Origin: Acidaminococcus sp. | GTDB lineage: Bacteria; Bacillota; Negativicutes; Acidaminococcales; Acidaminococcaceae | Direction: 5' to 3' | DNA: 64,000 bases | Assembly: GCA_022482815.1 (NCBI GenBank) | Contig: JAKVOM010000001.1 | Location: 2,562,946 to 2,626,945 of the forward strand | Part shown: positions 1-64,000 of the stretch, piece by piece | How positions within the stretch are numbered: the first letter of the stretch is position 1 | Layout: each line of letters starts with the position of its first letter | Position numbers and translations under genes: made by a program | The notes under the pieces: model-generated | Database searches by the model: none | What the model was told of the DNA's origin: nothing | Seen by the model: only the letters and a program-made list of their open reading frames with translations

Positions 1-106
1 TGATATTAAAGAGCGCTTCCTTGACGCGGTCCGCTGTCGGACGTACATCATAATTCTTAGGCGGCGTCAGTTTAAGTCCTCTGGCACGGCCTGTAATAAT
101 TCTCAT
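1..106 (-). CDS. rsmD: 16S rRNA (guanine-966-N2)-methyltransferase RsmD, N-terminal part
   Basis: The minus strand from the ATG at 106 encodes MRIITGRARGLKLTPP, continuing with a VRPTADRVKEALFN stretch; both are the conserved start of RsmD. The enzyme methylates G966 of 16S rRNA during 30S assembly using SAM. Only about 35 codons are present and the gene runs off the left edge. It is divergent from the DUF4127 gene. Identification rests on the N-terminal signature only, but that signature is distinctive. Confidence 0.85.
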   Translation of the reverse strand, partial: MRIITGRARGLKLTPPKNYDVRPTADRVKEALFNI

Positions 107-185
107 CGGATTTTTACTCCCAATCTCTGAAAAATCGTTTATAATTAAAAACATATCATGATAGATACGGAAAGGAGGACACCCC

Positions 186-1856
186 GTGAACCTGCAGACA
201 CTGAAGCCGCATCGCAAGCTTATTGTTTTCGGTGCCGCCGTCTTTTCCGCAGCATGTGTATTGTACCATACATTTGCTCCGAAAGGCGTTATTTTTTCGC
301 CTTCTCCTCTGCCGCCGAACGGTTCATGGGCCTTTGTCCCCCTGGATAACCGGCCGCCGTGCCGGGACTTTACGGTCGAACTTGCCGCACTGGGCGGGCT
401 TTTTATGGAAACGCCGGAACCCGCCATTATGGACTGGTATGAAAATCCGGCAGATACGGCTGCCGTCCGTTCCTGGCTTACGACCCATATGGAAAATAAG
501 GAAGGTGCCCTGCTATCGACGGATCTTCTTATCTTCGGGGGACTGCTGCACTCCCGGCAGGTTGCTATGACGCAGGAACTTTCCGGTTCTTTCTTCAACT
601 ATATGAGTAAGCTCCGCGAAGAAAACCCGGATAAGCAATTTTATCTGTTCACGGTCATTCCGCGCCTCCTCATCAACGATCAGATTATTCCTGACCGCTG
701 GTACCAGTGGCATCTCATGACATGGGTTATCAACATGGATAAAAAAATCCGCGGCCTGCCTTACGACGAAGAACTCTATGAGAGAGTCAAGGCAGAGATT
801 CCCATGGAACTCAAATGGAAGTATCTCATGCTGTACCGCAGCAACGACTTATTCAACGAAGAATTAATTCAGTTTGTTTCTGAAGAAGGCATGAACGATC
901 TGGTCATCGGCCAGGATGATGCGCACCCCTACGGACTGCCCAACTACAACCGGACCAATATTCCCCATTATGTGGCGCACCACGAAACGCATCCACCGAT
1001 TTACACGTCACAGGGTGCCGATGAACTGGGTACGCTGGCCGCTGCTCGTATCTATACAAGAAAGAAAGCCTGGCAGCCCCGTATCAAGATTATGTACGGT
1101 ACACCTGCGATGAAGGATTATACCCTGCCTTTTGTGCCCTTGACGCTTGAACAGATTGCCTTGGAAAAGATTCACCTCGCCAACGGGATCACAACGGAAA
1201 ACACAAAAGACGCCGACTTCATTTTATACCTGTACTGCGGCAACAAAGACACTGATAATGCTTCGGCGGCCGCAGACGAAGTCAAATCCCTGATGGAGCA
1301 AAAGCCGGTCGCCCTGGTCGATATGTCAAAACACTTTGCTGCGGGAGAATGTCTGCTGCCCCACCTTGCGGCAAACGGGACTCCCTTCGGCCGTCTCATT
1401 GCCTACGCCGGCTGGAATACAGCTTCAAACTCCGTGGGCACGGCTGTAGCGCAGGCGACGATTGTAACGGGTCAGGCACTCTTTTTACCAAAGGAAGCGC
1501 TGCCCGACCTTTATGCCAGAAACGTAACTTTTAATATGGCGCGCTTCCTTGATGACTGGGCTTATCAAAAAATGATCCGGCCGCACCTGTCGTCCCTGGC
1601 ATCCATAAACGGTGCCAATCCGCCCGTCAGCGAATACTCACTGCCACAGGCCACGGCCTACACGGCTCGTCATCTTGCAGTCTACAAGACGCTGCTGACC
1701 CTTGCCATGCGGCGCCATCCCTATTACGAGCAAGACGGCATCGCTTACTACGTCAATGACATTGATTTCACTGTTGCCTTCCCGTGGGAACGCGCCTTTG
1801 AAATCGATCTGAAACTCTACCCGCATTTTGCAAAAAGCAGGGTGAATAACTCATAA
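186..1856 (+). CDS. DUF4127 family protein, probably exported or membrane-anchored
   Basis: This 556-residue protein begins at a GTG preceded by AAGGAGGA at a good distance. Residues about 12-29 form a hydrophobic stretch after a basic start, suggesting a signal peptide or anchor. The segment FVPLDNRPPCRDF, followed by LAALGG, is the typical opening of the DUF4127 family, whose function is unknown. An interior GQDDAHPYG motif and the overall length also fit that family. The gene stands alone, divergent from rsmD and upstream of tRNA-Pro. I can name the family but not a reaction. Confidence 0.85.
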   Translation: MNLQTLKPHRKLIVFGAAVFSAACVLYHTFAPKGVIFSPSPLPPNGSWAFVPLDNRPPCRDFTVELAALGGLFMETPEPAIMDWYENPADTAAVRSWLTTHMENKEGALLSTDLLIFGGLLHSRQVAMTQELSGSFFNYMSKLREENPDKQFYLFTVIPRLLINDQIIPDRWYQWHLMTWVINMDKKIRGLPYDEELYERVKAEIPMELKWKYLMLYRSNDLFNEELIQFVSEEGMNDLVIGQDDAHPYGLPNYNRTNIPHYVAHHETHPPIYTSQGADELGTLAAARIYTRKKAWQPRIKIMYGTPAMKDYTLPFVPLTLEQIALEKIHLANGITTENTKDADFILYLYCGNKDTDNASAAADEVKSLMEQKPVALVDMSKHFAAGECLLPHLAANGTPFGRLIAYAGWNTASNSVGTAVAQATIVTGQALFLPKEALPDLYARNVTFNMARFLDDWAYQKMIRPHLSSLASINGANPPVSEYSLPQATAYTARHLAVYKTLLTLAMRRHPYYEQDGIAYYVNDIDFTVAFPWERAFEIDLKLYPHFAKSRVNNS

Positions 1857-1915
1857 GCTATGGCAGTCACAGTGGAAACACAGGAGCTTCCGCTAAAATA
1901 TCACGGGATTTTTAC

Positions 1916-1944
1916 TTGACTTCTCAATCCCCCTGATGTATACT
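1916..1944 (+). promoter_or_regulatory. Promoter of tRNA-Pro
   Basis: TTGACT (1916-1921) and TATACT (1939-1944) are separated by 17 bp and lie 12 bp upstream of the tRNA. This is a near-consensus sigma-70/SigA promoter. Confidence 0.85.
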
Positions 1945-1956
1945 AGAGGACGTGTT

Positions 1957-2033
1957 CGGGACGTAGCGCAGTTTGGTAGCGCGCCTGGTTCGGGACTAGG
2001 AGGCCGCAGGTTCGAATCCTGTCGTCCCGACCA
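1957..2033 (+). tRNA. tRNA-Pro(CGG)
   Basis: The 77-nt sequence folds as a cloverleaf: acceptor arm CGGGACG paired with CGTCCCG, anticodon stem CCTGG/CTAGG with loop TTCGGGA giving anticodon CGG, and a T arm with GGTTCGAATCC. The 3' CCA is encoded (2031-2033). It has its own promoter and terminator, so it is a single-gene unit reading CCG codons. Confidence 0.95.
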
Positions 2034-2054
2034 TCTGATTTGGATGGTCATTGC

Positions 2055-2089
2055 AAAAGCACTGTGAAGCAATTCACAGTGCTTTTTTA
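2055..2089 (+). terminator. Terminator of tRNA-Pro
   Basis: Arms AGCACTGTGAA and TTCACAGTGCT enclose a 4-nt loop and are followed by TTTTTT. The stem belongs to a CTGTGAA-type terminator group that recurs in this window. Confidence 0.9.
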
Positions 2090-2113
2090 TGTTCTAAATT
2101 CATTTCCCAAACA

Positions 2114-2176
2114 GATAAACAAAGAGACGGTTCCTTGTCTGCTGTACGCCGATAAGGAACCGTCTCTTTGTTTATC
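2114..2176 (-). terminator. Long inverted repeat at the end of ftsY
   Basis: Perfect 23-bp arms (2114-2136 and 2154-2176) flank a 17-nt loop, directly after the ftsY stop. On the minus strand the right part is T-rich but has no long uninterrupted U tract. It probably terminates the pyrR-smc-ftsY transcript. Confidence 0.7.
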
Positions 2177-2181
2177 CCACA

Positions 2182-3144
2182 TTATTCTTCTTTTTTACTA
2201 TCTTCTTTATTTTCGTCCTTACTCTCGTCTCCCCGGTCAAACAGGGCATCCACGAAGGCCTTCGGATCAAAAGGTCTGAAATCCATCATGCCTTCACCGA
2301 TACCAATCCATTTGACATCGAGACCGAGTTCTTCCTTAATGGCTACGACGACGCCGCCTTTGGCCGTCCCGTCAAGTTTAGTCAGGACGACACCGGTCAC
2401 GTGCGCCGTATCCAGGAAAATCTTGGCTTGATTAATGGCATTCTGTCCGGTCGTTGCATCGAGAACGAGCAGAGTTTCATGCGGCCCGTCCGGAATTTCC
2501 TTGCGAATGACACGGTAGATTTTTTCGAGTTCCTTCATGAGGTTGGTCTTGTTATGGAGCCGCCCTGCCGTATCGACAAAGAGAACATCTGCATTGCGGG
2601 CAATAGCAGCCTGCACACCGTCATACACGACAGCAGCAGGATCAGCGCCTTCTTCCCCATGGGAAATGACATCGACCTGGGCTTTCTGGCCCCAGATCTT
2701 CAGCTGCTCTACGGCGCCGGCACGGAACGTATCGGCCGCAGCCATAATCACCTTATAGCCCATGAGCCGGTAATAATTACTGAGTTTACCAATGGTTGTA
2801 GTTTTACCGACGCCGTTGACGCCGACAACGAGCACAACGGACGGATGTCCGGTAAAATGCATCAGCGGTCCCTTGCGCGTCAGCAAATCAGAAATATATT
2901 TCTTGATAAAAGGAATGGCTTCCTGAGGGGACTTGATGACACGGCGGTCGGCGGCATCACGCAGGGCAGCCATGATTTTTTCCGTCGTCTTGATACCTAC
3001 ATCCCCGGCAACGAGAATCATTTCCAGCTCATCCATGAAGTCATCGTCCAGTTCTACGCTGGCTCCGACGAGATCTTCCATGCGCTCTGTAAAGTTTTTC
3101 CGCGTCTTTGAGAGTCCTTCCCTCAACTGATCAACAAAACTCAT
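2182..3144 (-). CDS. ftsY: Signal recognition particle receptor FtsY
   Basis: FtsY is the membrane-associated GTPase that docks SRP-ribosome complexes on the Sec translocon. The 320-residue protein has an N-terminal helical bundle (about 1-85) and a GTPase domain with G1 GVNGVGKTTT (108-117), G3 DTAGR (191-195) and TKLDG (255-259). It lacks the long acidic A domain of E. coli FtsY, as is usual in Firmicutes. The C-terminal tail is rich in D, E and K. Its ATG overlaps the smc stop by 4 nt, so the two genes are translationally coupled. Confidence 0.97.
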   Translation of the reverse strand: MSFVDQLREGLSKTRKNFTERMEDLVGASVELDDDFMDELEMILVAGDVGIKTTEKIMAALRDAADRRVIKSPQEAIPFIKKYISDLLTRKGPLMHFTGHPSVVLVVGVNGVGKTTTIGKLSNYYRLMGYKVIMAAADTFRAGAVEQLKIWGQKAQVDVISHGEEGADPAAVVYDGVQAAIARNADVLFVDTAGRLHNKTNLMKELEKIYRVIRKEIPDGPHETLLVLDATTGQNAINQAKIFLDTAHVTGVVLTKLDGTAKGGVVVAIKEELGLDVKWIGIGEGMMDFRPFDPKAFVDALFDRGDESKDENKEDSKKEE

Positions 3145-6100
3145 GATGCTACCTCCGACAATTTAACTGACAAGATCCGGGAGACGCCGGCTTCACTCAT
3201 GGTTACGCCGTGCATAACATCAGCCGCTTCCATTGTCCCCTTTCTATGGGTGATGATAATGAACTGGGTCTTTTTCCCGTATTCTCTCAGGAATTCTGCA
3301 AACCGGTCAATATTGGCTTCATCAAGCGGAGCGTCTATTTCGTCGAGAATGACAAACGGTGCCGGCTGATACGTCAGCAGGGCAAACAGCAGGGCAATGA
3401 CTGTCAGTGCCCGCTCTCCGCCCGAAAAGAGCGACAAATTCCGCATTTTCTTTCCCGGCGGCTGCGCTTCGATTTCGATACCGGCTTCCAAAAGATTCTG
3501 CTCGTTCGTAATCACGAGACGTGCCTTTCCGCCGCCAAAAAGTTTTTCGTAACATTCTCCGAAGTACTTATTGATCTGGTCGAAAGCTTCGCGGAACCGT
3601 TTGGTCATATCGGAATTGATGCCGCTGATAACGGTTTCGAGCTGCTCCTTGGCAGCGACCATATCGTCATATTGCTTAGTCAGGAATTCATAGCGGTCCT
3701 TAGCTGCCGTGTAATCTTCCTCGGCTGCCAGGTTAACCGGTCCCAATTCCTCGATTTTCTGACCAAGGAGGATTTCCTGTTTTTTCAGTTCTGGGAGACT
3801 GCCTTCGGCAAGACCATGCTCGCGCACTTCGTCCGCCGTCATATGATAGGTTTCGTTCAGCTGCTCCGCCACAGCTTCCGCTTCGGAAGCCTTCCGCACT
3901 TTATCCATTTCGATAGCGTGCTTCCGCTCATCAAGAGAATGCTGTTTTTCCGCAAGAACCGCCGCTTTGTGCTCCAGTTCCTGACGGGTCTTCTGCATTT
4001 CTTCTTTTTTATCAAGCATGGCCTGCGTCTCCTGGTCCGTGCCGGACAGTTCCTGCGTCAGGTCCTTGATTTTTCCGGCAAGGCCGCTCTGATCCGCCTT
4101 GGCTTTAGCAATCATGGCCTTGATTTCCTCAGCCTGTGCTTCCTGGGCCGCCATGTCGCTTTCCGTTTTTTCTCCCTGCTTATCGGTCTCCGCAATGCGT
4201 TCTGAAAGGGAGTCGAGCTGCGTCTTGATGGAGTTAAAGGAAATGACATCATTCTGGTACTGCCGGTTCAGGACATCCAGACGATTTCTATGCTTATTGA
4301 GAGCCTCTTCCTGCTTCAGCACATCCTGGTTGCCTTTTTCTTCCTGGGCTTCCATCGTTTTGACCTGCGGAGCAAGCTTCAGGACTTTCTGGTTCATTTC
4401 CATGAACTTCTTAGCTAGTTCAGCCCTTTCTCCGGCAATCAAATCGACTTTTTCCTGAGTCTGGGACACATCTTTTTTGAGTTGTTCAAGCTGCTGGGTG
4501 GCAGTAGCCAGCGAAACCGCGAGCTCCTGATATTTCTTTACGCAGTCATCGCGTTCCTGTGACTTCTCTTTCTGCTCTTTTTCAAGTGCGGCAAGTGCAG
4601 CCTGCTGCTTTGTGAGCTCAGCATCTGAAGTTTTGATTTCCACTTCCAAAGCGGATATTTCCTGTCGTCTGGAAAGGAAGCTCTTACTTTGCTGCTTCTG
4701 CCCGCCGGAAAGAGAACCACCGGGATAAATCACGTCACCGTCGAGAGTAACGACACGCACGCGCATATCGGCCTTGCGCGCTGCCTCAAAAGCATGGTCC
4801 AGATTGTCCGCTACGAGCACCTGTCCCAGAAGGAAAGTAATCGCCGGACGGATGGACTCATCACTCTGAACGAGTTCGGCAGCCGTTCCGATGATGCCCG
4901 GCATCTTCAGAGTTTCTTTTTCCCGTGCCGACAGATAACGCTGACGCAGGGTATCAAGAGGCAAAAAGGTAGCCCGTCCGCCCTGTTTTTCCTTCAGGTA
5001 GCGGATGGCTGATTTGGCGGCATCGGCATCAACCGTGATGATGTTCTGCAGGGCCCCGCCGAGGGCCGTTTCGATGGCCGTAATATATTCATTTTGTACC
5101 GTAATAAGTTCCGCCGTGACGCCGCAGATCCGGCTGCGCCAGCCTGCCCTGGCGGAAAGCACCGTCTTGACGCCGCGGCTGAAGCCTTCGTGTTCCTGCT
5201 CCATATGGCTTAAGACGGAATACCGCGTCTTTTTCTGTTCATGGCTGCGGCTGAGCTGCGTATAGGCTTCGCGCTGCTTCTGCCCTTTGGCAGCCAGTGC
5301 CGTCAGAGTTTCTTTTAACGCCGTTCCCTGGCGCGTCACATCTTCCTGCCGCCCCTTAAGAGAAGTCAATTCGGCTTCCTTCTGCTGCAGGGAGGCTTCG
5401 ATTCCGGCTTTTTCCTCATCGGCCTCATTGGCGCTCTGTTTCATTTTTTCCAGGCGCTGATGCAAATGCTCCTGTTCTTCTTCCGCACTGCGAAGTTCGT
5501 TGCGCAGATTGACGAGCTGCTGCATTCGTTCAAAAGCATGGCTGCGATGCTCCTGGATTTCCTTTTCTTCACTTTTTACAGTGGCATCCATGGCATCTTT
5601 TTCGGATTCGGTCTTTTTGACCGCTTCCTCCATGACTTTGAACTGACTTTCCTGCTTATCGTACGCTTCCGTCAGGAGATTCAGCGTTTCCTTTTGCTGG
5701 GCCAGCTGCCCTTCCAGACGTTCCTTCATTCTGGCCGTCTGGGCCAGCTGCTTTTCACCCTGCGTAACACGTTCCTCAAAAACAGACTGCTGCCCGCGCA
5801 GGTTCGTCAATGCTTCACGGCGTTTGCGGACACTTTCCTGGTAACTGTCGAATTTCTGGTTATACGCATTAAGAGAAGCTTCAAAAGTTTCTTTTTCCGT
5901 GACCGCCTGCTCGACTTTGGCTGCCAGGGCATTTTCCTCGTCCTGCCACTGAGCAAGGCGGGCCGCGATGGCTTCCTGCTCCTTATCGAGCCCTTCCATA
6001 CGGCGCACAAGCTGTGTCATTTTGACGGACTTGAAAGACTCATCCAGTTCACGATATTTGCGTGCTTTTTCGGCGGCCCTTTCAAGCGGCTGCAGCTGTC

Positions 6101-6698
6101 CATAGATTTCCGAACGGATATCGTGGATACGCAGCAGGTTATTGGACGTATCATCAAGTTTCCGCAGGGCTTCTTTTTTCCGCATGCGGTACTTGGCAAT
6201 ACCGGCCGTTTCTTCAAAGATACTGCGGCGCTCTTCCGGGCGGCTGTTTAAGATTTCATCAATCTTGTTCTGCCCGATAATGGACATGGATCCCCGCCCG
6301 AGCCCCGTATCGGCAAGAAGAGTCACAATATCCTTCAGGCGGCAGTTCTTACCGTTAATAAAATATTCACTTTCACCGCTGCGATAGACGCGGCGGCGGA
6401 TGCTCACTTCATCAAAATCCATGGGCAGGGAGTGGTCCGTATTGTCAAAAATCAGTGTGACATCGGCCATTCCCATCGGTTTGCGCGCACTGCTCCCCGA
6501 GAAGATCACATCTTCCATCTTGGTCCCGCGGAGGTACTTGACGCTCTGTTCCCCCATGACCCAGCGGATGGCATCAGAGATATTGCTCTTGCCGCTGCCG
6601 TTTGGCCCGACAATCGCCGTAATTCCATTTTCAAAATTGACGCTGACTTTATCTGCAAAAGATTTAAAGCCCCGCGCTTCAAATGACTTTAACCGCAC
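3141..6698 (-). CDS. smc: Chromosome segregation ATPase SMC
   Basis: This 1185-residue protein has the SMC plan: Walker A GPNGSGKSN (31-39), two long coiled coils rich in E, K and Q, a hinge near the middle (the GGALQNIITVDAD region), then the ABC signature FSGGERAL and Walker B VILDEIDAPL close to the C terminus. SMC forms the condensin core with ScpA and ScpB and compacts replicated chromosomes; neither partner is in this window. It lies 15 bp downstream of pyrR and overlaps ftsY. The usual upstream neighbour rnc is absent. Confidence 0.97.
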   Translation of the reverse strand: MRLKSFEARGFKSFADKVSVNFENGITAIVGPNGSGKSNISDAIRWVMGEQSVKYLRGTKMEDVIFSGSSARKPMGMADVTLIFDNTDHSLPMDFDEVSIRRRVYRSGESEYFINGKNCRLKDIVTLLADTGLGRGSMSIIGQNKIDEILNSRPEERRSIFEETAGIAKYRMRKKEALRKLDDTSNNLLRIHDIRSEIYGQLQPLERAAEKARKYRELDESFKSVKMTQLVRRMEGLDKEQEAIAARLAQWQDEENALAAKVEQAVTEKETFEASLNAYNQKFDSYQESVRKRREALTNLRGQQSVFEERVTQGEKQLAQTARMKERLEGQLAQQKETLNLLTEAYDKQESQFKVMEEAVKKTESEKDAMDATVKSEEKEIQEHRSHAFERMQQLVNLRNELRSAEEEQEHLHQRLEKMKQSANEADEEKAGIEASLQQKEAELTSLKGRQEDVTRQGTALKETLTALAAKGQKQREAYTQLSRSHEQKKTRYSVLSHMEQEHEGFSRGVKTVLSARAGWRSRICGVTAELITVQNEYITAIETALGGALQNIITVDADAAKSAIRYLKEKQGGRATFLPLDTLRQRYLSAREKETLKMPGIIGTAAELVQSDESIRPAITFLLGQVLVADNLDHAFEAARKADMRVRVVTLDGDVIYPGGSLSGGQKQQSKSFLSRRQEISALEVEIKTSDAELTKQQAALAALEKEQKEKSQERDDCVKKYQELAVSLATATQQLEQLKKDVSQTQEKVDLIAGERAELAKKFMEMNQKVLKLAPQVKTMEAQEEKGNQDVLKQEEALNKHRNRLDVLNRQYQNDVISFNSIKTQLDSLSERIAETDKQGEKTESDMAAQEAQAEEIKAMIAKAKADQSGLAGKIKDLTQELSGTDQETQAMLDKKEEMQKTRQELEHKAAVLAEKQHSLDERKHAIEMDKVRKASEAEAVAEQLNETYHMTADEVREHGLAEGSLPELKKQEILLGQKIEELGPVNLAAEEDYTAAKDRYEFLTKQYDDMVAAKEQLETVISGINSDMTKRFREAFDQINKYFGECYEKLFGGGKARLVITNEQNLLEAGIEIEAQPPGKKMRNLSLFSGGERALTVIALLFALLTYQPAPFVILDEIDAPLDEANIDRFAEFLREYGKKTQFIIITHRKGTMEAADVMHGVTMSEAGVSRILSVKLSEVAS

Positions 6699-6713
6699 CT
6701 GATTCCATCCCTT

Positions 6714-7265
6714 TTACTCCGTCACATCGGACAAAGATACTTCGTCGATTCCGTCCAGTTCCTTAATGGCTACATCAACGGATTCGCTGGCACTTGTCGG
6801 CACATTCTTGCCGACATAGTCGGCCCGGATGGGCAGTTCCTTGTGGCCGCGGTCTACCATGACAGCCAGTTGGATAGCCTTCGGGCGCCCGATGTCAATC
6901 AGGGCATCAAGGGCGCAGCGAATCGTACGGCCCGTAAAGAGCACGTCGTCCACCAGTACGATTGTCTTGCCGTTAATATCAAAATCCACATCGGTTTCCT
7001 TCATCACCGGGTTATAGCCCAGCGTGGAAAGGTCATCACGATACATCGTGATATCCAGGGAACCGATAGGCACCTTTACATTTTCAATCTTTTCGATTTC
7101 CTTGCAAATGCGTTCTGCCAAAGGCACACCGCGGGTACGGATCCCGATAAGCGCCACTTTCTCTACGCCCTTGTTACGTTCCACGATTTCGTGGGAAATA
7201 CGCACCAGCGCGCGGCGCATTGCATCTTCGTCCATAATTGTCTTCTTTTTTACCTGAGTCGTCAT
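6714..7265 (-). CDS. pyrR: Bifunctional pyrimidine operon regulator / uracil phosphoribosyltransferase PyrR
   Basis: The 183-residue protein carries the PRPP-binding signature [12 protein letters not shown] and the PyrR opening with [17 protein letters not shown]. PyrR family members bind pyr mRNA leaders and attenuate pyrimidine biosynthesis when UMP is high, and have weak uracil phosphoribosyltransferase activity. No pyr gene lies nearby, so its targets must be elsewhere. It heads the pyrR-smc-ftsY unit and has its own promoter candidate. I see no obvious PyrR-binding loop in its own leader. Confidence 0.95.
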
Positions 7266-7335
7266 GACGGACTCCTTTCCCAGAAGTTTTCACTTCTGCG
7301 TTACTTCAGTAGATAAAAATACATAAATCGCTTAT

Positions 7336-7365
7336 ATTTTACCAGTTTTTATAAAGAAAAATCAA
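7336..7365 (-). promoter_or_regulatory. Promoter candidate of pyrR-smc-ftsY
   Basis: On the minus strand TTGATT (7360-7365) and TAAAAT (7336-7341) are 18 bp apart. They lie about 70 bp upstream of the pyrR ATG. A small hairpin CAGAAG-TTTTCA-CTTCTG (7280-7297) sits in the leader. Confidence 0.65.
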
Positions 7366-7376
7366 AAATTCGGCAA

Positions 7377-8330
7377 TCAGCTGAACTGCCCGTTTCTGAG
7401 GCGGGTCAGAATGGTCTGCATATCCTGCGGCAGCGGCGCCGTAAAGGACATAATTTCACCCGTTCTCGGATGCCTGAAAGTCAGTGTCTCCGAATGCAGG
7501 GCCTGTCCCTTAATATTGAAGCAGGTCTTCTGCGGCTGGTATTTCGGGTCACCCACGAGGGGATGCCCCAGATAAGTCATATGGACACGAATCTGATGGG
7601 TACGCCCCGTCTGGAGCTTACAGCGCACCACGGTAAATTTGCCGTAACGTTCCAGGACTTCGTAATCCGTTATGGCATCGCGTCCTCCGGAAAAGACGAC
7701 GGCCATTTTTTTGCGGTCCTTGGTATCGCGGGCAATCTGCGTTTCAATCCGCCCGTGATCTTCCTTGATATTGCCGCGCACAACGGCGATATACGTCCTC
7801 TTGGCTTCCTTCGTCCGAATCTGTTCGGACAGGGAAATATGCGCCGCATCGTTCTTGGCAGCTATCATCACACCTGAGGTATCCTTGTCCAGACGGTGCA
7901 CAATGCCCGGCCGGACAACGCCGTTAATGCCCGACAAATCATGGCAGTGATACAGCAGCGCGTTGACCAGCGTTCCCGTATAATTGCCGGCACCCGGATG
8001 GACGACCATGCCGCGGGCCTTATTGACAACAATGACATCCTCATCTTCGTAAAGGATGTCAATCGGAATCGGTTCTGCTTTTGCTTCCAATGGAATTGCC
8101 GGCAGCTGCACTACCTCAAAAACGTCGCCGGGACGCACTTTGTAGCTTGCTTTGACGGCTTTGCCGTTTTTCGTCACAAGGCCATGCTCTACATCATGTC
8201 CGATACTGGACCGGCTCACGCCAAGCACTTCCGCCAGGTATTTATCGACGCGGTCACCGGCACCATCCTCGGGCACCGGATCCGTTATGATTGTATTTTC
8301 TGCGTCTGCTCGTTCCTGATCATACTCCAT
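7377..8330 (-). CDS. rluD: RluD-type 23S rRNA pseudouridine synthase
   Basis: The protein has an N-terminal S4 RNA-binding domain (about 25-75) and an RluA/RluD catalytic domain with HRLDKDTSG (about 145-153); the Asp of HRLD is the nucleophile. The family converts uridines of 23S rRNA helix 69 and similar sites to pseudouridine. I chose the ATG at 8330 (317 residues, AGGAG about 13 nt upstream) over a TTG eight codons earlier. Either start overlaps the 3' end of lspA, so the pair is cotranscribed. The exact RluA/C/D subtype is not certain. Confidence 0.9.
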   Translation of the reverse strand: MEYDQERADAENTIITDPVPEDGAGDRVDKYLAEVLGVSRSSIGHDVEHGLVTKNGKAVKASYKVRPGDVFEVVQLPAIPLEAKAEPIPIDILYEDEDVIVVNKARGMVVHPGAGNYTGTLVNALLYHCHDLSGINGVVRPGIVHRLDKDTSGVMIAAKNDAAHISLSEQIRTKEAKRTYIAVVRGNIKEDHGRIETQIARDTKDRKKMAVVFSGGRDAITDYEVLERYGKFTVVRCKLQTGRTHQIRVHMTYLGHPLVGDPKYQPQKTCFNIKGQALHSETLTFRHPRTGEIMSFTAPLPQDMQTILTRLRNGQFS

Positions 8331-8737
8331 AAGATCAGCCCCACTCCTGTACAAATAAAAATATCGGCCACATTGAAAATCGGCCAGATTCGGAAATCAA
8401 TGAAATCGATGACATATCCTGTCTGAATGCGGTCAATCAAGTTGCCAATTGCACCGCCGATAAAAAAAGCCATCCCCGTCTGGGTCAAACGGTCTTCCGC
8501 CGCGATGCGCCGTCTGAAAATGATCACGGCCGCAATGGCAATCACCGTAATGGCAATAAAAAAGACTCTTCTATATTCTAAAAGGCCAAAAGCGGCCCCG
8601 GGATTTAAAATGTAAGTGCAGTGTAAAATGCCCGGAATGATGGGAATGCTTTCTCCTTCCACCATAGCATGCTGGAGGAGAAATTTTGTCACCCGATCCA
8701 GGATAATCACAGCCAAAATGATGACTCCGTATGTCAT
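8285..8737 (-). CDS. lspA: Lipoprotein signal peptidase LspA
   Basis: LspA removes signal peptides from prolipoproteins in the inner membrane. The protein (150 residues from the ATG at 8737, AGGAAG 10 nt upstream) has four hydrophobic segments. It carries the family motifs NPGAAFGL, GGAIGNLIDR and FNVADIFI, in which the two catalytic aspartates lie. An in-frame upstream extension to 8800 adds a non-conserved hydrophilic stretch and is unlikely to be used. The gene overlaps rluD by tens of bases, a pairing common in Firmicutes. Confidence 0.95.
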   Translation of the reverse strand: MTYGVIILAVIILDRVTKFLLQHAMVEGESIPIIPGILHCTYILNPGAAFGLLEYRRVFFIAITVIAIAAVIIFRRRIAAEDRLTQTGMAFFIGGAIGNLIDRIQTGYVIDFIDFRIWPIFNVADIFICTGVGLILWSMIRNEQTQKIQS

Positions 8738-8861
8738 CGTTCGGACACTTCCTATCGTTGTAAGATAAAAACACTTGCTGCCGGCCGCGCTGCTTTCCAT
8801 TAACCGCAGCCCGGTTTACCGGAAAACTCTTCATGACGCAGCAGCCATGACCAGACTAACG

Positions 8862-8890
8862 AAAGGCAAAAGCACGCAGCTTTTGCCTTT
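8862..8890 (-). terminator. Hairpin between 6S RNA and lspA
   Basis: Arms AAAGGCAAAAGC and GCTTTTGCCTTT enclose a 5-nt loop. It lies just after the 6S RNA poly-U end and 125 bp ahead of lspA. It may be a second terminator; no long U run follows. Confidence 0.5.
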
Positions 8891-8898
8891 AAATTCAT

Positions 8899-9092
8899 AA
8901 AAAAAGAGCCCTACAATGCCGTATTCATCCCACGTTTTGAACCTGCAATTGCAGGTGGGTGCCCTCCCTGCCACATCCTGATTTCCCCCAGAAAGGGCGT
9001 ATCATCGGCGACCGGAGTACACGGGCTCCCTTATAGAGAGTGTTGGCTCAAAACATGCGGGATATCTCTCGAACATCGGAGGGTTGCTCTTT
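8899..9092 (-). ncRNA. ssrS: 6S RNA
   Basis: The minus strand from about 9092 to 8899 is a roughly 190-nt non-coding transcript. The 5' part AGAGC..CCCT..CGATG pairs with the 3' part CATTG..AGGG..GCTCT, closing a long rod. Inside are blocks I know from Firmicutes 6S RNA: TTTTGAGCCAACA on the 5' side, and GGGCACCCACCT, then AGGTTCAAAACGTGGG on the 3' side. It ends in TTTTTTT. 6S RNA mimics an open promoter and binds housekeeping RNA polymerase in stationary phase. Identified by motif recall and pairing, not by a covariance search. Confidence 0.85.
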
Positions 9093-9098
9093 ACTTGT

Positions 9099-9126
9099 AT
9101 TTTATCATAGATAGCGATGATGTCAA
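9099..9126 (-). promoter_or_regulatory. Promoter of 6S RNA
   Basis: On the minus strand a consensus TTGACA (9121-9126) and TAAAAT (9099-9104) are 16 bp apart, placing the start near 9092, exactly where the closing stem of the RNA begins. Confidence 0.8.
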
Positions 9127-9254
9127 CACAGAGATGCGGGAAAGGGCTTGTGGGGCGCTGTTTTTAGTTAAAAGTTATGAGTCCAATCTAACAGAGGGTA
9201 TAATTCTTCACAGGCTGATAGCCGATAGCAGTCAGCTTGCCCTTTGGCAGAGCA

Positions 9255-9330
9255 ATGCCATCCTCCACCACTTCGTGGTCATCCTTCCGACTACCTGGAA
9301 GGAGGCTGGAGAGGAATGCCAAACCTAACG
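9255..9330. repeat. Partial copy of intergenic repeat family A
   Basis: The CCTCCACCACTTCGTGGTC block, the GGAAGGAGG block and the GAGGAATGCCAAACC tail match other family A copies. No gene is seen between the 6S promoter and the insertion sequence (9127-9342). A 77-codon open frame here has no convincing start or homology. Confidence 0.6.
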
Positions 9331-9398
9331 GGCGACCAGCGTAAAAGGGGCTGTCGCATTTTGCGACGGCCCCTTTTGTATCAAAAACAAGGTAAAAG

Positions 9399-9442
9399 CA
9401 AGGCGCGGCCTCATTGAATGAGACCGCGCCTTGGTGTAGAAT
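9399..9442 (+). promoter_or_regulatory. Palindrome with embedded transposase promoter
   Basis: Arms of 17 nt (9399-9415 and 9417-9433, one mismatch) form a palindrome around a single central base. TTGAAT (9414-9419) lies at its centre and TAGAAT (9437-9442) follows 17 bp later. Transcription would start at about the transposase ATG (9449). There is no Shine-Dalgarno sequence, so a leaderless mRNA is likely. Confidence 0.6.
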
Positions 9443-9448
9443 TTAAAT

Positions 9449-11077
9449 ATGCCAAAAAACAAACCTACACAAAAGGATTATACAAAAATTGGCAGTTCTT
9501 ATCAACTTTTTCTTCCTCTAAATTTTGAAGTACAAATCCCTAATGACGATCCTGTTCGCTTGGTGCGTGCCATGGTAGAAGGGATGGATGTAAAGGCATT
9601 GTATGACACGTATTCTCATGTCGAGAATAAATTAACGTCACCAATTCAGCTGCTGGAGATCGTCATTTATGCATGTATGGAAGGAATTCGTGGTTCGCGT
9701 AAGATAGAGCAATCCTGTAAAAGAGACACTCATTTCATGTTCCTCTTAGATGGGAAAAAAGCTCCGGATAATGCAACCATTGCAAGATTTTGTTCCCTCC
9801 ATCTAAAACCATGTATCAAGGAGCTCATGATTCAGATGGATAAATGGCTGCTGGCTCGCGGTTTCATCACGCTGGATAGCCTGTTCATCGATGGGACAAA
9901 AATTGAATCTGTGGCAAACAAATACAAATTTGTTTGGAAAAACAGAGTCTTAGGCAGCCAGAACAAACTCATAGAGAAACTGGAGCAACTGGTTCCCGAA
10001 ATCGAGGAACGTTTCGGAATCAAGGTCTGTTACGGAAACACTTTCCACATCCGTCATTTAAAGAAGCTCCTAAAAAAACTGCTTGTCATAAAGCGGGCTG
10101 AAGGGATCGAGTTTGTTCACGGATGTGGGAAAAGAAAGACCATTCTACAGAAGTACTATGAGATTTTAGCTAACTATCTCAAACGGCTTAAGGTGTATAC
10201 GAAGCAGCTTCACATCTGTGGGGAACGGAACAGCTTTGCCAAAACAGACCCGGATGCTACCTTTATGAGGATGAAAGAAGACGCCATGCTTAATGGCGCC
10301 TTAAAGCCGGGATACAATGTCCAATATGCCAACAATTCCGGTTTTACCTTGTTTGCAGATGTGAGTGCACATCCAACAGATATGCGGACACTCATTCCTT
10401 TTCTTGAAGGATTTGAAGCCCACTTCGGTCAGAAATTTGCAAACATTGTAGCCGATGCAGGCTATGAAAGCGAAGAGAACTTGGTCTGGCTGAAGAAGAA
10501 TCAGTATACTTCATATATCAAGCCTAACAATTATGAAAGAAGCAAGAGGAAAAAGTATAAGAACGACATCGGCAAAGCAGAAAACATGACATATTTGCCT
10601 GATCAAGACATGTATATCTGTAAAGGTAGGAGACTGCTGAAAGTCAGTAAAGTAACCCAGGTAAAGAACCGGTCAGGATATGTGTCAGAGAAAACATATT
10701 ACGAATGTAAGGACTGCAGCGGTTGTCCCTACAAGGAACAGTGCATCCATGGGAACAATTGCAGGACACCCATGGAGAAAAGAAACAAGAAATTAGTGGT
10801 CTCGAAGAATTTTGCTGCATTGAGGGCAGAATCCCTGAAGAACATTACTTCCGAATATGGTAAGGAACTGAGGATGAACCGCAGTATACAGGCAGAAGGA
10901 GCCTTTGCGGATCTCAAGGATTCATTAAACGTCAGAAGACTAGAAACCCGAGGCAAAGGAAATGCCCTGGTAACAGTGGGAATATGTGCCATGGCACGGA
11001 ATGTCCTGAAGGTCCATCACAAAGTTCAAGACGGCAAAGAGGATTTGCACTTATATCCGCTGAAAAAAGAGGCCTAA
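9449..11077 (+). CDS. IS1182-family DDE transposase, copy 1
   Basis: The 542-residue protein has the N-terminal DUF772-like domain of IS1182/IS5-type transposases and a DDE catalytic core: SLFIDGTKIES (first Asp), IVADAGYESEEN (second Asp) and EGAFADLKDSLNVRR (Glu). Between the second Asp and Glu is a cysteine cluster, CKDCSGCPYKEQC, a zinc-knuckle-like insertion common in this family. It catalyses cut-and-paste or copy movement of the element. The frame is intact. It differs from copy 2 by a single residue (Asn4 versus Lys4), so both are probably active. Confidence 0.95.
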   Translation: MPKNKPTQKDYTKIGSSYQLFLPLNFEVQIPNDDPVRLVRAMVEGMDVKALYDTYSHVENKLTSPIQLLEIVIYACMEGIRGSRKIEQSCKRDTHFMFLLDGKKAPDNATIARFCSLHLKPCIKELMIQMDKWLLARGFITLDSLFIDGTKIESVANKYKFVWKNRVLGSQNKLIEKLEQLVPEIEERFGIKVCYGNTFHIRHLKKLLKKLLVIKRAEGIEFVHGCGKRKTILQKYYEILANYLKRLKVYTKQLHICGERNSFAKTDPDATFMRMKEDAMLNGALKPGYNVQYANNSGFTLFADVSAHPTDMRTLIPFLEGFEAHFGQKFANIVADAGYESEENLVWLKKNQYTSYIKPNNYERSKRKKYKNDIGKAENMTYLPDQDMYICKGRRLLKVSKVTQVKNRSGYVSEKTYYECKDCSGCPYKEQCIHGNNCRTPMEKRNKKLVVSKNFAALRAESLKNITSEYGKELRMNRSIQAEGAFADLKDSLNVRRLETRGKGNALVTVGICAMARNVLKVHHKVQDGKEDLHLYPLKKEA

Positions 11078-11250
11078 AAGATACAAAAAGAGCGCACGAA
11101 AAAAAGCAACTTAGAGTTGCTTAATTTCGTGCGCCCTTTTTTCATCTCAAAACATATTCAACTAAAAAGTAAGGCAATTTGGGGTCTTTAGCAAGTTATT
11201 TCAGGGATTAAAAATCGGTCACTTGCGACAGCCCCTTTTAATACTCCCTC

Positions 11251-12639
11251 TTAATCCGCATCCCCACGGACAGAGTCTTGTTTTGCTTTTTCGTCATGTT
11301 TCTCGGTCTGGCTCATTTCCCACAGCTGTTCAGCTTTAGGAGCCCAATCCTTAGCGTAAGCATCACATTTGCCGCACAGATGATCTACGGATTCCTTGGA
11401 CTGCAGATCCGTAGAAACGGCTCCGGACGCTTTGACCATAGCCCGCAGTTTCTCCGGATTTTCCAGCATCGGACACGGACGCAGCATATTCTTATTAAAC
11501 GGCTGCCCATCGTGATAAGCCATGAAAAGCGGAGAACGCAGTGCTTCCAGAATCGTCTTATTGCGGATATTGGAATCAGAATAATGGATAAAGACACAAG
11601 GATCAATATCCCCATTGGCGTTGATATGCAGGTATCTGCGGCCGCCGGCAATGCAGCCGCCTACGTACTCGCCGTCGTTCTGGAAGTCAATGGCAAAGAG
11701 CGGTTTTTCCGTACGATATTTACGGATGCGGCGATAGATTTCCACACGCTGCTCGGACGTCGGCAGAAGTTCTGCGGAAGCATCGTTGCCGACAGGCATA
11801 TAGTGGAAATACCAGATGAAGAAAGCGCCTTTCTCAATGAGCATATCAAAATAAGCTTCAGAAGTGATAGACTCAAAGTTAGCCCGCGTGTAGCAGGAAG
11901 AAATTCCGAAGAACAGCTTCTTGCGGTGCAGGATTTCCATAGCGCGCTGTACCTTTTGATATACACCATTACCACGGCGTCCATCGGTAGCTTGTTCAAA
12001 ACCTTCCAGGGAGATGGCCGGGACGAGGTTTCCTACGCGCAGCATTTCATCAGCAAAAGCGTCATCGATCAGCGTGCCGTTGGTAAAAGTCAGGAACACG
12101 CAGTCAGGATGGCGTTCACACAGGGTAATCAGATCATGCTTACGGACAAGCGGTTCACCGCCTGTGTAAATGTACATATACACGCCCATTTCCTTGCCCT
12201 GCCTGATAATGTCATCAATTTCTTCAAGGGACAAGTTCAGCTTATGTCCGTATTCTGCAGCCCAGCATCCGGTGCAGTGCAGGTTGCAGGCACTCGTCGG
12301 ATCAAGAAGGATCGTCCAGGGCACGTTGCAGCCATACTTCTTACGAATGGCGTCCTGTTTTCTCCAGCCGACAAGGTCAGCATTGATGAAGAAGTTAACC
12401 AGGATGCGCTTGGCAACCTTTTCATCGACGTTTTCAAGAATATGGCTGATATATTGACGATATGGATGTGCCGGATTTTCCAGCACTTCATGCAGTGCCT
12501 TCCGGGCCCCGGCATAATGGCTATCATCAAACGAATCCGCCCAGGAAAGAATTTTGTTCAGGTTCTTGATTGGATCGCGATACACGTAATGGACGGCCTG
12601 TTCCAGGCCAATCTTTTGTAGTTCTTCTTTGACATTCAT
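11251..12639 (-). CDS. Radical SAM protein with C-terminal cysteine-rich (SPASM-like) region
   Basis: The protein (462 residues from the ATG at 12639; an in-frame GTG lies 7 codons earlier) has the radical SAM motif C118-x3-C122-x2-C125 in SACNLHCTGCW, and YTGGEPLV for SAM binding. Further cysteines (YVGGC, DPCVF, LRPC, LCGKC) suggest auxiliary iron-sulfur clusters as in SPASM/Twitch enzymes. The first 100 residues are a separate helical domain. The substrate cannot be read from sequence; no peptide precursor gene is visible. It is divergent from a TetR-type regulator with a shared operator candidate. Confidence 0.85.
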   Translation of the reverse strand: MNVKEELQKIGLEQAVHYVYRDPIKNLNKILSWADSFDDSHYAGARKALHEVLENPAHPYRQYISHILENVDEKVAKRILVNFFINADLVGWRKQDAIRKKYGCNVPWTILLDPTSACNLHCTGCWAAEYGHKLNLSLEEIDDIIRQGKEMGVYMYIYTGGEPLVRKHDLITLCERHPDCVFLTFTNGTLIDDAFADEMLRVGNLVPAISLEGFEQATDGRRGNGVYQKVQRAMEILHRKKLFFGISSCYTRANFESITSEAYFDMLIEKGAFFIWYFHYMPVGNDASAELLPTSEQRVEIYRRIRKYRTEKPLFAIDFQNDGEYVGGCIAGGRRYLHINANGDIDPCVFIHYSDSNIRNKTILEALRSPLFMAYHDGQPFNKNMLRPCPMLENPEKLRAMVKASGAVSTDLQSKESVDHLCGKCDAYAKDWAPKAEQLWEMSQTEKHDEKAKQDSVRGDAD

Positions 12640-12766
12640 TTCATACGCCCCCACTTGCACAACCTGTGCAATCTTTACGAAATAGCAGCTACAGGTGGAG
12701 ACTGCTAAATCATCCTAATTCAATGCTAATACACTTTCTCATTAATTTCTATCAACATATTCTTAA

Positions 12767-12790
12767 AAAATGTGCGAATTCGAACATTTT
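12767..12790. promoter_or_regulatory. Palindromic operator candidate between radical SAM and TetR genes
   Basis: The 24-bp site has arms AAAATGT and ACATTTT around GCGAATTCGA, a near-perfect palindrome with one mismatched pair. It lies in the middle of the 243-bp divergent spacer. TetR-family repressors typically bind such sites next to their own gene. Confidence 0.6.
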
Positions 12791-12882
12791 GAAGTAATTT
12801 GTCTAAATTTATATATCATTTTACGCAGAATTGAGTTACAATACTCTTAATATAACATATCAGGGAAAGGAGGCTGCATCTT

Positions 12883-13422
12883 ATGCGTATCACTGAAAAG
12901 TTAATCACGAATGCGATAATGGACCTGCTCCGGGAGCGTCCTTATAACAGAATTACCGTGACAGATATTGTAAAGCGGTGTGAAATCAACCGGAACACCT
13001 TCTACTACCACTATGCAGACATCCCTGACCTCATTCAGCATCTTCTGCAGGAACGAACCCGCGAACTGTGCCGCACGAACCGTCGTTTCCGCCGTCCTCT
13101 GACGTTTGTCTTTTATCTGGTTCTCGTCGCCGACAAATATAAGAAAATCCTCAACAACCTTTATCACTCAGAAATGCAGCCATACCTGGAAGACGTAATT
13201 ATGTCTGTCTGCGCCCATTTTGCAAACCGGTATATCCATCAGTCCATGCAGGAAGCATCGCTGTCGAGAGAAGATTCCAAGCTGCTCATCCGCTACTGGA
13301 GTGCCATCATAAACGGCATGTTCAGTGACTGGCTGAAACACGATATGAAATACGACCTGCCTAAAGTGGTCAAGCGTATATGCTTCCTCACGGCAGCGCG
13401 CAAGACGCTGACAACACTGTAG
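12883..13422 (+). CDS. TetR/AcrR family transcriptional regulator
   Basis: The 179-residue protein begins with a TetR helix-turn-helix: ITNAIMDLLRERPYNRITVTDIV in essence, then CEINRNTFYYHYADIPDLI (about 28-46), the recognition-helix signature. The C-terminal ligand domain is divergent, as usual. An AAAGGAGG precedes the ATG. It probably represses itself and the divergent radical SAM gene through the palindrome at 12767-12790. The ligand is unknown. Confidence 0.85.
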   Translation: MRITEKLITNAIMDLLRERPYNRITVTDIVKRCEINRNTFYYHYADIPDLIQHLLQERTRELCRTNRRFRRPLTFVFYLVLVADKYKKILNNLYHSEMQPYLEDVIMSVCAHFANRYIHQSMQEASLSREDSKLLIRYWSAIINGMFSDWLKHDMKYDLPKVVKRICFLTAARKTLTTL

Positions 13423-13440
13423 AGCCGCCTTTACGTCGAA

Positions 13441-13540
13441 AGTAAAAAGTTAGTGACTCGTACAATCGTGTAGAATTAATCCTGGATAATTTTAAGAAAG
13501 AATTACATCAGGCAGTTGGTTTTTATTCACTGCAAACCAA
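13441..13540 (+). repeat. Intergenic repeat family D, copy 1
   Basis: Contains TTAGTGACTCGTACAATCGTG, then AATTACAT and TTTTTATTCACTGCAAACC, in the same order as copies at 25651, 56268 and 57728. It fills the space between the TetR gene and the terminator. Confidence 0.6.
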
Positions 13541-13580
13541 TTGCCAATTTAATTTTTATACTGCGGTCTGCAAATTTTAC

Positions 13581-13629
13581 AAAAGAGCTGTGAAGCAATG
13601 ATTGCTCATTGTTTCACAGCTCTTTTTAT
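13581..13629. terminator. Bidirectional terminator between tetR-type gene and aspS
   Basis: The hairpin AAAGAGCTGTGAAGCAATGA / TCATTGTTTCACAGCTCTTT has a 4-nt loop and one G-U pair, with A and T tracts on both sides. It serves the convergent TetR gene and aspS. Confidence 0.9.
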
Positions 13630-13644
13630 TGTCTTACAGCCGAA

Positions 13645-15432
13645 TTACTTGTCTTCCTTTTTCAGTACCGTGCTGCGGATGTGCAGTTCTCTCATCTGCT
13701 TGTCTTCAACCGTATTCGGTGCCTGGCACATGAGGTCCATAGCACTCTGGGTCTTCGGGAATGCGATGACGTCACGAATGGACGGACGCTTTGCCATCAG
13801 CATAACCAGACGGTCAAGGCCGAAGGCCAGTCCTCCATGGGGAGGAGCACCATATTCGAAAGCAGTCATGAGGAAACCAAACTTTTCTTTAGCTTGTTCA
13901 TCCGTCAGGCCGATTGCTTCGAAGACTTTCTTCTGTACTTCACGGTCATGGATACGGATACTGCCGCCGCCGATTTCGACACCGTTCAGAACCATATCAT
14001 AAGCCTTTGCATAAACGTGGGCAGGATCCGTCAGCAGCTTGTCGATATCTTCATCGCAAGGAGAAGTGAACGGATGGTGCATAGCCACGTAGCGGTGTTC
14101 TTCTTCGCTGTATTCGAACATCGGGAACTTCACAACCCAGGTGAAGCAGAGTTTGTTCGGATCGATCAGGCCGCGTCTTTTGGCCATTTCGATACGGAGA
14201 GCACCCAGGGCAGCTGCCACGACGAGCGGTTTGCGGTCTGCCACAAAGAGCAGGACGTCGCCCGGTTCTGCCTTACCGGTCGTGAGAATACGCTTCATTT
14301 CTTCATCACTGAAGAACTTTGCAATCGGGGACTTGATGGAACCATCTTCGTTGTAGATGATCCAGGCAAGACCTTTGGCACCATAGATACCAACGAAATC
14401 AACAAGTCCGTCGAGTTCGCGGCGAGGGATGGAGCTGTAACCTTTTACATTGATAGCCTTTACGAGGCCACCTTTTTCGATAATGTCCTTGAAGACCTTG
14501 AATTGGGTACCCTTGAGGGCTTCGTTCATGTTGACGAGCTGCATGTCAAAGCGCAGATCCGGCTTATCGCTGCCATATTTATCCATGGCATCGTCCCAGG
14601 TCATGCGGCCGAACGGAACCTTCAGATCAACGCCCAGCGTCTTTTTGAAGACATAGGCAATCAGATTTTCCGTCAGGGTCATAATGTCATCTTCATCAAT
14701 GAAGGACATTTCCATATCAAGCTGCGTGAATTCCGGCTGACGATCGGCACGCAGGTCTTCATCACGGAAGCAGCGGGCAATCTGGAAATATTTTTCCATG
14801 CCGGCAATCATGAGCAGTTGTTTGAAGAGCTGCGGGGACTGCGGCAGTGCATAGAACTTACCGGGGTTTACACGGCTCGGTACCAAATAGTCACGAGCAC
14901 CTTCCGGCGTGCTCTTGCAGAGCATCGGGGTCTCGATTTCGAGAAAATCACGGTCATCCAGGAAATCGCGGACAGCCTTGCATACCTTGTGACGCAGAAT
15001 CAGGTTCTTCTGCATTTCCGGTCTGCGCAGATCCAGATAACGGTAACGCAGTCTTACGTTTTCGTCTACGTCTACCCCATCCTGAATGTAGAAAGGAGGC
15101 GTCTTGGAGCTGTTCAGAATCGTCAGGTCCTTAACGACGACTTCTACTTCGCCCGTAGGAAGGTTCGGGTTGATTGTCTCCTCGGAACGATTGCGTACCA
15201 GGCCCGTTACCTGCAGAACGTATTCACTCCGGACGGCTTCCGCCTTATGGAAGTCCTTTTCATCGTGAGCCGGATCGATAACGACCTGTACAATCCCGTG
15301 ACGGTCACGTAAATCGATAAAGATAATGCCACCGTGGTCACGTCTCTTGCTGACCCAGCCGCAGAGTGTTACCTCTTTGCCTGCATCCTCTTTTCTCAGA
15401 TCACCACAGTGATGACTGCGTTTAAAACTCAT
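13645..15432 (-). CDS. aspS: Aspartyl-tRNA synthetase
   Basis: The 595-residue protein is a bacterial-type class IIb synthetase. It has an N-terminal OB-fold anticodon-binding domain (about 1-110, GWVSKRRDHGGIIFIDLRD), the catalytic core with RCFRDEDLRADRQPEFTQ (motif 2), a GAD insertion domain (about 285-420), and motif 3 GLAFGLDRLVMLM. It charges tRNA-Asp, and possibly tRNA-Asn as well if Asn-tRNA is made by GatCAB; the sequence alone does not settle this. It lies 4 bp downstream of hisS in one operon, a common Firmicutes pairing. Confidence 0.97.
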   Translation of the reverse strand: MSFKRSHHCGDLRKEDAGKEVTLCGWVSKRRDHGGIIFIDLRDRHGIVQVVIDPAHDEKDFHKAEAVRSEYVLQVTGLVRNRSEETINPNLPTGEVEVVVKDLTILNSSKTPPFYIQDGVDVDENVRLRYRYLDLRRPEMQKNLILRHKVCKAVRDFLDDRDFLEIETPMLCKSTPEGARDYLVPSRVNPGKFYALPQSPQLFKQLLMIAGMEKYFQIARCFRDEDLRADRQPEFTQLDMEMSFIDEDDIMTLTENLIAYVFKKTLGVDLKVPFGRMTWDDAMDKYGSDKPDLRFDMQLVNMNEALKGTQFKVFKDIIEKGGLVKAINVKGYSSIPRRELDGLVDFVGIYGAKGLAWIIYNEDGSIKSPIAKFFSDEEMKRILTTGKAEPGDVLLFVADRKPLVVAAALGALRIEMAKRRGLIDPNKLCFTWVVKFPMFEYSEEEHRYVAMHHPFTSPCDEDIDKLLTDPAHVYAKAYDMVLNGVEIGGGSIRIHDREVQKKVFEAIGLTDEQAKEKFGFLMTAFEYGAPPHGGLAFGLDRLVMLMAKRPSIRDVIAFPKTQSAMDLMCQAPNTVEDKQMRELHIRSTVLKKEDK

Positions 15433-15436
15433 TGTT

Positions 15437-16699
15437 TTACACCTCTGCCTTTTTGATATAGGAAACTACTTCAGAAAGTTTAACTTCCTGCTGGCTGCTG
15501 TCAGCCATATTTCTCACCGTGACAGCGCCTCTCTGTCTTTCATCTTCACCGAAGATGAGGGCATACTTGGCTTTATCACGGTCAGCTTGCTTCATTTGTG
15601 CTTTCATGCTGCGGTCCATGAAGTCCATGTCGCAGGCAAAACCTGCTTCGCGCAGTGCGTTTACAGTCTTGAATGCATCAACACTGCCGCCCTTGTCAGG
15701 TACAACGGCATAGATATCGATAGCATCCTTGGAATCCGGCAGCAGGCCCTGCTTTTCGAGCGTCAGGATAATGCGTTCGAAGCCCATAGCGAAGCCTACG
15801 CCCGGCGTGGAAGGACCGCCCAGTTCTTCAACGAGGCCGTCATAACGTCCGCCGCCGCCTACAGCGCTCTGAGCGCCCAGCGGGGAATATTGGATTTCAT
15901 AAGCGGTCTTCGTGTAATAATCGAGGCCGCGAACCAGCGTGCTGTCAACTTCGTATTCGATGCCTGCTTCATCCAACAGCTTCTTCACGGTTTCAAAGTG
16001 CTCACGGCAATCGTCGCACAGGGAATCCGTAATCTTCGGAGCCGATGCCATGAACGGTTTGTCATGGTCTACTTTGCAGTCCAGGATGCGCAGCGGGCTT
16101 CTATCGAAGCGGCTCTGGCAGTCTTCGCACAGTTCAGCCAGATGCGGACGGAAATAGTCCTGCAAAAGTTTTCTGTGCTGCGGACGGCAGTTCGGGCAGC
16201 CGACGGAATTGATCTTCAGTTTCAATTCCTTCAGACCCATGCGTTTCAGCACGGTGACTGCCAGAATGATAGTTTCAGCATCTACTACCGGGGATTCGGA
16301 GCCCATGGCTTCGACACCGAACTGATGGAACTGTCTCATACGGCCGGCCTGAGGACGGTCATAACGGAACATCGGCCCGATGTAATAAACCTTGAGGGGC
16401 ATCGGTTCCGCATACAGCTTGTTCTCTACAAAAGAACGAACGACAGCTGCCGTATTTTCAGGACGCAGCGTAATGCTTCTGCCGCTGCGATCGTTGAAGG
16501 TGTACATTTCTTTATCTACAACGTCCGTACCATCACCGATACCTCTTTGGAAGAGCTCGGTATGTTCGAAAATCGGCGTACGAATTTCCTGGTAGTTAAA
16601 TTCACGGCACACTTCCCGCATCACATTTTCCACATAGCGCCAGCCATTAATCATGCCCGGCAGAATATCTTTCGTACCACGTGGAGCACCTGTTAACAT
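15437..16699 (-). CDS. hisS: Histidyl-tRNA synthetase
   Basis: The 420-residue class II synthetase has the HisRS N-terminal APRGTKDILPG signature, RPENTAAVVRS (motif 2 region), the HisA signature LVRGLDYYTKTAYE and GGGGRYDGLVEELGG. The C-terminal anticodon-binding domain follows about residue 325. A GGAGGG ribosome binding site precedes the ATG. I searched the leader by eye for a T-box (the conserved GGTGG core) and did not find one. It is the first gene of hisS-aspS. Confidence 0.97.
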   Translation of the reverse strand: MLTGAPRGTKDILPGMINGWRYVENVMREVCREFNYQEIRTPIFEHTELFQRGIGDGTDVVDKEMYTFNDRSGRSITLRPENTAAVVRSFVENKLYAEPMPLKVYYIGPMFRYDRPQAGRMRQFHQFGVEAMGSESPVVDAETIILAVTVLKRMGLKELKLKINSVGCPNCRPQHRKLLQDYFRPHLAELCEDCQSRFDRSPLRILDCKVDHDKPFMASAPKITDSLCDDCREHFETVKKLLDEAGIEYEVDSTLVRGLDYYTKTAYEIQYSPLGAQSAVGGGGRYDGLVEELGGPSTPGVGFAMGFERIILTLEKQGLLPDSKDAIDIYAVVPDKGGSVDAFKTVNALREAGFACDMDFMDRSMKAQMKQADRDKAKYALIFGEDERQRGAVTVRNMADSSQQEVKLSEVVSYIKKAEV

Positions 16700-16738
16700 A
16701 AAAATCCCTCCGTTCTATTTACTATCCCATAATAAGTA

Positions 16739-16768
16739 AGTTTACCACACTATTCCTGTATATTTCAA
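16739..16768 (-). promoter_or_regulatory. Promoter candidate of hisS-aspS
   Basis: Minus-strand TTGAAA (16763-16768) and TAAACT (16739-16744) are 18 bp apart, about 40 bp from the hisS ATG. Confidence 0.6.
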
Positions 16769-16787
16769 CGTTTAACGGAAATTTGTA

Positions 16788-16833
16788 GGAAGAGAGCGTA
16801 AAAAAATGATTACATTTTTTACGCTCCCTTTTA
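16788..16833. terminator. Hairpin upstream of hisS
   Basis: GGAGCGTAAAAAATG-type arms (AGAGCGTAAAAAAATG / CATTTTTTACGCTCC) enclose a 4-nt loop and are followed by TTTT on the plus strand. It lies upstream of the hisS promoter, so it probably blocks read-through from the neighbouring repeat and permease rather than attenuating hisS. Confidence 0.65.
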
Positions 16834-16834
16834 C

Positions 16835-17040
16835 ACAGGTCGCCGGTCGCTGGCAATGGGCCGCCTGTGTATGAAAAATTGCCAGGGTATTTTTCATACA
16901 GATTTATAAAAATAAAACCTAAAATTTAGGTTATCTGCTAAATTTTAGGTTTCATTTTTATTTGAATCAAAAGACTTACCGCACTGCTGCAGGCAAAGCT
17001 TAATGCCATAAGCCAAAAGCGCCTTTTATTTTTTCACGTC
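16835..17040 (+). repeat. Intergenic repeat family B, copy 1
   Basis: Starts ACAGGTCGCCGGTCGCTGGC right after a terminator T tract. It contains an AT-rich hairpin CCTAAAATTTAG / CTAAATTTTAGG (16918-16949) preceded by TTATAAAAATAAA, then ATTTGAATCAAAA. Homologous copies lie at 41320-41500 (inverted) and 62364-62535. The stem shows paired base changes between copies. Confidence 0.7.
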
Positions 17041-17058
17041 CCCTTGCAGACGGCGGTC

Positions 17059-18132
17059 TCATTGCTTCTTTACAGTTTCTGTTTCTACTTTCTCTTCACC
17101 CGAATGCCAGAAGTAAGTATAGAGAATCTTGATAATGGCAAGAACCGGCACAGCAAAAAGCAGACCGATAGGGCCGCTGGACAATTTGCCGCCGATGATG
17201 ACAGCCAGGATGACCAGCACCGGATGCAGGGTAATAGCCTTTCCCACGAGGTTCGGCATGATTACCTGCGCATCAATCTGATAGTAGACGATGTACAAAA
17301 TCAGTACTTTGAGTGCCAGCGAAGGTTCCTGCAGAAGAGCAATCAGTACGGCCGTAATCGTACCGACCACAGATCCGACAAGAGGAATCATTTCCGTAAC
17401 GAGTCCCAATACGCCGAGAACCAGAGTATACTGCACGCCCAGAATGTAGTTGCCGATAGTCAGACAGGCCGCTGCCACCAGGGACAGCTTGAGCATATTA
17501 TCTACATAAAGGCAAAGCATATTTCCGATGTCTCCCAGAACCTGATTAGCGAGTGCCTGCTTATTATAAGGGAAGACGTCTACGAGCATGTCTTTCAGGG
17601 TTCTCCAGTCTTTCAGGAAGTAAAAAGTCAGGAAAGGTACGAGAGCCATACTGACCATACTTCTGGCAAACTGAACCGACTGAATGAGCATTTTCTGGGC
17701 GAGGCTCATGGCATACCCGCCAACCGTTGAAAGCGCCTGTTCCAGTAGATTTTTAATGTTCGGAGGCATCTGGCTCTGCGCCTCTTCACCAAAAAACATA
17801 TGGATGGTATTTGACGCGGCCGCAGCAAGACCCGGCAGAGCTTTTGTTAAGGTATTGATCTGATTCATGAGAGGAATCATTAGTACATGGAGAGCAAAAG
17901 CGATGAAAGCGCCAAAAATGAGGAATGCCAGGAGCACGGCAATCACACTTGGCATAGCCTTTCCCTTGATACGAATTTTTTCCAGTCGCCGCACAATCGG
18001 GTACAGCAGGAAGGAAAAAGCGATAGAAACAAAGACAGGCAGCAAAAAGTCCGTCACAACACAAAATATGGCAAATGCACCAAGTGCAACCGCGGATTTA
18101 AAAATCAGACTGCGTGATTTTCCTTCTTCCAT
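17059..18132 (-). CDS. AI-2E family transporter (UPF0118)
   Basis: The 357-residue protein has about eight hydrophobic segments in the AI-2E pattern: two near the N terminus, one ending a long amphipathic middle (about 100-160), then the block PFLTFYFLKDW and a cluster of C-terminal membrane helices with LVGSVVGTITAVLIALL. Family members have been linked to autoinducer-2 export or sodium/proton exchange, so the substrate is open. GAAGG precedes the ATG. It follows the metallo-hydrolase gene by 13 bp and is probably cotranscribed with it. Confidence 0.88.
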   Translation of the reverse strand: MEEGKSRSLIFKSAVALGAFAIFCVVTDFLLPVFVSIAFSFLLYPIVRRLEKIRIKGKAMPSVIAVLLAFLIFGAFIAFALHVLMIPLMNQINTLTKALPGLAAAASNTIHMFFGEEAQSQMPPNIKNLLEQALSTVGGYAMSLAQKMLIQSVQFARSMVSMALVPFLTFYFLKDWRTLKDMLVDVFPYNKQALANQVLGDIGNMLCLYVDNMLKLSLVAAACLTIGNYILGVQYTLVLGVLGLVTEMIPLVGSVVGTITAVLIALLQEPSLALKVLILYIVYYQIDAQVIMPNLVGKAITLHPVLVILAVIIGGKLSSGPIGLLFAVPVLAIIKILYTYFWHSGEEKVETETVKKQ

Positions 18133-18145
18133 TGCAGCGCCTTCT

Positions 18146-18769
18146 TTATTGTAAAAATGGATTGCGTCTTCTCTCCCAGCCTACCGTTGTTTCAGGGCCA
18201 TGTCCGGGATACAGGGTATAGTCATCGGGAAGCGTCAGAATCTTGGTTTTGATGGATTGAATAATATCGTCATAGGAACCGCCGGGCAGATCCGTACGGC
18301 CTATGGATTCCAAAAAGATCGTATCGCCGCAGAAAGCGAAGCCGTCACCGATAATGCAGACACCGCCTTCCGTGTGACCCGGAGTGGCAGCAATCTTAAA
18401 GGTCATGCCGGCTTCCGTGACGGTCATGCCGTCTTCGAAATAGACATCGGGCGGATCAAAGGTCTTATCCCGGTCCGTGGAATAGGACAGACTATTGTTC
18501 CAGACACGCAGCATAGGCGCGTCTTCACGGCTCATATAAACCTTGGCACCCGTAGCTTTTTTCACTTCGTCAAGTGCAGAAACGTGGTCGCCGTGACCGT
18601 GGGTAATGAAAATTGCAGGAACCTTCTTGATGCCTGCTTTTTCCACTCCCCGCATAATGCGGAGGGCTTCATCGCCCGGATCTACAATAATGCCTTCATT
18701 CGTCTTTTCATTCTTTACAAAATAACAATTTTCTTCAATAGGGCCAACTACGACCCGGTAAATTTTCAT
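18146..18769 (-). CDS. Metallo-beta-lactamase-fold hydrolase, glyoxalase II-like
   Basis: The 207-residue protein has the zinc-binding motif THGHGDH (about 56-62) and later conserved ligands in TPGHTEGG and GDTIF, ending with a YPGHGPETTVGWE histidine motif. This short form, without the C-terminal GloB domain, is common in Firmicutes as YqgX-type hydroxyacylglutathione hydrolase-like enzymes. Probable role is thioester hydrolysis; the exact substrate is unknown. Confidence 0.88.
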   Translation of the reverse strand: MKIYRVVVGPIEENCYFVKNEKTNEGIIVDPGDEALRIMRGVEKAGIKKVPAIFITHGHGDHVSALDEVKKATGAKVYMSREDAPMLRVWNNSLSYSTDRDKTFDPPDVYFEDGMTVTEAGMTFKIAATPGHTEGGVCIIGDGFAFCGDTIFLESIGRTDLPGGSYDDIIQSIKTKILTLPDDYTLYPGHGPETTVGWERRRNPFLQ

Positions 18770-18910
18770 ATGTTATATACTCTCCTTATTTGATGCAGAT
18801 AAAAGCTAAAACCGCATTCAGCTTTTGACATTCAGCCATGCCGGCGGCAGAAAGTGCTTTAAGGTTTCGTCATTATATATATTGTCCGAATCCAGCAACC
18901 TATTTTACAC

Positions 18911-18948
18911 GTTTAGCGCAAAATTGCCAATACAATTTTGCGCTAAAC
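18911..18948. terminator. Perfect 16-bp hairpin after dtd
   Basis: Arms GTTTAGCGCAAAATTG and CAATTTTGCGCTAAAC enclose CCAATA. It sits between dtd and the metallo-hydrolase gene and probably ends the recJ-rel-dtd transcript, though the U tract is weak. Confidence 0.55.
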
Positions 18949-18965
18949 TCGTGAATCGTGATTAA

Positions 18966-19415
18966 TTAGATTTTCTTCCTGCTGTCCAGGATAATGGTGA
19001 CGGGACCATCATTGACAAGGGCTACTTCCATATGAGCCTGGAATTGTCCCGGTTTGGTCGGCACCCCATTTCCCCGGCACATCTCCATGGTCTTCTCGTA
19101 AAGGGACCTGGCAGCTACCGGCTCCATGGCTTCTGTAAAAGACGGACGCCGTCCGTGGCGGCAGTCCCCGCAGAGCGTAAACTGCGATACCATAAGAATC
19201 TCTCCGCATTTATCCGATACGGAGAGATTCATTTTATCCTGTTCGTCTTCAAAAATCCGAAGCCCGGTCACCTTGTCAGCAATATAACGGGCATCTTTTT
19301 CCGTGTCCCCGTTTTCGACGCCCAAAAGTACCATGAGCCCCGGCCCGATGGCACTGATGAGCGTTCCTTCCACACTGACGGAAGCGCGGGAAACACGCTG
19401 TACAACTGCTCTCAT
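18966..19415 (-). CDS. dtd: D-aminoacyl-tRNA deacylase Dtd
   Basis: The 149-residue protein matches DTD across its length: [15 protein letters not shown] at the start, the catalytic block [11 protein letters not shown] with the family SQFTL motif, and the Gly-cisPro-like motif NDGPVTI near the end. It hydrolyses D-amino acids (and Gly from tRNA-Ala) mischarged onto tRNA, a proofreading step in the cytoplasm. It lies 18 bp downstream of rel, a common arrangement. Confidence 0.96.
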
Positions 19416-19433
19416 TCGTGTTCTCCTTCCAGC

Positions 19434-21656
19434 TTATACACCGGAAATTTTACGTTCGACTTTATAGACGCCCTTGATGCGGCGCATCCGGCTGATGATG
19501 TAGTTTAACTGATCCAGGCTCGAAATATCAAGTCCTAAATCGACATATGCCGTCTTATCCGGATTTGCATGTGCGTTCAGGGAGTTGATATTGACCTTCG
19601 TTTCGCTTGCCACCATCATGATATTAGCCATGACGCCGGGCTGATCGACAGCCGACAAGCGGAGCACCACTTTATATGTCGTATCGGTTTCGACATTCCA
19701 CGACACTTCAATCATGCGGTCTGCTTCTTCCTTGTTGGCAAGGACATTCGGACAGTCGGCACGGTGAACGGAAACACCGTGACCGCGCGTAATGTATCCG
19801 ATGATTGGGTCGCCCGGAATCGGGTTGCAGCATTTGGCGAGCTTCACCATGATATCGTCTTCGCCTTTGACGAGGATGCCATGGCTGGCTTTGTTCGTCT
19901 TGAGCGTCCGCGGCTTCAGTTCAGACAGCAGCTGGGACAGGTTCTTTGTCGTATTCTTGCGCTGCTGTTTCTTATAAATATCAATGAGCTTGACCATGAC
20001 GGTATTAAGCATAATACCGCCGTAGCCGAGTGCTGCCAGCAGGTTCTCCTCGCTGCCGTCCAGATGACACCGGGAAGCCACGTCTTTCAGCGTTTCACTC
20101 GTCATGATTACAGTCGGGTCGTAGCCCAGGCGCCGGCATTCGCGTTCGAGCATATCGCGGCCCGTCGCAATATTTTCTTCTCTTCTTTCCTTCTTGAAGA
20201 ACTGTTTAATCTTGTTCTTCGTCTGACTGGATCCGACGATATCAATCCAGTCGCGGGAAGGACCGGGCGACGTCTTCGACGTAATAATCTCGACAATATC
20301 ACCGTTTTTCAGTTTATAGTCAAGCGGAACAATCTTGCCGTTGACCTTTGCACCGACGCAGCTGTTGCCGACACCCGTGTGGATGCGGTAAGCAAAGTCA
20401 ATCGGTACGCTGCCGAAAGGCAGGTCAATGACATCTCCCTGCGGCGTAAAGACAAAGACTTCGTCGGAAAAGACGTCCATCTTGACCGTATCTACGAATT
20501 CATGAGGATCTCGCATATCGCGGTGCCATTCGAGGAGCTGACGGAGCCAGGCCATCTTCGCATCGACATTCTTGTCAGCCGTCGACGGCATCTTGGAACC
20601 GCCCGATTCCTTGTAGCGCCAGTGCGCTGCGACACCGTATTCGGACACCTTATGCATTTCAAACGTACGGATCTGTATTTCCAGCGGTGAACCGCTCGAA
20701 GAAACAACCGTCGTATGCAGGGACTGGTAGCCGTTGGATTTCGGAACGGCAATATAATCCTTGAAACGGCCCGGAATCGGTTTCCATTTGCCGTGGACAA
20801 TACCCAGGACACCATAGCAGTCCTTCACAGTATCTACGAGGACACGTACCGCCAAAAGATCATAAATCTCGTTGATGGTCTTGTTGTCACGCTTCATCTT
20901 GCGGTAGATACTGTAAAAGCTCTTCGGGCGGCCCTGGATTTCACACCGGATACCGGCGTCGCTGCACAGCTGGCGCAGCTCATCCATAGCTTCCTGCACC
21001 ATGGCTTCCCGTTCGTGCCGTTTAATTTTAACTTCTTCCACCAGCTCATAATAATGCTGAGGTTCAAGGTACCGGAAAGACAGGTCTTCCAGTTCCCACT
21101 TGATTGCGTAAATACCGAGACGATGGGCCAGCGGTGCATAGATTTCCAGTGTTTCATTGGAAATCCGTTTCTGCTTATGCGGCGGCATGTATTTCATGGT
21201 GCGCATATTGTGCAGCCGGTCCGCCAGCTTAATCAGCACGACGCGAATATCCTTTGCCATGGCAAGAAACATCTTGCGGTAGTTTTCAACCTGCTGTTCC
21301 TCGCGGGAAATATATTCAATTTTACCGAGCTTTGTCACGCCGTCTACAAGTCCTGCGACTTCGAGGCCGAAAATATCGGTCAGCTGCTCAAGAGTAGTGT
21401 CCGTATCTTCGACTACGTCGTGCAAAAAAGCAGCAGCGAGCGTCACATCATCCATCTTGAGCTGGGCAAGAATCGTAGCCACGCCAAGCGGATGAATAAT
21501 ATACGGTTCTCCGGAAGCGCGTTTCTGGGCCGCGTGTTTTTCAGCCGCAAAATTGTAAGCCTCACGCACAAATTCTACCTGACGCGGGGTCAGATATTCA
21601 CTGATCATTTGATAAAATTCCTCCGCACTGATCGGAGTAGGGTCTAACTGTTCCAT
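19434..21656 (-). CDS. rel: Bifunctional (p)ppGpp synthetase/hydrolase Rel
   Basis: The protein (740 residues from the ATG at 21656) has an HD hydrolase domain (HPLGVATILAQL, AAFLHDVVEDT), a synthetase domain with GRPKSFYSIYRKM, a TGS domain (VFTPQGDVIDLP) and a C-terminal ACT domain. Both active sites look intact, so it should make and degrade the alarmone. The AAGGAGGTGAG ribosome binding site contains the recJ stop codon, tightly coupling the genes. An upstream in-frame TTG at 21689 would lie inside recJ and was rejected. Confidence 0.96.
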   Translation of the reverse strand: MEQLDPTPISAEEFYQMISEYLTPRQVEFVREAYNFAAEKHAAQKRASGEPYIIHPLGVATILAQLKMDDVTLAAAFLHDVVEDTDTTLEQLTDIFGLEVAGLVDGVTKLGKIEYISREEQQVENYRKMFLAMAKDIRVVLIKLADRLHNMRTMKYMPPHKQKRISNETLEIYAPLAHRLGIYAIKWELEDLSFRYLEPQHYYELVEEVKIKRHEREAMVQEAMDELRQLCSDAGIRCEIQGRPKSFYSIYRKMKRDNKTINEIYDLLAVRVLVDTVKDCYGVLGIVHGKWKPIPGRFKDYIAVPKSNGYQSLHTTVVSSSGSPLEIQIRTFEMHKVSEYGVAAHWRYKESGGSKMPSTADKNVDAKMAWLRQLLEWHRDMRDPHEFVDTVKMDVFSDEVFVFTPQGDVIDLPFGSVPIDFAYRIHTGVGNSCVGAKVNGKIVPLDYKLKNGDIVEIITSKTSPGPSRDWIDIVGSSQTKNKIKQFFKKERREENIATGRDMLERECRRLGYDPTVIMTSETLKDVASRCHLDGSEENLLAALGYGGIMLNTVMVKLIDIYKKQQRKNTTKNLSQLLSELKPRTLKTNKASHGILVKGEDDIMVKLAKCCNPIPGDPIIGYITRGHGVSVHRADCPNVLANKEEADRMIEVSWNVETDTTYKVVLRLSAVDQPGVMANIMMVASETKVNINSLNAHANPDKTAYVDLGLDISSLDQLNYIISRMRRIKGVYKVERKISGV

Positions 21657-21660
21657 CGTC

Positions 21661-24003
21661 TCACCTCCTTTGATTCCAGATTTCTGCAATTTCTTCCGCC
21701 GAAATATGCCACAGTCGGTTGAGAGCCCTCAGGGCCTCTTCCCGTTTTTCCTGGATGGCCATGAATCCGACATCATGAACCATATCTTTTTTTGTCTGTT
21801 TCCCCAAGTAGATTTCCCTTTCCCTCATGATAAGAAGCCCCAGCGTCAGGAACACGTCCAGCACATCACTTGTAATTTCATACCCTTCGCGAGTGTGCTG
21901 TCCCAAAAGATATTCCCGGGACACATGGCCTTCCGCCTGCAGTAAATGAAGTATATGAAGATAGCAGTACCGCATCCCGACAAGATCGGGATACTTTCTC
22001 ATGACCGCTTCCCGCCGTGCCACAAGCTCATCCCTGTTAAAAAGCAGATGCAGCTCGGCAGCCTGGCCGTTTAAAAGCGGAAATGCCGTCGGAGTCAGAA
22101 CCTTTGCGGCTCCGGCATCATAGAAGACAACGGTTCTTGTACCCACAGGCAATGGATCCCCGTAATTCAGTACTGTTCCATCCATAGATGGCGGAACTGA
22201 AGAATTGTCTCCCTTATATGTTACAGTTTTTTTGTCTTTTTGTAAAATGGTATTTAAAAGTGTCTCTTTGTTCTTGCTTGAATAGCGCCAATCAACGACC
22301 ATGTGCGGCGTTTCCACAGCCTTCACTTCCAGGTCGACACTCGTAATACCGCGAAACGTATTGAGCCGCGGTGCAAAGGCAATCTTGGCAATTTCACCGC
22401 TGTAAAAGTACGGGCTTGAGGGCCCTTCCTTCCACACAAGACCCTTAAAATCCTGTCCGGCATGGCGCAGGTCAAGGCGCAGATGGTTCTTTTCTTTTCC
22501 CATTGTGGAAACACGGGTAATCTGAGCTCTCGTAAAGCCCAGAACCGGTGCCTCGTTTTCGGCCCCGAAGGGAGCCAGTCTGTCAAGGGCTTCCACGTCC
22601 CTTACAGTCAGTGTCTCATCATCCGCAAGCAAGAGATCGGGCGTCACGACCGGTTCATAAGGCTCGTTATGAAGCAGTTCGGCAACTGTCTGTTTGAATG
22701 CTTCCCGGAAAGAAGCAATCTGCCCTTCCTCGATGGTGAGACCTGCTGCCTGAGCATGACCGCCAAATTGTACCATATAGCGGCTGCAGGATGCCAATGC
22801 GTTATAGAGATGAATCGGAGGAATGCTCCGGCAGGAACCGTGGGCCACACCATCTTTCAGACTCATGAGGATAGCGGGGACATGATACTTCTCAACAAGG
22901 CGCGAAGCCACAATTCCGATGACACCCGGGTGCCATCCTTCTTTCGCAAGCACGATGGCCCAATCTGCGCTGCCCGGTTCTGCAAGCATCATTTCAGCCT
23001 CTTCAAAAATCTTTTGGCTGAGATCCTGGCGCTTGGCGTTTTCCTCATTCAGGAAATGGGCCCGGCGTTTAGCCTCTTCCGGATCTTTAGCAAGAAGAAG
23101 GCGCACCGCGTCCATTGCGTCCCCCAGCCTTCCGGCCGCATTAATACGGGGACCGATGCCGAAACCGATTGTTTCGCTCGTTACGCGGGCGTCCTTGCTG
23201 ATACAGGAATCCAGGAGAGCCTGCAAACCCACCAATTTCGTCCGGCGAATCTTGGCGAGCCCGATACGGACGATTTCCCTGTTTTCGTCCACAAGAGGAA
23301 CCACATCCGCTACAGTCGCGACAGCCGCAAGCTCTATATATTCATGCCAGTACGGCCCGCTCGGGTCAATGGCTTTCTGCAGTGCCTGGCAGAGCTTAAA
23401 GGCCACACAGGCTCCGCAAATTGACTTACAGGGATATTTATCACCCGGTCTGTTCGGATTGACCACGGCACAAACATCGGGCAGTACAGTCGGCGGCAGA
23501 TGGTGATCTGTCACGATGATATCCATCGACTTAGGAGCCTGTGCCGTTACTTCCGCCCCGGTAATACCCGTATCTACGGTCACCATCAATGTTGTTCCTC
23601 CGGCAGCAATTTTTTGAAGTGCCGGCAGATTAAGACCATAGCCTTCCGAATCCCGACGAGGAATATAAATGGAGACATCTGCTCCAAGTTCTTTTAAATA
23701 TAAATACAATAAACTGCTTCCCGTCGTACCATCGACATCGTAGTCACCGTAAATTGTAATCTTTTCGCCGCTTTTAACTGCCTTGAGGATGCGCTGTACG
23801 GCGCGTTCCATATCCGAAAGCAGGAACGGATCATAAAAAGGGTCCGGTCTCCCCTTCAGGAAAATCTCAATTTTCTTCGGGTCTGTCATACCGCGGCTGA
23901 CAAGTACAGCCATGACAAGCCGCGGCAGTCCCAACTGGTCCGCAAGCTGCTGTTCCCGCAGAGTCAGCTGCAATTCAGCAGAATCAACTTTTGTACAAAT
24001 CAT
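21661..24003 (-). CDS. recJ: Single-stranded-DNA-specific exonuclease RecJ
   Basis: The 780-residue protein has the DHH phosphoesterase core: IYGDYDVDGTTG (motif I), the DHH signature VTDHHLPP, and the DHHA1 region with FGGHAQAAGLTI. It degrades ssDNA 5' to 3' in recombination and mismatch or base excision repair. A C-terminal extension of about 200 residues (from about 570) is typical of Firmicutes and Negativicutes RecJ. It is encoded immediately upstream of rel and 8 bp downstream of the LapA-like gene. Confidence 0.95.
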   Translation of the reverse strand: MICTKVDSAELQLTLREQQLADQLGLPRLVMAVLVSRGMTDPKKIEIFLKGRPDPFYDPFLLSDMERAVQRILKAVKSGEKITIYGDYDVDGTTGSSLLYLYLKELGADVSIYIPRRDSEGYGLNLPALQKIAAGGTTLMVTVDTGITGAEVTAQAPKSMDIIVTDHHLPPTVLPDVCAVVNPNRPGDKYPCKSICGACVAFKLCQALQKAIDPSGPYWHEYIELAAVATVADVVPLVDENREIVRIGLAKIRRTKLVGLQALLDSCISKDARVTSETIGFGIGPRINAAGRLGDAMDAVRLLLAKDPEEAKRRAHFLNEENAKRQDLSQKIFEEAEMMLAEPGSADWAIVLAKEGWHPGVIGIVASRLVEKYHVPAILMSLKDGVAHGSCRSIPPIHLYNALASCSRYMVQFGGHAQAAGLTIEEGQIASFREAFKQTVAELLHNEPYEPVVTPDLLLADDETLTVRDVEALDRLAPFGAENEAPVLGFTRAQITRVSTMGKEKNHLRLDLRHAGQDFKGLVWKEGPSSPYFYSGEIAKIAFAPRLNTFRGITSVDLEVKAVETPHMVVDWRYSSKNKETLLNTILQKDKKTVTYKGDNSSVPPSMDGTVLNYGDPLPVGTRTVVFYDAGAAKVLTPTAFPLLNGQAAELHLLFNRDELVARREAVMRKYPDLVGMRYCYLHILHLLQAEGHVSREYLLGQHTREGYEITSDVLDVFLTLGLLIMREREIYLGKQTKKDMVHDVGFMAIQEKREEALRALNRLWHISAEEIAEIWNQRR

Positions 24004-24011
24004 GGAATGTA

Positions 24012-24386
24012 TTATTTCTCCGGATTAAAAGGTTTAATGATAGGATCTTTGTCATCGTCGCCAGGACGATAGGTGCTGTGCGGACGCGGTGCCGTAAAGC
24101 GAGGAACATCCGAAGCAGGTCTGTCTTTCGAACGCTGCGTGGCCTGTTGTTTCAGTTCCTTGATTTCTCCCTTGAGTTTCCGTTCCTTCATGTAGTGTGT
24201 CGTCTTAACCTTCAGGGCAATCAGACCGGAAATCATGAAACCGATTACAAGAGACCCCAGAATAATCACGGCGAGACTCATGGAAAAATGCCAGAACAGG
24301 AAAGATACTTCTACCATAACCGCGTTCTGTACTGCAAAAATTGCAATGCAAAGGGCCATGATCCCCATAACGATCAAATACAGCAT
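24012..24386 (-). CDS. LapA-domain (DUF1049) membrane protein
   Basis: The 124-residue protein has two hydrophobic helices (about 1-22 and 38-60) separated by the conserved AVQNAVMVEVSFLFW turn, the lipopolysaccharide-assembly-protein-A (DUF1049) pattern. A charged coiled stretch (KERKLKGEIKELKQQ) and a proline-rich tail follow in the cytoplasm. In proteobacteria LapA works with LapB in outer membrane biogenesis; here no LapB is nearby, so that role is not established. Confidence 0.8.
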   Translation of the reverse strand: MLYLIVMGIMALCIAIFAVQNAVMVEVSFLFWHFSMSLAVIILGSLVIGFMISGLIALKVKTTHYMKERKLKGEIKELKQQATQRSKDRPASDVPRFTAPRPHSTYRPGDDDKDPIIKPFNPEK

Positions 24387-24551
24387 AGTGAACTCCTTTC
24401 AGAAACAGTAGCTGACAGATCAAAGCTTCCGGCGGCGCTCTTTCTAACAACAAAAGAAGAAGCGGCCTGCGGCTGCAGAAATCTGCACGACAAGCGCGCA
24501 CGCCGCTTTCGGCATCGGCTATTTGCTGTCAGGTATATTAAACCTGCGTCT

Positions 24552-25493
24552 TTATTTTTTATACCCCGTCTTCCGGTCTACAATATTCTCCAGTGGTTGA
24601 CCGGCTGCGTAACGTTTCAGGTTGTCGCAGGCAATGTCCACAATTCTGTCCCACGTAATCTGCGCGTGGAAACCACCGCTGACGTGCGGCGTAATATGCA
24701 GGTTCGGAGTCTTCCAGAGAGGACTGTCCTGCGGCAGCGGTTCAGGCGTAGCCACATCAATGGCAGCACCGTTAAGATGTCCTGATTTCAGGGCTTCCAT
24801 CAATTCTTCCTGTACGACAGCTACACCACGGCCTACGTTGATGAAGAAAGCCCCTTCCTTCATGGCTGCAAAGCGTTCCTTGTTATAGATGTGTTCCGTC
24901 TGCGGCGTGTCAGGCAGCGCCGAAATCACAATATCAGCCCGCGCCAGGTACTTATCAAGATCATCCAGTGTACCCATTTCATCGGCTTCCGGCAGCGGAG
25001 CTGTGCTGCGGCGGCGAATGCCGATGACATGCGCACCCATCGTCTTAAGGAGCAGGCCCGTCCGGCGTCCGATGTTGCCGAACCCGACAATGACAGCCGT
25101 GCTGCCATAAATGGTATGAACCGTGCCTTCATCGTGCCAAAGGCCCTGCTTCTGGTTAGCGTCGTATTTATAGAAATTCTTCATCATCGGCAGCAGCAGT
25201 CCCAGGATATGCTCGGCAATATTGATGCCATAGCCGCCCGTTGCGTTGGTAAGGAGCAGATCCTTTGGAAACGTCGGTTCCGAAGTATACGTATTAGCGC
25301 CTGCGGTTTCAAGCTGCAGCCACTTTAGTTTTGGCAGCGTGGCAGCCATCGGCGGTTTAATATTTCCGATGATGACTTCTGCTTCGGCAAGTTTGTCCGG
25401 ATCTTTGCCATAATAGAAATCCGCATTCGGCAGAGCTGCTTCCAGCGCTTTCTTATGCTTGTCCAATACCTTCATTACTACTGCAATTTTCAT
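24552..25493 (-). CDS. D-2-hydroxyacid dehydrogenase, NAD-dependent
   Basis: The protein (313 residues from the ATG at 25493, AAGGAGG 6 nt upstream) has the D-isomer dehydrogenase fold. It shows the Rossmann motif VGFGNIGRRTG, the NAD-site signature INVGRGVAVVQEELMEAL with the active-site Arg region, and a late TPHVSGG catalytic His. It reduces a 2-oxoacid or oxidises a D-2-hydroxyacid; the substrate is not evident. It appears monocistronic. Confidence 0.9.
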   Translation of the reverse strand: MKIAVVMKVLDKHKKALEAALPNADFYYGKDPDKLAEAEVIIGNIKPPMAATLPKLKWLQLETAGANTYTSEPTFPKDLLLTNATGGYGINIAEHILGLLLPMMKNFYKYDANQKQGLWHDEGTVHTIYGSTAVIVGFGNIGRRTGLLLKTMGAHVIGIRRRSTAPLPEADEMGTLDDLDKYLARADIVISALPDTPQTEHIYNKERFAAMKEGAFFINVGRGVAVVQEELMEALKSGHLNGAAIDVATPEPLPQDSPLWKTPNLHITPHVSGGFHAQITWDRIVDIACDNLKRYAAGQPLENIVDRKTGYKK

Positions 25494-25650
25494 GAGTTGC
25501 CTCCTTGAAGATACAATGTATTCTTGTCGAACTTTAATTTTATAAGATTTTCCTATTATAAACAATGGGTAAGCAGAAAGGATAGGAGAAATGCGCTTAA
25601 AAAGAGCTAAAAGTGTGAAAAAAGATACAAAAATCAGACAAAGTAGAAGC

Positions 25651-25760
25651 AGTGGTTAGTGAGTAGTGATTAGTACAGCCGTGCAGGCAGTTACCTCGGA
25701 GGAACCTTAAAATAGATTACATGTGCCACTTAGCTTTTTATTCATTACAAACTACTTATC
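25651..25760 (+). repeat. Intergenic repeat family D, copy 2
   Basis: ATTAGTACAGCCGTGC, AGATTACAT and TTTTTATTCATTACAAAC match family D in order. The 884-bp space 25494-26377 holds only repeats, two hairpins and a doubtful small frame. Confidence 0.6.
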
Positions 25761-25850
25761 GTTTTACCTCCGCGTGCGACCTGCGTCATATGAAACAGGC
25801 TCAGTCGATTTCAGGATGGCCAAGCTTTTAGCTTGGTCTGTCAAGGAAGC

Positions 25851-26030
25851 TTTCCTCCCCCACTGCGTAGTCCTTCCTTCCGACTGCGTGGAAGGAGGTG
25901 GCATATGTTCCTTCACTGCAGTAGTATCTGAATTTCTATCCTCCACTGCCTTCTCAGTTCTCCTTGCGACGCCACTTCGTGGCGTGAAAGGAGGTTGTAG
26001 AAGATAAGCAAACTTCCTTCGTCAGTTTGC
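25851..26030 (+). repeat. Intergenic repeat family A, rearranged copy
   Basis: TTTCCTCCCCCACTGCGTAGTCC, GGAAGGAGG and AAAGGAGGTTGTAGAAG correspond to family A blocks; CCACTTCGTGG occurs again internally. The copy looks duplicated or mosaic. Confidence 0.5.
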
Positions 26031-26039
26031 TTTTAATAT

Positions 26040-26093
26040 AAAAAAGACTTCTTATTCTCCAGCCACCCCTGTTGGAGAAAAGAAGTCTTTTTA
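26040..26093. terminator. Bidirectional hairpin with AAGACTTCTT stem
   Basis: AAAAAGACTTCTT and AAGAAGTCTTTTT pair around an inner TCTCCA/TGGAGA stem. T tracts occur in both directions. No gene end adjoins it directly. Confidence 0.65.
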
Positions 26094-26334
26094 ACTGCAC
26101 GAAGTAAGAACTTACAAAAATTATTTTGGTACAAAGAGGTAAAGATGATCCATCCGCGCGCACTCAGAACGGATACGTTGAAAACCCAAACATTTGCATA
26201 TGACTTCGAGCAGATGGTTACAGCTTACAGTAAATTTCACTTCTTGTACAGGGAGGGGGGTCGTGAATGGACCAAAAGTGGAAGCGAAAGGGAATTTTTT
26301 TGGGAAGCGGACGGAAAACTGCAGATAACGACAA

Positions 26335-26374
26335 AAAACTGTGAAGGAACGGTGTGCATTCCTTCACAGTTTTT
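26335..26374. terminator. Terminator of nrdR
   Basis: Arms AAAACTGTGAAGGAA and TTCCTTCACAGTTTT enclose a 9-nt loop, immediately after the nrdR stop on the minus strand; T tract TTTTTT follows. Confidence 0.85.
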
Positions 26375-26377
26375 ACT

Positions 26378-26863
26378 TTACTTTGCTTTTCCCTTTTTGC
26401 CCCCGTCTATTTCTTTATGCAGCATATTCTGGATTTCCTGCATGAAGCTGTTAACGTCGGCGAACTGGCGATAAACCGAAGCGAACCGGACATAAGCAAT
26501 CTGATCCACTTTTTCGAGATGTTTCATTACGGTCTCGCCAATCAGTGAAGACTTGACTTCATTTTCTCCCAAAGTTCGGATCTCGGCTTCGACTTCCGAA
26601 GCAATTCCCTTGATCTGATCATAAGAGAAAGGACGCTTTTCAAAAGCGCGCAAAAGCCCTGCTATCAGTTTCTGACTGTCGAACATCTCGCGGCGGCCAT
26701 CTTTTTTGATTACAAGCAGAGGAGCGACTTCGTACTTTTCATACGTCGTGAAGCGGCGCCCGCATTTAGGGCACTCGCGTCTGCGGCGGATAGCGGTTCC
26801 GTTATCACTGGAACGGGAGTCAATGACTCGACTGTCTTCGTAGGAGCAGAATGGGCACTTCAT
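26378..26863 (-). CDS. nrdR: Transcriptional repressor NrdR
   Basis: The 161-residue protein has an N-terminal zinc ribbon (CPFC at 3-6 and CPKCGRRF at about 31-38) and an ATP-cone domain (about 49-139). NrdR represses ribonucleotide reductase operons by binding NrdR boxes when dATP/ATP occupies the cone. The length is typical. It follows ftsZ by 16 bp and ends the dcw transcript; no nrd gene is in the window. Confidence 0.97.
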   Translation of the reverse strand: MKCPFCSYEDSRVIDSRSSDNGTAIRRRRECPKCGRRFTTYEKYEVAPLLVIKKDGRREMFDSQKLIAGLLRAFEKRPFSYDQIKGIASEVEAEIRTLGENEVKSSLIGETVMKHLEKVDQIAYVRFASVYRQFADVNSFMQEIQNMLHKEIDGGKKGKAK

Positions 26864-26879
26864 AGGCTATCCCTCGAGC

Positions 26880-27995
26880 TTATTTACGCAGCCAGGGCGG
26901 AATCTCGTTGGTCGGGCTGTTGAAGGAGCTGATCTTGGATGCAGCCGCATTTTCAGCGGACTTCGTCAGCTTGCTTTGCGGGGTCTCCGGCTTCTTGAAG
27001 TTCATCGGTTTCGGTCCCTTGGCACCAGCCGTACCATCGTCGATACCCGTGGCAATGACGGTGACGCGGATAGCGTCATCCATCTTTTCATCAATGGTAG
27101 CACCAAAAATAATGGTAGCATCCGGGTCTACAGCATCGGTAATAATCTTGGAAGCTTCGTTGACATCAATCAAGGACAGGTTCGGGCCGCCCGTGATGTT
27201 GAGCAGTACGCCCTTGGCACCGGAAATGGTGCTGTCGAGCAGCGGGCTCTTTACAGCAGCTTCAGCGGCAGCAGCAGCGCCTTCTTCACCGTTAGCCGTA
27301 CCGATACCCATCATAGCGGAGCCGGCGTTGGACATAATGGTCTTTACATCATTGAAGTCCACGTTGATAAGGCCCGGCACACTGATAAGGTCAGAAATAC
27401 CTTGTACGCCCTGACGCAGGACATCATCGGCAATCTTGAAGGCATCTACCATGGAAGTTCTTCTGTCTACCACTTGCAGCAGACGATCGTTCGGAATCGT
27501 GATGAGCGCATCAACTTTGGCTTTCAGGTTAGCAATACCCTGTTCAGCCACGTTGTAACGACGGCGTCCTTCAAACGTAAACGGTTTGGTAACAACGCCG
27601 ACGGTCAGAGCGCCTGCTTCTTTTGCACATTCAGCGACAATGTGGGCTGCACCCGTACCGGTACCGCCGCCCATGCCGGCAGTAACGAAGACCATGTCAG
27701 CGCCCTTCAGCAGTTCGGCAATCTGGTCCTTGGATTCCTCAGCAGCCTGCTCGCCTTTTTCCGGGTCAGCACCGGCACCAAGGCCCTTCGTTACTTCTTC
27801 ACCAATTTGCAGCTTGGTGGGAGCTTTGGACGTTTGCAGAGCCTGTGCATCGCAGTTGACAGCGATGAATTCAACGCCCTGCAGCCCTGTATCGATCATA
27901 CGGTTGACAGCGTTATTTCCGCCGCCGCCGACACCGATAACTTTGATTTTTTCCAGGGGCTGTTGTGCAGCCTTTTCCTTCTCGGGTTCAAACAT
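26880..27995 (-). CDS. ftsZ: Cell division GTPase FtsZ
   Basis: FtsZ polymerises into the Z ring. The GTPase domain shows [16 protein letters not shown], the tubulin signature GGGTGTGAA and the T7-loop [11 protein letters not shown]. The last 60 residues form the variable linker, and the C-terminal PPWLRK is a reduced conserved tail peptide. AGGAGG lies 9 nt upstream of the ATG at 27995; ATGs at 28001 and a GTG at 28013 are alternatives but sit too close to or within the ribosome binding site. The usual partner ftsA is not upstream. Confidence 0.97.
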
Positions 27996-28122
27996 ATCCA
28001 TGGTCCTCCTCACATCAGTTAATTCGTGGAATAACTGGAAGATTTTATTTTAATCTGTATTATAGTATACCATCAGAAAGACAAGATTTCACGCCTTTTT
28101 ATAGGAAATCTACGAAAACCTT

Positions 28123-28449
28123 TTATTTCTTCATAAACAAACGGCGAATAATGGCAATATTGTTGAAAATCCGCAGCCCGAACGCAACAAGGGCCACGTA
28201 GTAAAGGTCAATGCCGAGTCTCATTCCGAAATAACAGAGAAAAACAGCGAAAAGACCGTTCGCAAAAAAGCCACTGATAAAGATACTGCTGTCATAGGTT
28301 CCTTCTTTCACGGCACGCAGGCCGCCAAACGCGGCGTCCAGAGAAGCCATAAAGGCGACCGCCACCAGCTTGGTATAAAACTGGGGAAAAACCGGTAAAT
28401 AGATGCCGATAGCAATACCGGCAGCAAGACCCAGGATGGCGTAAATCAT
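28123..28449 (-). CDS. sbp: Small basic family protein (DUF1290)
   Basis: The 108-residue protein is almost wholly hydrophobic with about three membrane helices, beginning MIYAILGLAAGIAIGIYLP and ending in the basic RRLFMKK. It matches the Sbp family found beside ftsZ in many Firmicutes. Its start overlaps the DUF881 stop by 4 nt. The molecular role is not established; the context points to division or envelope. Confidence 0.88.
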   Translation of the reverse strand: MIYAILGLAAGIAIGIYLPVFPQFYTKLVAVAFMASLDAAFGGLRAVKEGTYDSSIFISGFFANGLFAVFLCYFGMRLGIDLYYVALVAFGLRIFNNIAIIRRLFMKK

Positions 28450-29141
28450 GACTCACCACCCTCCTTCGGCTTGGCATATTCGTAATGACGTGTGCCCTTA
28501 TAGGCCGGAATCGTAATATCGCTTTCCTGTTTCACGTCCACATCGATGCCCCAGAATTTCAAGGTTTCCACCACGCCGCCGCGAAGTCTCAGCGCGCTTT
28601 CCATGGTCTTCGGATCTCCGATGGCCCGGATGATATAGGGCGGTGAAAACCGGGTATTATTGACAGAGACGGTCGGCCCCGCACAGCGTACCTCGGACAC
28701 ATCAAGGATGCGTTCGTCGTTGAGGGCGATGGCTTCCGCCCCGCCTGCCCGCAGTTCGTTCAGGATGCGCAGCAGGTCATCGTCGTGAATGACGTGCAGG
28801 TTCGGGTCCTCCCCTTTTTTCGTCGGCAGCGGGCTGTCATTGAGAGTCACCGTGACACCCGGCCCGTGCAGGGCCGTTTCTCCTGCGTACATCTTCAGGT
28901 TCTGGATGGTCTTGGCATCTGCCGACCCAGCCTGCTCCTTCGCTAGCTGTTTCAGACGTTCCTGCAATTCCTTATTTTCTTTTTCCGTCGTTTTTAATTT
29001 TTCGACTAAGTCTTCCGCCCGCTGCTGATTAATTGACTGCCTGGCATGCTCAGCGCTGCGGAACTGCGTTGAGACCATCACACCGAGCACAAGGCAGACA
29101 AGGAACGTAAAGAACTTTTCCTTCCTATCTTTGTAATGCAT
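28446..29141 (-). CDS. DUF881 family protein
   Basis: The 231-residue protein has one N-terminal membrane helix (about 10-25), a coiled coil (about 36-70, LVEKLKTTEKENKELQERL) and a DUF881 domain with LRAGGAEAIALNDERI and PPYIIRAIGDP. Such proteins adjoin sbp and ftsZ in Firmicutes and resemble B. subtilis YlxW/YlxX. Function unknown; likely a membrane-attached extracytoplasmic protein. Confidence 0.88.
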   Translation of the reverse strand: MHYKDRKEKFFTFLVCLVLGVMVSTQFRSAEHARQSINQQRAEDLVEKLKTTEKENKELQERLKQLAKEQAGSADAKTIQNLKMYAGETALHGPGVTVTLNDSPLPTKKGEDPNLHVIHDDDLLRILNELRAGGAEAIALNDERILDVSEVRCAGPTVSVNNTRFSPPYIIRAIGDPKTMESALRLRGGVVETLKFWGIDVDVKQESDITIPAYKGTRHYEYAKPKEGGES

Positions 29142-29262
29142 AATGTCTCCTTCTACTCGAAGTAATTGAGAAAACCACGGGCCGCTTATAGCGGGTCATC
29201 CGTGGAAACGAAATGGCTGAAGCAATTCGTTTAGAATAAATAAAAGCAGTTTTTTAATTTAG

Positions 29263-29268
29263 ATTATA
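29263..29268 (-). promoter_or_regulatory. Possible -10 element upstream of DUF881-sbp-ftsZ
   Basis: A perfect TATAAT on the minus strand lies in the 186-bp gap between ftsQ and DUF881, about 120 bp before the ATG. The -35 region is poor (TGGAAA at a long spacing), so this is tentative. Confidence 0.35.
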
Positions 29269-29327
29269 CGCTAAAAGCGATATTTGTTTTCCATTGATTC
29301 CGGCCGGAAGGCCATCATCATACTGCT

Positions 29328-30239
29328 TTATTCCACCTTGATATACGGTACGGCGTAAGTCATATCGATATACCGGGCCTTGATTTTCTTCTGTTCCAGA
29401 TCATCGCACAGGGAAATAAAGGTATCGATTCGATTCAGCGCATTGACACCGGTTCCCACGATGAAAGGCACACCGCCTTCAATATAGAGGGTGATGCGCA
29501 TCCTCTCATCAAGAGAAATCTCCGAGATGCGGTCTGAAATCCCTGCCGGAAGTTTGCCCAGGAAGGCGCACATGGCTTTCAGATTTTCGCCTGTAATCTC
29601 GTCCCCTTCCTCGAGTCCTTCGGCTGTAAAGCCGGTCACGAGCGGTGCCGTAGCATCTTCGATGGCTCCTTCTTTACTGATGACGTAGCCATCCTTGGAA
29701 ATCTTGGCAAAGCTGCCGTCGTCGCAGCGCATATACATGACCGGTTCCCGTTCCTTCACATGCACAACAAGGTAGTTGGGCAGTCCGAACGAAAAATCAA
29801 CCTTTTCAATGCGCGGATCCTTGGCAAGGGCCTGACGCAGTGCGCTGCGGTCGATGGTCAGGATGTTGACCGGGTCCTTGAGAGACCCGGCATCCATGAC
29901 TTCTTCGAGCGTAACGTATTTATTCCCCGAAAGTTTCACCCGCCCGAAATGGAACCAGGGCTGGTGAATAAAAATATAAATACCGATTGCTGCGGCCACT
30001 ACGCCCAGCACAGCTCCCGTCACGCGCGGCGAAATCCGCGGCAGGGAAATATGCAGGCGGGATTTTCTGCGCCGCCTTTTTTTAGGTTCTTCAGGCGGCT
30101 CCGGCGGCTTTTGTGTTCTTGTTTCCTGCTCCTTAATATACCGGCGGAAGGACGGCGGCGGAACAGGATGTGAATTTTCTTTGTGTTCAGGCACCACCGG
30201 TCGCTTGAACGGCTGCCTGTTCCATCTTGGCGTATCCAT
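29328..30239 (-). CDS. ftsQ: Cell division protein FtsQ/DivIB
   Basis: The 303-residue protein has a long basic, proline-rich cytoplasmic N terminus (about 1-70, KKRRRRKSRLHISLPR), one membrane helix (VTGAVLGVVAAAIGIYIF), a POTRA domain (WFHFGRVKLSGNKYVTLEEVM) and a beta domain. FtsQ/DivIB links FtsL and FtsB/DivIC in the divisome. It follows ddl with 1 bp between them. Confidence 0.9.
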   Translation of the reverse strand: MDTPRWNRQPFKRPVVPEHKENSHPVPPPSFRRYIKEQETRTQKPPEPPEEPKKRRRRKSRLHISLPRISPRVTGAVLGVVAAAIGIYIFIHQPWFHFGRVKLSGNKYVTLEEVMDAGSLKDPVNILTIDRSALRQALAKDPRIEKVDFSFGLPNYLVVHVKEREPVMYMRCDDGSFAKISKDGYVISKEGAIEDATAPLVTGFTAEGLEEGDEITGENLKAMCAFLGKLPAGISDRISEISLDERMRITLYIEGGVPFIVGTGVNALNRIDTFISLCDDLEQKKIKARYIDMTYAVPYIKVE

Positions 30240-30240
30240 T

Positions 30241-31173
30241 TTAGCAGTGAGCCGTCTTCAGAATCTTTTCACACAAATCCGGGAAGCTCAGTCCCATGGC
30301 TTCCGCGGCATGGGGAACGAGGCTCGTCGGGGTCATGCCCGGAATCGTGTTGACTTCCAAAACGATGCAGGATTCATCTTTGGCCACAATGAGATCCACG
30401 CGGGCTACACCGCTGCAGCCGAGGGCCATGTAAGCATCTACACCGATTTTCTGCAGCTTTTTCGTCAGTTCAGCACTGATTGGAGCCGGACAGGTATGCT
30501 TCGTGGCGCCGGCCGTGTATTTATTGTGGTAATCATAGTAACCCTGGAGCGGTTCAATATAGACGAGCGGCATGGCAATTGGTTTGCCGTCTTCGCCCAT
30601 CATGACGCCGGCGGCGACTTCCGTACCGGTAAAGAAGGCTTCAGCCAGGATCCGGTCATCATACTGGAAGGAGTTGTTCAGTGCTTCATCCAGTTCTTCT
30701 TCGCTGCGCACGATGGAAACACCGATGCTGGAGCCCTGCGTAGCCGGTTTGATAACAACAGGCAGACCAAGCTTATCCATAATACGCTTCTTGATATCGG
30801 CTTCGCCCCTGGTGATAAACAGGCAGGGAGCCGTCGGCACGTTCTGCTGAACGAAGAGACGCTTCGTGTAGACTTTATCCATGGCGAGGGCACTGGCAAG
30901 CAGTCCGGAGCCCGTATACGGAATGCCCATCATTTCCAGGGCGCCCTGCACGTGACCGTCTTCACCGTACAAACCATGAATGGCGTTAAAGACCACCGTG
31001 GCACCGCTCTCGGCAACTTGCTTCTGGAAGTTTTTCGGATCGAGGTCGATGGTAACGACATCATATCCTTTTGACTTCAATGCCTCTGCAATCGCATTGC
31101 CTGTGACCAGGGAAATTTCGCGTTCCTTGGAAGGACCGCCCATAACGACTGCGACTTTCTCATTTTTGTTCAT
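30241..31173 (-). CDS. ddl: D-alanine--D-alanine ligase
   Basis: The 310-residue ATP-grasp enzyme shows VVMGGPSKEREISLVTG, the ATP-site VIKPATQGSSIGVS and the Mg-binding end ARVDLIVAKDESCIVLEVNTIPGMT split around the catalytic loop. It makes the D-Ala-D-Ala dipeptide used by MurF. Its ATG overlaps the end of murC by 14 nt. It occupies the place where many clusters have murB followed by ddl. Confidence 0.96.
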   Translation of the reverse strand: MNKNEKVAVVMGGPSKEREISLVTGNAIAEALKSKGYDVVTIDLDPKNFQKQVAESGATVVFNAIHGLYGEDGHVQGALEMMGIPYTGSGLLASALAMDKVYTKRLFVQQNVPTAPCLFITRGEADIKKRIMDKLGLPVVIKPATQGSSIGVSIVRSEEELDEALNNSFQYDDRILAEAFFTGTEVAAGVMMGEDGKPIAMPLVYIEPLQGYYDYHNKYTAGATKHTCPAPISAELTKKLQKIGVDAYMALGCSGVARVDLIVAKDESCIVLEVNTIPGMTPTSLVPHAAEAMGLSFPDLCEKILKTAHC

Positions 31174-32560
31174 TTTTCTGCCTCCGTTCCAAAGCCTTCA
31201 CCAGATTCTCGCCCAGCTGCACAATGTTGCCGGCCCCGATGGTCATGACGAGGTCACCGGGCGCTACATGTTCTTCCAGATACTGTTCGATTTTATCAAA
31301 ACCGGACATATACTTCACATCTTGTCCGGTAGTTTCCCGAATGGTATTCGCAAGCATTTCTCCGCTGACGCCGGGGATAGGGTCTTCGCTGGCGGCATAG
31401 ATATCCGTCACAATCAGCTCATCGCACTTCTTAAAAGCAACGGCAAACTGGTCACGCAGCAGTTTTGTGCGCGTGTAGCGATGAGGCTGGAATACGGCGA
31501 TGAGGCGTTTCGGCTGAGTCTGACGGGCTGCTTCCAGGGTCACCTGGATTTCTGTCGGATGGTGAGCATAATCGTCGACGACCCACACGCCGCCGACTTT
31601 GCCCTTGGTATCAAAACGGCGCTTTGCTCCGCGGAATTTTTCGAGGGAATCCAGAATGCTGTCAAGACCGATGCCGAGAACGCGGGCTGCTGCAATAGCC
31701 CCGAGTGCATTCAGCACGTTATGACGGCCCGGCACAACAAGGTGGCCGTGACCGATGACTTCATTGTGCAGCAGGATATCAAAGTGCGTACCATCGGGAC
31801 TGTACACGATGTTTTCGGCCCGGTAGTCCGCATCCTTGCTGTCGATGCCATAGGAAATGACTTCCGTCGGCGTCTTGCTGCCGACCTGGCGCACCTTCGC
31901 GTTGTCATAGCAGAGGACCGCCTTACCGTCTTTCTTCGTCTGATCAACAAACTGCTGGAATGCTTTCTGGATATTTTCTTCATTGCCGTAATGATCCATA
32001 TGGTCGTTTTCGATATTCGTCACTACAGCAATATACGGACGGAATTTCAGGAAAGAACCATCGCTTTCATCGGCTTCGGCGACCACATAATCGCTGTGAC
32101 CGTTTACGGCGTTGGAACCGAGGTTATTGACGACACCGCCGACTACAACCGTCGGATCAAGACCGCCGTCGCAGGTGATGAGAGACAGCATAGAGCTCGT
32201 CGTCGTCTTACCGTGAGCACCGGCTACGGCAATGCCTTTATGCTTATTCATCAAATAAGCCAGCACATCGCTGCGGTGAATAATGGGCACGCGGCGGCGT
32301 TTTGCCTCAAGGACTTCCGGGTTATCATCGTGAATGGCCGTCGATACCACTACGGCCTCAGCCCTTTCAATCTGGCAGGCGTTATGCCCGATGAAAACAA
32401 GGGCGCCTTCTTCGGCAAGCTTTGTAGCCATGGGGCCCGGTTTGGCATCCGAGCCGGATACATGATAGCCGCGTTTAATGAGCACATGAGCCAGAGCGCT
32501 CATGCCGGCTCCGCCAATGCCGACAAAATGTACATTCTTGACTGTATCTAAATTCAACAC
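31160..32560 (-). CDS. murC: UDP-N-acetylmuramate--L-alanine ligase
   Basis: The 466-residue Mur ligase has the N-terminal UDP-binding HFVGIGGAGMSALAHVL, the P-loop VAGAHGKTTTSS, and the C-terminal DDYAHHPTEI motif of MurC. It adds L-Ala to UDP-MurNAc in the cytoplasm. It abuts murG with a 1-nt overlap and is followed by ddl. Confidence 0.97.
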   Translation of the reverse strand: MLNLDTVKNVHFVGIGGAGMSALAHVLIKRGYHVSGSDAKPGPMATKLAEEGALVFIGHNACQIERAEAVVVSTAIHDDNPEVLEAKRRRVPIIHRSDVLAYLMNKHKGIAVAGAHGKTTTSSMLSLITCDGGLDPTVVVGGVVNNLGSNAVNGHSDYVVAEADESDGSFLKFRPYIAVVTNIENDHMDHYGNEENIQKAFQQFVDQTKKDGKAVLCYDNAKVRQVGSKTPTEVISYGIDSKDADYRAENIVYSPDGTHFDILLHNEVIGHGHLVVPGRHNVLNALGAIAAARVLGIGLDSILDSLEKFRGAKRRFDTKGKVGGVWVVDDYAHHPTEIQVTLEAARQTQPKRLIAVFQPHRYTRTKLLRDQFAVAFKKCDELIVTDIYAASEDPIPGVSGEMLANTIRETTGQDVKYMSGFDKIEQYLEEHVAPGDLVMTIGAGNIVQLGENLVKALERRQKNEQK

Positions 32561-33678
32561 TATGCATTCCTCCTGTTGCGGTACACCAATTCCAGTGCAG
32601 CCTTCGCAATTTGATCCGCCGCGTCAGGATTTCCGGCTTTGAGTGCTCCTTTATGCATCATGCGCAGCAAATCGGGGTCTTTAAATAATTTTTGGATGGT
32701 GGAAAGTAAAATCTCACCATTCAAGTCTTTATCCAGGATGACTTCCGCTGCTCCCATACCGGCAAGCGCGCGGGCGTTATATTCCTGATGGTTAGCCGTC
32801 GCGTAGGGATACGGAATCAGAATGGAAGGAACTCCTTTGACCATCAGTTCCGCAAGTCCGATAGCCCCGGCCCGTGAAACAGCAAGGTCAGCCGCGGCAA
32901 GGGCCAGCGGCATTTCGTGGAGATACGGAACCACATGGATATTGGTGCAGCTTTTGATAACCGAACCGACAGCATCCATATGGGCCGCATAACCGTACGT
33001 TCCCGTCGCGTGAAGAATCTGGATCTGGCGATTGCCGGCCAGAGCCTTTTCGACAGGAATCATGCTTTCATTAATCGTCCGAGCGCCGCGGGAACCGCCG
33101 AAAACAAGCAGCGTCTTCATGGACGGGTCAAGATTAAACTTGGCAATACCCTCTTCCCTCGTGGCTTCGGTAATTTCGGCACGGACAGGGTTACCCGTCA
33201 CAATCTTTTCGGCACTTCCCGAAAAATACCGTTCACCCGCTTTATACCCCAAAAAGACCCTGTCCACAAAATGGGAAAGAATCTTGTTGGTAACGCCGGG
33301 CATGGCATTTTGTTCCTGAATGCAGGTCGCTACGCGCTTCATGGCGCCCCAGAAAAGCACAGGGCCGCACACGTAGCCGCCCGTACCCACTACGAGTTCC
33401 GGGTCAATCCGGTTAATCAGGGAATAGGCATCGCCCATTCCCAGAAAAAGCTCACCGGCACTCTTTAATGTACCCAGACCCAGATGGCGGTCAAAGCCTG
33501 CCACCCGGATAAATTTCAAAGGATAGCCGTAACGCGGCACGATATCCCTTTCGAGGCCTTTGCGGGTCCCGACAAAGGTAATCTCGGCCTCCGGTTCCTG
33601 CTTTTTGATGGCATCGGCAATGGTCAGGGCCGGGTAGATATGCCCGCCGGTTCCACCGCCGGCAATGACGACTTTCAC
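32560..33678 (-). CDS. murG: UDP-GlcNAc:lipid I N-acetylglucosaminyltransferase MurG
   Basis: The 372-residue GT-B glycosyltransferase has the GGGTGGHIYPAL nucleotide loop and the second-domain VFGGSRGARTINE and SRAGAIGLAELM motifs. It converts lipid I to lipid II at the inner face of the cytoplasmic membrane. It overlaps murD by 4 nt; ftsW, often found between them, is missing. Confidence 0.97.
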   Translation of the reverse strand: MKVVIAGGGTGGHIYPALTIADAIKKQEPEAEITFVGTRKGLERDIVPRYGYPLKFIRVAGFDRHLGLGTLKSAGELFLGMGDAYSLINRIDPELVVGTGGYVCGPVLFWGAMKRVATCIQEQNAMPGVTNKILSHFVDRVFLGYKAGERYFSGSAEKIVTGNPVRAEITEATREEGIAKFNLDPSMKTLLVFGGSRGARTINESMIPVEKALAGNRQIQILHATGTYGYAAHMDAVGSVIKSCTNIHVVPYLHEMPLALAAADLAVSRAGAIGLAELMVKGVPSILIPYPYATANHQEYNARALAGMGAAEVILDKDLNGEILLSTIQKLFKDPDLLRMMHKGALKAGNPDAADQIAKAALELVYRNRRNA

Positions 33679-35057
33679 GCTTGTCCCTCCCCTGCTTTAG
33701 CGGCAAGTCCTCTGACGAGTTTCTTAAAGACTCTTCCTCTTTCGGGGAAGTTGGCAAACATATCGTAAGAAGAGCAAGCCGGGGAAAGCAATACAACTTC
33801 CGGCGGACGAGCCACTTCAAAGGCCTTGTTTACGGCGTCTTCGAAGGATCCGTCGATCATAATGATATTCTTCACATGATTCTTTTTGGCAGCTTCATAA
33901 AAACGCTGGCGTGCTTCGCCGAGCAGAATCAAGGCATCGGTCTTCTGAGCGCAGGTCTGCATGAAATCATCAAGACCTGTCATCTTATCGTGGCCACCGG
34001 CAAGAAGTACCACGTGGCCGTCCTTGAAGGCTTCGAGGGCCTTGATGGCAGAATCGGTGTTCGTCGCTTTGGAGTCGTTGTAATACGGCACACCCTTGAT
34101 GGTCGTTACGTATTCGAGACGATGTTCCACGCCTTCAAAGGCTTTCAGCACTTTAGCCATGTTTTCATTGGTAACGCCGGCAAAGTGAGAAACAAGAATA
34201 GCACCGAGAACGTTCTGTTCGTTGTGGGAACCGAAAATCTTCAAGTCGCTTACTTTGCAGATACGGTCCTTATGGCCTTCCACGTTGAGGACGAACCAGC
34301 CATCCTCGACATAAGCCCCTTCATCCAGCACCTTTTCCGTACTGAAGAAGTAAACACGGCTCTTTGCTTTCGGAGCAAGGTTTCTCGTATTCTCGTTATC
34401 GTAGTTCAGCACCAGCACATCATCGGGTGTCTGATTAGCAAAAATCTTAGCTTTGGCCGCGATGTAATTTTCCATGTTGCCGTGACGTTCGAAATGGTCC
34501 GGCGTAATATTGACAATGAGGGCAATCTGCGGATGGAACGTCGTCGTGCCTTCCAGTTGGAAACTGGAAAGTTCGGCAGCTACCACAGATTCCGGGCCCA
34601 TGTGCTCCAGTTCCTTGGAGAGGGCAAATCCGATATTGCCGGCGACCGTCGTCGGTACGGGCAGTGTATCAATCATGCGGCCCACGAGCGTCGTCGTAGT
34701 CGTTTTGCCGTTCGTCCCGGTAATGCCAATCCAGGTACCCTTATAGAGGCGGCTTGCTTCTTCCGCTTCACCAATAATTTCCATATGAAGGTCACAAGCC
34801 TTCTTTACAGTTTCCGTCGTAAACGGAATACCAGGAGAAATGATGAAGAGGTTACTTTCCTTCAGGTACGGTTCCGGTTCAACCCCACAGACGTACTTTC
34901 CGCCCTTTTTCGTAAAAGCGTCCAAAAACTCGGGCGCCACATTTTTTTCCTCATCGTTATACAAAATGACGCGGTCTCCCCGGTCCGCCAGAACCTGGGC
35001 TACCCCCTGGCCGCTGATACCAGCGCCATAGACAAATACTGTCCGGCTGTTTTCCAA
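33675..35057 (-). CDS. murD: UDP-N-acetylmuramoylalanine--D-glutamate ligase
   Basis: The 460-residue Mur ligase has the N-terminal GAGISGQGVAQVL, P-loop GITGTNGKTTTTTL and YYNDSKATNTDS, a MurD-typical motif. It adds D-Glu to UDP-MurNAc-L-Ala. The start is a TTG preceded by GGAGGAAG at a good spacing; no better ATG is near. A 300-bp gap with terminator-like hairpins separates it from mraY, so murD probably opens a new transcript. Confidence 0.96.
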   Translation of the reverse strand: MENSRTVFVYGAGISGQGVAQVLADRGDRVILYNDEEKNVAPEFLDAFTKKGGKYVCGVEPEPYLKESNLFIISPGIPFTTETVKKACDLHMEIIGEAEEASRLYKGTWIGITGTNGKTTTTTLVGRMIDTLPVPTTVAGNIGFALSKELEHMGPESVVAAELSSFQLEGTTTFHPQIALIVNITPDHFERHGNMENYIAAKAKIFANQTPDDVLVLNYDNENTRNLAPKAKSRVYFFSTEKVLDEGAYVEDGWFVLNVEGHKDRICKVSDLKIFGSHNEQNVLGAILVSHFAGVTNENMAKVLKAFEGVEHRLEYVTTIKGVPYYNDSKATNTDSAIKALEAFKDGHVVLLAGGHDKMTGLDDFMQTCAQKTDALILLGEARQRFYEAAKKNHVKNIIMIDGSFEDAVNKAFEVARPPEVVLLSPACSSYDMFANFPERGRVFKKLVRGLAAKAGEGQA

Positions 35058-35149
35058 TTTTTCTTCCTCCCTACTGCGTGTATGCAGATGTGATATTTAA
35101 GCTTGTGAAAACAAGGAATATGCAAAGTAAATGGCTGATAACATTGAAT

Positions 35150-35169
35150 TGTGAGCTCTACAGCTCACA
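35150..35169. other. Short perfect hairpin in the mraY-murD gap
   Basis: GTGAGCT-CTAC-AGCTCAC, followed by a second small hairpin GCGGTTCGAAAACCGC. It has no T tract and may be part of the murD leader. The rest of 35058-35247 shows nothing I recognise. Confidence 0.4.
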
Positions 35170-35247
35170 GGCACCAGCCGAAAGCGGTTCGAAAACCGCA
35201 GGTAACGAGAAGCTATAAATCAGTTTGCGATAAAATCAGAAAAATGA

Positions 35248-35286
35248 GTGGGAAAGATAGGAAAAACTATATTTTGTCTTTCCCAC
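35248..35286 (-). terminator. Terminator candidate after mraY
   Basis: Arms GTGGGAAAGA and TCTTTCCCAC flank a 19-nt loop; ATTTTT follows on the minus strand. It lies 70 bp past the mraY stop. Confidence 0.65.
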
Positions 35287-35357
35287 CCAGGCAGTTCATT
35301 CTTTTTGTATCGAATGTATTCAGGCAGCCATTGTATGCCGGCTGCAGGCATTAACTC

Positions 35358-36311
35358 TTATTTCAATAAGAAAAGTACAAAACCCGCCGCGGAACAAATC
35401 GCGCTGGCAAGGCAAAATCTTGCGACGACGGTCGTTTCGGGCCAGCCGCCAAGTTCGAAGTGGTGGTGAATCGGCGTCATGCGGAAAATCCGCTTGCCGC
35501 CGGTTTTCTTGAAATACAGAACCTGCATAATGACAGAAACCGTTTCAATGACGTAGACCCCGCCGATAAGAACAAGCAGGATTTCCGTGTGCGTCCCGAT
35601 AGCTGCAGCAGCCACCGCACCGCCGAGAGCAAGGGAACCAGTATCACCCATGAAGACTTTGGCCGGAAAGTGATTGTACCGCAGAAAACCGATGCAGGCA
35701 CCTGCGAGAGCCAGGGAAAAGAGCGATTCATGACGGAGTCCTTCAAACGAAGCAATGGCCGCAAAAGCAAGCATGACCGGAATCGTCACGCCGGCGGCCA
35801 GCCCGTCAAGGCCGTCTGTGAGGTTAACCGCATTGGTCGTCCCTACAAGAAGAAGCAGGATAAATACGGGATAAAAATACCCCAGGTCAATCACAGTGTT
35901 GATAAGCGGCACCCAGACTTTCGTGCTGTACACATCGCCCGGATAGAGCAGATAGACAGCCGCAACAAGAACCTGCAGCGCCATTTTCTGCTTGGCCGTA
36001 AGGCCGAGATTCTGTTTAAAGAAAACTTTCAGTCCATCATCAATAAAGCCGATGAGGCCATAGCCCACAAAGAGCCACAGGGCTACCACAATGTGCGGGT
36101 CAAATGGGATCCACATCAGGCAGGCCACCACGACGGCGATAATCATCATGATACCGCCCATGGTCGGCGTGCCGCTTTTCTTCATGTGTTCCTTCGGACC
36201 GCATTCACGGATGCTCTGACCAAAATGCCATTTGTGCAGTTCCGGGATGAGAAATTTTCCGATGATTACCGTCAGTGCAAACGAAGTAATGACGATCCAG
36301 AATTCATTCAT
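35358..36311 (-). CDS. mraY: Phospho-N-acetylmuramoyl-pentapeptide transferase MraY
   Basis: The protein (317 residues from the ATG at 36311) has about ten membrane helices and the MraY signatures GTPTMGG, FIDDGLKV (catalytic aspartates) and NLTDGLDGLA, with the FRMTPIHHHFEL loop. It transfers phospho-MurNAc-pentapeptide to undecaprenyl phosphate, giving lipid I. The start overlaps the murF stop by 8 nt. A longer frame upstream lies inside murF and was rejected. Confidence 0.97.
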   Translation of the reverse strand: MNEFWIVITSFALTVIIGKFLIPELHKWHFGQSIRECGPKEHMKKSGTPTMGGIMMIIAVVVACLMWIPFDPHIVVALWLFVGYGLIGFIDDGLKVFFKQNLGLTAKQKMALQVLVAAVYLLYPGDVYSTKVWVPLINTVIDLGYFYPVFILLLLVGTTNAVNLTDGLDGLAAGVTIPVMLAFAAIASFEGLRHESLFSLALAGACIGFLRYNHFPAKVFMGDTGSLALGGAVAAAAIGTHTEILLVLIGGVYVIETVSVIMQVLYFKKTGGKRIFRMTPIHHHFELGGWPETTVVARFCLASAICSAAGFVLFLLK

Positions 36312-37686
36312 GAGCGGTGCCGTCCTTCTTAAAAGCGAGTGCAATCACCTGGTCGACCGCCATGGAATGGGAGCCCTTGCAGAGCACCACATCGTAAGGG
36401 CGGACGACTTCGCGCAGCACCTTGGCCGCCGCTTCCTTGTCCGTCACATAATGTACGGAAACACCGAGCGTCCTGGCTTCTTCTGCCATGAACTTGCAAA
36501 GCGGTCCGTAACAAATGAGCTCGGATACGCCGCATTCAGCAGCCCATCTGCCGACACTGCGGTGACCTTCCTCAGAAGCCTGCCCCAGCTCCAGCATATC
36601 AGCGAACACAGCAATGGCACGGCCACGTCCGTGAGCTTTGACAACGCTCGTCAGCGTTTCAAGTCCCACTTTCATGGAAGCCGGTGCCGCGTTGTACGCA
36701 TCATTAATGACCGTCACGTCACCGAATTCGAGGATTTCCTGGCGCATACCAGTCAGCTTGACAGTGCCGAGGGCATAGACGATATCATCATCATTGACGC
36801 CATAGAGCTCAGCCGTAGCAATAGCGGCAAGAGCATTCATCACATTGTGCCGTCCCAGGATCGGCAGCACCACATCGCGTGTATTGCCTGTAACCTTGCT
36901 CGTATAGGTAAAGCGGGTCAGAAGACCGTCTGTCGTAATGTTGCTGCCTCTGACGTCGCAGTCGTTATCAATGCCGTACGTTGTCACCTTTGCACCAGTC
37001 TTCATAGCCCGTACGCGGGGATCATCGCCGTTTAAAATGGCAAAATTCTTGTCCGTGAAGTTTTCGAGGATTTCACTCTTGGCTTTGGCAATATTCTCGA
37101 TACTGCCCAAAAGCTCCAGATGGGTCTCCCCGACATTCGTAATGATAGCCGCGTCAGGATGCGCAATTTTTTTCATTTCGCGGATCTGACCAAGACCGCG
37201 CATGCCCATTTCCACCACGGCAAATTCCGTATCCGGGCGAATCAGGAACAGTGTCTTCGGCAGGCCGATTTCATTATTGAAGTTAGCCTGCGTCTTGATG
37301 ACCTTATATTTGCTGGCAAGGAGTGCCGCCACCATATCTTTCGTCGACGTCTTTCCGTTGGAACCTGTAATCGCGATGACGCGCAGATTCTTCATGCTCA
37401 TCCGGTAGGCCGAAGCAATCTGCTGATAGCCTGCCAGTGTATCTTTCACGATGAAACATTTATTTTCCGTACCCGGAATTTCATGATCGATCATGACTGC
37501 CTCAGCACCTTTTTCCAGAGCCGAAACGGCAAAATCATGGCCGTCAAACTTTTCGCCCCGCAGCGCGACAAAGAGCGTTCCCGGCTGAATCTCGCGAGAG
37601 TCAGTCGCTACGTCCGCAAACTCTACATCATCGGACAGGCGCGTCTGAGCGCCCGTTGCCGTCTTAATCATCTTTGCATTAAGCAT
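36304..37686 (-). CDS. murF: UDP-N-acetylmuramoyl-tripeptide--D-alanyl-D-alanine ligase
   Basis: The protein (460 residues from the ATG at 37686) has the MurF P-loop AITGSNGKTSTKDM, then NEIGLPKTLF, MGMRGLGQI and INDAYNAAPASM. It attaches the Ddl product to the muramyl tripeptide. The start lies just inside the murE end, with AAGGGG upstream, so translation is coupled. Confidence 0.96.
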   Translation of the reverse strand: MLNAKMIKTATGAQTRLSDDVEFADVATDSREIQPGTLFVALRGEKFDGHDFAVSALEKGAEAVMIDHEIPGTENKCFIVKDTLAGYQQIASAYRMSMKNLRVIAITGSNGKTSTKDMVAALLASKYKVIKTQANFNNEIGLPKTLFLIRPDTEFAVVEMGMRGLGQIREMKKIAHPDAAIITNVGETHLELLGSIENIAKAKSEILENFTDKNFAILNGDDPRVRAMKTGAKVTTYGIDNDCDVRGSNITTDGLLTRFTYTSKVTGNTRDVVLPILGRHNVMNALAAIATAELYGVNDDDIVYALGTVKLTGMRQEILEFGDVTVINDAYNAAPASMKVGLETLTSVVKAHGRGRAIAVFADMLELGQASEEGHRSVGRWAAECGVSELICYGPLCKFMAEEARTLGVSVHYVTDKEAAAKVLREVVRPYDVVLCKGSHSMAVDQVIALAFKKDGTAHE

Positions 37687-39172
37687 TTGCTTTCCCCTTC
37701 CGGAAATAATCTCTGACCACTTCTCCATCATCAAAATGGATGGTTCTGTCTTTCAGGATCTGATAGTTTTCGTGGCCTTTACCGGCAATCATTATAACAT
37801 CATCCGGTGCCGCATGGGAGATGGCAAATTCAATGGCACTGCGCCGGTCGGAAATCGTGTGGATTTCCTTGTCACCGGGCGCATCCTTCAGGCCTTCTTC
37901 GATATCTTTGATAATCGCGTCCGGATCTTCACTGCGCGGATTGTCGCTTGTCACGACGATTACATCGGCAAGATCCAGCGCAATCTTACCCATGATTGGG
38001 CGTTTCTTCCGGTCACGGTCACCGCCGCAGCCGAAGACACACCAGAGCTTGCCTTTTGTGATTTCCCGTGCAGTTTTCAGCACATTATCAAGGCCGTCCG
38101 GTGTATGGGCATAGTCCACAATAACCGTAAACGGCTGGCCGGCGTCAATGAGCTGGAAACGACCGGGCACGCCGCCGAAATCATCCAGACCGCGGACAAT
38201 GTCGTCCCTGGAGAGACCTTCAGCCAGTGCGCAGCCCACGGCTGTCATCACGTTGTAGACGTTAAATTCACCCGTAATGTGAAGGGCCAGTTTCATTTCC
38301 CCGGCCGGAGTGGTCAGATCCAGCTTCATGGATTTGGCGCCGATTTCAAAAGAAATGGGATGAATATCGTTTGTCGCAGCTTTGCCATACGTAATGATCT
38401 TCGTTTTGACCCGGTTCATAATGAGCGGGGAGCTGGGATCATCCATGTTGAAAACCGCCGTCTTACGCGGCTTCTTGCCCTCATGAAGATGAGTAAAGAG
38501 CAACGCCTTGGCCTCGCGGTAATTTTCCATAGTCTTATGGAAATCGAGGTGGTCTTCTGTAATATTTGTCAGTGCGGCCGTATCGTATTCGATGCCGGCG
38601 ACACGATTAAGGGCCAGCGCGTGAGAAGAGACTTCCATTACACAGTAGTCGCAGTGGGCTTCGGCCATGCGGTACAGCGTTTTTTGCAAATCGACGACAT
38701 TCGGCGTCGTGTTATGGGAGACCTCTTTTTCGTCCCCGATCATAATATTAATGGTTCCGATGAGCCCGACCTTGTGTCCCGTATTGGTCAAAAGTTCGCG
38801 CAGAATATTGGTAGTCGTCGTCTTACCGTTCGTACCGGTCACGCCAATCATCCGCATCTTTTGAGCCGGATAATCGTAGAACCAGGGTGCCAGCGCCGTC
38901 ATAGCTGCCGTCGTATCGTCGACGCGGATTGCCGCGACACCCTTCGGAACGTCTGCATCCTCTTCAATCAGAACTGCCGCCGCTCCGAGCTGTGCGGCCT
39001 TACCAATATATTGATGGCCATCCGTATGGACGCCTTTGATACAAATAAACAAGCTTCCCGGCTGCACCGTCCGGGAATCAATCGTGAGATCGTTTACCAT
39101 TTTTCCCTCTGTATCACCCGTCACGCGGGCACCTGGAATATGGGCAATCACATCACTCAGCTTGCGATTCAT
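37679..39172 (-). CDS. murE: UDP-N-acetylmuramoyl-L-alanyl-D-glutamate--2,6-diaminopimelate ligase
   Basis: The 497-residue Mur ligase has P-loop GVTGTNGKTTTTNIL and SDNPRSEDP; the DNPR motif marks meso-diaminopimelate rather than lysine as the added amino acid. It therefore predicts DAP-type peptidoglycan, fitting a diderm Negativicute. It begins a new unit: a terminator separates it from ftsL, at the position where ftsI (spoVD) normally stands. Confidence 0.97.
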   Translation of the reverse strand: MNRKLSDVIAHIPGARVTGDTEGKMVNDLTIDSRTVQPGSLFICIKGVHTDGHQYIGKAAQLGAAAVLIEEDADVPKGVAAIRVDDTTAAMTALAPWFYDYPAQKMRMIGVTGTNGKTTTTNILRELLTNTGHKVGLIGTINIMIGDEKEVSHNTTPNVVDLQKTLYRMAEAHCDYCVMEVSSHALALNRVAGIEYDTAALTNITEDHLDFHKTMENYREAKALLFTHLHEGKKPRKTAVFNMDDPSSPLIMNRVKTKIITYGKAATNDIHPISFEIGAKSMKLDLTTPAGEMKLALHITGEFNVYNVMTAVGCALAEGLSRDDIVRGLDDFGGVPGRFQLIDAGQPFTVIVDYAHTPDGLDNVLKTAREITKGKLWCVFGCGGDRDRKKRPIMGKIALDLADVIVVTSDNPRSEDPDAIIKDIEEGLKDAPGDKEIHTISDRRSAIEFAISHAAPDDVIMIAGKGHENYQILKDRTIHFDDGEVVRDYFRKGKANA

Positions 39173-39228
39173 GAAAATCCCTCCTTACCAGCATTTGGCA
39201 TCATGGCATGACCCATGATTTTACACGC

Positions 39229-39251
39229 AAAAGGCAGCCTTGCGGCTGCCT
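39229..39251 (-). terminator. Terminator between ftsL and murE
   Basis: AGGCAGCC-TTGC/GCAA-GGCTGCCT stem followed by TTTT on the minus strand, 40 bp after the ftsL-like gene. It ends the mraZ-rsmH-ftsL transcript. Confidence 0.7.
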
Positions 39252-39291
39252 CATTTTTCCATCCGAACAGAGTACAGCGCCCAGAATGCGT

Positions 39292-39711
39292 TCATTTTTT
39301 AGCCGGCGTAGTGACGCGCACGTAAATGTTGCTTCTGGCTGTACTGAGCCCTAAGTTTTTACTAGCAATCCCTGCAATCCGCTCCGGACTTCTGAGGCGT
39401 TCCACTTCCATCTTGAGCGCTTCGTTCTGGTCTAGCAGATCGGCTTCCTGCTGTTTCAGCTGAATCAGAGCATTGGTACTAGCCACGTAACGTTCACTCA
39501 AGGCAACGCCGCCAAAGTAACATAATACAACTAAAACAGCAATAAATTCAACTAGTCTCCGCAGAGATTTTTGATTTGCTCTTTCTTTTCTGACCCGTCT
39601 ACGGATAACGACCTCTTCAGGTTCTTCCTGAAGGGCTTCGGAACCGTAGCTATAGGCTGTATGTGAAGGCCAGCGCTGTGGCTGCCGGCCATACCTTCTG
39701 CCGCTAATCAT
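39292..39711 (-). CDS. ftsL: FtsL-like cell division protein
   Basis: The 139-residue protein has a basic N terminus, one membrane helix (about 52-68, LVEFIAVLVVLCYFGGVAL) and a periplasmic coiled coil (about 78-108), ending with a conserved-looking IASKNLGLS segment. This topology and its place directly after rsmH identify it as FtsL, though sequence similarity in this family is low. FtsL pairs with FtsQ and FtsB/DivIC in the divisome. Confidence 0.75.
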   Translation of the reverse strand: MISGRRYGRQPQRWPSHTAYSYGSEALQEEPEEVVIRRRVRKERANQKSLRRLVEFIAVLVVLCYFGGVALSERYVASTNALIQLKQQEADLLDQNEALKMEVERLRSPERIAGIASKNLGLSTARSNIYVRVTTPAKK

Positions 39712-39725
39712 TGCTTATCCCCTTA

Positions 39726-40655
39726 TCAAATCTTCTGTGCTCCCCGTAGTCTGGCACTTCTGGCTCTAGGATTCTCAGCCAGTTCTTCTTCCGTGGGTAC
39801 AAATTCTTTTTGTTTTTTGAGTTCCGGTTTGTGCCCGCATACGCAGACCGGCAGTTCCGGCGGGCAGATACACCCGCGGGCCATGCGTTTGAAACTCTGC
39901 TTGATGATGCGGTCTTCCAGGGAATGGAAAGTGATGACGCCGATACGGCCGCCTTTTTTCAGGTGGTGTACAGCGGTTTCCATCGTACTGTCAAGGATTT
40001 TCAGTTCGTCATTGACTTCAATGCGAATCGCCTGAAAGGTTCTTTTTGCGGGATGCGGACCGCCTTCCCGAGCCCCCTTGGGAATCGCGGCCTTGATTAC
40101 CGAAACCAGTTCACTCGTCCGCGTCAGTGGTTTTTTCTTACGGGCGGCGACGATAAACTGAGCAATCCGACGGCTCCACCGTTCCTCGCCGTACTTATAA
40201 ATCACATCGGCAAGATCGTCTTCCTTGTAGTGGTTAACTACATCGGCGGCTGTCAGTTTGGCCTCCTGATTCATCCGCATATCGAGCGGGCCGTCCTGCA
40301 TGTAGGAAAAACCCCGTTCCGGCGTATCGAGCTGATAGGACGACACGCCAAGGTCGAAGAAAATTCCGTCTGCCTCGGCGATGCCCATCCCATCCAGGAT
40401 AGCACCGAGGTTGCGGAAATTATCATGTACAATTTTTACCCGGCACGGCACATCTTTCAGTCGTTCCGTAGCCGCAGCAATGGCATCTTCGTCCTGATCG
40501 ATGCCGATGAGTAGTCCATCCGGCTGCAGCCGTTCGGCAATCGCATGGGAATGACCGGCTCCGCCGAGCGTGCAGTCTACATAGATGCCGGAAGGATCCC
40601 CGACAATCCAGTTCACACTCTCATTTAACAAGACACTCTTGTGTACGAAGTTCAC
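39726..40655 (-). CDS. rsmH: 16S rRNA (cytosine-1402-N4)-methyltransferase RsmH
   Basis: The 309-residue protein has YVDCTLGGAGHSHAI (SAM motif), FDLGVSSYQLDTPERGFS and the C-terminal FHSLEDRIIKQSF motif of RsmH (MraW). It methylates C1402 of 16S rRNA. It follows mraZ in the classic order of the dcw cluster. Confidence 0.97.
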   Translation of the reverse strand: MNFVHKSVLLNESVNWIVGDPSGIYVDCTLGGAGHSHAIAERLQPDGLLIGIDQDEDAIAAATERLKDVPCRVKIVHDNFRNLGAILDGMGIAEADGIFFDLGVSSYQLDTPERGFSYMQDGPLDMRMNQEAKLTAADVVNHYKEDDLADVIYKYGEERWSRRIAQFIVAARKKKPLTRTSELVSVIKAAIPKGAREGGPHPAKRTFQAIRIEVNDELKILDSTMETAVHHLKKGGRIGVITFHSLEDRIIKQSFKRMARGCICPPELPVCVCGHKPELKKQKEFVPTEEELAENPRARSARLRGAQKI

Positions 40656-40676
40656 GACAATTCCCCATTCCTGCCA

Positions 40677-41102
40677 TCAATCAATCGAAAGGCGTTCCAC
40701 GGCGTTTTCCACGTCTGCCGAAGCATCCTCCGCATAAGCGTTATATCTTTCCGTATCCCAGATTTCGGCCCTGCTGCCCACGCCTACAATTGTGACGTTT
40801 TCAGTAATGTGGGCATGTCTCCGGAGGTTGGCCGGCAGGAGCACTCTCCCCTGCTTATCGGTCTCTACCTCCACAGCGCCGCCTAAGAGGAAACGGCTGA
40901 CATTTCTTGCGTCTTTTCCGGGCAGATCCTGCTGACTCATCCGTTCCGTCAATCGGTCCCACGCCTCTTTCGGATAAACGGTCAGACAGCCATCAAACCC
41001 TTTTGTGATATAAAATGGCTTGCCAAGCTCTTCTCTCATCTTGGCAGGAATAAACAGACGGCCCTTGGCATCAATGGTATGCTCAAATTCTCCCATCAGC
41101 AT
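40677..41102 (-). CDS. mraZ: Transcriptional regulator MraZ
   Basis: The protein (141 residues from the ATG at 41102, with GGAAGGTGA upstream; a GTG lies 7 codons earlier) has two SpoVT-AbrB-like halves, GEFEHTIDAKGRLFIPAKMRE and VETDKQGRVLLPANLR. MraZ forms rings and represses the dcw promoter by binding tandem repeats upstream of its own gene; such repeats are present here (41139-41171). Confidence 0.96.
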   Translation of the reverse strand: MLMGEFEHTIDAKGRLFIPAKMREELGKPFYITKGFDGCLTVYPKEAWDRLTERMSQQDLPGKDARNVSRFLLGGAVEVETDKQGRVLLPANLRRHAHITENVTIVGVGSRAEIWDTERYNAYAEDASADVENAVERLSID

Positions 41103-41138
41103 GGCCGTCACCTTCCTTTCCACTCGTGGGAAATTTCA

Positions 41139-41171
41139 CCCACTTTTAACCACTTTTTACCACTTTCCCCC
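41139..41171 (-). promoter_or_regulatory. MraZ operator: tandem 10-bp repeats
   Basis: On the minus strand three to four units of AGTGG followed by 5 A/T-rich bases repeat with 10-bp period, just downstream of the -10 element. This matches the known MraZ-binding box arrangement of GTGG-type repeats and implies autorepression. Confidence 0.8.
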
Positions 41172-41200
41172 ATTATAATGGTTATATTTAGAAAAATCAA
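41172..41200 (-). promoter_or_regulatory. Promoter of mraZ-rsmH-ftsL
   Basis: TTGATT (41195-41200) and a perfect TATAAT (41172-41177) are 17 bp apart on the minus strand. The MraZ boxes overlap the predicted start. Confidence 0.85.
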
Positions 41201-41253
41201 TGGAAATAGTGCCCTTTTGGAACAATTCTGAGAATTGTTTTCGATAAAAAATA

Positions 41254-41288
41254 AGGACTGTGAAAAATTAAACATTTTTCGCAGTCCT
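41254..41288 (-). terminator. Hairpin upstream of the mraZ promoter
   Basis: AGGACTGTGAAAAAT / ATTTTTCGCAGTCCT with a 5-nt loop and one G-U pair, followed by TTATTTTTT on the minus strand. It insulates mraZ from upstream transcription. Confidence 0.75.
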
Positions 41289-41319
41289 AAAACAGTGGGC
41301 AATTTGCAGTTAGTAAAGA

Positions 41320-41500
41320 GTCTGTAAAAAAATAAAAATAGCAGTGTGGTAAAGATTTTGATTCAAATAAAATATGATATAAAAGCTGAATTTAGCAGTT
41401 AACCTAAATTTCAGCTTTTATTTTTATAAGTTCGTAGAAAAATGCCCTGGCAATTTTTCTTCCACAGGCGGACGGCTGACAGCGGAAGGCAGGCGGCGTA
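41320..41500 (-). repeat. Intergenic repeat family B, copy 2 (inverted)
   Basis: Read on the minus strand it gives GAAAAATTGCCAGGGCATTTTTC, ACTTATAAAAATAAAA, the hairpin AGCTGAAATTTAG / CTAAATTCAGCT (41381-41419) and ATTTGAATCAAAA, parallel to copy 1 at 16835. Confidence 0.7.
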
Positions 41501-41510
41501 TTTTTACCAG

Positions 41511-41560
41511 AAAAAAAGCTGTGAAACAATGATCACTCATTATTTCACAGCCCTATTTTT
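41511..41560 (-). terminator. Terminator of the YjiH-like gene
   Basis: GCTGTGAAACAATGA / TCATTATTTCACAGC with TTTTTTT following on the minus strand, 20 bp after the stop. Nearly the same stem as 13581-13629. Confidence 0.88.
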
Positions 41561-41582
41561 ATGAATGTATGATTTTGTTATT

Positions 41583-42914
41583 CTAATCCGGCAGTCCCAT
41601 CAGCATGCCGATTGGAACAGTAATAAGGATAGACAGAACGACTCTTTCAAACCAGATAACAATGATATCGCGCATCTTGAGCGGAATATCCGTCCCCATG
41701 ATGCATGGGATACTGGCTGAGAAGAAAAGAATTTCGGAAATACTGACAACAGCAATGACAAATTTTAAGAGCATCGTGCCGGAACTCTTGATCAGAATTG
41801 ACGGCAGGAACATTTCAGGCAGGCACAGTGCCGCGGCCTTTCCGCCCATGACGGCCTGGGAAATGCCGAAAACTTTGAAGAACGGATAGAACAGATATCC
41901 GAAGTAGTCAAAGAGCGGCGTGAATTCAGCAAGCCACAAGCCCAGCAGACCAACGGAGGTAATGGAAGGAATAACGCTCAGGGCCATCTTGAGACCGGCC
42001 TTGAGGTTCTGCCAGCAAAGCTGGAATACCGGCGGCTGAGCGGCAGCAGTAGCAAGACCCAGGTTCCAGGCGCGCTGGAGACGAGTACCCTCTTCCTTCT
42101 TTTCTTCCGCCTTCTTGCCGGTGAAATACGTATCAGGAATGGATTTAAGCGGCCACAATCTTGCCGTAATAGCGGTTACAACAAAGGTCACAGCCATGGA
42201 TACAAAGAAATAAGTAGACCACAGATCCATCAGTCCCAGCGTCCGGGCCACAACCAGAAGGAAGGTCACAGATACCGTAGAAAATCCCGTAGCAATGATA
42301 GCCGCTTCCCGCGCTGTATACCGGTCTTCGCGGTACACACCGTTCGTAATGATTAAGGCAATGGAATAACTTCCTACAAAAGAAGCGACAGCGTCGATAG
42401 CGGAACGTCCCGGTGTATGGAAAACCGGGCGCATGAAACGATCAACGAGAACCCCGATGAATTCCATCAGGCCATAGTTGGCAAGGAAGCAAAGAAATGC
42501 GGATCCGATAGGAATTACGAGACCTACAGGAATGGCTAATTTATTGAAGAGAAACGGCCCGATATCGCCGCGCCAAAGCCAGGCATTACTCTTCCAAAGG
42601 CCAAAATACATGATAGTACCGATAATAGCACCGCCAATCTTGGCAAAGGACATAAAAATATCCATCCCGCCCTTATTCCAGGTTTTCGTATAAAAAGGCC
42701 GGATGGCACCTACATACATGACAGCCAGAATAAAAATCTGCACCGCCGGCATACAGTACTTCTGCAAAGAAGTCACGATGAAATCAACGGGAACACTTTT
42801 GAGCGAAGGACTGAGCCATGAGAGGTTGAAGAAAAACATAAAGACCCCGAATAGGCTGAAGATCAGGAACTTCGGGAGAGCACCTGACTGATTGACGGTT
42901 TTCGGCTCTGCCAT
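41583..42914 (-). CDS. YjiH-family membrane protein with nucleoside-recognition (Gate) domain
   Basis: The protein (443 residues from the ATG at 42914, AGGTGAT upstream) has about ten membrane helices and the Gate-domain features seen in YjiH and spore maturation proteins: SFVGSYSIALIITNGVYREDRYTAREAAIIATGFSTVS in outline and a later MGGKAAALCLPEMF. YjiH-type proteins are thought to be transporters of unknown substrate. It is monocistronic with its own terminator. Confidence 0.78.
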   Translation of the reverse strand: MAEPKTVNQSGALPKFLIFSLFGVFMFFFNLSWLSPSLKSVPVDFIVTSLQKYCMPAVQIFILAVMYVGAIRPFYTKTWNKGGMDIFMSFAKIGGAIIGTIMYFGLWKSNAWLWRGDIGPFLFNKLAIPVGLVIPIGSAFLCFLANYGLMEFIGVLVDRFMRPVFHTPGRSAIDAVASFVGSYSIALIITNGVYREDRYTAREAAIIATGFSTVSVTFLLVVARTLGLMDLWSTYFFVSMAVTFVVTAITARLWPLKSIPDTYFTGKKAEEKKEEGTRLQRAWNLGLATAAAQPPVFQLCWQNLKAGLKMALSVIPSITSVGLLGLWLAEFTPLFDYFGYLFYPFFKVFGISQAVMGGKAAALCLPEMFLPSILIKSSGTMLLKFVIAVVSISEILFFSASIPCIMGTDIPLKMRDIIVIWFERVVLSILITVPIGMLMGLPD

Positions 42915-43070
42915 GGAGATCACCTGCTTTCTGAAAATTGCAAAAAAATACCGGAAGGGCATCCTCCCTTCATGATTCAGTATAGTACGAGTCTGCAGGC
43001 CAGGCAATTTTTGCAGAGATTAAAAATTAAAAGTAAAAATTATGTAAAAAGATTTACAAAGTAGTTGATT

Positions 43071-43212
43071 AAGCCTTCGGCAGAAAAGAACATCTTCCAG
43101 CGTAAGCGATTCCCCCTATTTTACTTTCCTCCCCCACAAAGCAGGCTACTCCTTCCAAACGGACGGAGGTAACAGAGGAATTCCAAGCCTTACGGTTTAG
43201 CTTAACTAATAA
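43071..43212 (+). repeat. Intergenic repeat family A, copy
   Basis: CCTTCGGCAGA, CTATTTTACTTTCCTCCCCCA, GGACGGAGG and AGAGGAATTCCAAGCC, then ACGGTTTAGCTTAACTA. It is followed by TTTATTCGCTGCAAACCGC (43231-43249), the tail module also found in family D. Confidence 0.75.
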
Positions 43213-43333
43213 ACCAAGAGGGCGCTGCGTCTATTTATTCGCTGCAAACCGCTCCGCGTTTTGCTTCTTTGGGGGAACGGCAGACTGCAGTCGGCAGTAG
43301 GCGTTTTTTCTTCTTTCTCCTATTGACAATCCA

Positions 43334-43342
43334 TGCTATAAT
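43334..43342 (+). promoter_or_regulatory. Extended -10 promoter of the DUF1858 gene
   Basis: TGCTATAAT is a perfect extended -10 element 37 bp upstream of the ATG. TTGACA lies only 8 bp upstream of it and cannot be its -35. Confidence 0.55.
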
Positions 43343-43379
43343 AAAAGCACAATCTTAAATGTAATTAAGGAGGATTCAG

Positions 43380-43610
43380 ATGGAAAAAGTTACTGAGGAT
43401 TCCGGTATCATTGAAACCGTTCAAAAACATCCTGAAATTCTTGAAATTTTCATGTCCTATGGTCTCGGCTGCGTTGGCTGCATGGCTGCCAACTTTGAAA
43501 CCATCGGCCAGGGCGCCAGAGCTCATGGCCTCGATGTAGATGCCCTGATTGCTGACATCAATGAATGCATCGCCACGAACGAAGGCGGCAAAGAAGAAGC
43601 AAAGGACTAA
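43380..43610 (+). CDS. DUF1858 domain protein
   Basis: The 76-residue protein is essentially one DUF1858 domain: I-x-E-TVQKHPEILEIFMSYGLGCVGCMAANFETIGQGA in outline, with a CxxC pair (GCVGC). This domain occurs at the N terminus of ScdA/RIC-type iron-sulfur repair proteins and alone in anaerobes. A redox or metal-cluster role is plausible but unproven. AAGGAGG lies upstream; a strong terminator follows, so it is a single-gene unit. Confidence 0.88.
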   Translation: MEKVTEDSGIIETVQKHPEILEIFMSYGLGCVGCMAANFETIGQGARAHGLDVDALIADINECIATNEGGKEEAKD

Positions 43611-43616
43611 GACATC

Positions 43617-43661
43617 AAAAACGAGCTGTGAAGAATTCCATTTCTTCACAGCTCGTTTTTT
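43617..43661. terminator. Terminator of the DUF1858 gene
   Basis: AAAAACGAGCTGTGAAGAA / TTCTTCACAGCTCGTTTTT with a short loop, 7 bp after the stop codon. Confidence 0.92.
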
Positions 43662-43699
43662 CGCAGGTCGCTGGCCGTGTGGGGCACCAGCAGAGTAGT

Positions 43700-43822
43700 C
43701 CATCACCTACCGCAAGCAGTCTCCCTTAACTTACTTTCCTCCCCCACTTCGTGGTCCCTCCTCGTTCCAGCGGACGGAGGTTGTAGAGGAATTCCAAGCC
43801 CTACGGTTTGGCTTAACTAGCA
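43700..43822 (+). repeat. Intergenic repeat family A, copy
   Basis: ACTTACTTTCCTCCCCCACTT, CGTGGTCC, CGGACGGAGG, TAGAGGAATTCCAAGCC and ACGGTTTGGCTTAACTAG, in the same order as at 43071 and 55098. A family B-like start, CGCAGGTCGCTGGC, precedes it. Confidence 0.75.
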
Positions 43823-43858
43823 AACGTGCCAGGAGATTCTCCTGACACGCTTTTGCTA
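43820..43858 (+). terminator. Hairpin between DUF1858 and RidA genes
   Basis: AGCAAA..CGTGCCAGGAGA pairs with TCTCCTGACACG..TTTTGCT, with TTTTGC after it. It may end the RidA transcript on the minus strand or the repeat transcript on the plus strand. Confidence 0.6.
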
Positions 43859-43910
43859 TTTTGGAAAGGTGAATGTATTTCTTTATGATTAGCTGACTGT
43901 GCCTATTGCC

Positions 43911-44288
43911 TCAGTCTCTCCAGGCAATAGCCTTGATTTCGCACTTGATGCCTGCCGGCAATTCTTTGACGGCCACACAGGTTCTTGCCGGTTTGCTCGT
44001 GAAGTATTTCGCATAGACTTCGTTAAATGCCTGGAAATCTTTCATATCTGTAAGGAAGCAGGTACATTCGACGACATTGGCAAAAGTAAGGCCCGCAGCT
44101 TCAAGCAGGATGCCTACGTTCTTGCAGGTTTGTTCCGCTTCGGCCTGGACGCCGCCCGCGACAACTTTGCCCGTTGCAGGATCAAAGCCCCCCTGACCGG
44201 CGAAGAAAACCAGTTTTCCCAGATCCTTCCCTTCAGAAAAAGGTCCAATCGGTTCCGGCAGTTTGTTAGTTTCTACTGTTTTTACCAT
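43911..44288 (-). CDS. RidA family protein (enamine/imine deaminase)
   Basis: The 125-residue protein has the RidA/YjgF pattern: PIGPFSEGKDLGKLVFFAGQ, NVGILLEAAGLTFANVVECTCFLTD in part, and the catalytic Arg in KPARTCVAVKELPAG. RidA hydrolyses reactive enamines from PLP-enzymes such as threonine dehydratase. It is divergent from a PLP-dependent threonine aldolase gene, which fits that detoxifying role. Confidence 0.92.
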   Translation of the reverse strand: MVKTVETNKLPEPIGPFSEGKDLGKLVFFAGQGGFDPATGKVVAGGVQAEAEQTCKNVGILLEAAGLTFANVVECTCFLTDMKDFQAFNEVYAKYFTSKPARTCVAVKELPAGIKCEIKAIAWRD

Positions 44289-44354
44289 GTCCGTTTCCTC
44301 CTTTATTGCAGTGACATTTTAATATATCAGATAATTCTGATAGTCGTTACATCC

Positions 44355-44383
44355 ATTATACGTGTAAAATAAAGTTAAGTCAA
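44355..44383 (-). promoter_or_regulatory. Promoter of the RidA gene
   Basis: Minus-strand TTGACT (44378-44383) and TATAAT (44355-44360), 17 bp spacing; near consensus. Confidence 0.85.
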
Positions 44384-44472
44384 TTAAATAAAATTATCAG
44401 TTCAGGAATTATGGCTTTCCTTCCCCTCTCTCATTGCTTTTTATCAATACCCTGCATTGTGTTTTCTATATT

Positions 44473-44502
44473 AGCGCTAACTATTATTTTTTTATATAAT
44501 TT
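44473..44502 (+). promoter_or_regulatory. Promoter and palindrome upstream of the threonine aldolase
   Basis: TATAAT (44497-44502) with the -35 zone covered by a perfect 10-bp palindrome TTAGCGCTAA (44473-44482). A weak -35 under a palindrome suggests activator control; the LysR regulator two genes downstream is the natural candidate. Confidence 0.45.
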
Positions 44503-44563
44503 ATATATGAAAAATTAAACTATAAATCTGTTCGATTCTATAAAGCGACAGGAGGATTTATAC

Positions 44564-45601
44564 ATGATTGATTTACGCAGTGATACGCTGACTAAACCTG
44601 ACAAACCTATGTTGGAAACCATTCTTACGGCGCCGCTCGGTGACGATGGCCGTCTTGATGCTAAAGGACGCGGTGAAGACCCGACAGTGAATAAATTAGA
44701 AGACACGGCTGCCGCCCTTATCGGCAAGGAAGCTGGCCTTCTCTGCGCTTCCGGGACGATGGGCAACCAGACAGCGGTACTCACCTGGTGCCGTCCGGGT
44801 GATACAGCTCTCATCAATGATATGCAGCACCTGGACCGGAGTGAAAAAACAGCTTTTGATCCTCGTTTCGGTCAGCTCAAAAAGGCAACCTATCGCCTGG
44901 ATGCCGATTTTCAGCCCAATCTCAAAGATATAGAAGCTGCCCTCAAAAAAGGCGGTATCAAGCTCCTTTGCCTTGAGAACACGCATAACTATTCCGGCGG
45001 TACCTGCATCACTACGGAGACACTGGCAAAAATCTCTCAATTGGCCAAGGCTTACAAGGTTCCCGTTCATATGGACGGCGCACGTCTTTTTAATGCAGCC
45101 ATTTATCTTGGTGTCCCGGCGAAAGAACTTTGTCAGTATGTAGATTCCGTGCAGTTTTGCTTTTCTAAGGGGCTGGGGGCTCCTATCGGCTCTGTGCTGT
45201 GCGGCACAACCGACTTTATTCAGGAAGCGAAGAAAACGCGCAAACTTCTGGGCGGTGCCATGCGTCAGGCAGGCATCATTGCCGCTCCTGCACTCTACGC
45301 CCTCGAGCACAACATCCCCCGGCTGAAAGAAGACCATGAAAATTGTGCGCTCTGCGCCTCCCTTCTGGGATCTCTCAAAAAAGTGGGGCTTCAAAAGAAG
45401 GTTGAAACCAATATTCTCATGCTCGACATGAAAAACACCGGTATCACGCCGCAGGAATTCTGCGATCGTGCCCGCACCAAAGGTCTCTTGATTCGCCCCA
45501 TTATCGATACGTGGGTTCGCCTCGTATTCTATAAGGGCATCACACGTAAAGATGCGGAAAATGCAGCCCGGATAATTCTCGAACTAGATTCGGAGCTATA
45601 G
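44564..45601 (+). CDS. ltaE: Low-specificity L-threonine aldolase-type PLP enzyme
   Basis: The 345-residue fold-type I PLP enzyme starts MIDLRSDTLTKP, has the VHMDGARLFNAA motif (PLP Asp) and the Schiff-base lysine K202 in FCFSKGLGAPIGS. It cleaves threonine/allo-threonine to glycine and acetaldehyde. A CAGGAGG precedes the ATG. It is followed after 18 bp by a symporter gene, suggesting uptake and catabolism of a hydroxy amino acid in one operon. Confidence 0.9.
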   Translation: MIDLRSDTLTKPDKPMLETILTAPLGDDGRLDAKGRGEDPTVNKLEDTAAALIGKEAGLLCASGTMGNQTAVLTWCRPGDTALINDMQHLDRSEKTAFDPRFGQLKKATYRLDADFQPNLKDIEAALKKGGIKLLCLENTHNYSGGTCITTETLAKISQLAKAYKVPVHMDGARLFNAAIYLGVPAKELCQYVDSVQFCFSKGLGAPIGSVLCGTTDFIQEAKKTRKLLGGAMRQAGIIAAPALYALEHNIPRLKEDHENCALCASLLGSLKKVGLQKKVETNILMLDMKNTGITPQEFCDRARTKGLLIRPIIDTWVRLVFYKGITRKDAENAARIILELDSEL

Positions 45602-45619
45602 TGAAAAGGAGGAAGAAAG

Positions 45620-46849
45620 ATGGTTATTCACGGGAAGAAAATTTCGTTGACGACGCAAATTTTTACGGCCATGATTTTGGGTTCCATTGCCGGGCTCATC
45701 AGTGGAAAAACCATGGTTCAACTGGGGTTCATCGGTGATATCTGGCTCAACTGCATCAAGATGATTGTAGTACCCATGGTAATCTGCACTATCGTTACAG
45801 GCATTATCTCCCAGGACAGTCTGACTTCCTTAAAACGGGTCAGTGCCAGAATCATTGCCTATTATGTCATTACGACGATTCTCGCCTGCATTGTCGGGCT
45901 GATTGTAGCAAGTATCCTGCAGCCTGGTCATTACGCCAATTTTGCAGGTCTTGCAGCCAAGAAAGTCACCGGTGAAATCAACGTCACGGTTGCGGGCTTT
46001 TTAAAAGGGCTGTTCTCCACCAACATGGTAGCCACTTTTGCCAAAGGGAATATCGTACAGACTCTCGTCATTTCCATTTTGCTGGGTGTTGCCATCCTGA
46101 AGATTAAAAACCAGGAACACAAAGAAACCATGAAACGCTTCTTTGAAGCAGCCAATAGCATGATTTTTTCCCTGATTGGAATGATCATGCAGGTTTCCCC
46201 TATCGGTATTTTCTTCCTGATGGGCAGTTCCTTTGGTAAGTACGGTGCCGGTATTTTCACCAGCATGGCCGTACTTGTCGGCACCTATTATGCAGCCTGC
46301 ATCGCTCACGTACTGGTTGTCTACGGCACTTTCCTTATGGTCTTTGCTCATATTAATCCATTCCGGTTTATCAAAGACAGCGCCGAACTCTGGATTTATA
46401 CCATTTCTACCTGCAGTTCCATTGCTTCCATTCCTATTAATATGAAGGTAGCCAAAGAAAAGTTTGGTATTCCTGACCGCATTTCCGGTTTTACGATTCC
46501 GTTAGGTTCCCAAATGAACACCGATGGTTCTGTTCTGCTTTACGCCTGCGTAATTCTCTTCATCAGCCAGATGATTGGCCAGCCTATGGCACTGCCCCAA
46601 CTGATCAATACGATTTTCATTTCCACGATTATGTCTATGGGCGGCGGTGGTATTCCCGGCAGTGGCATTGTCAAGTTGATGGTCGTTGTCCAGGCAGTAG
46701 GTCTTCCTATCGAAGTGGTTGGTGTCATTGCAGCCTTCTACCGCCTCTTTGATATGGGCACCACGACCAATAACTGCATCGGTGACCTCGTTGGTACGGT
46801 AATTGTCGGCAAAGCAGAACTGAAAGCTGCCGAAAAAGAAAACGCTTAA
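45620..46849 (+). CDS. Dicarboxylate/amino acid:cation symporter (DAACS family)
   Basis: The 409-residue protein shows about eight membrane helices plus re-entrant loops, with the family motifs STCSSIASIPINM (serine-rich loop), PLGSQMNTDGS and the late DMGTTTNNCIGD. DAACS proteins import glutamate, aspartate, serine/threonine or C4-dicarboxylates with sodium or protons. Its pairing with threonine aldolase favours a serine/threonine-type substrate, but this is inference. Confidence 0.9.
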   Translation: MVIHGKKISLTTQIFTAMILGSIAGLISGKTMVQLGFIGDIWLNCIKMIVVPMVICTIVTGIISQDSLTSLKRVSARIIAYYVITTILACIVGLIVASILQPGHYANFAGLAAKKVTGEINVTVAGFLKGLFSTNMVATFAKGNIVQTLVISILLGVAILKIKNQEHKETMKRFFEAANSMIFSLIGMIMQVSPIGIFFLMGSSFGKYGAGIFTSMAVLVGTYYAACIAHVLVVYGTFLMVFAHINPFRFIKDSAELWIYTISTCSSIASIPINMKVAKEKFGIPDRISGFTIPLGSQMNTDGSVLLYACVILFISQMIGQPMALPQLINTIFISTIMSMGGGGIPGSGIVKLMVVVQAVGLPIEVVGVIAAFYRLFDMGTTTNNCIGDLVGTVIVGKAELKAAEKENA

Positions 46850-46858
46850 AACGTTTAG

Positions 46859-46901
46859 AAGAGCCCTAATCCATTGTATAATGAACTAGGGTTCTTTTTT
46901 T
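46859..46901 (+). terminator. Terminator of the aldolase-symporter operon
   Basis: AGAGCCCTA and TAGGGTTCT pair (one G-U), then TTTTTT; 10 bp after the symporter stop. Confidence 0.85.
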
Positions 46902-46932
46902 ATGCAGAAAACACGTGAGAGGAGAGGATACC

Positions 46933-47898
46933 GTGTTCCGCTATATGGATTACATTTATACGGTCTATGAAGAGCATAGCTTTAGCCGTGCTGCCCAAAA
47001 AATGCATATCTCTCAATCTTCGCTCAGTATTACTATTGCACGTGCCGAAAAAGAAATCGGAGCAAAAATATTTAATCGCGGCACGAATCCTATTTCCCTG
47101 ACAGAGTTTGGTATTTCCTATATTGAAAGTGTCAAAACCATTTATGCTCTTAAAAATGACCTGGAAGAATACATTCGTCAGATGGGGGCGGCCCTTCGCG
47201 GACGAGTAGCCATCGGTGCCAGCAGTTTCTTTTCCACATACTTGCTGACGCATACCATCCAAAAATTCCGAAACACTTATCCCCATGTAAAAATTGAGCT
47301 TTTTGACCACATCATGCCGGAACTCGAAAAAAAGCTGGACAGCGAATTTATCGATTTTATTGTATCAAATACCAAGAAAACTGAAGAGCGCTACCGCAAC
47401 ATTTTACTCTTTCCCGATTATCTGTATCTCATGGTTGTTCCAAAGCTTTGCCCGCAGACGATTTCCCCTGCGCAGAGTGTTGCCTTTGAGGAAATAGGAC
47501 ACGAAAAGAACCCGCGTGCCAAAAGTATTGACCTTACCCAGTTTGCTGAAGTCCCTTTCCTTTTGCTTCACCCTGGAAATAACCTGCGTTATAGTGCGGA
47601 TAACCTGCTTGAAAAAGCTGGGGTCCATCCGCCAATCGTCCTGGAAGTTGATGAAACAATGACGCTGTATCCTATGGTTAAAGCCGGACTCGGTGCGACC
47701 ATCGTCGGGAGTTACGTCATCCGGATGCTCGGAAAACCAGGAGATGCACTTTTCTTTCCGCTTGCCGGAAAAGAAGCCAAACGCGGTACCTACCTCAATG
47801 TACTGAAAAACAAGCGCATGACCCCGGCTCTTCGGGAATTCATCAAAGAGCTCAGGAACTACTGCACAGATGTAGAAAAGAGATTGTCGGGGGTATGA
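46933..47898 (+). CDS. LysR family transcriptional regulator
   Basis: The protein (321 residues from the GTG at 46933, AGAGGAG upstream; an earlier GTG at 46915 overlaps the ribosome binding site) has a LysR helix-turn-helix, HSFSRAAQKMHISQSSLSI, and a two-lobed effector domain. It follows the aldolase-symporter operon and probably controls it through sites near 44473. Effector unknown. Confidence 0.9.
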   Translation: MFRYMDYIYTVYEEHSFSRAAQKMHISQSSLSITIARAEKEIGAKIFNRGTNPISLTEFGISYIESVKTIYALKNDLEEYIRQMGAALRGRVAIGASSFFSTYLLTHTIQKFRNTYPHVKIELFDHIMPELEKKLDSEFIDFIVSNTKKTEERYRNILLFPDYLYLMVVPKLCPQTISPAQSVAFEEIGHEKNPRAKSIDLTQFAEVPFLLLHPGNNLRYSADNLLEKAGVHPPIVLEVDETMTLYPMVKAGLGATIVGSYVIRMLGKPGDALFFPLAGKEAKRGTYLNVLKNKRMTPALREFIKELRNYCTDVEKRLSGV

Positions 47899-47906
47899 GA
47901 AAATGC

Positions 47907-47952
47907 AAAACGGAGCTGCAAAGATTTATTTTTCTCTGCAGCTCCGTTTTTT
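47907..47952 (+). terminator. Terminator between LysR and hydrolase genes
   Basis: AAAACGGAGCTGCA and TGCAGCTCCGTTTT with T tract; convergent genes share it. Confidence 0.92.
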
Positions 47953-47987
47953 TATATTACACGCTATTATTTTAACAAGGGGTGCCC

Positions 47988-48755
47988 TTACTTTCCAAAA
48001 AATTCCACAATGGCATGGATAGCCAGGGCCATATGCTGCGGATTTTGGAAGGGATGGTTAGCTCCTTCTACGGGGATGAATTCGATGACGTTATCTTCCG
48101 CAAATTTCCGCGTCAGTTCAATAGGAATCATTTCATCCTTTGTACCGTGAATAATGAGCATGTCATCGGCATAGTCAAAATATTCATGATTGCGCACGTC
48201 AAAGGCTTTCAGCGAATCCATAAAGGATTGGTCAATTTTCATCTTGCGTTCGAAACCGACCTGGATTTCCTTACCCTTCTCAAGGTTCTTCATGCCCACT
48301 GCATCGATATGATTCGACATGGATTCGTACATATTGACGCCGGGGCAGCGCAGGGCAATCTTTTTGAACGGGTTTCCGACTTCAATGATATACCGCAGTG
48401 TCAGATAGCCGCCAAAGCTCGTGGAATAGTTGTAAAGAGTTTTGGCACCCAGCGTATTTTTTGCATAGTCTGTCACGATTGTCAGATATTCCAGACACTC
48501 CTCTACGGAGAGTTTCTTGCGGGCGTCCTCCCCATGACAGGGCCAGTCAAAGGTGATGACGGCCCAGTCTTTATATTTAGAAAGAAGGTGCTCCGCAAAA
48601 CTTTTCGTTCCGGCCGTATCCTTGCTGCTGCCGAACCCGTGCGTCATGATGACTACATTGTCAAACTCACGGGCCGACTTCGCATGGTCACCGACAAAGA
48701 AGCGGCAGCGGATGCTGTATCCTTCCGCATTAATCTGCAATTTCTTTTCTACCAT
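47988..48755 (-). CDS. Alpha/beta hydrolase
   Basis: The 255-residue protein has the alpha/beta hydrolase order: oxyanion region MTHGFGSS (38-44), nucleophile Ser113 in YSTSFGG, an acid in IHGTKDEMIP and a late catalytic His in EGANHPF. The first Gly of the usual GxSxG is Ser here, as in some lipase-like and acyltransferase-like members. Substrate unknown. It lies 12 bp downstream of an unknown 184-residue gene and is likely cotranscribed. Confidence 0.85.
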   Translation of the reverse strand: MVEKKLQINAEGYSIRCRFFVGDHAKSAREFDNVVIMTHGFGSSKDTAGTKSFAEHLLSKYKDWAVITFDWPCHGEDARKKLSVEECLEYLTIVTDYAKNTLGAKTLYNYSTSFGGYLTLRYIIEVGNPFKKIALRCPGVNMYESMSNHIDAVGMKNLEKGKEIQVGFERKMKIDQSFMDSLKAFDVRNHEYFDYADDMLIIHGTKDEMIPIELTRKFAEDNVIEFIPVEGANHPFQNPQHMALAIHAIVEFFGK

Positions 48756-48767
48756 AATTTCCCTTTC

Positions 48768-49322
48768 TCACCATCCTGCCATATAAAGCGTACCCAGGTA
48801 TTCCTGCATTCCCCGGTGCTCCAGGTAATGATCCATATCATCTTCCTCCCAGTTGTACGGAGTACGGAAGATTTCTACAGATACATTATCGTAGGATTCC
48901 AGGAAATGGTCAAATTCGATTTTGCGTTTCAAATCAAGGAACCCATCTTCACCCGCCAAATCGATGAACGCGGAGAGCTCAGCCTCCTTATTCATAATGT
49001 CGAAGGAGTTCTTCCTATCCAGCATTTCAATCCGGTGTTCCCAGTCATCACGATGTCCGAATGTCACCGTGAAGCCATCCACCAGGTGTTTGTCATCCAC
49101 GTAGTGAATCTGGGTAAAATCTTTGTTGGACGCGTCCCAAATGCTCTTGAGCCGCAGGATCTGCATGTTGCGGGCTCCGAGGAAGCGCTTCAGCAGCGGA
49201 GTATCCTCCATCAACTTCTTCTTGTAGAAGCGAAGGACTTTCAGCGTTGCCTCCACGGCAGGCTCTTCCACTTTTTTCGAAGTCGGGAGTTTTTCCAGAT
49301 CAGGATTCGTAAGTAATTCCAT
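48768..49322 (-). CDS. Protein of unknown function, 184 residues
   Basis: I do not recognise this protein. It is soluble, acidic in the second half and rich in aromatic residues, with no signal peptide or clear motif. A helical start (EATLKVLRFYKKKLMEDTPLL) is followed by a mixed alpha/beta-looking part. A TTACCTCC complement (GGAGGTAA) precedes the ATG. It is coupled with the alpha/beta hydrolase and may share its pathway. Confidence 0.75.
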   Translation of the reverse strand: MELLTNPDLEKLPTSKKVEEPAVEATLKVLRFYKKKLMEDTPLLKRFLGARNMQILRLKSIWDASNKDFTQIHYVDDKHLVDGFTVTFGHRDDWEHRIEMLDRKNSFDIMNKEAELSAFIDLAGEDGFLDLKRKIEFDHFLESYDNVSVEIFRTPYNWEEDDMDHYLEHRGMQEYLGTLYMAGW

Positions 49323-49390
49323 TTGTTACCTCCTTAATGCCAGAAGAAAAACCAACAATCGAAGTCTGATAAGCCTGCGCGGCGGACCCC

Positions 49391-49540
49391 TTATGGTTTC
49401 ATGTCAGACCAGATCCGCAGGCCGACGTAAACGCCGAGAGCAACCCCAATCAAGGCAGTTGTCAAAGAACGCTGCGTCACGCCAACCTCGCTGAGGCTGA
49501 ATCCGAAGACAAGCAAAGCAACGACATCATCAAAGTGCAT
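49391..49540 (-). CDS. Small membrane protein, 49 residues
   Basis: From the ATG at 49540 (AAGGAGG 6 nt upstream) the frame encodes MHFDDVVALLVFGFSLSEVG and a second hydrophobic helix LIGVALGVYVGLRIW. Two short helices and a strong ribosome binding site support a real small gene. A longer frame starting at 49603 lacks a good site. Function unknown. Confidence 0.6.
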   Translation of the reverse strand: MHFDDVVALLVFGFSLSEVGVTQRSLTTALIGVALGVYVGLRIWSDMKP

Positions 49541-49775
49541 AAGCAGCCTCCTTTTCACCAGTTCCTTAGAACGTCGAGTGGCTCCTATTCTACCACAAAT
49601 CAAAAAAATAATCAGTACGAAATTATGGATTGCATTTTGAGGCAGCAGCGGGTAAAATGAGGAGAATTATAAAATTCGTGTAAATTGGTGAAAAAATAGA
49701 AAAGTGCTTTTGGCATATGGCATTTAGCCCCATAAATGCGAATTTTGGGCTTTATCTGATAAAGCCATAAAAATC

Positions 49776-49830
49776 AAAACAGGAATTGTGAAGATACAAA
49801 AGTAAAATTTCTTCACAATTCCTGTTTTTT
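49776..49830. terminator. Terminator of the ABC importer operon
   Basis: AAAACAGGAATTGTGAAG / CTTCACAATTCCTGTTTT with a 17-nt loop, 50 bp past the last ABC gene. A T tract follows in both directions. Confidence 0.85.
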
Positions 49831-49874
49831 ATTTACTGCAAACCGCTCCGCGGTTTGCCTCCGTAGGCGGGCTG
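49829..49874 (+). repeat. Short GCAAACCG hairpin module
   Basis: TTTACTGCAAACCGC-TCC-GCGGTTTGC is a 9-bp perfect hairpin related to those at 43240 and 57812 (the family D tail). Confidence 0.55.
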
Positions 49875-49880
49875 CGGAAT

Positions 49881-50624
49881 TTACATTATTGACGCCAAGA
49901 GTTCTTTCGTGTATGCCTCTTTCGGGTGTTCAAAGACATCGTCTGTGCTCCCCTGCTCCACGATTTTGCCCTGATGCAGCACGATAATCTGCGTACACAG
50001 TCGTTTTGCCAGGAGAAGGTCATGCGTGACAAAAAGACAGGTAATGCCATGACGCTGTATCGTATTCCGGATGAGCATGCCGATTTCAAGCCGCAGGCTG
50101 GCGTCGACAGCACTCGTAATTTCATCGCATATAAGAAGCTGCGGTCCGATACACAAGGCACGCAGGCAGGCCGCCCGCTGGCATTCGCCGCCGCTGACTT
50201 CATGAGGATAGCGTTTCAAGAGTTCCGGTGTGAGGTGACATTCCTCCACGAGCTGCCGAAACTCCGAGTCCGAAAGATGAATCCCATAATTCCGGATGCC
50301 TTCTTCGACACTGTGCTGCAAGGTAAAGCGGGGATGAAAGGAAGCCGCGGGATTTTGGAAAATCATCTGCACTTTCCGGTACAGTTCGCGCCATTCTTTG
50401 CGTGAAGCTCTCGTAATATCTTTTCCCTCCAGAAGAAAATTGCCGCTGTCAGCCTGCTCAAGACCGCAGAGAATGCGGCTCAGCGTACTTTTCCCGGAGC
50501 CGCTTTCTCCGACGATACCGAGAAAAGTGCCGCCGGGCACAGTAAAGGAAACGTCGTCCAGAGCACGAAAAGCATGCCCGCGCCGGCTAAAGCTCTTCAC
50601 GAGGTGATTGACTTCAAGAAACAT
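49881..50624 (-). CDS. Nickel/peptide-type ABC importer ATP-binding protein (DppF/NikE-like)
   Basis: The protein (247 residues from the ATG at 50624, AGGAGGAG upstream) has Walker A GESGSGKST, signature VSGGECQRA, Walker B LLICDEITSA and the H-loop THDL. It is one of two ATPases energising the importer. The start overlaps the end of the first ATPase gene. It is the last gene of the operon. Confidence 0.92.
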   Translation of the reverse strand: MFLEVNHLVKSFSRRGHAFRALDDVSFTVPGGTFLGIVGESGSGKSTLSRILCGLEQADSGNFLLEGKDITRASRKEWRELYRKVQMIFQNPAASFHPRFTLQHSVEEGIRNYGIHLSDSEFRQLVEECHLTPELLKRYPHEVSGGECQRAACLRALCIGPQLLICDEITSAVDASLRLEIGMLIRNTIQRHGITCLFVTHDLLLAKRLCTQIIVLHQGKIVEQGSTDDVFEHPKEAYTKELLASIM

Positions 50625-51411
50625 AGGACGTCTCCTCCTTTTCGCCGATACCACAGCGCTCGAGAAGCATCTGTGTATAAGAAGACTTTGGCGAAGCGAT
50701 GACCTGTGCGGCAGGGCCGATTTCCTGGATGACGCCGTCTTTCAGGACCATCAGGGTATCGGCCATGTACCGGGCCAGGCGGATATCATGAGTGACGAGA
50801 ACGAGACTCATCTTGTGATATTTCCGCACGCGAAGGAGTGCGTCGGCCATTTTTTTCTGGGTTACGCTGTCAACGGCGGAAGTCGGCTCATCGGCAAAAG
50901 CCAGCACAGGCGGCCGCAGCATTGAAAAGAGCAGCTGCGCCCGCTGCACCATACCTCCGGAAAGTTCCTGCGGATAAAGATTAAGTGCATCCGGCGATAA
51001 GTCCAAAAGCGAGGCTCGTTCATCCGTCAATTCATTAAATTCCTGCCTGGAAAGCTTTCCGTCTTTGCCTACGGCATCCCATAGCTGCTGCCTGATTGAG
51101 TAAACAAGACAGAAGGAAGACAGCGCATCCTGAAAGACATACTGGACAGCATGGCTTTGCCAGAGTTTTATCTTATCCGCGTCACGCAGAACTTGTCCGC
51201 AGAAAGAAATCGTACCGCCAGTCTGCGTCACGCCGCGCGAAAGAATGCCAGCGGCGGCCTTCAGGATCGTCGTCTTGCCGCTTCCCGAGGCACCGACAAT
51301 GACAAAGATTTCTTCCTTATGGACGCTGAAGGAAATCTCCTTAACCAGAGGCCTTCCGCCTGCTTCGATGGTAACGTTATGAAGTTGTAGGATTGGTTCA
51401 TTGTTTTCCAT
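50614..51411 (-). CDS. Nickel/peptide-type ABC importer ATP-binding protein (DppD/NikD-like)
   Basis: The 265-residue ATPase has Walker A GASGSGKTT, signature LSGGMVQRAQ, Walker B VLAFADEPTSA and THDIRLA. Its C-terminal oligopeptide-transporter extension is short. It pairs with the downstream ATPase on the two permeases. Between it and the binding-protein gene lie 96 bp with a family E repeat. Confidence 0.92.
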   Translation of the reverse strand: MENNEPILQLHNVTIEAGGRPLVKEISFSVHKEEIFVIVGASGSGKTTILKAAAGILSRGVTQTGGTISFCGQVLRDADKIKLWQSHAVQYVFQDALSSFCLVYSIRQQLWDAVGKDGKLSRQEFNELTDERASLLDLSPDALNLYPQELSGGMVQRAQLLFSMLRPPVLAFADEPTSAVDSVTQKKMADALLRVRKYHKMSLVLVTHDIRLARYMADTLMVLKDGVIQEIGPAAQVIASPKSSYTQMLLERCGIGEKEETSYVS

Positions 51412-51426
51412 GGGAACTCCAAAAAA

Positions 51427-51496
51427 GCTGTGGCGCTATCGCGCGAAAAAAGCTGTGACGTTATAGCCGCCGTTGGCGGCTGACCTTTCCCTCGAA
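51427..51496 (+). repeat. Intergenic repeat family E, copy 1
   Basis: GCTGTGGCGCTATCGCGCG, AAAGCTGTGACG and TAGCCGCCGTTGGCGGC match copies at 54887 and 56337. It interrupts the ABC operon between the binding-protein and ATPase genes. Confidence 0.65.
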
Positions 51497-51507
51497 AGGC
51501 GTTTTTA

Positions 51508-53055
51508 CTATTCTACATCCAACTCAGGCGTGATTTCGTAGTAGTCCGAGGGATGAGCCGTGAGGCCCTTCACATTTTTCTTCATGACAAAATTCATTTT
51601 GAGGAATGACACGTACAGTACAGCGTTATCGTCCAGGATCTGCTGCTGAACAGCAAGGGCAAGCCGATTTCTTTCCGTACGGTCAAAGGTATTGTGCAGT
51701 TTATCAATCAGGGCATCGACATTGGGATTGCTGTAATAACCATTGTTATAGGGCTCTTCGGAATAAATTTTGCTCATCAGATAATATTCCGGGTCACCGG
51801 TCGGCGCCGTCACCATCGCCTGTGCGTAAATATCGTATTCACCGCGCTTCAGGAAATCCTTATAGTTATCCGTGGCGTTGACGTCCAGTTTAATACCGAT
51901 TTTCTTCAGCTGAGACTGGGCATATTCCGCAAGAAGCGGCAGTTCCTGCCGGGATACATAAGTAAGCCAGCGCAAGGTCAGCGGCTTTCCGTCTTTCATG
52001 ACATAGCCATCTGCATTCTTCTCAGTGTAGCCGGCCTCAGCGAGAAGCTTTTTAGCGCCTTCAAGGTCATATTGGGGAGCCTTGAGTCCCCGGCCAAAAT
52101 CCGTATGGGTTGGAAAAGCCCCTACTGCAGGTTCTCCGTTGCCGTTTAAGAGCACATCTACAAACTGCTTCTTGTCAATAGCCATGGCAATGGCTTGTCT
52201 CACACGGTTATCCTGCAGAACCGGCGTCTTAAAGTTCATAGCCGCCTGGTACACGCGGCTTGTTGCGCAGGAAGAGATTTTGTACCGATTTTCATCACTA
52301 AAGTCTTTCAAGCTGGCATAAGGCAGTCCCTGCACAGCGTCGAGTTCCCCACTCTGCATAGCCATGGAAAGAGTTCCGCCGTCAGTAATACTACGGACAA
52401 TGATGCGATCCATTTTGGGTTTTACATCACCCCAGTAGGTTTCGTTTTTCTTCAGCTCTACGCCCTCGTCATCCGCGCGGATTGCCGCATAGGGACCCGT
52501 CCCCACGGCAATACGATTCCTGATGCCCGCTTCCATATCAATGATGGCACTATACGGGTCAGCAAGGTAGTTGATAAGAGCCGGTACTTTTTCCCGGGCA
52601 TGAATCGTGACTTTCTGACCATCGGCAGCAATGCGGTCGATTTTAAGGTCGTGAGGTGCCCTGTCATGGCGCTTCAGAAGATCTTCAAAGCACGCTTTTA
52701 CAGCTTCGCCGGTCACTTTTTTCCCGTTTGAGAAGGTGATATTGTCCCGAAGCTTAATTTCCAGCGTATAGTCGTCAATCTGCTTATAAGACTCCGCGAG
52801 CCAGGGCTGCACGTTCATATTCTGGTCAAATTTAAAGAGTGTCTCCCCGACACCGTATCTGACGGCACTCCAGCCACTATACGCTTCATGGGGATCCAGG
52901 CTGGCATTTTGCATAGCCGGGCCATAGGCCATTGTCCCGTAATGAAAAACTTTCCCCTTTTTCTGAGAAGAAGGACTACTGCCGCAGCCACTAAGTGCCA
53001 CGGCTGCACCCAAAAGAAGGGTCAGACAAATTTTCTTCCATTTTTGTTTCATCAT
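51508..53055 (-). CDS. Family 5 extracellular solute-binding lipoprotein (nickel/peptide/opine type)
   Basis: The 515-residue protein has a lipoprotein signal peptide, with lipobox LSGC at about 21-24, so it is anchored outside the cytoplasmic membrane. The rest has the SBP_bac_5 pattern: LAESYKQIDDYTLEIKLRDNITFSNG, GTGPYAAI, and an RQAIAMAIDKKQFV segment. Family members bind peptides, nickel or nickel/opine complexes (NikA, CntA). Specificity is not readable; the neighbouring CsoR-type sensor favours a metal or metallophore. Confidence 0.88.
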   Translation of the reverse strand: MMKQKWKKICLTLLLGAAVALSGCGSSPSSQKKGKVFHYGTMAYGPAMQNASLDPHEAYSGWSAVRYGVGETLFKFDQNMNVQPWLAESYKQIDDYTLEIKLRDNITFSNGKKVTGEAVKACFEDLLKRHDRAPHDLKIDRIAADGQKVTIHAREKVPALINYLADPYSAIIDMEAGIRNRIAVGTGPYAAIRADDEGVELKKNETYWGDVKPKMDRIIVRSITDGGTLSMAMQSGELDAVQGLPYASLKDFSDENRYKISSCATSRVYQAAMNFKTPVLQDNRVRQAIAMAIDKKQFVDVLLNGNGEPAVGAFPTHTDFGRGLKAPQYDLEGAKKLLAEAGYTEKNADGYVMKDGKPLTLRWLTYVSRQELPLLAEYAQSQLKKIGIKLDVNATDNYKDFLKRGEYDIYAQAMVTAPTGDPEYYLMSKIYSEEPYNNGYYSNPNVDALIDKLHNTFDRTERNRLALAVQQQILDDNAVLYVSFLKMNFVMKKNVKGLTAHPSDYYEITPELDVE

Positions 53056-53061
53056 ATCACC

Positions 53062-53862
53062 TCATGTTTCTATACTGTGGTCGACAACGTCGCGCAGCGC
53101 ATCGGCAAAAAGCTGAAATATTGCCACGGTTACAAAAATGCCAAGTCCCGGTGCCAATACCGTCCATGGGGCCGACTGCAGTAGACTGCGGGAACCGCTC
53201 ATCATGGATCCCCATTCTGCAGCAGGCGGCGCCGTACCGAGTCCCAGAAAAGACAGCCCGGCCAGTTCGGCGATGACCGTACCCACATCAAGGGCAGCCG
53301 TAACGACGATAGGCCCGATGACGAGCGGCAAAACCTCCAGTTCCGACGAACCGCTCATCCTTGCCGCTTCCATAAACGGTGCATGGCGCAGCGGCCGGAC
53401 AAGGCCGCTGGCAAGGCGGGTGTATTTGGGCCACGCCACCAAAACGATTGCAAGCGCGGCATTGAGTGTCCCGCCGCCCAGAATGCCTGCCACGGCAATA
53501 GCAAACACCATGGTCGGAAAGGCCAGGAACACATCAGCGACGCGCATAAGAACAGTAGCCGCTTTGCCCGGATGGAGCCCGCACATAATGCCGATAAAAG
53601 AACCGAAAAGGGTGGCTGAAAGCACCACGGCAAGGGCGGAAAATACCGTCACCTTCCCGCCGGCAAGAACCCGGCTGAAGAGGTCGCGCCCATAGCGGTC
53701 CGTGCCGAGAATATGGACACCTCCCGGCGGCTGCAGCGCCTCATTAAGATTTTGGACATAAGGGTCAAAGGGTGTCACTGACGACGCAAAAAAGCAGAGC
53801 AGCAAAAGAGCAATTACAAGACCGAGACAAAGACAAAACCGCTTCCTTGTATGGAGTGTCAT
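53062..53862 (-). CDS. ABC importer permease (DppC/NikC-like)
   Basis: The 266-residue permease has an N-terminal helix, the DPYVQNLNEALQPPGGVHILGTDRYGRD motif typical of the C-type permeases (given here in outline), and about five more membrane helices with the coupling loop EAARMSGSSELEVL. It overlaps the B-type permease gene by 4 nt. Confidence 0.92.
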   Translation of the reverse strand: MTLHTRKRFCLCLGLVIALLLLCFFASSVTPFDPYVQNLNEALQPPGGVHILGTDRYGRDLFSRVLAGGKVTVFSALAVVLSATLFGSFIGIMCGLHPGKAATVLMRVADVFLAFPTMVFAIAVAGILGGGTLNAALAIVLVAWPKYTRLASGLVRPLRHAPFMEAARMSGSSELEVLPLVIGPIVVTAALDVGTVIAELAGLSFLGLGTAPPAAEWGSMMSGSRSLLQSAPWTVLAPGLGIFVTVAIFQLFADALRDVVDHSIET

Positions 53863-54791
53863 GTGTCTCTCCCCCTCTCTGCCACGCGGGGATCAATGGC
53901 TGAGCTAACGATGTCTGCTGCCAGATTCACACCGACGTAGATAAAGCACATCCAGATGACGTAAGCCTGAATGACAGGGTAATCCCGAAGCACAATAGCA
54001 TCGACAGCCAGTTTGCCAATACCGTCCCACAAAAAGATGGATTCAACAATAGCCGCCCCGCCAAGAAGCGACCCGACAGAAATGCCTAAGATGGCAAGAA
54101 GCGGTGCCAATACGGAACGCAGAACGTAATGAGAGAGAATAAAACTTTCAGAAAGGCCCCGCACGCGGGCGGCCTGCACATAATTTTTGCTGAGCTCATC
54201 CAAAAAGACCGCCCGGATCTGCCGCACATATTTGGCAATCATGGCGATAGCAAGCGTCAGCGCCGGCAAAAGTGGAAACTGGGAATGCCCCAGAAATGAA
54301 AAAAAGTGCCATTTGACGGCGAAAAGGTAAAGCAGCAGCAGTGCCACAAAAAAGTCCGGCGTAGCGTTTCCAATAAAGGAAATGACGCGCACAATCTGAT
54401 CCCAGATACTATCCCGATGTACTGCGGCCAAAATGCCAAGCGGCAGAGCCACAAGGAGGGTAATGGCAATGGCGAGAAGCATCAGTTCCAGTGTGGCCGG
54501 CAATTTGGCAAGAATCGCCGTAAAGACGGGCTGACCGGAGACAAAGGAACGTCCCATGTCGCCGTGCAGAATGTTCCAGAGCCAGCTGCCGTACTGGACA
54601 AAGAAAGACTGATCAAGGCCGAGTGAAGCCCTTTTAACAGCCGCAGCGGCTGCGCTGGTATTGCCGCTTAGGGTGTACAGCATATCTACTACATCTGTTG
54701 ACACGACATGCATAAGCGCAAAAGAAAGAAACGTACTGCCAAACAGAATCGGTATCAGATGAAGCAGCCGTTCCAGGACATAGCGCCGCAT
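53859..54791 (-). CDS. ABC importer permease (DppB/NikB-like)
   Basis: The 310-residue permease starts MRRYVLERLLHLIPILFG, the usual B-type opening, and has about six membrane helices with the coupling loop YVQAARVRGLSESFIL. It is the first gene of the five-gene importer: permease, permease, binding protein, ATPase, ATPase. Upstream lie its promoter and a CsoR-like operator. Confidence 0.92.
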   Translation of the reverse strand: MRRYVLERLLHLIPILFGSTFLSFALMHVVSTDVVDMLYTLSGNTSAAAAAVKRASLGLDQSFFVQYGSWLWNILHGDMGRSFVSGQPVFTAILAKLPATLELMLLAIAITLLVALPLGILAAVHRDSIWDQIVRVISFIGNATPDFFVALLLLYLFAVKWHFFSFLGHSQFPLLPALTLAIAMIAKYVRQIRAVFLDELSKNYVQAARVRGLSESFILSHYVLRSVLAPLLAILGISVGSLLGGAAIVESIFLWDGIGKLAVDAIVLRDYPVIQAYVIWMCFIYVGVNLAADIVSSAIDPRVAERGRDT

Positions 54792-54823
54792 GGTATTCCC
54801 TCCCTTCCCCTTGATTTGGTACT

Positions 54824-54829
54824 ATTATA
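54824..54829 (-). promoter_or_regulatory. -10 element of the ABC importer operon
   Basis: A perfect TATAAT on the minus strand 33 bp before the first permease ATG. The -35 is weak (ATTCAT at 17 bp) and lies next to the palindrome at 54851-54871. Confidence 0.6.
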
Positions 54830-54850
54830 AAATTGAAATTTAAAGTATGA

Positions 54851-54871
54851 ATATCCCCCGGGGAGGGATAT
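54851..54871. promoter_or_regulatory. CsoR/RcnR-like operator candidate
   Basis: Perfect 7-bp arms ATATCCC and GGGATAT flank CCGGGGA, so the core reads CCCCCGGGG within AT-rich ends. CsoR/RcnR-family operators are A/T-flanked G/C tracts with dyad symmetry. The site begins 4 bp upstream of the -35 zone of the importer promoter. The divergent gene encodes a CsoR domain. Confidence 0.6.
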
Positions 54872-54886
54872 AATGAAGGCAGTATT

Positions 54887-54957
54887 GCTGTGGCGCTGAC
54901 GTGCGGAAGAAAATCTGTAGCTGACTGCGTCGGCGAGGTGCGGCCTTCGGCCGAAAG
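54887..54957 (+). repeat. Intergenic repeat family E, copy 2
   Basis: GCTGTGGCGCTGACGTGCGG and GGCGAGGTGCGGCC align with the copies at 51427 and 56337. Confidence 0.6.
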
Positions 54958-55097
54958 AGAAAAAATGAAAAGCACTTTTAGATTTTATCATTTGGCGTTT
55001 ATTCTTTTCTGTGAAAAAAGTGGTAACTGAATAGGGTTTCACCTGCGGGATTCAGGGGCCATCTTTCACCTTTTCTCGTTAGCGCTGATATGGCGAA

Positions 55098-55330
55098 CCT
55101 TCGGCAGAGAGGGACATCCTCCACTGCAAGCGGTTTCCGCTATTTTACTTTCCTCCCCCACTTCGTGGTCCACCCTCGTCCTAAAGGACGGAAAAGAAGC
55201 TATCCTCCACCGCTATCGTCAGCGCTTCCTACCGTCAGTGCTGACTGCGGTTCCCCTCCTTTCGAAGCCGCATGGCGGCTTGAAAGGAGGTCCTAGAGGA
55301 ATTCCAAACCTGACGGTTTGGCTTAATTAG
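55098..55330 (+). repeat. Intergenic repeat family A, long copy
   Basis: CCTTCGGCAGAG, CTATTTTACTTTCCTCCCCCA, CTTCGTGGTCC, then an insertion of about 90 bp with its own inverted repeats, and the tail AGAGGAATTCCAAACC, GACGGTTTGGCTTAA. Space 54958-55097 shows nothing else recognised. Confidence 0.7.
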
Positions 55331-55356
55331 AGCGTCTTTTAAGAAAGGAAATCATC

Positions 55357-56262
55357 ATGGATCATGAGCTTACTTACTTTGAAAATTATGCCGAGACATG
55401 GGATAAAGATAGGAAAGAAAATCCGGAGAAAATGACCCGGATTCTGCAGATGCTCTCTCTCCCACCGGACGCACACGTTCTCGACGTCGGCTGCGGAACA
55501 GGTATTCTCGTCCCTTACCTGCGAAAGATTCTGACGCACGGCGGCACGATTGAGGAACTGGATTATTCTCATAAGATGCTGGAAAAAGCCCGCGAGAAAT
55601 TTGGAGCCCTGCCGGGCATTACTTTTACCGAGGGAAATGTGTTGAGACTTTCCCTGCCCGAAGCCGCTTATGACACCGTACTCTGTCTCAATTTCTATCC
55701 CCATATCGGTTCCAAGGGCGAAACTTTTATCAAGAAAATCACCCGCACCCTGAAGTCGGGCGGTTCACTTATTATTTTTCACGATGAATCGCGGGCTCAC
55801 GTAAATCATATGCATCAGAACACCGACGGCATGGAATCGGCCCTGCTGCCGCCCGTTGACGTACTTGCCATGCTGCTTATCGGTGCGGGACTTACAATTG
55901 AAATCGCCTTTGACACTAATGACCTGTATCTCATCAAGGGAACAAAGAAAGTACCTGACTCTCCATTTGATGTAAATGGAAACACTGCAAACCGGACTTC
56001 TCTCCATACGGAAACGAAAAAAGTCATCCACCGGCTGGCCCGCATCAGTGGTCACCTTGAAGGAATCCGGAGAATGATTGAAGAAGGACGTGACTGCAGC
56101 GAAATTCTCATCCAGATTTCTGCCGTCGACTCGGCGCTCATCAGCACAGGTAAAGTTATCCTGCAGGATCATATCTCCCACTGCCTTGTCGATGCTGTAA
56201 GAAGAAATGATGCAGCAAGTATTGAGAATCTGCAGAAAGCAATTAGTAAGTTGATAAAGTAG
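55357..56262 (+). CDS. SAM-dependent methyltransferase fused to a CsoR-type metal-sensing repressor domain
   Basis: The 301-residue protein joins two domains in one uninterrupted frame. Residues 1-195 are a class I methyltransferase: motif I VLDVGCGTG (41-49), an acidic post-I segment EELDYSHKML, and FHDESRAHVNH. Residues about 217-300 are a CsoR/RcnR (DUF156) domain: IHRLARISGHLEGIRRMIEEG, then Cys247, His272 and Cys276, whose 25- and 4-residue spacing equals the Cys36-His61-Cys65 copper site of M. tuberculosis CsoR. AAGGAAA lies upstream. CsoR proteins are normally stand-alone repressors of about 90 residues. It is divergent from a nickel/peptide-type importer with a CsoR-like operator. Role inferred: metal-controlled repressor coupled to a methylation step. 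Confidence 0.85.
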   Translation: MDHELTYFENYAETWDKDRKENPEKMTRILQMLSLPPDAHVLDVGCGTGILVPYLRKILTHGGTIEELDYSHKMLEKAREKFGALPGITFTEGNVLRLSLPEAAYDTVLCLNFYPHIGSKGETFIKKITRTLKSGGSLIIFHDESRAHVNHMHQNTDGMESALLPPVDVLAMLLIGAGLTIEIAFDTNDLYLIKGTKKVPDSPFDVNGNTANRTSLHTETKKVIHRLARISGHLEGIRRMIEEGRDCSEILIQISAVDSALISTGKVILQDHISHCLVDAVRRNDAASIENLQKAISKLIK

Positions 56263-56267
56263 AAGAA

Positions 56268-56330
56268 AAGTGGATAGTGGAAAGGTGATTAGTACAATCG
56301 TTGGAACATCTGCTTTGGCGGATTCTTAAT
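56268..56330 (+). repeat. Intergenic repeat family D, partial copy 3
   Basis: GATTAGTACAATCGTTGG and GGCGGATTCTTAA match family D; the TTTATTC tail is replaced by a family E copy. Confidence 0.55.
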
Positions 56331-56336
56331 AAGTAA

Positions 56337-56433
56337 GCTGTGGCGCTGGCGCGCGGAAAGAAAGCTATAACGCTGTGGCCGCCGTTGGCGGCGAGGTGCT
56401 GCCTATAACTGAGAGGATAGCCAAACCAGACGG
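56337..56433 (+). repeat. Intergenic repeat family E, copy 3, with family A tail
   Basis: GCTGTGGCGCTGGCGCGCGG, GCCGCCGTTGGCGGCGAGG, then GAGGATAGCCAAACCAGACG and GGTTTAGCTTAA. It shows that families A, D and E share modules. Confidence 0.6.
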
Positions 56434-56442
56434 TTTAGCTTA

Positions 56443-56485
56443 AAAAACTACCGCACCGGTTCTTTCGAATCGGTGCGGTAGTTTA
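56443..56485 (-). terminator. Terminator downstream of the CitE-like gene
   Basis: AAACTACCGCACCG / CGGTGCGGTAGTTT, 14-bp stem, with TTTTTT on the minus strand. Between it and the CitE stop (56486-56682) I see only a doubtful 40-codon minus frame (56541-56663) with no good ribosome binding site. Confidence 0.85.
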
Positions 56486-56682
56486 TGCTTTGAAAGAAGC
56501 CAAGCGTTCCGGACTCGGTAAATTCAGAAGAGTTGACTTTTCATCGCATACAGTCATATAGGCATTTGTCACAGAACCAGTCCGTGGCTCGAAGCAACAA
56601 GGTGTAATAGGAGGGTCGATAAGGCGCTTTGCTGGACTCAAACAAAACGCCGCCCACGGTCATGACCTGTGGCAAGTATTTA

Positions 56683-57564
56683 TTATTTTACTTTTTCCAG
56701 GAGTCTCTGTGCAGCTCTGTATACCGGCACATCGACATATTTCCCATCGACAAAGACATGTGCTTTTTCTTCGTCGGAAGCATTTTCATACGCAGCAACT
56801 ACACGGCGGGCAAAATCAATTTCGCTTTCGGGAATGCTGTAGACAGCGTTGATGATAGGCACGTGATTAAGATTGGTCAGGCCTCTGCCGGCAAAGCCCA
56901 TCTTCTTATCATCTTCCGTATCAATGCGGACAAATTCCTCGATTTCCTTGTTGGAACCCTCTGGGCAGAACACAGCCGTGTCATAGGCTTCCACGCCGGC
57001 TGCCTTTGCATCCATGACGAGCTTTTCCTTAGCATAGACGAGCTGCAGGCATTTTTCGGTCAGATCCCGCTTAACGCCCATGGCCGTCGTAAGGTCCACA
57101 GCGCCCAGGGTCAGGCCGGTAACACGCTTGGTGCAGGAAGCAAGTTCGTAAGCATTGCGCACACCCAGCGGCGTTTCAATCATAAGCAGAAGTTCCATCG
57201 TGTTGCGCGGCAAATCATGAGTCAGTTCATACTGCGTAATGATAGCATCGACGTCGAGTACATCACGCGGATTTTCACACTTCGGCAGACGAATGAAGTT
57301 CGGATGGCATGGCAGAATTGCCTCCAGATCCTTACGGCCCCAGGGAGATTCAAAAGAATTGATACGCACGCCGACTTCCTTCTCACCAAAATCTACATGC
57401 TGCAGTTTATCGACAGCCCAGGCACGAGCACTCTCTTTAGCCTCAGCCGGGCAAAGGTCTTCCAGTTCAATGGTTATCGCGTCTGCTTCACTTGCCAGTA
57501 CCTGCTGCAGTTTTGCATCGTCTCCGCCGATAACCCAAGCCAGTGTTCTGCGTAATTTTGCCAT
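56683..57564 (-). CDS. CitE/HpcH-family aldolase or lyase
   Basis: The protein (293 residues from the ATG at 57564, GGAGGAG upstream) has the HpcH/HpaI-CitE TIM barrel features: ADAITIELEDLCPAEAKESAR (Mg-binding Glu and Asp), a VRINSF strand, RLPKCENP, and LLLMIETPLGVRNAYEL. Family members include the citrate lyase beta subunit and malyl- or citramalyl-CoA lyases. No citD, citF or CoA-transferase gene adjoins, so a stand-alone CitE-like lyase is more likely than citrate lyase. Confidence 0.88.
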   Translation of the reverse strand: MAKLRRTLAWVIGGDDAKLQQVLASEADAITIELEDLCPAEAKESARAWAVDKLQHVDFGEKEVGVRINSFESPWGRKDLEAILPCHPNFIRLPKCENPRDVLDVDAIITQYELTHDLPRNTMELLLMIETPLGVRNAYELASCTKRVTGLTLGAVDLTTAMGVKRDLTEKCLQLVYAKEKLVMDAKAAGVEAYDTAVFCPEGSNKEIEEFVRIDTEDDKKMGFAGRGLTNLNHVPIINAVYSIPESEIDFARRVVAAYENASDEEKAHVFVDGKYVDVPVYRAAQRLLEKVK

Positions 57565-57727
57565 GCTAACTCCTCCATTCCCTTGGAAATCTGTGATGTT
57601 GCCGGACGGCACAGCCGCCGGTAAATAATTTCTATACCCATTCCATTCTATTGTAGGAAGTTCAGTCTTATCTGTCCAATATGAGTTTTTCATAATATTA
57701 TAAGGGTGGCTTATAATTTTTAAAACA

Positions 57728-57838
57728 TAGTGAGTAGTTGGAAATGGTTAGTACAACCGTGCGGGTACCTGTTTTGACTGATTCTTGAGTTAGATTACAA
57801 CCGGTTTTATATTCGCTGCAAACCGTTTACGGTTTGCT
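57728..57838 (+). repeat. Intergenic repeat family D, copy 4
   Basis: GGTTAGTACAACCGTGCGGG, ACTGATTCTTGAG, AGATTACA and TATTCGCTGCAAACCG, followed by the hairpin partner CGGTTTGC. The fullest copy in the window. Confidence 0.65.
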
Positions 57839-57878
57839 TTCGACAGAGCGACACGCGACCTGCAACCTGGTGGTCCGC

Positions 57879-57915
57879 GTCTTTTATCAAACCGCCAGGC
57901 GGTTTGATAAAAGAC
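57879..57915. other. Perfect 37-bp palindrome
   Basis: Arms of 18 bp (57879-57896 and 57898-57915, GTCTTTTATCAAACCGCC and complement) meet at one central base. It directly precedes the tRNA-Ser terminator on the plus strand. Its arms include the AAACCG element of the family D tail. Confidence 0.7.
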
Positions 57916-57916
57916 A

Positions 57917-57948
57917 ATAAAAAAGCCTGCTGCAATCTGCAGCAGGCG
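57917..57948 (-). terminator. Terminator of tRNA-Ser(GCT)
   Basis: GCCTGCTGCA-ATC-TGCAGCAGGC with TTTTTTATT following on the minus strand, 11 bp past the CCA end. Confidence 0.92.
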
Positions 57949-57958
57949 AATTTACGAA

Positions 57959-58049
57959 TGGCGGAGTGGCAGGGATTTGAACCCTGGCGGGGTGTAACCC
58001 CCCTAACGATTTAGCAAACCGTCCTCTTCAGCCACTTGAGTACCACTCC
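57959..58049 (-). tRNA. tRNA-Ser(GCT)
   Basis: Minus strand, 91 nt: acceptor GGAGTGG/CCACTCC, anticodon stem ACGGT/ATCGT with loop TTGCTAA giving GCT, a long variable arm (GGGGGGTTACACCCC region) typical of serine tRNA, T arm with GGTTCAAATCC, encoded CCA. Reads AGC/AGU. Confidence 0.95.
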
Positions 58050-58067
58050 AAAACAACTGACTTATTA

Positions 58068-58096
58068 AGGTTACACGATATTGCCTAAAAAGTCAA
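58068..58096 (-). promoter_or_regulatory. Promoter of tRNA-Ser(GCT)
   Basis: TTGACT (58091-58096) and TAACCT (58068-58073), 17 bp spacing on the minus strand, 18 bp before the tRNA. Confidence 0.8.
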
Positions 58097-58135
58097 GTGC
58101 GATTTCAGTGAATCTTTCTTCTTACGGCCCAAGAA

Positions 58136-58420
58136 TTATTTCACAGCCGCTTCGAAAACTTCCTTTACGTGATTCCGGATGAATTCATACGTATCGTCCG
58201 GAGAGGCTTCGTACATCTTCTTACCATCTACGAAGAAGGACGGCACATAATAATAATCATCGGCAAAAGGAACGATTTTATCCGGTTCTTCGGACTCTTC
58301 AATACTGACCATCGGAATCTTATTATATTCCGGATGTTCTTCCTTCAATTCCGCCATTGCTTTTCTGGCATTAGCGCAGTAAGGACAAGTTGATAAATGA
58401 ATGAAAGTAATTGTTTTCAT
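58136..58420 (-). CDS. Glutaredoxin/thioredoxin-like protein
   Basis: The 94-residue thioredoxin-fold protein has the redox motif CPYC (12-15) in HLSTCPYCANARKAM and the cis-proline region YYVPSFFVDGKKMYE. CPYC is the classical glutaredoxin motif, but no glutathione gene is seen and anaerobes often use such proteins with other thiols. AGGAGAAAA precedes the ATG. Confidence 0.85.
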   Translation of the reverse strand: MKTITFIHLSTCPYCANARKAMAELKEEHPEYNKIPMVSIEESEEPDKIVPFADDYYYVPSFFVDGKKMYEASPDDTYEFIRNHVKEVFEAAVK

Positions 58421-58578
58421 GGGATTTTCTCCTTTTTTATAAAAAAATGCATTTGGCTTTTGGCCTCATTGCGAAATAATCGGCAGATAGCACACCAGTT
58501 AGCCGGCAGCAGATAGCTGCCAATAGCTTAGCCTTCGGCATCTTGGCTTCCTATAGAGCGACCTGCGACACGCGTTTT

Positions 58579-60192
58579 TCACCACGCTGCTACGGTGCCG
58601 TCAGCTCTGGGCTCCGTGGCGCCGGCGAGGACGCCTTCTTTGTTTCTCAGAATCATCTGTCCGCGGCCGAAGCTAGTGAAATCTTTCTTAACTGTGATTT
58701 CATGCCCCCGCGCGCGGAGTGCTTCTGCGACTTCGGAGCCAAAGCCTGCTTCGATTTCAACCTTTTTGCCGCCGGTCCACTGCCACCGCGGAGCATCGAG
58801 TGCCTCCTGCGGATTGAGACCAAAATCGATGAGATTCATCATGACCTGCACGTGACCCTGAGGCTGCATGAAACCGCCCATGACGCCAAAGGGTCCGACT
58901 GCTTCCCCGTCTTTCATCAAGAAACCGGGAATAATAGTATGATAGGGTTTCTTTCCAGGCTTCAGCGTATTGGCGTGCGACGGATCGAGACTGAAGCTGC
59001 AGCCTCTGTCGTTTAAGGCAATGCCGCGGTGCGGAATCACAATGCCGCTGCCAAATCCTTTGAAATTGCTCTGGATGTAAGAAATCATATTGCCTTCTTC
59101 GTCTGCTGCACAGAGGTAAACCGTACCGCCGCAGTCGGGGCTGATTGGTTTCGGCATCAGTGCATCTTTTCCGATTTCTGCCGCGCGCCGGGCCGCGTAT
59201 TGACGGCTCAGAAGATAGTCTACAGGCATCTTCATGTGACGCGGGTCCGTAATGTATTCGCGGCCGTCCACAAAGGCAAGTTTCATAGCTTCAAGCTGCC
59301 TATGAATGGTTTCGACATCATCTCTCCCCGTCATGCCGCTCATCTGCTGCAGAATATTAAGCGCCATGAGCGCGACAATTCCGTGTCCGTTCGGCGGAAT
59401 CTCACAGATATCGTACCCATGGTAATTCAAATGCACCGGTGTCACCCATTCGGCCCGGTAGGAAGCAAGGTCTTCCTTACGGAGATAGCCGCCCGTCTTG
59501 CGGGAGAAAGCGTCGATTTCACCGGCAAGAGCGCCGCGGTAATAGCTTTCGCAGTGACTATCTGCCAAAAGCCGCAGCGTCTTTGCATGATCCGGCAGTG
59601 TAACCAGGTTCCCGGGCTGCGGAGCACCCTTGGCAAAAAATGTTTCAAAAAGAGGTGCAAACGAAGGGTCGCTCTTAAAAGGTGCAAAGGTATCCACGGA
59701 ACGTTGCCAGAGAAGACTCGTAATCGGCTGGACAGGATAGCCGTTTTCGGCATAAGAAATGGCCGGTTCAAAAAGTGACGCAAAGGGCAGCCGGCCAAAA
59801 CGTTGATGCAGTTCGGCCCATGCCGACGGAGCACCCGGCACCGTCACGGCAGCCCAGCCCCGGTCCGGCATTGCTGTATAGCCTTTTTGTTTCATAGCCT
59901 CCGGAGTCAGGGCCTGCGGCGCATATCCGCTTCCATTAAGACCGTAGAGCTGTTTTGTTGCAGCATCCCAGTACAGAGCAAAAGCATCGCTGCCGAGGCC
60001 ATTGCTCGTCGGTTCCAGCACAGTCATGCAGATAGCCGTAGTCAAGATAGCATCCACAGCATTTCCGCCCCGCTTCAGTGCGTCAAGACCTGCCTGAGCC
60101 GCGAGAGACTGAGAAGTGCATACTATTCCCCGGCGGCCGTACACCACGCCCCGCCGGGAAGGATAACGATAGGTGAGACCATCAAACTTCAT
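58579..60192 (-). CDS. Gamma-glutamyltransferase (GGT) family protein
   Basis: The 537-residue Ntn-hydrolase has the GGT plan: GGNAVDAILTTAICMTVLEPTSNGLG, autoprocessing nucleophile Thr357 in SPDCGGTVYL, then GSGIVIPHRGIALNDRG and GVMGGFMQPQGHVQVMMNL (each shown in outline). The precursor self-cleaves before Thr357 into two subunits. No signal peptide is evident, so it may be cytoplasmic, as in several Firmicutes homologues. It cleaves gamma-glutamyl amides; the donor is unknown. Confidence 0.9.
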   Translation of the reverse strand: MKFDGLTYRYPSRRGVVYGRRGIVCTSQSLAAQAGLDALKRGGNAVDAILTTAICMTVLEPTSNGLGSDAFALYWDAATKQLYGLNGSGYAPQALTPEAMKQKGYTAMPDRGWAAVTVPGAPSAWAELHQRFGRLPFASLFEPAISYAENGYPVQPITSLLWQRSVDTFAPFKSDPSFAPLFETFFAKGAPQPGNLVTLPDHAKTLRLLADSHCESYYRGALAGEIDAFSRKTGGYLRKEDLASYRAEWVTPVHLNYHGYDICEIPPNGHGIVALMALNILQQMSGMTGRDDVETIHRQLEAMKLAFVDGREYITDPRHMKMPVDYLLSRQYAARRAAEIGKDALMPKPISPDCGGTVYLCAADEEGNMISYIQSNFKGFGSGIVIPHRGIALNDRGCSFSLDPSHANTLKPGKKPYHTIIPGFLMKDGEAVGPFGVMGGFMQPQGHVQVMMNLIDFGLNPQEALDAPRWQWTGGKKVEIEAGFGSEVAEALRARGHEITVKKDFTSFGRGQMILRNKEGVLAGATEPRADGTVAAW

Positions 60193-60329
60193 CGTAGTTT
60201 CCCTTTCCGCACCAAATGCCGGTGCTGATAAAGATTATTGCCCTCATTTTACAATAGAATCAAAATAAAAGGAAGCGTCCAGGATGAGAGAATAGTGATG
60301 ACTTATATTGGCGCCTGTCCCTCCATTTC

Positions 60330-60358
60330 TTGACATTCCCGCGGAGTTCCGATATACT
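60330..60358 (+). promoter_or_regulatory. Promoter of tRNA-Ser(TGA)
   Basis: Consensus TTGACA (60330-60335) and TATACT (60353-60358) with 17 bp spacing, 12 bp before the tRNA. Confidence 0.88.
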
Positions 60359-60370
60359 TTCTAATGTTAC

Positions 60371-60459
<89 letters not shown>

Positions 60460-60470
60460 TTTGAAAAGGT

Positions 60471-62362
60471 AAGGGACTGTCGCATTTTGCGACGGCCCCT
60501 TTTGTATCAAAAACAAGGTAAAAGCAAGGCGCGGCCTCATTGAATGAGACCGCGCCTTGGTGTAGAATTTAAATATGCCAAAAAAGAAACCTACACAAAA
60601 GGATTATACAAAAATTGGCAGTTCTTATCAACTTTTTCTTCCTCTAAATTTTGAAGTACAAATCCCTAATGACGATCCTGTTCGCTTGGTGCGTGCCATG
60701 GTAGAAGGGATGGATGTAAAGGCATTGTATGACACGTATTCTCATGTCGAGAATAAATTAACGTCACCAATTCAGCTGCTGGAAATCGTCATTTATGCAT
60801 GTATGGAAGGAATTCGTGGTTCGCGTAAGATAGAGCAATCCTGTAAAAGAGACACTCATTTCATGTTCCTCTTAGATGGGAAAAAAGCTCCGGATAATGC
60901 AACCATTGCAAGATTTTGTTCCCTCCATCTAAAACCATGTATCAAGGAGCTCATGATTCAGATGGATAAATGGCTGCTGGCTCGCGGGTTCATCACGCTG
61001 GATAGCCTGTTCATCGATGGGACAAAAATTGAATCTGTGGCAAACAAATACAAATTTGTTTGGAAAAACAGAGTCTTAGGCAGCCAGAACAAACTCATAG
61101 AGAAACTGGAGCAACTGGTTCCCGAAATCGAGGAACGTTTCGGAATCAAGGTCTGTTACGGAAACACTTTCCACATCCGTCATTTAAAGAAGCTCCTAAA
61201 AAAACTGCTTGTCATAAAGCGGGCTGAGGGAATCGAGTTTGTTCACGGATGTGGGAAAAGAAAGACCATCCTACAGAAGTACTATGAGATTTTAGCTAAC
61301 TATCTCAAACGGCTTAAGGTGTATACGAAGCAGCTTCATATCTGTGGGGAACGGAACAGCTTTGCCAAAACAGACCCGGATGCTACCTTTATGAGGATGA
61401 AAGAAGACGCCATGCTTAATGGCGCCTTAAAGCCGGGATACAATGTCCAATATGCAAACAATTCCGGTTTTACCTTGTTTGCAGATGTAAGTGCACATCC
61501 AACAGACATGCGGACACTCATTCCTTTTCTTGAAGGATTTGAAGCCCACTTCGGTCAGAAATTTGCAAACATTGTAGCCGATGCAGGCTATGAAAGCGAA
61601 GAGAACTTGGTCTGGCTGAAGAAGAATCAGTATACTTCATATATCAAGCCTAACAATTATGAAAGAAGCAAGAGGAAAAAGTATAAGAACGACATCGGCA
61701 AAGCAGAAAACATGACATATTTGCCTGATCAAGACATGTATATCTGTAAAGGCAGGAGACTGCTGAAAGTCAGCAAAGTAACCCAGGTAAAGAACCGGTC
61801 GGGATATGTGTCAGAGAAAACATATTACGAATGTAAGGACTGCAGCGGTTGTCCCTACAAGGAACAGTGCATCCATGGGAACAATTGCAGGACACCCATG
61901 GAGAAAAGAAACAAGAAATTAGTGGTCTCGAAGAATTTTGCTGCATTGAGGGCAGAATCCCTGAAGAACATTACTTCCGAATATGGTAAGGAACTGAGGA
62001 TGAACCGCAGTATACAGGCAGAAGGAGCCTTTGCGGATCTCAAGGATTCATTAAATGTCAGAAGACTAGAAACCCGAGGCAAAGGAAATGCCCTGGTAAC
62101 AGTGGGAATATGTGCCATGGCACGGAATGTCTTGAAGGTTCATCACAAAGTTCAAGACGGCAAAGAGGATTTGCACTTGTATCCGCTGAAAAAAGAGGCC
62201 TAAAAGATACAAAAAGAGCGCTCGAAAAAAGCAACTTAGGGTTGCTTAATTTCGTGCGCCCTTTTTTCATCTCAAAACATATTCAACTAAAAAATAAGGC
62301 AAATTGGGGCCTTTAGCAAGTTATTTCAGGGATTAAAAATCGGTCACTTGCGACAGCCCCTT
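60471..62362 (+). mobile_element. IS1182-type insertion sequence, copy 2
   Basis: Same element as at 9343-11239: left end AAGGGACTGTCGCA (one mismatch to the right end complement AAGGGGCTGTCGCA), left-end fold, palindrome at 60525-60559, transposase, and right-end hairpin. It is one base shorter than copy 1 in an A run. The right end abuts a family B repeat. No clear target duplication seen. Confidence 0.93.
60575..62203 (+). CDS. IS1182-family DDE transposase, copy 2
   Basis: The 542-residue transposase is identical to copy 1 except Lys4 for Asn4; DDE residues and the CKDCSGC cluster are intact. By eye I count roughly 15-20 base differences across the gene, nearly all silent. The ATG has the same leaderless context: TAGAAT ends 6 bp upstream and there is no Shine-Dalgarno sequence. 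Confidence 0.95.
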   Translation: MPKKKPTQKDYTKIGSSYQLFLPLNFEVQIPNDDPVRLVRAMVEGMDVKALYDTYSHVENKLTSPIQLLEIVIYACMEGIRGSRKIEQSCKRDTHFMFLLDGKKAPDNATIARFCSLHLKPCIKELMIQMDKWLLARGFITLDSLFIDGTKIESVANKYKFVWKNRVLGSQNKLIEKLEQLVPEIEERFGIKVCYGNTFHIRHLKKLLKKLLVIKRAEGIEFVHGCGKRKTILQKYYEILANYLKRLKVYTKQLHICGERNSFAKTDPDATFMRMKEDAMLNGALKPGYNVQYANNSGFTLFADVSAHPTDMRTLIPFLEGFEAHFGQKFANIVADAGYESEENLVWLKKNQYTSYIKPNNYERSKRKKYKNDIGKAENMTYLPDQDMYICKGRRLLKVSKVTQVKNRSGYVSEKTYYECKDCSGCPYKEQCIHGNNCRTPMEKRNKKLVVSKNFAALRAESLKNITSEYGKELRMNRSIQAEGAFADLKDSLNVRRLETRGKGNALVTVGICAMARNVLKVHHKVQDGKEDLHLYPLKKEA

Positions 62363-62363
62363 T

Positions 62364-62535
62364 ACGCAGGTCGCCGGTCGCTGGCCGCGGGTCGCCCGTG
62401 GAAGCAAAATGACCAAAGCATTTTGCTTTAAACTTATAAAAATAAACCCTGAAATTTAAGTTAACTTCTAAATTTCAGGGTTTATATCATATTTTACTTG
62501 AGCCAAAAGCATCTTTTTATTTTTCACAGTCCCTT
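62364..62535 (+). repeat. Intergenic repeat family B, copy 3
   Basis: CGCAGGTCGCCGGTCGCTGGC, an AAGCAAAATG-ACCAAAG-CATTTTGCTT hairpin, CTTATAAAAATAAA, the hairpin AAACCCTGAAATTTA / TAAATTTCAGGGTTT (62444-62483), then the 3' module. It adjoins the IS right end and the 3' end of the Fic gene. Confidence 0.7.
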
Positions 62536-62568
62536 TTTCGCTGTCTACAGCTCCAAAAGCCGCGGGTG

Positions 62569-63183
62569 CTATGCAAGTATCAGTTCTGACGTACGATACC
62601 TGTCAAATCCTTCATACTGGTACGATGCGTCGATACCTTCCATATAAATCTTCCGGTCATTGATCCGGTCAGTCAGCGCCCCCTGCAGCAGTCTTTTGAG
62701 TTCCATGTCGCTAACAGGACTTTGTTCCATGACCTTGAGGTATGCTGCCTTATCGACACGGCTCCAGTCGACCACCTGATGGATTTCTTTTTTCAATATA
62801 GTATTCAGCCAGATGCGGCTGCTCCGTCCATTGCCTTCCCGAAAGGGATGGGCCACATTCATTTCCACATATTTCTCAATGATTTCGTTAAAAGTACTCT
62901 GAGGCATTCTGTCAATCTGCTGCAGCGATTCTTCCAAATACCGGCACGAGGCAAAACGAAAATTTTCTTTGGACATGTTAACAGTCCTCAGTTTTCCGGC
63001 AAACTCATAAATGTCCTGAAAGAGATACTTGTGAATGGTCTGCAGTCCTTTGAATGTTCCTGCTTCAACAGTGTTCAGCAACTTTTTATCATATAACTCC
63101 AAAGCACGCAGCTTAGAAAGTCGTTCTTCTTCATCAGCCAGTTTCTGGTCATCTGTAATATGCAGCTTATTTTCCAGTGTCAT
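62569..63183 (-). CDS. Fic family protein (AMPylator-like)
   Basis: The protein (204 residues from the ATG at 63183, GAGG 6 nt upstream; another ATG lies 4 codons earlier) has the Fic motif HPFREGNGRSSR (about 112-123), matching HPFx(D/E)GNGR, and the upstream FAGKLRTVNMSKENFRFAS flap region. Fic enzymes transfer AMP or other nucleotides to target proteins; the catalytic His, the Glu and both Gly are present. I see no separate VbhA-like antitoxin gene next to it and no clear internal inhibitory motif (S/TxxxE(G/N)) at the start. Confidence 0.92.
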   Translation of the reverse strand: MTLENKLHITDDQKLADEEERLSKLRALELYDKKLLNTVEAGTFKGLQTIHKYLFQDIYEFAGKLRTVNMSKENFRFASCRYLEESLQQIDRMPQSTFNEIIEKYVEMNVAHPFREGNGRSSRIWLNTILKKEIHQVVDWSRVDKAAYLKVMEQSPVSDMELKRLLQGALTDRINDRKIYMEGIDASYQYEGFDRYRTSELILA

Positions 63184-63315
63184 TTGAATCCTCATTTTCC
63201 CTGTGTGAATTTTAACCCTATATAACTATTATAAGAAATAAAGCAATTTCCTACAATTTATTATCTGATATAATAAACAAAGATAACAACATACACGGAA
63301 AGGATGGATGCCTCC

Positions 63316-63723
63316 ATGATTCTCATCACTTGTGTCGATGATTCAGGCGGGCTTATGTTTAATCATCGCCGCCAGAGTCAGGACCGGGTTCTGCGCAGTG
63401 AAATCCTTGCTCTGACGGGCGGTAAGAAGCTTTGGATGGATGCCTATTCGGCCGCACTCTTTGAAGGAACAGATGCTCCGATCCAGGTCGACGAAGATTT
63501 CCTGGAAAAAGCCGGCTCTGGAGAGTATGCGCTCCTGGAAGACCGGGAAGCAGCTCCCTACAAAGACCGGATTGAAAAGATTATTCTGTACCACTGGAAC
63601 CGGGCCTATCCGGGCGATTTATATTTTGACATCGACGTGACCAAGGGCTGGCACTGCACCTCTACGAGAGATTTTGCCGGTTCTTCCCACGACAAAATTA
63701 CGGAAGAGGTATATGAAAAATGA
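63316..63723 (+). CDS. Uncharacterised protein upstream of a lipoprotein nuclease
   Basis: From the ATG at 63316 (AAAGGA about 11 nt upstream) the frame encodes 135 residues, MILITCVDDSGGLMFNHRRQSQDR at the start in outline, with IILYHWNRAYPGDLYFD and a SSHDKITEEVYEK end. I recall similar proteins encoded next to DNA/RNA non-specific endonucleases in Firmicutes, sometimes mislabelled ribonuclease Z. No catalytic motif is clear. The stop overlaps the nuclease ATG (ATGA), so the two are coupled; it could be an inhibitor or partner. Confidence 0.7.
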   Translation: MILITCVDDSGGLMFNHRRQSQDRVLRSEILALTGGKKLWMDAYSAALFEGTDAPIQVDEDFLEKAGSGEYALLEDREAAPYKDRIEKIILYHWNRAYPGDLYFDIDVTKGWHCTSTRDFAGSSHDKITEEVYEK

Positions 63724-64000
63724 AAAAATTCACAAGCCTTGCGGCATCCCTCCTGCTGAGTATTTCCCTGCTCTTTACGGCCTGCGGCAGTTCCGCCCAG
63801 ACGAAAACACAAACGTCATCTGCCAAGAACAAAGCAGCGGTCACCCAGAAAGCACCTGCTGCCAAATCGCAGACGTCATTTGATCTTGCGAGCATCCCGG
63901 AATTTTCCGGGAAACCTTACGTTGTCATCAACAATAATGTGCCGTCCTTCTCTGACAAGGACAAGGCTTCGACAACTTCCTTCGAGCACTACAGCAAGCT
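63720..64000 (+). CDS. Lipoprotein DNA/RNA non-specific endonuclease, N-terminal part
   Basis: The frame opens MKKFTSLAASLLLSISLLF, then TACGSS: a lipoprotein signal peptide with Cys at residue 22. A low-complexity linker (about 23-52) is followed by FSGKPYVVINNNVPSF and SFEHYSK, a block I associate with the start of Firmicutes non-specific endonucleases. The catalytic DRGH region lies beyond the window edge. Likely a surface-anchored nuclease for nucleotide scavenging or DNA uptake. Confidence 0.7.
   Translation, partial: MKKFTSLAASLLLSISLLFTACGSSAQTKTQTSSAKNKAAVTQKAPAAKSQTSFDLASIPEFSGKPYVVINNNVPSFSDKDKASTTSFEHYSK

Follow-up and report, generated by a model that had tools for sequence, protein, structure and literature searches.

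Species-specific palindromic repeats at gene 3' ends in an Acidaminococcus genome, with paired stem changes that may come from template switching between DNA arms

The BOX, SPRITE, REP, MITE, and heptamer repeats of other bacteria were each partly like the repeat family analyzed here, and none was shown to be identical to it. According to the sections of PMC3049150 that describe them, the BOX elements of S. pneumoniae are thought to be parasitic and number about 100 copies per genome; like the Acidaminococcus element, they are modular, variable in length, folded, and enriched between convergent genes. BOX elements are also reported to end in inverted repeats and to duplicate their target sites, neither of which was established for the Acidaminococcus element, and the modules of the two differ. 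SPRITE, which is seldom seen beyond S. pneumoniae and S. mitis, appears in the same sections as an AT-rich repeat with an 18-bp duplex and a T-rich tract, enriched between convergent genes and near gene 3' ends. The Acidaminococcus element likewise combined a long duplex, a T-rich tract, and convergent placement, but, as far as the two can be compared by description only, its palindrome formed one part of a larger modular element that also contained heptamer arrays, most of the scored copies of the palindrome were T-tailed on both strands, and a separate terminator was often adjacent.

REP and BIME sequences, as covered in part of PMC3733652, are high-copy palindromes that follow coding regions and lie between convergent genes, as did the Acidaminococcus copies. 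Most REPs are 20 to 40 bp long and carry a GTAG or CGTC tag; in the Acidaminococcus family, GTAG was found at the foot of hairpin 1 in only 30 of 105 rows of the covariance search. In the portion of PMC4596501 on the BrickBuilt MITE of P. gingivalis, that repeat is species specific and intergenic and contains tandem repeats, like the Acidaminococcus element, but its units are 23 bp long and its inverted ends are small, whereas degenerate 7-bp arrays stood at both flanks of the Acidaminococcus element. Some features were also shared with the MITEs described in part of PMC10969869. Tandem 7-bp intergenic units with a lineage-restricted distribution are described for Xanthomonas and Nostoc (PMC4692102) and, as TAACTGA repeats, for Beggiatoaceae (PMC4679880); in the relevant parts of these two accounts, the units have a fixed sequence and no hairpin core, unlike those of Acidaminococcus. 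A term search of the text of PMC4692102 gave 0 occurrences of "terminator," and no description of terminator-adjoining heptamer arrays was found in the literature searched. We regard the Acidaminococcus family as a variant of the BOX/SPRITE/REP type of repeat.

The window, which is the whole 64-kb stretch of DNA that was analyzed, is part of a single-contig genome of 3,057,042 bp. Relatives of its histidyl-tRNA synthetase gene, identified via Pfam, placed the genome in Acidaminococcus, the best being isolate RUG075 (92%). The original prediction described three homologous segments in the window, each with an AT-rich hairpin, and all three were present, with copy 2 on the minus strand. The stems quoted for them were also verified: CCTAAAA/TTTTAGG in copy 1, AGCTGAA/TTCAGCT in copy 2 (minus strand), and CCCTGAAA/TTTCAGGG in copy 3. 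Copy 1 had been located correctly, and its extent had to be redrawn to about 16833 to about 17043, which takes in a second heptamer array and a T-rich end.

When copy 1 was used as a blastn query, at least 40 strong matches were obtained in the genome (the best 40 of 186 candidates). A covariance model, R1, was built from 32 copies and identified 130 rows at E<=0.01 and 108 rows at E<=1e-3; removal of three antisense duplicates from the latter left 105 working rows. Because two pairs of rows each represented one element split by an insertion sequence (IS), these rows corresponded to about 103 elements, and the genome-wide covariance search thus took the family far beyond three copies. Counts are given per row (105) unless elements (about 103) are named. 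The elements were about 170 to 290 bp long, shared a conserved core (about 134 bp), and were dispersed on both strands of the chromosome.

No family member was detected with R1 in eight congeneric species, and none was detected in 58 other genomes of Acidaminococcaceae (E<=1e-4, stricter filters). An exact-pattern scan for the core gave no match in a set of genome contigs from which the genome's own and near records were possibly absent, plasmid and phage sequences gave no family match via blastn, and two further patterns gave no match in viral contigs. A single match in viral contigs was judged by eye to be chance in AT-rich DNA. The site of copy 1 was empty, by eye, in six of six named congener records, two of which came from uncultured isolates. 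At the site of copy 262917, congener G006 carried the ortholog of the gene and a terminator-like hairpin of its own without the element (by eye), and at another site, the spacers of G003 and G007 were about 290 bp shorter, with no element seen there. The genome (3.06 Mb) was about 0.4 to 0.9 Mb larger than those of the eight congeners (2.2 to 2.7 Mb, rounded), and the repeat and IS load may contribute to its larger size.

From left to right, the element consisted of a degenerate heptamer array, a small hairpin (hairpin 1), and an AT-rich palindrome of 16 bp, after which came a second heptamer array and then a T-rich end; the features of the window copies are listed in Table 1. Units in the left array were of the CCGCNNN or TCGCYGG type, and the array was followed by CGTGGAAG, which formed hairpin 1, and then by TTATAAAAATAAA. 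The consensus of the palindrome was AACCTGAAATTTAG-spacer-CTAAATTTCAGGTT, followed by TATTTGAATCAAAAG...GCAGACGAGG, and the right array, with units of the CYAAANG type, led into CGCTTTTTATTTTTT and often CACAGCCCC. The lag-7 self-match was 0.53 in left arrays (67 rows parsed) and 0.51 in right arrays (89 rows parsed), compared with 0.31 and 0.27, respectively, after one shuffle, and 71 of the 89 right arrays belonged to one length class modulo 7. The core had a GC content of 31% versus 47.5% in the sampled genome, and on either strand, the palindromes of the three window copies folded far more stably than shuffled sequences (z -4.7 to -8.4). A second arrangement, with a different repeat module (CCTTCCACGCAGTCGG type) to the left of the palindrome, accounted for 12 of the 105 rows, and mosaicism of family copies with other repeat modules was heavy. 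Further intergenic repeat families (CTTTCCTCCCCCAC.. and CCTCCTTCCACGCAGTCGGAAGGAGG..) were observed at 43074-43825 and 55098-55335 of the window and at 5500-5900 of stretch L143; the CCTCCTTCCACGCAGTCGGAAGGAGG.. repeat was joined to the palindrome element in several copies.

Table 1. Repeat elements and adjoining features (window positions; the last two lines refer to the chromosome)
Feature	Position	Strand	Basis
Terminator-like hairpin and T tract (GAGCGTAAAAAAATG..CATTTTTTACGCTC, TTTT), abuts copy 1	16794..16832	+	sequence read, stem scored
Copy 1, left degenerate heptamer array	16833..16865	+	
Copy 1, small AT-rich hairpin 1 (TGTATGAAAAAT/ATTTTTCATACA)	16868..16900	+	fold, -11.8 kcal/mol, z -3.5
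Copy 1, palindrome (CCTAAAATTTAG/CTAAATTTTAGG)	16915..16952	+	fold
Copy 1, right heptamer array, T-rich tract, CACGTCCCC end	16996..17043	+	
Copy 2, whole element (palindrome ~41381-41419; right heptamer array absent)	41318..41500	-	
Terminator-like hairpin near copy 2 (AGGGCTGTGAAATAATG..CATTGTTTCACAGCT)	41511..41557	-	
IS with 542-aa DDE_Tnp_1_6 transposase; right end GCGACAGCCCC abuts copy 3 at the usual terminator position	60473..62360	+	
Copy 3, whole element (palindrome 62444-62483; right heptamer array absent)	62364..62535	+	
IS-split element (rows 2892514/2893975)	2892514-2894108		
IS-split element (rows 1497194/1498603)	1497194-1498728		

The placement of the family was assessed with our own gene calls, which were based on open reading frames and codon usage. 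None of the 105 rows lay wholly within a called gene, and one overlapped a gene edge. Relative to the element, the neighboring genes were convergent (+-) in 49 rows, codirectional in 51 (-- in 31 and ++ in 20), and divergent (-+) in 2, and the left gene was uncalled in 3; this is a REP-type location. In element-free gaps of at least 60 nt from six long stretches, the corresponding counts were 10 (+-), 15 (--), 13 (++), and 16 (-+), and the proportions of convergent and divergent pairs differed between element rows and element-free gaps (Fisher p=4e-8). In the case of copy 1, the end of the element was 15 nt from the stop codon of a minus-strand AI-2E-family transporter gene (17059-18132).

A strong upstream hairpin was found in 70 of the 93 rows that had no other left module, and in 57 of these 70 the heptamer array started within 8 nt of the stem, a count that used a loose start motif and no random-position control in this genome. 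In the remaining 13 rows the array was farther from the stem, and four of these were IS ends at which the scorer had chosen an inner hairpin. The upstream hairpins were of the GCTGTGAA type in 43 of the 70 rows and of other types, some wholly unrelated, in 27. As an exact pattern, the GCTGTGAA hairpin type occurred 62 times in the genome and was present in six of the eight congeners (16, 3, 0, 10, 10, 31, 0, and 3 occurrences). Because this hairpin type was present in six of eight congeners, in which the element was not found, and because elements also followed other hairpins, the idea that the terminator hairpin is part of the element was set back, and it stays among the rivals.

Two other features were observed in the course of this work. 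A 6S RNA gene was identified on the minus strand at 8904-9087 of the window (77 bits; gathering threshold, 46.4), and the left flank at chromosomal position 52268, beside a truncated copy, carried a sequence that may be related to the 3' end (domain V/VI) of a group II intron, which it resembled. Group IIC introns likewise use terminator stem-loops.

To evaluate the claim that the stem changes in a paired way, 97 of the 105 rows and 16 pairs were analyzed; six rearranged rows and two rows with inverted spacers were left out. Of the 1519 cells, 1447 were Watson-Crick. Both partners had changed in 34 Watson-Crick cells, compared with 5.5 ± 1.9 in 1000 column shuffles, none of which reached 34, and 8 pairs showed a double change versus 2.6 in shuffles; these statistics ignore kinship, in that the copies are related to one another, so that the cells do not count as separate events, and the figures carry no correction for a tree. 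Slid controls gave 2 to 9 double-changed cells. Because the double changes were above both the shuffles and the slid controls, we considered the paired change to be real. Thus, the family was neither limited to the three window copies nor devoid of a compensatory excess when further copies were included.

The original prediction went on to state that compensatory change implies selection on folding, and this did not follow, as the mismatches were symmetric and two spacers were inverted. One-sided mismatches in the palindrome were A·C in 33 cases versus G·T in 24 (p=0.29), which indicated no G·U bias. In contrast, the adjoining terminator stems had 32 G·T versus 16 A·C mismatches (68 distinct stems, equal penalties; p=0.03), and the difference between palindromes and terminators was modest (p=0.02). 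In the terminators of Bacillus cereus, G·U is reported to be the most frequent intermediate (PMC5381666). The combination that would mark a one-strand RNA, namely covariation together with G·U-biased one-sided changes, was not found in the palindrome. Two neighboring pairs had undergone transversion changes, from A-T to C-G in 4 copies and from C-G to G-C at the next pair in 4, and the two pairs together showed a single half-way mismatch. In addition, the spacer of the palindrome was inverted between unchanged flanks in 2 of the 105 rows (copies 414079 and 1345336). An Rfam scan of the window gave four matches, none at the copies, and a permissive Rfam scan of copy 1 gave sub-threshold matches only, the best of which was 26.9 bits versus a cut-off of 55.

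Template switching between the arms of an inverted repeat yields arm homogenization and spacer inversion, as described in part of PMC8604942, and it is able to create compensatory changes, as described in part of PMC8794818. Both the symmetry of the mismatches and the spacer inversions are more readily reconciled with template switching between the arms of the DNA than with selection on a one-strand RNA. When 41 disjoint pairs of nearest copies were compared, one-sided differences (44) outnumbered Watson-Crick double differences (12), as ordinary mutation predicts, and this result counts against template switching. On balance, we lean toward the view that the family consists of species-specific dispersed repeats that resemble non-autonomous mobile elements, and that the paired changes arose mainly via template switching between the palindrome arms; the template-switching part of this view draws on the mismatch symmetry and the two inversions, both of which were read from sequence. 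The family would have spread after the species split from its congeners, with copies at gene 3' ends and mostly beside intrinsic terminators. A replicating strand would switch its template between the palindrome arms and copy a change in one arm into the other, and the same switch would sometimes flip the spacer. Copies would persist where they do little harm, and they may contribute a weak bidirectional terminator.

A rival explanation, which we consider possible but doubtful, is that the palindrome is a functional RNA, a bidirectional intrinsic terminator of the SPRITE-like kind, that selection maintains its folding in both directions, and that the element persists by ending transcription between convergent genes. 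The excess of paired changes and the convergent placement of nearly half of the rows are consistent with this idea, as are the stem energies (mean, -19.5 kcal/mol) and the T-rich tails (at least 5 T of 8) that were present on both strands in 79 of 88 scored palindromes, although this tail count was made in AT-rich DNA and had no control. The stems themselves were AT-rich (in copy 1, 3 of the 15 pairs were G-C), many copies already had a strong hairpin within 8 nt, wobble preference was absent on either strand, and spacer inversion requires a DNA event, all of which argue against it. Since a bidirectional RNA terminator would also produce symmetric mismatches, an RNA function was regarded as unproven. 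Thus, of the two possibilities that had been suggested at the outset, an RNA element or a mobile MITE-like sequence, the first was left unproven and the second applied loosely, in that the family was short, high in copy number (about 103 species-specific copies), and intergenic.

The preferred view, that of non-autonomous-mobile-like repeats, raised the matter of how the copies might move. The family could not be tied to any known mobility system by a transposase, by proven repeats at its ends, or by duplicated target sites. No consistent direct repeat was noticed in the flanks by eye, the congener spacers were too diverged to align, and no parental autonomous element with the same ends was noticed in the stretches retrieved (at least 414 kb of 3.06 Mb). 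One candidate partner was the DDE_Tnp_1_6 IS, a 1.9-kb element present at 26 places and as one fragment in the genome. Its ends (GGGGCTGTCGC/GCGACAGCCCC) resembled terminator arms and occupied the position that the terminator holds in other copies, and it abutted a heptamer array at 12 of the 26 places, copy 3 included (by eye). A second window copy of this IS was observed at 9347-11235.

It is improbable, in our estimation, that the element is a MITE of this IS, with a mobile unit bounded by the terminator arm GGGGCTGTG and the right end CACAGCCCC. These two sequences do resemble the IS ends, right ends like TTTCACAGYCCC (3 or fewer mismatches) were found in 57 of the 105 rows versus 3 when shuffled, and the heptamer arrays adjoin the IS at the places noted above. 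However, the likeness was confined to the outer 8 bases, the GGGGCTGTG/CACAGCCCC inverted pair exists only when the neighboring terminator is counted in, the strong left hairpins included the 27 that were not of the GCTGTGAA type, and that hairpin type was present in congeners where the element was not found. The IS may merely target the same terminators. The IS may share a landing site with the element, and it is less likely that the IS moves the element.

We considered it highly improbable that the element is REP-like or IS200/IS605-derived and is acted on as a folded single strand by a Y1 transposase. The genome had six Y1_Tnp matches, the placement of the element was REP-like, and CTAC (GTAG on the other strand) stood at the foot of hairpin 1 in the 30 rows mentioned above, but CTTT or CTTC took its place in 38 of the 105 rows, and REP kinship was therefore not established. 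Moreover, a GTAG/CGTC-type tag was found within 12 nt of the right palindrome foot in 1 of 95 cases and of the left foot in 19 of 88, two of the six Y1-gene stretches held a known copy, which was at least 0.9 kb from the gene, and the ends of the one tnpA/tnpB element of the six that was compared by eye showed no likeness. Equally improbable is a family that formed without transposition, via local events (slippage, recombination, and gene conversion) in spacers that tolerate them; the variation of arrays by whole 7-bp units and the mosaicism are in keeping with it, but a conserved core that recurs across the chromosome on both strands, at sites that are empty in orthologous spacers, is not. 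As a separate observation, the two IS-split elements were interrupted by an IS with ends GGTTCTTC.. / GGTTCTTTGTC.., which made 8-base target duplications and which may belong to the ISL3 family.

The heptamer arrays were also examined across the genus, with three RGYCRCN heptamers as the array pattern and the reversed pattern as the control; long arrays were counted several times because of overlaps. The pattern occurred 84 times in the genome versus 12 for the control. In congeners G001 to G008, the counts were 28, 1, 0, 7, 3, 22, 0, and 32, and the reversed controls were 2, 0, 0, 1, 2, 5, 0, and 0, so that the pattern was clearly above the control in four congeners. In 50 genomes from 17 other genera of the family, the array pattern was found once in total, and the control was likewise found once. 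We then scored 37 of 38 array places from G001, G004, G005, and G008 (the G008 number being a lower bound; places in G002 and G006 were left out), and arrays started 0 to 2 nt past the foot of the best hairpin at 26 of the 37, compared with 39 of 740 random positions in the same stretches (equal mismatch penalties). Arrays at the feet of terminator-like hairpins were seen in congener stretches L258-L295 and at loci of the genome itself, such as L223. The congener arrays carried interiors other than the palindrome, and in some elements of G001 and G004, a different interior was bounded by arrays in inverted orientation and by a convergent pair of terminator-like hairpins (by eye).

These results suggest, tentatively, the possibility that heptamer-array elements anchored at terminators occur throughout Acidaminococcus, with lineage-specific interiors, and that they spread through an undescribed route that lands on the terminator hairpin. 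The arrays would then begin at the foot of the stem and would in some cases occupy the space that separates two convergent terminators.

Even when the paired positions of a hairpin family covary strongly, this need not signal a functional RNA. In the case of the Acidaminococcus palindromes, the count of wobble versus A·C mismatches, set against that of the neighboring terminators, and the spacer inversions point to template switching between DNA arms. For the genus, the arrangement of these elements suggests that terminators may serve as landing or holding sites for several types of repeats.
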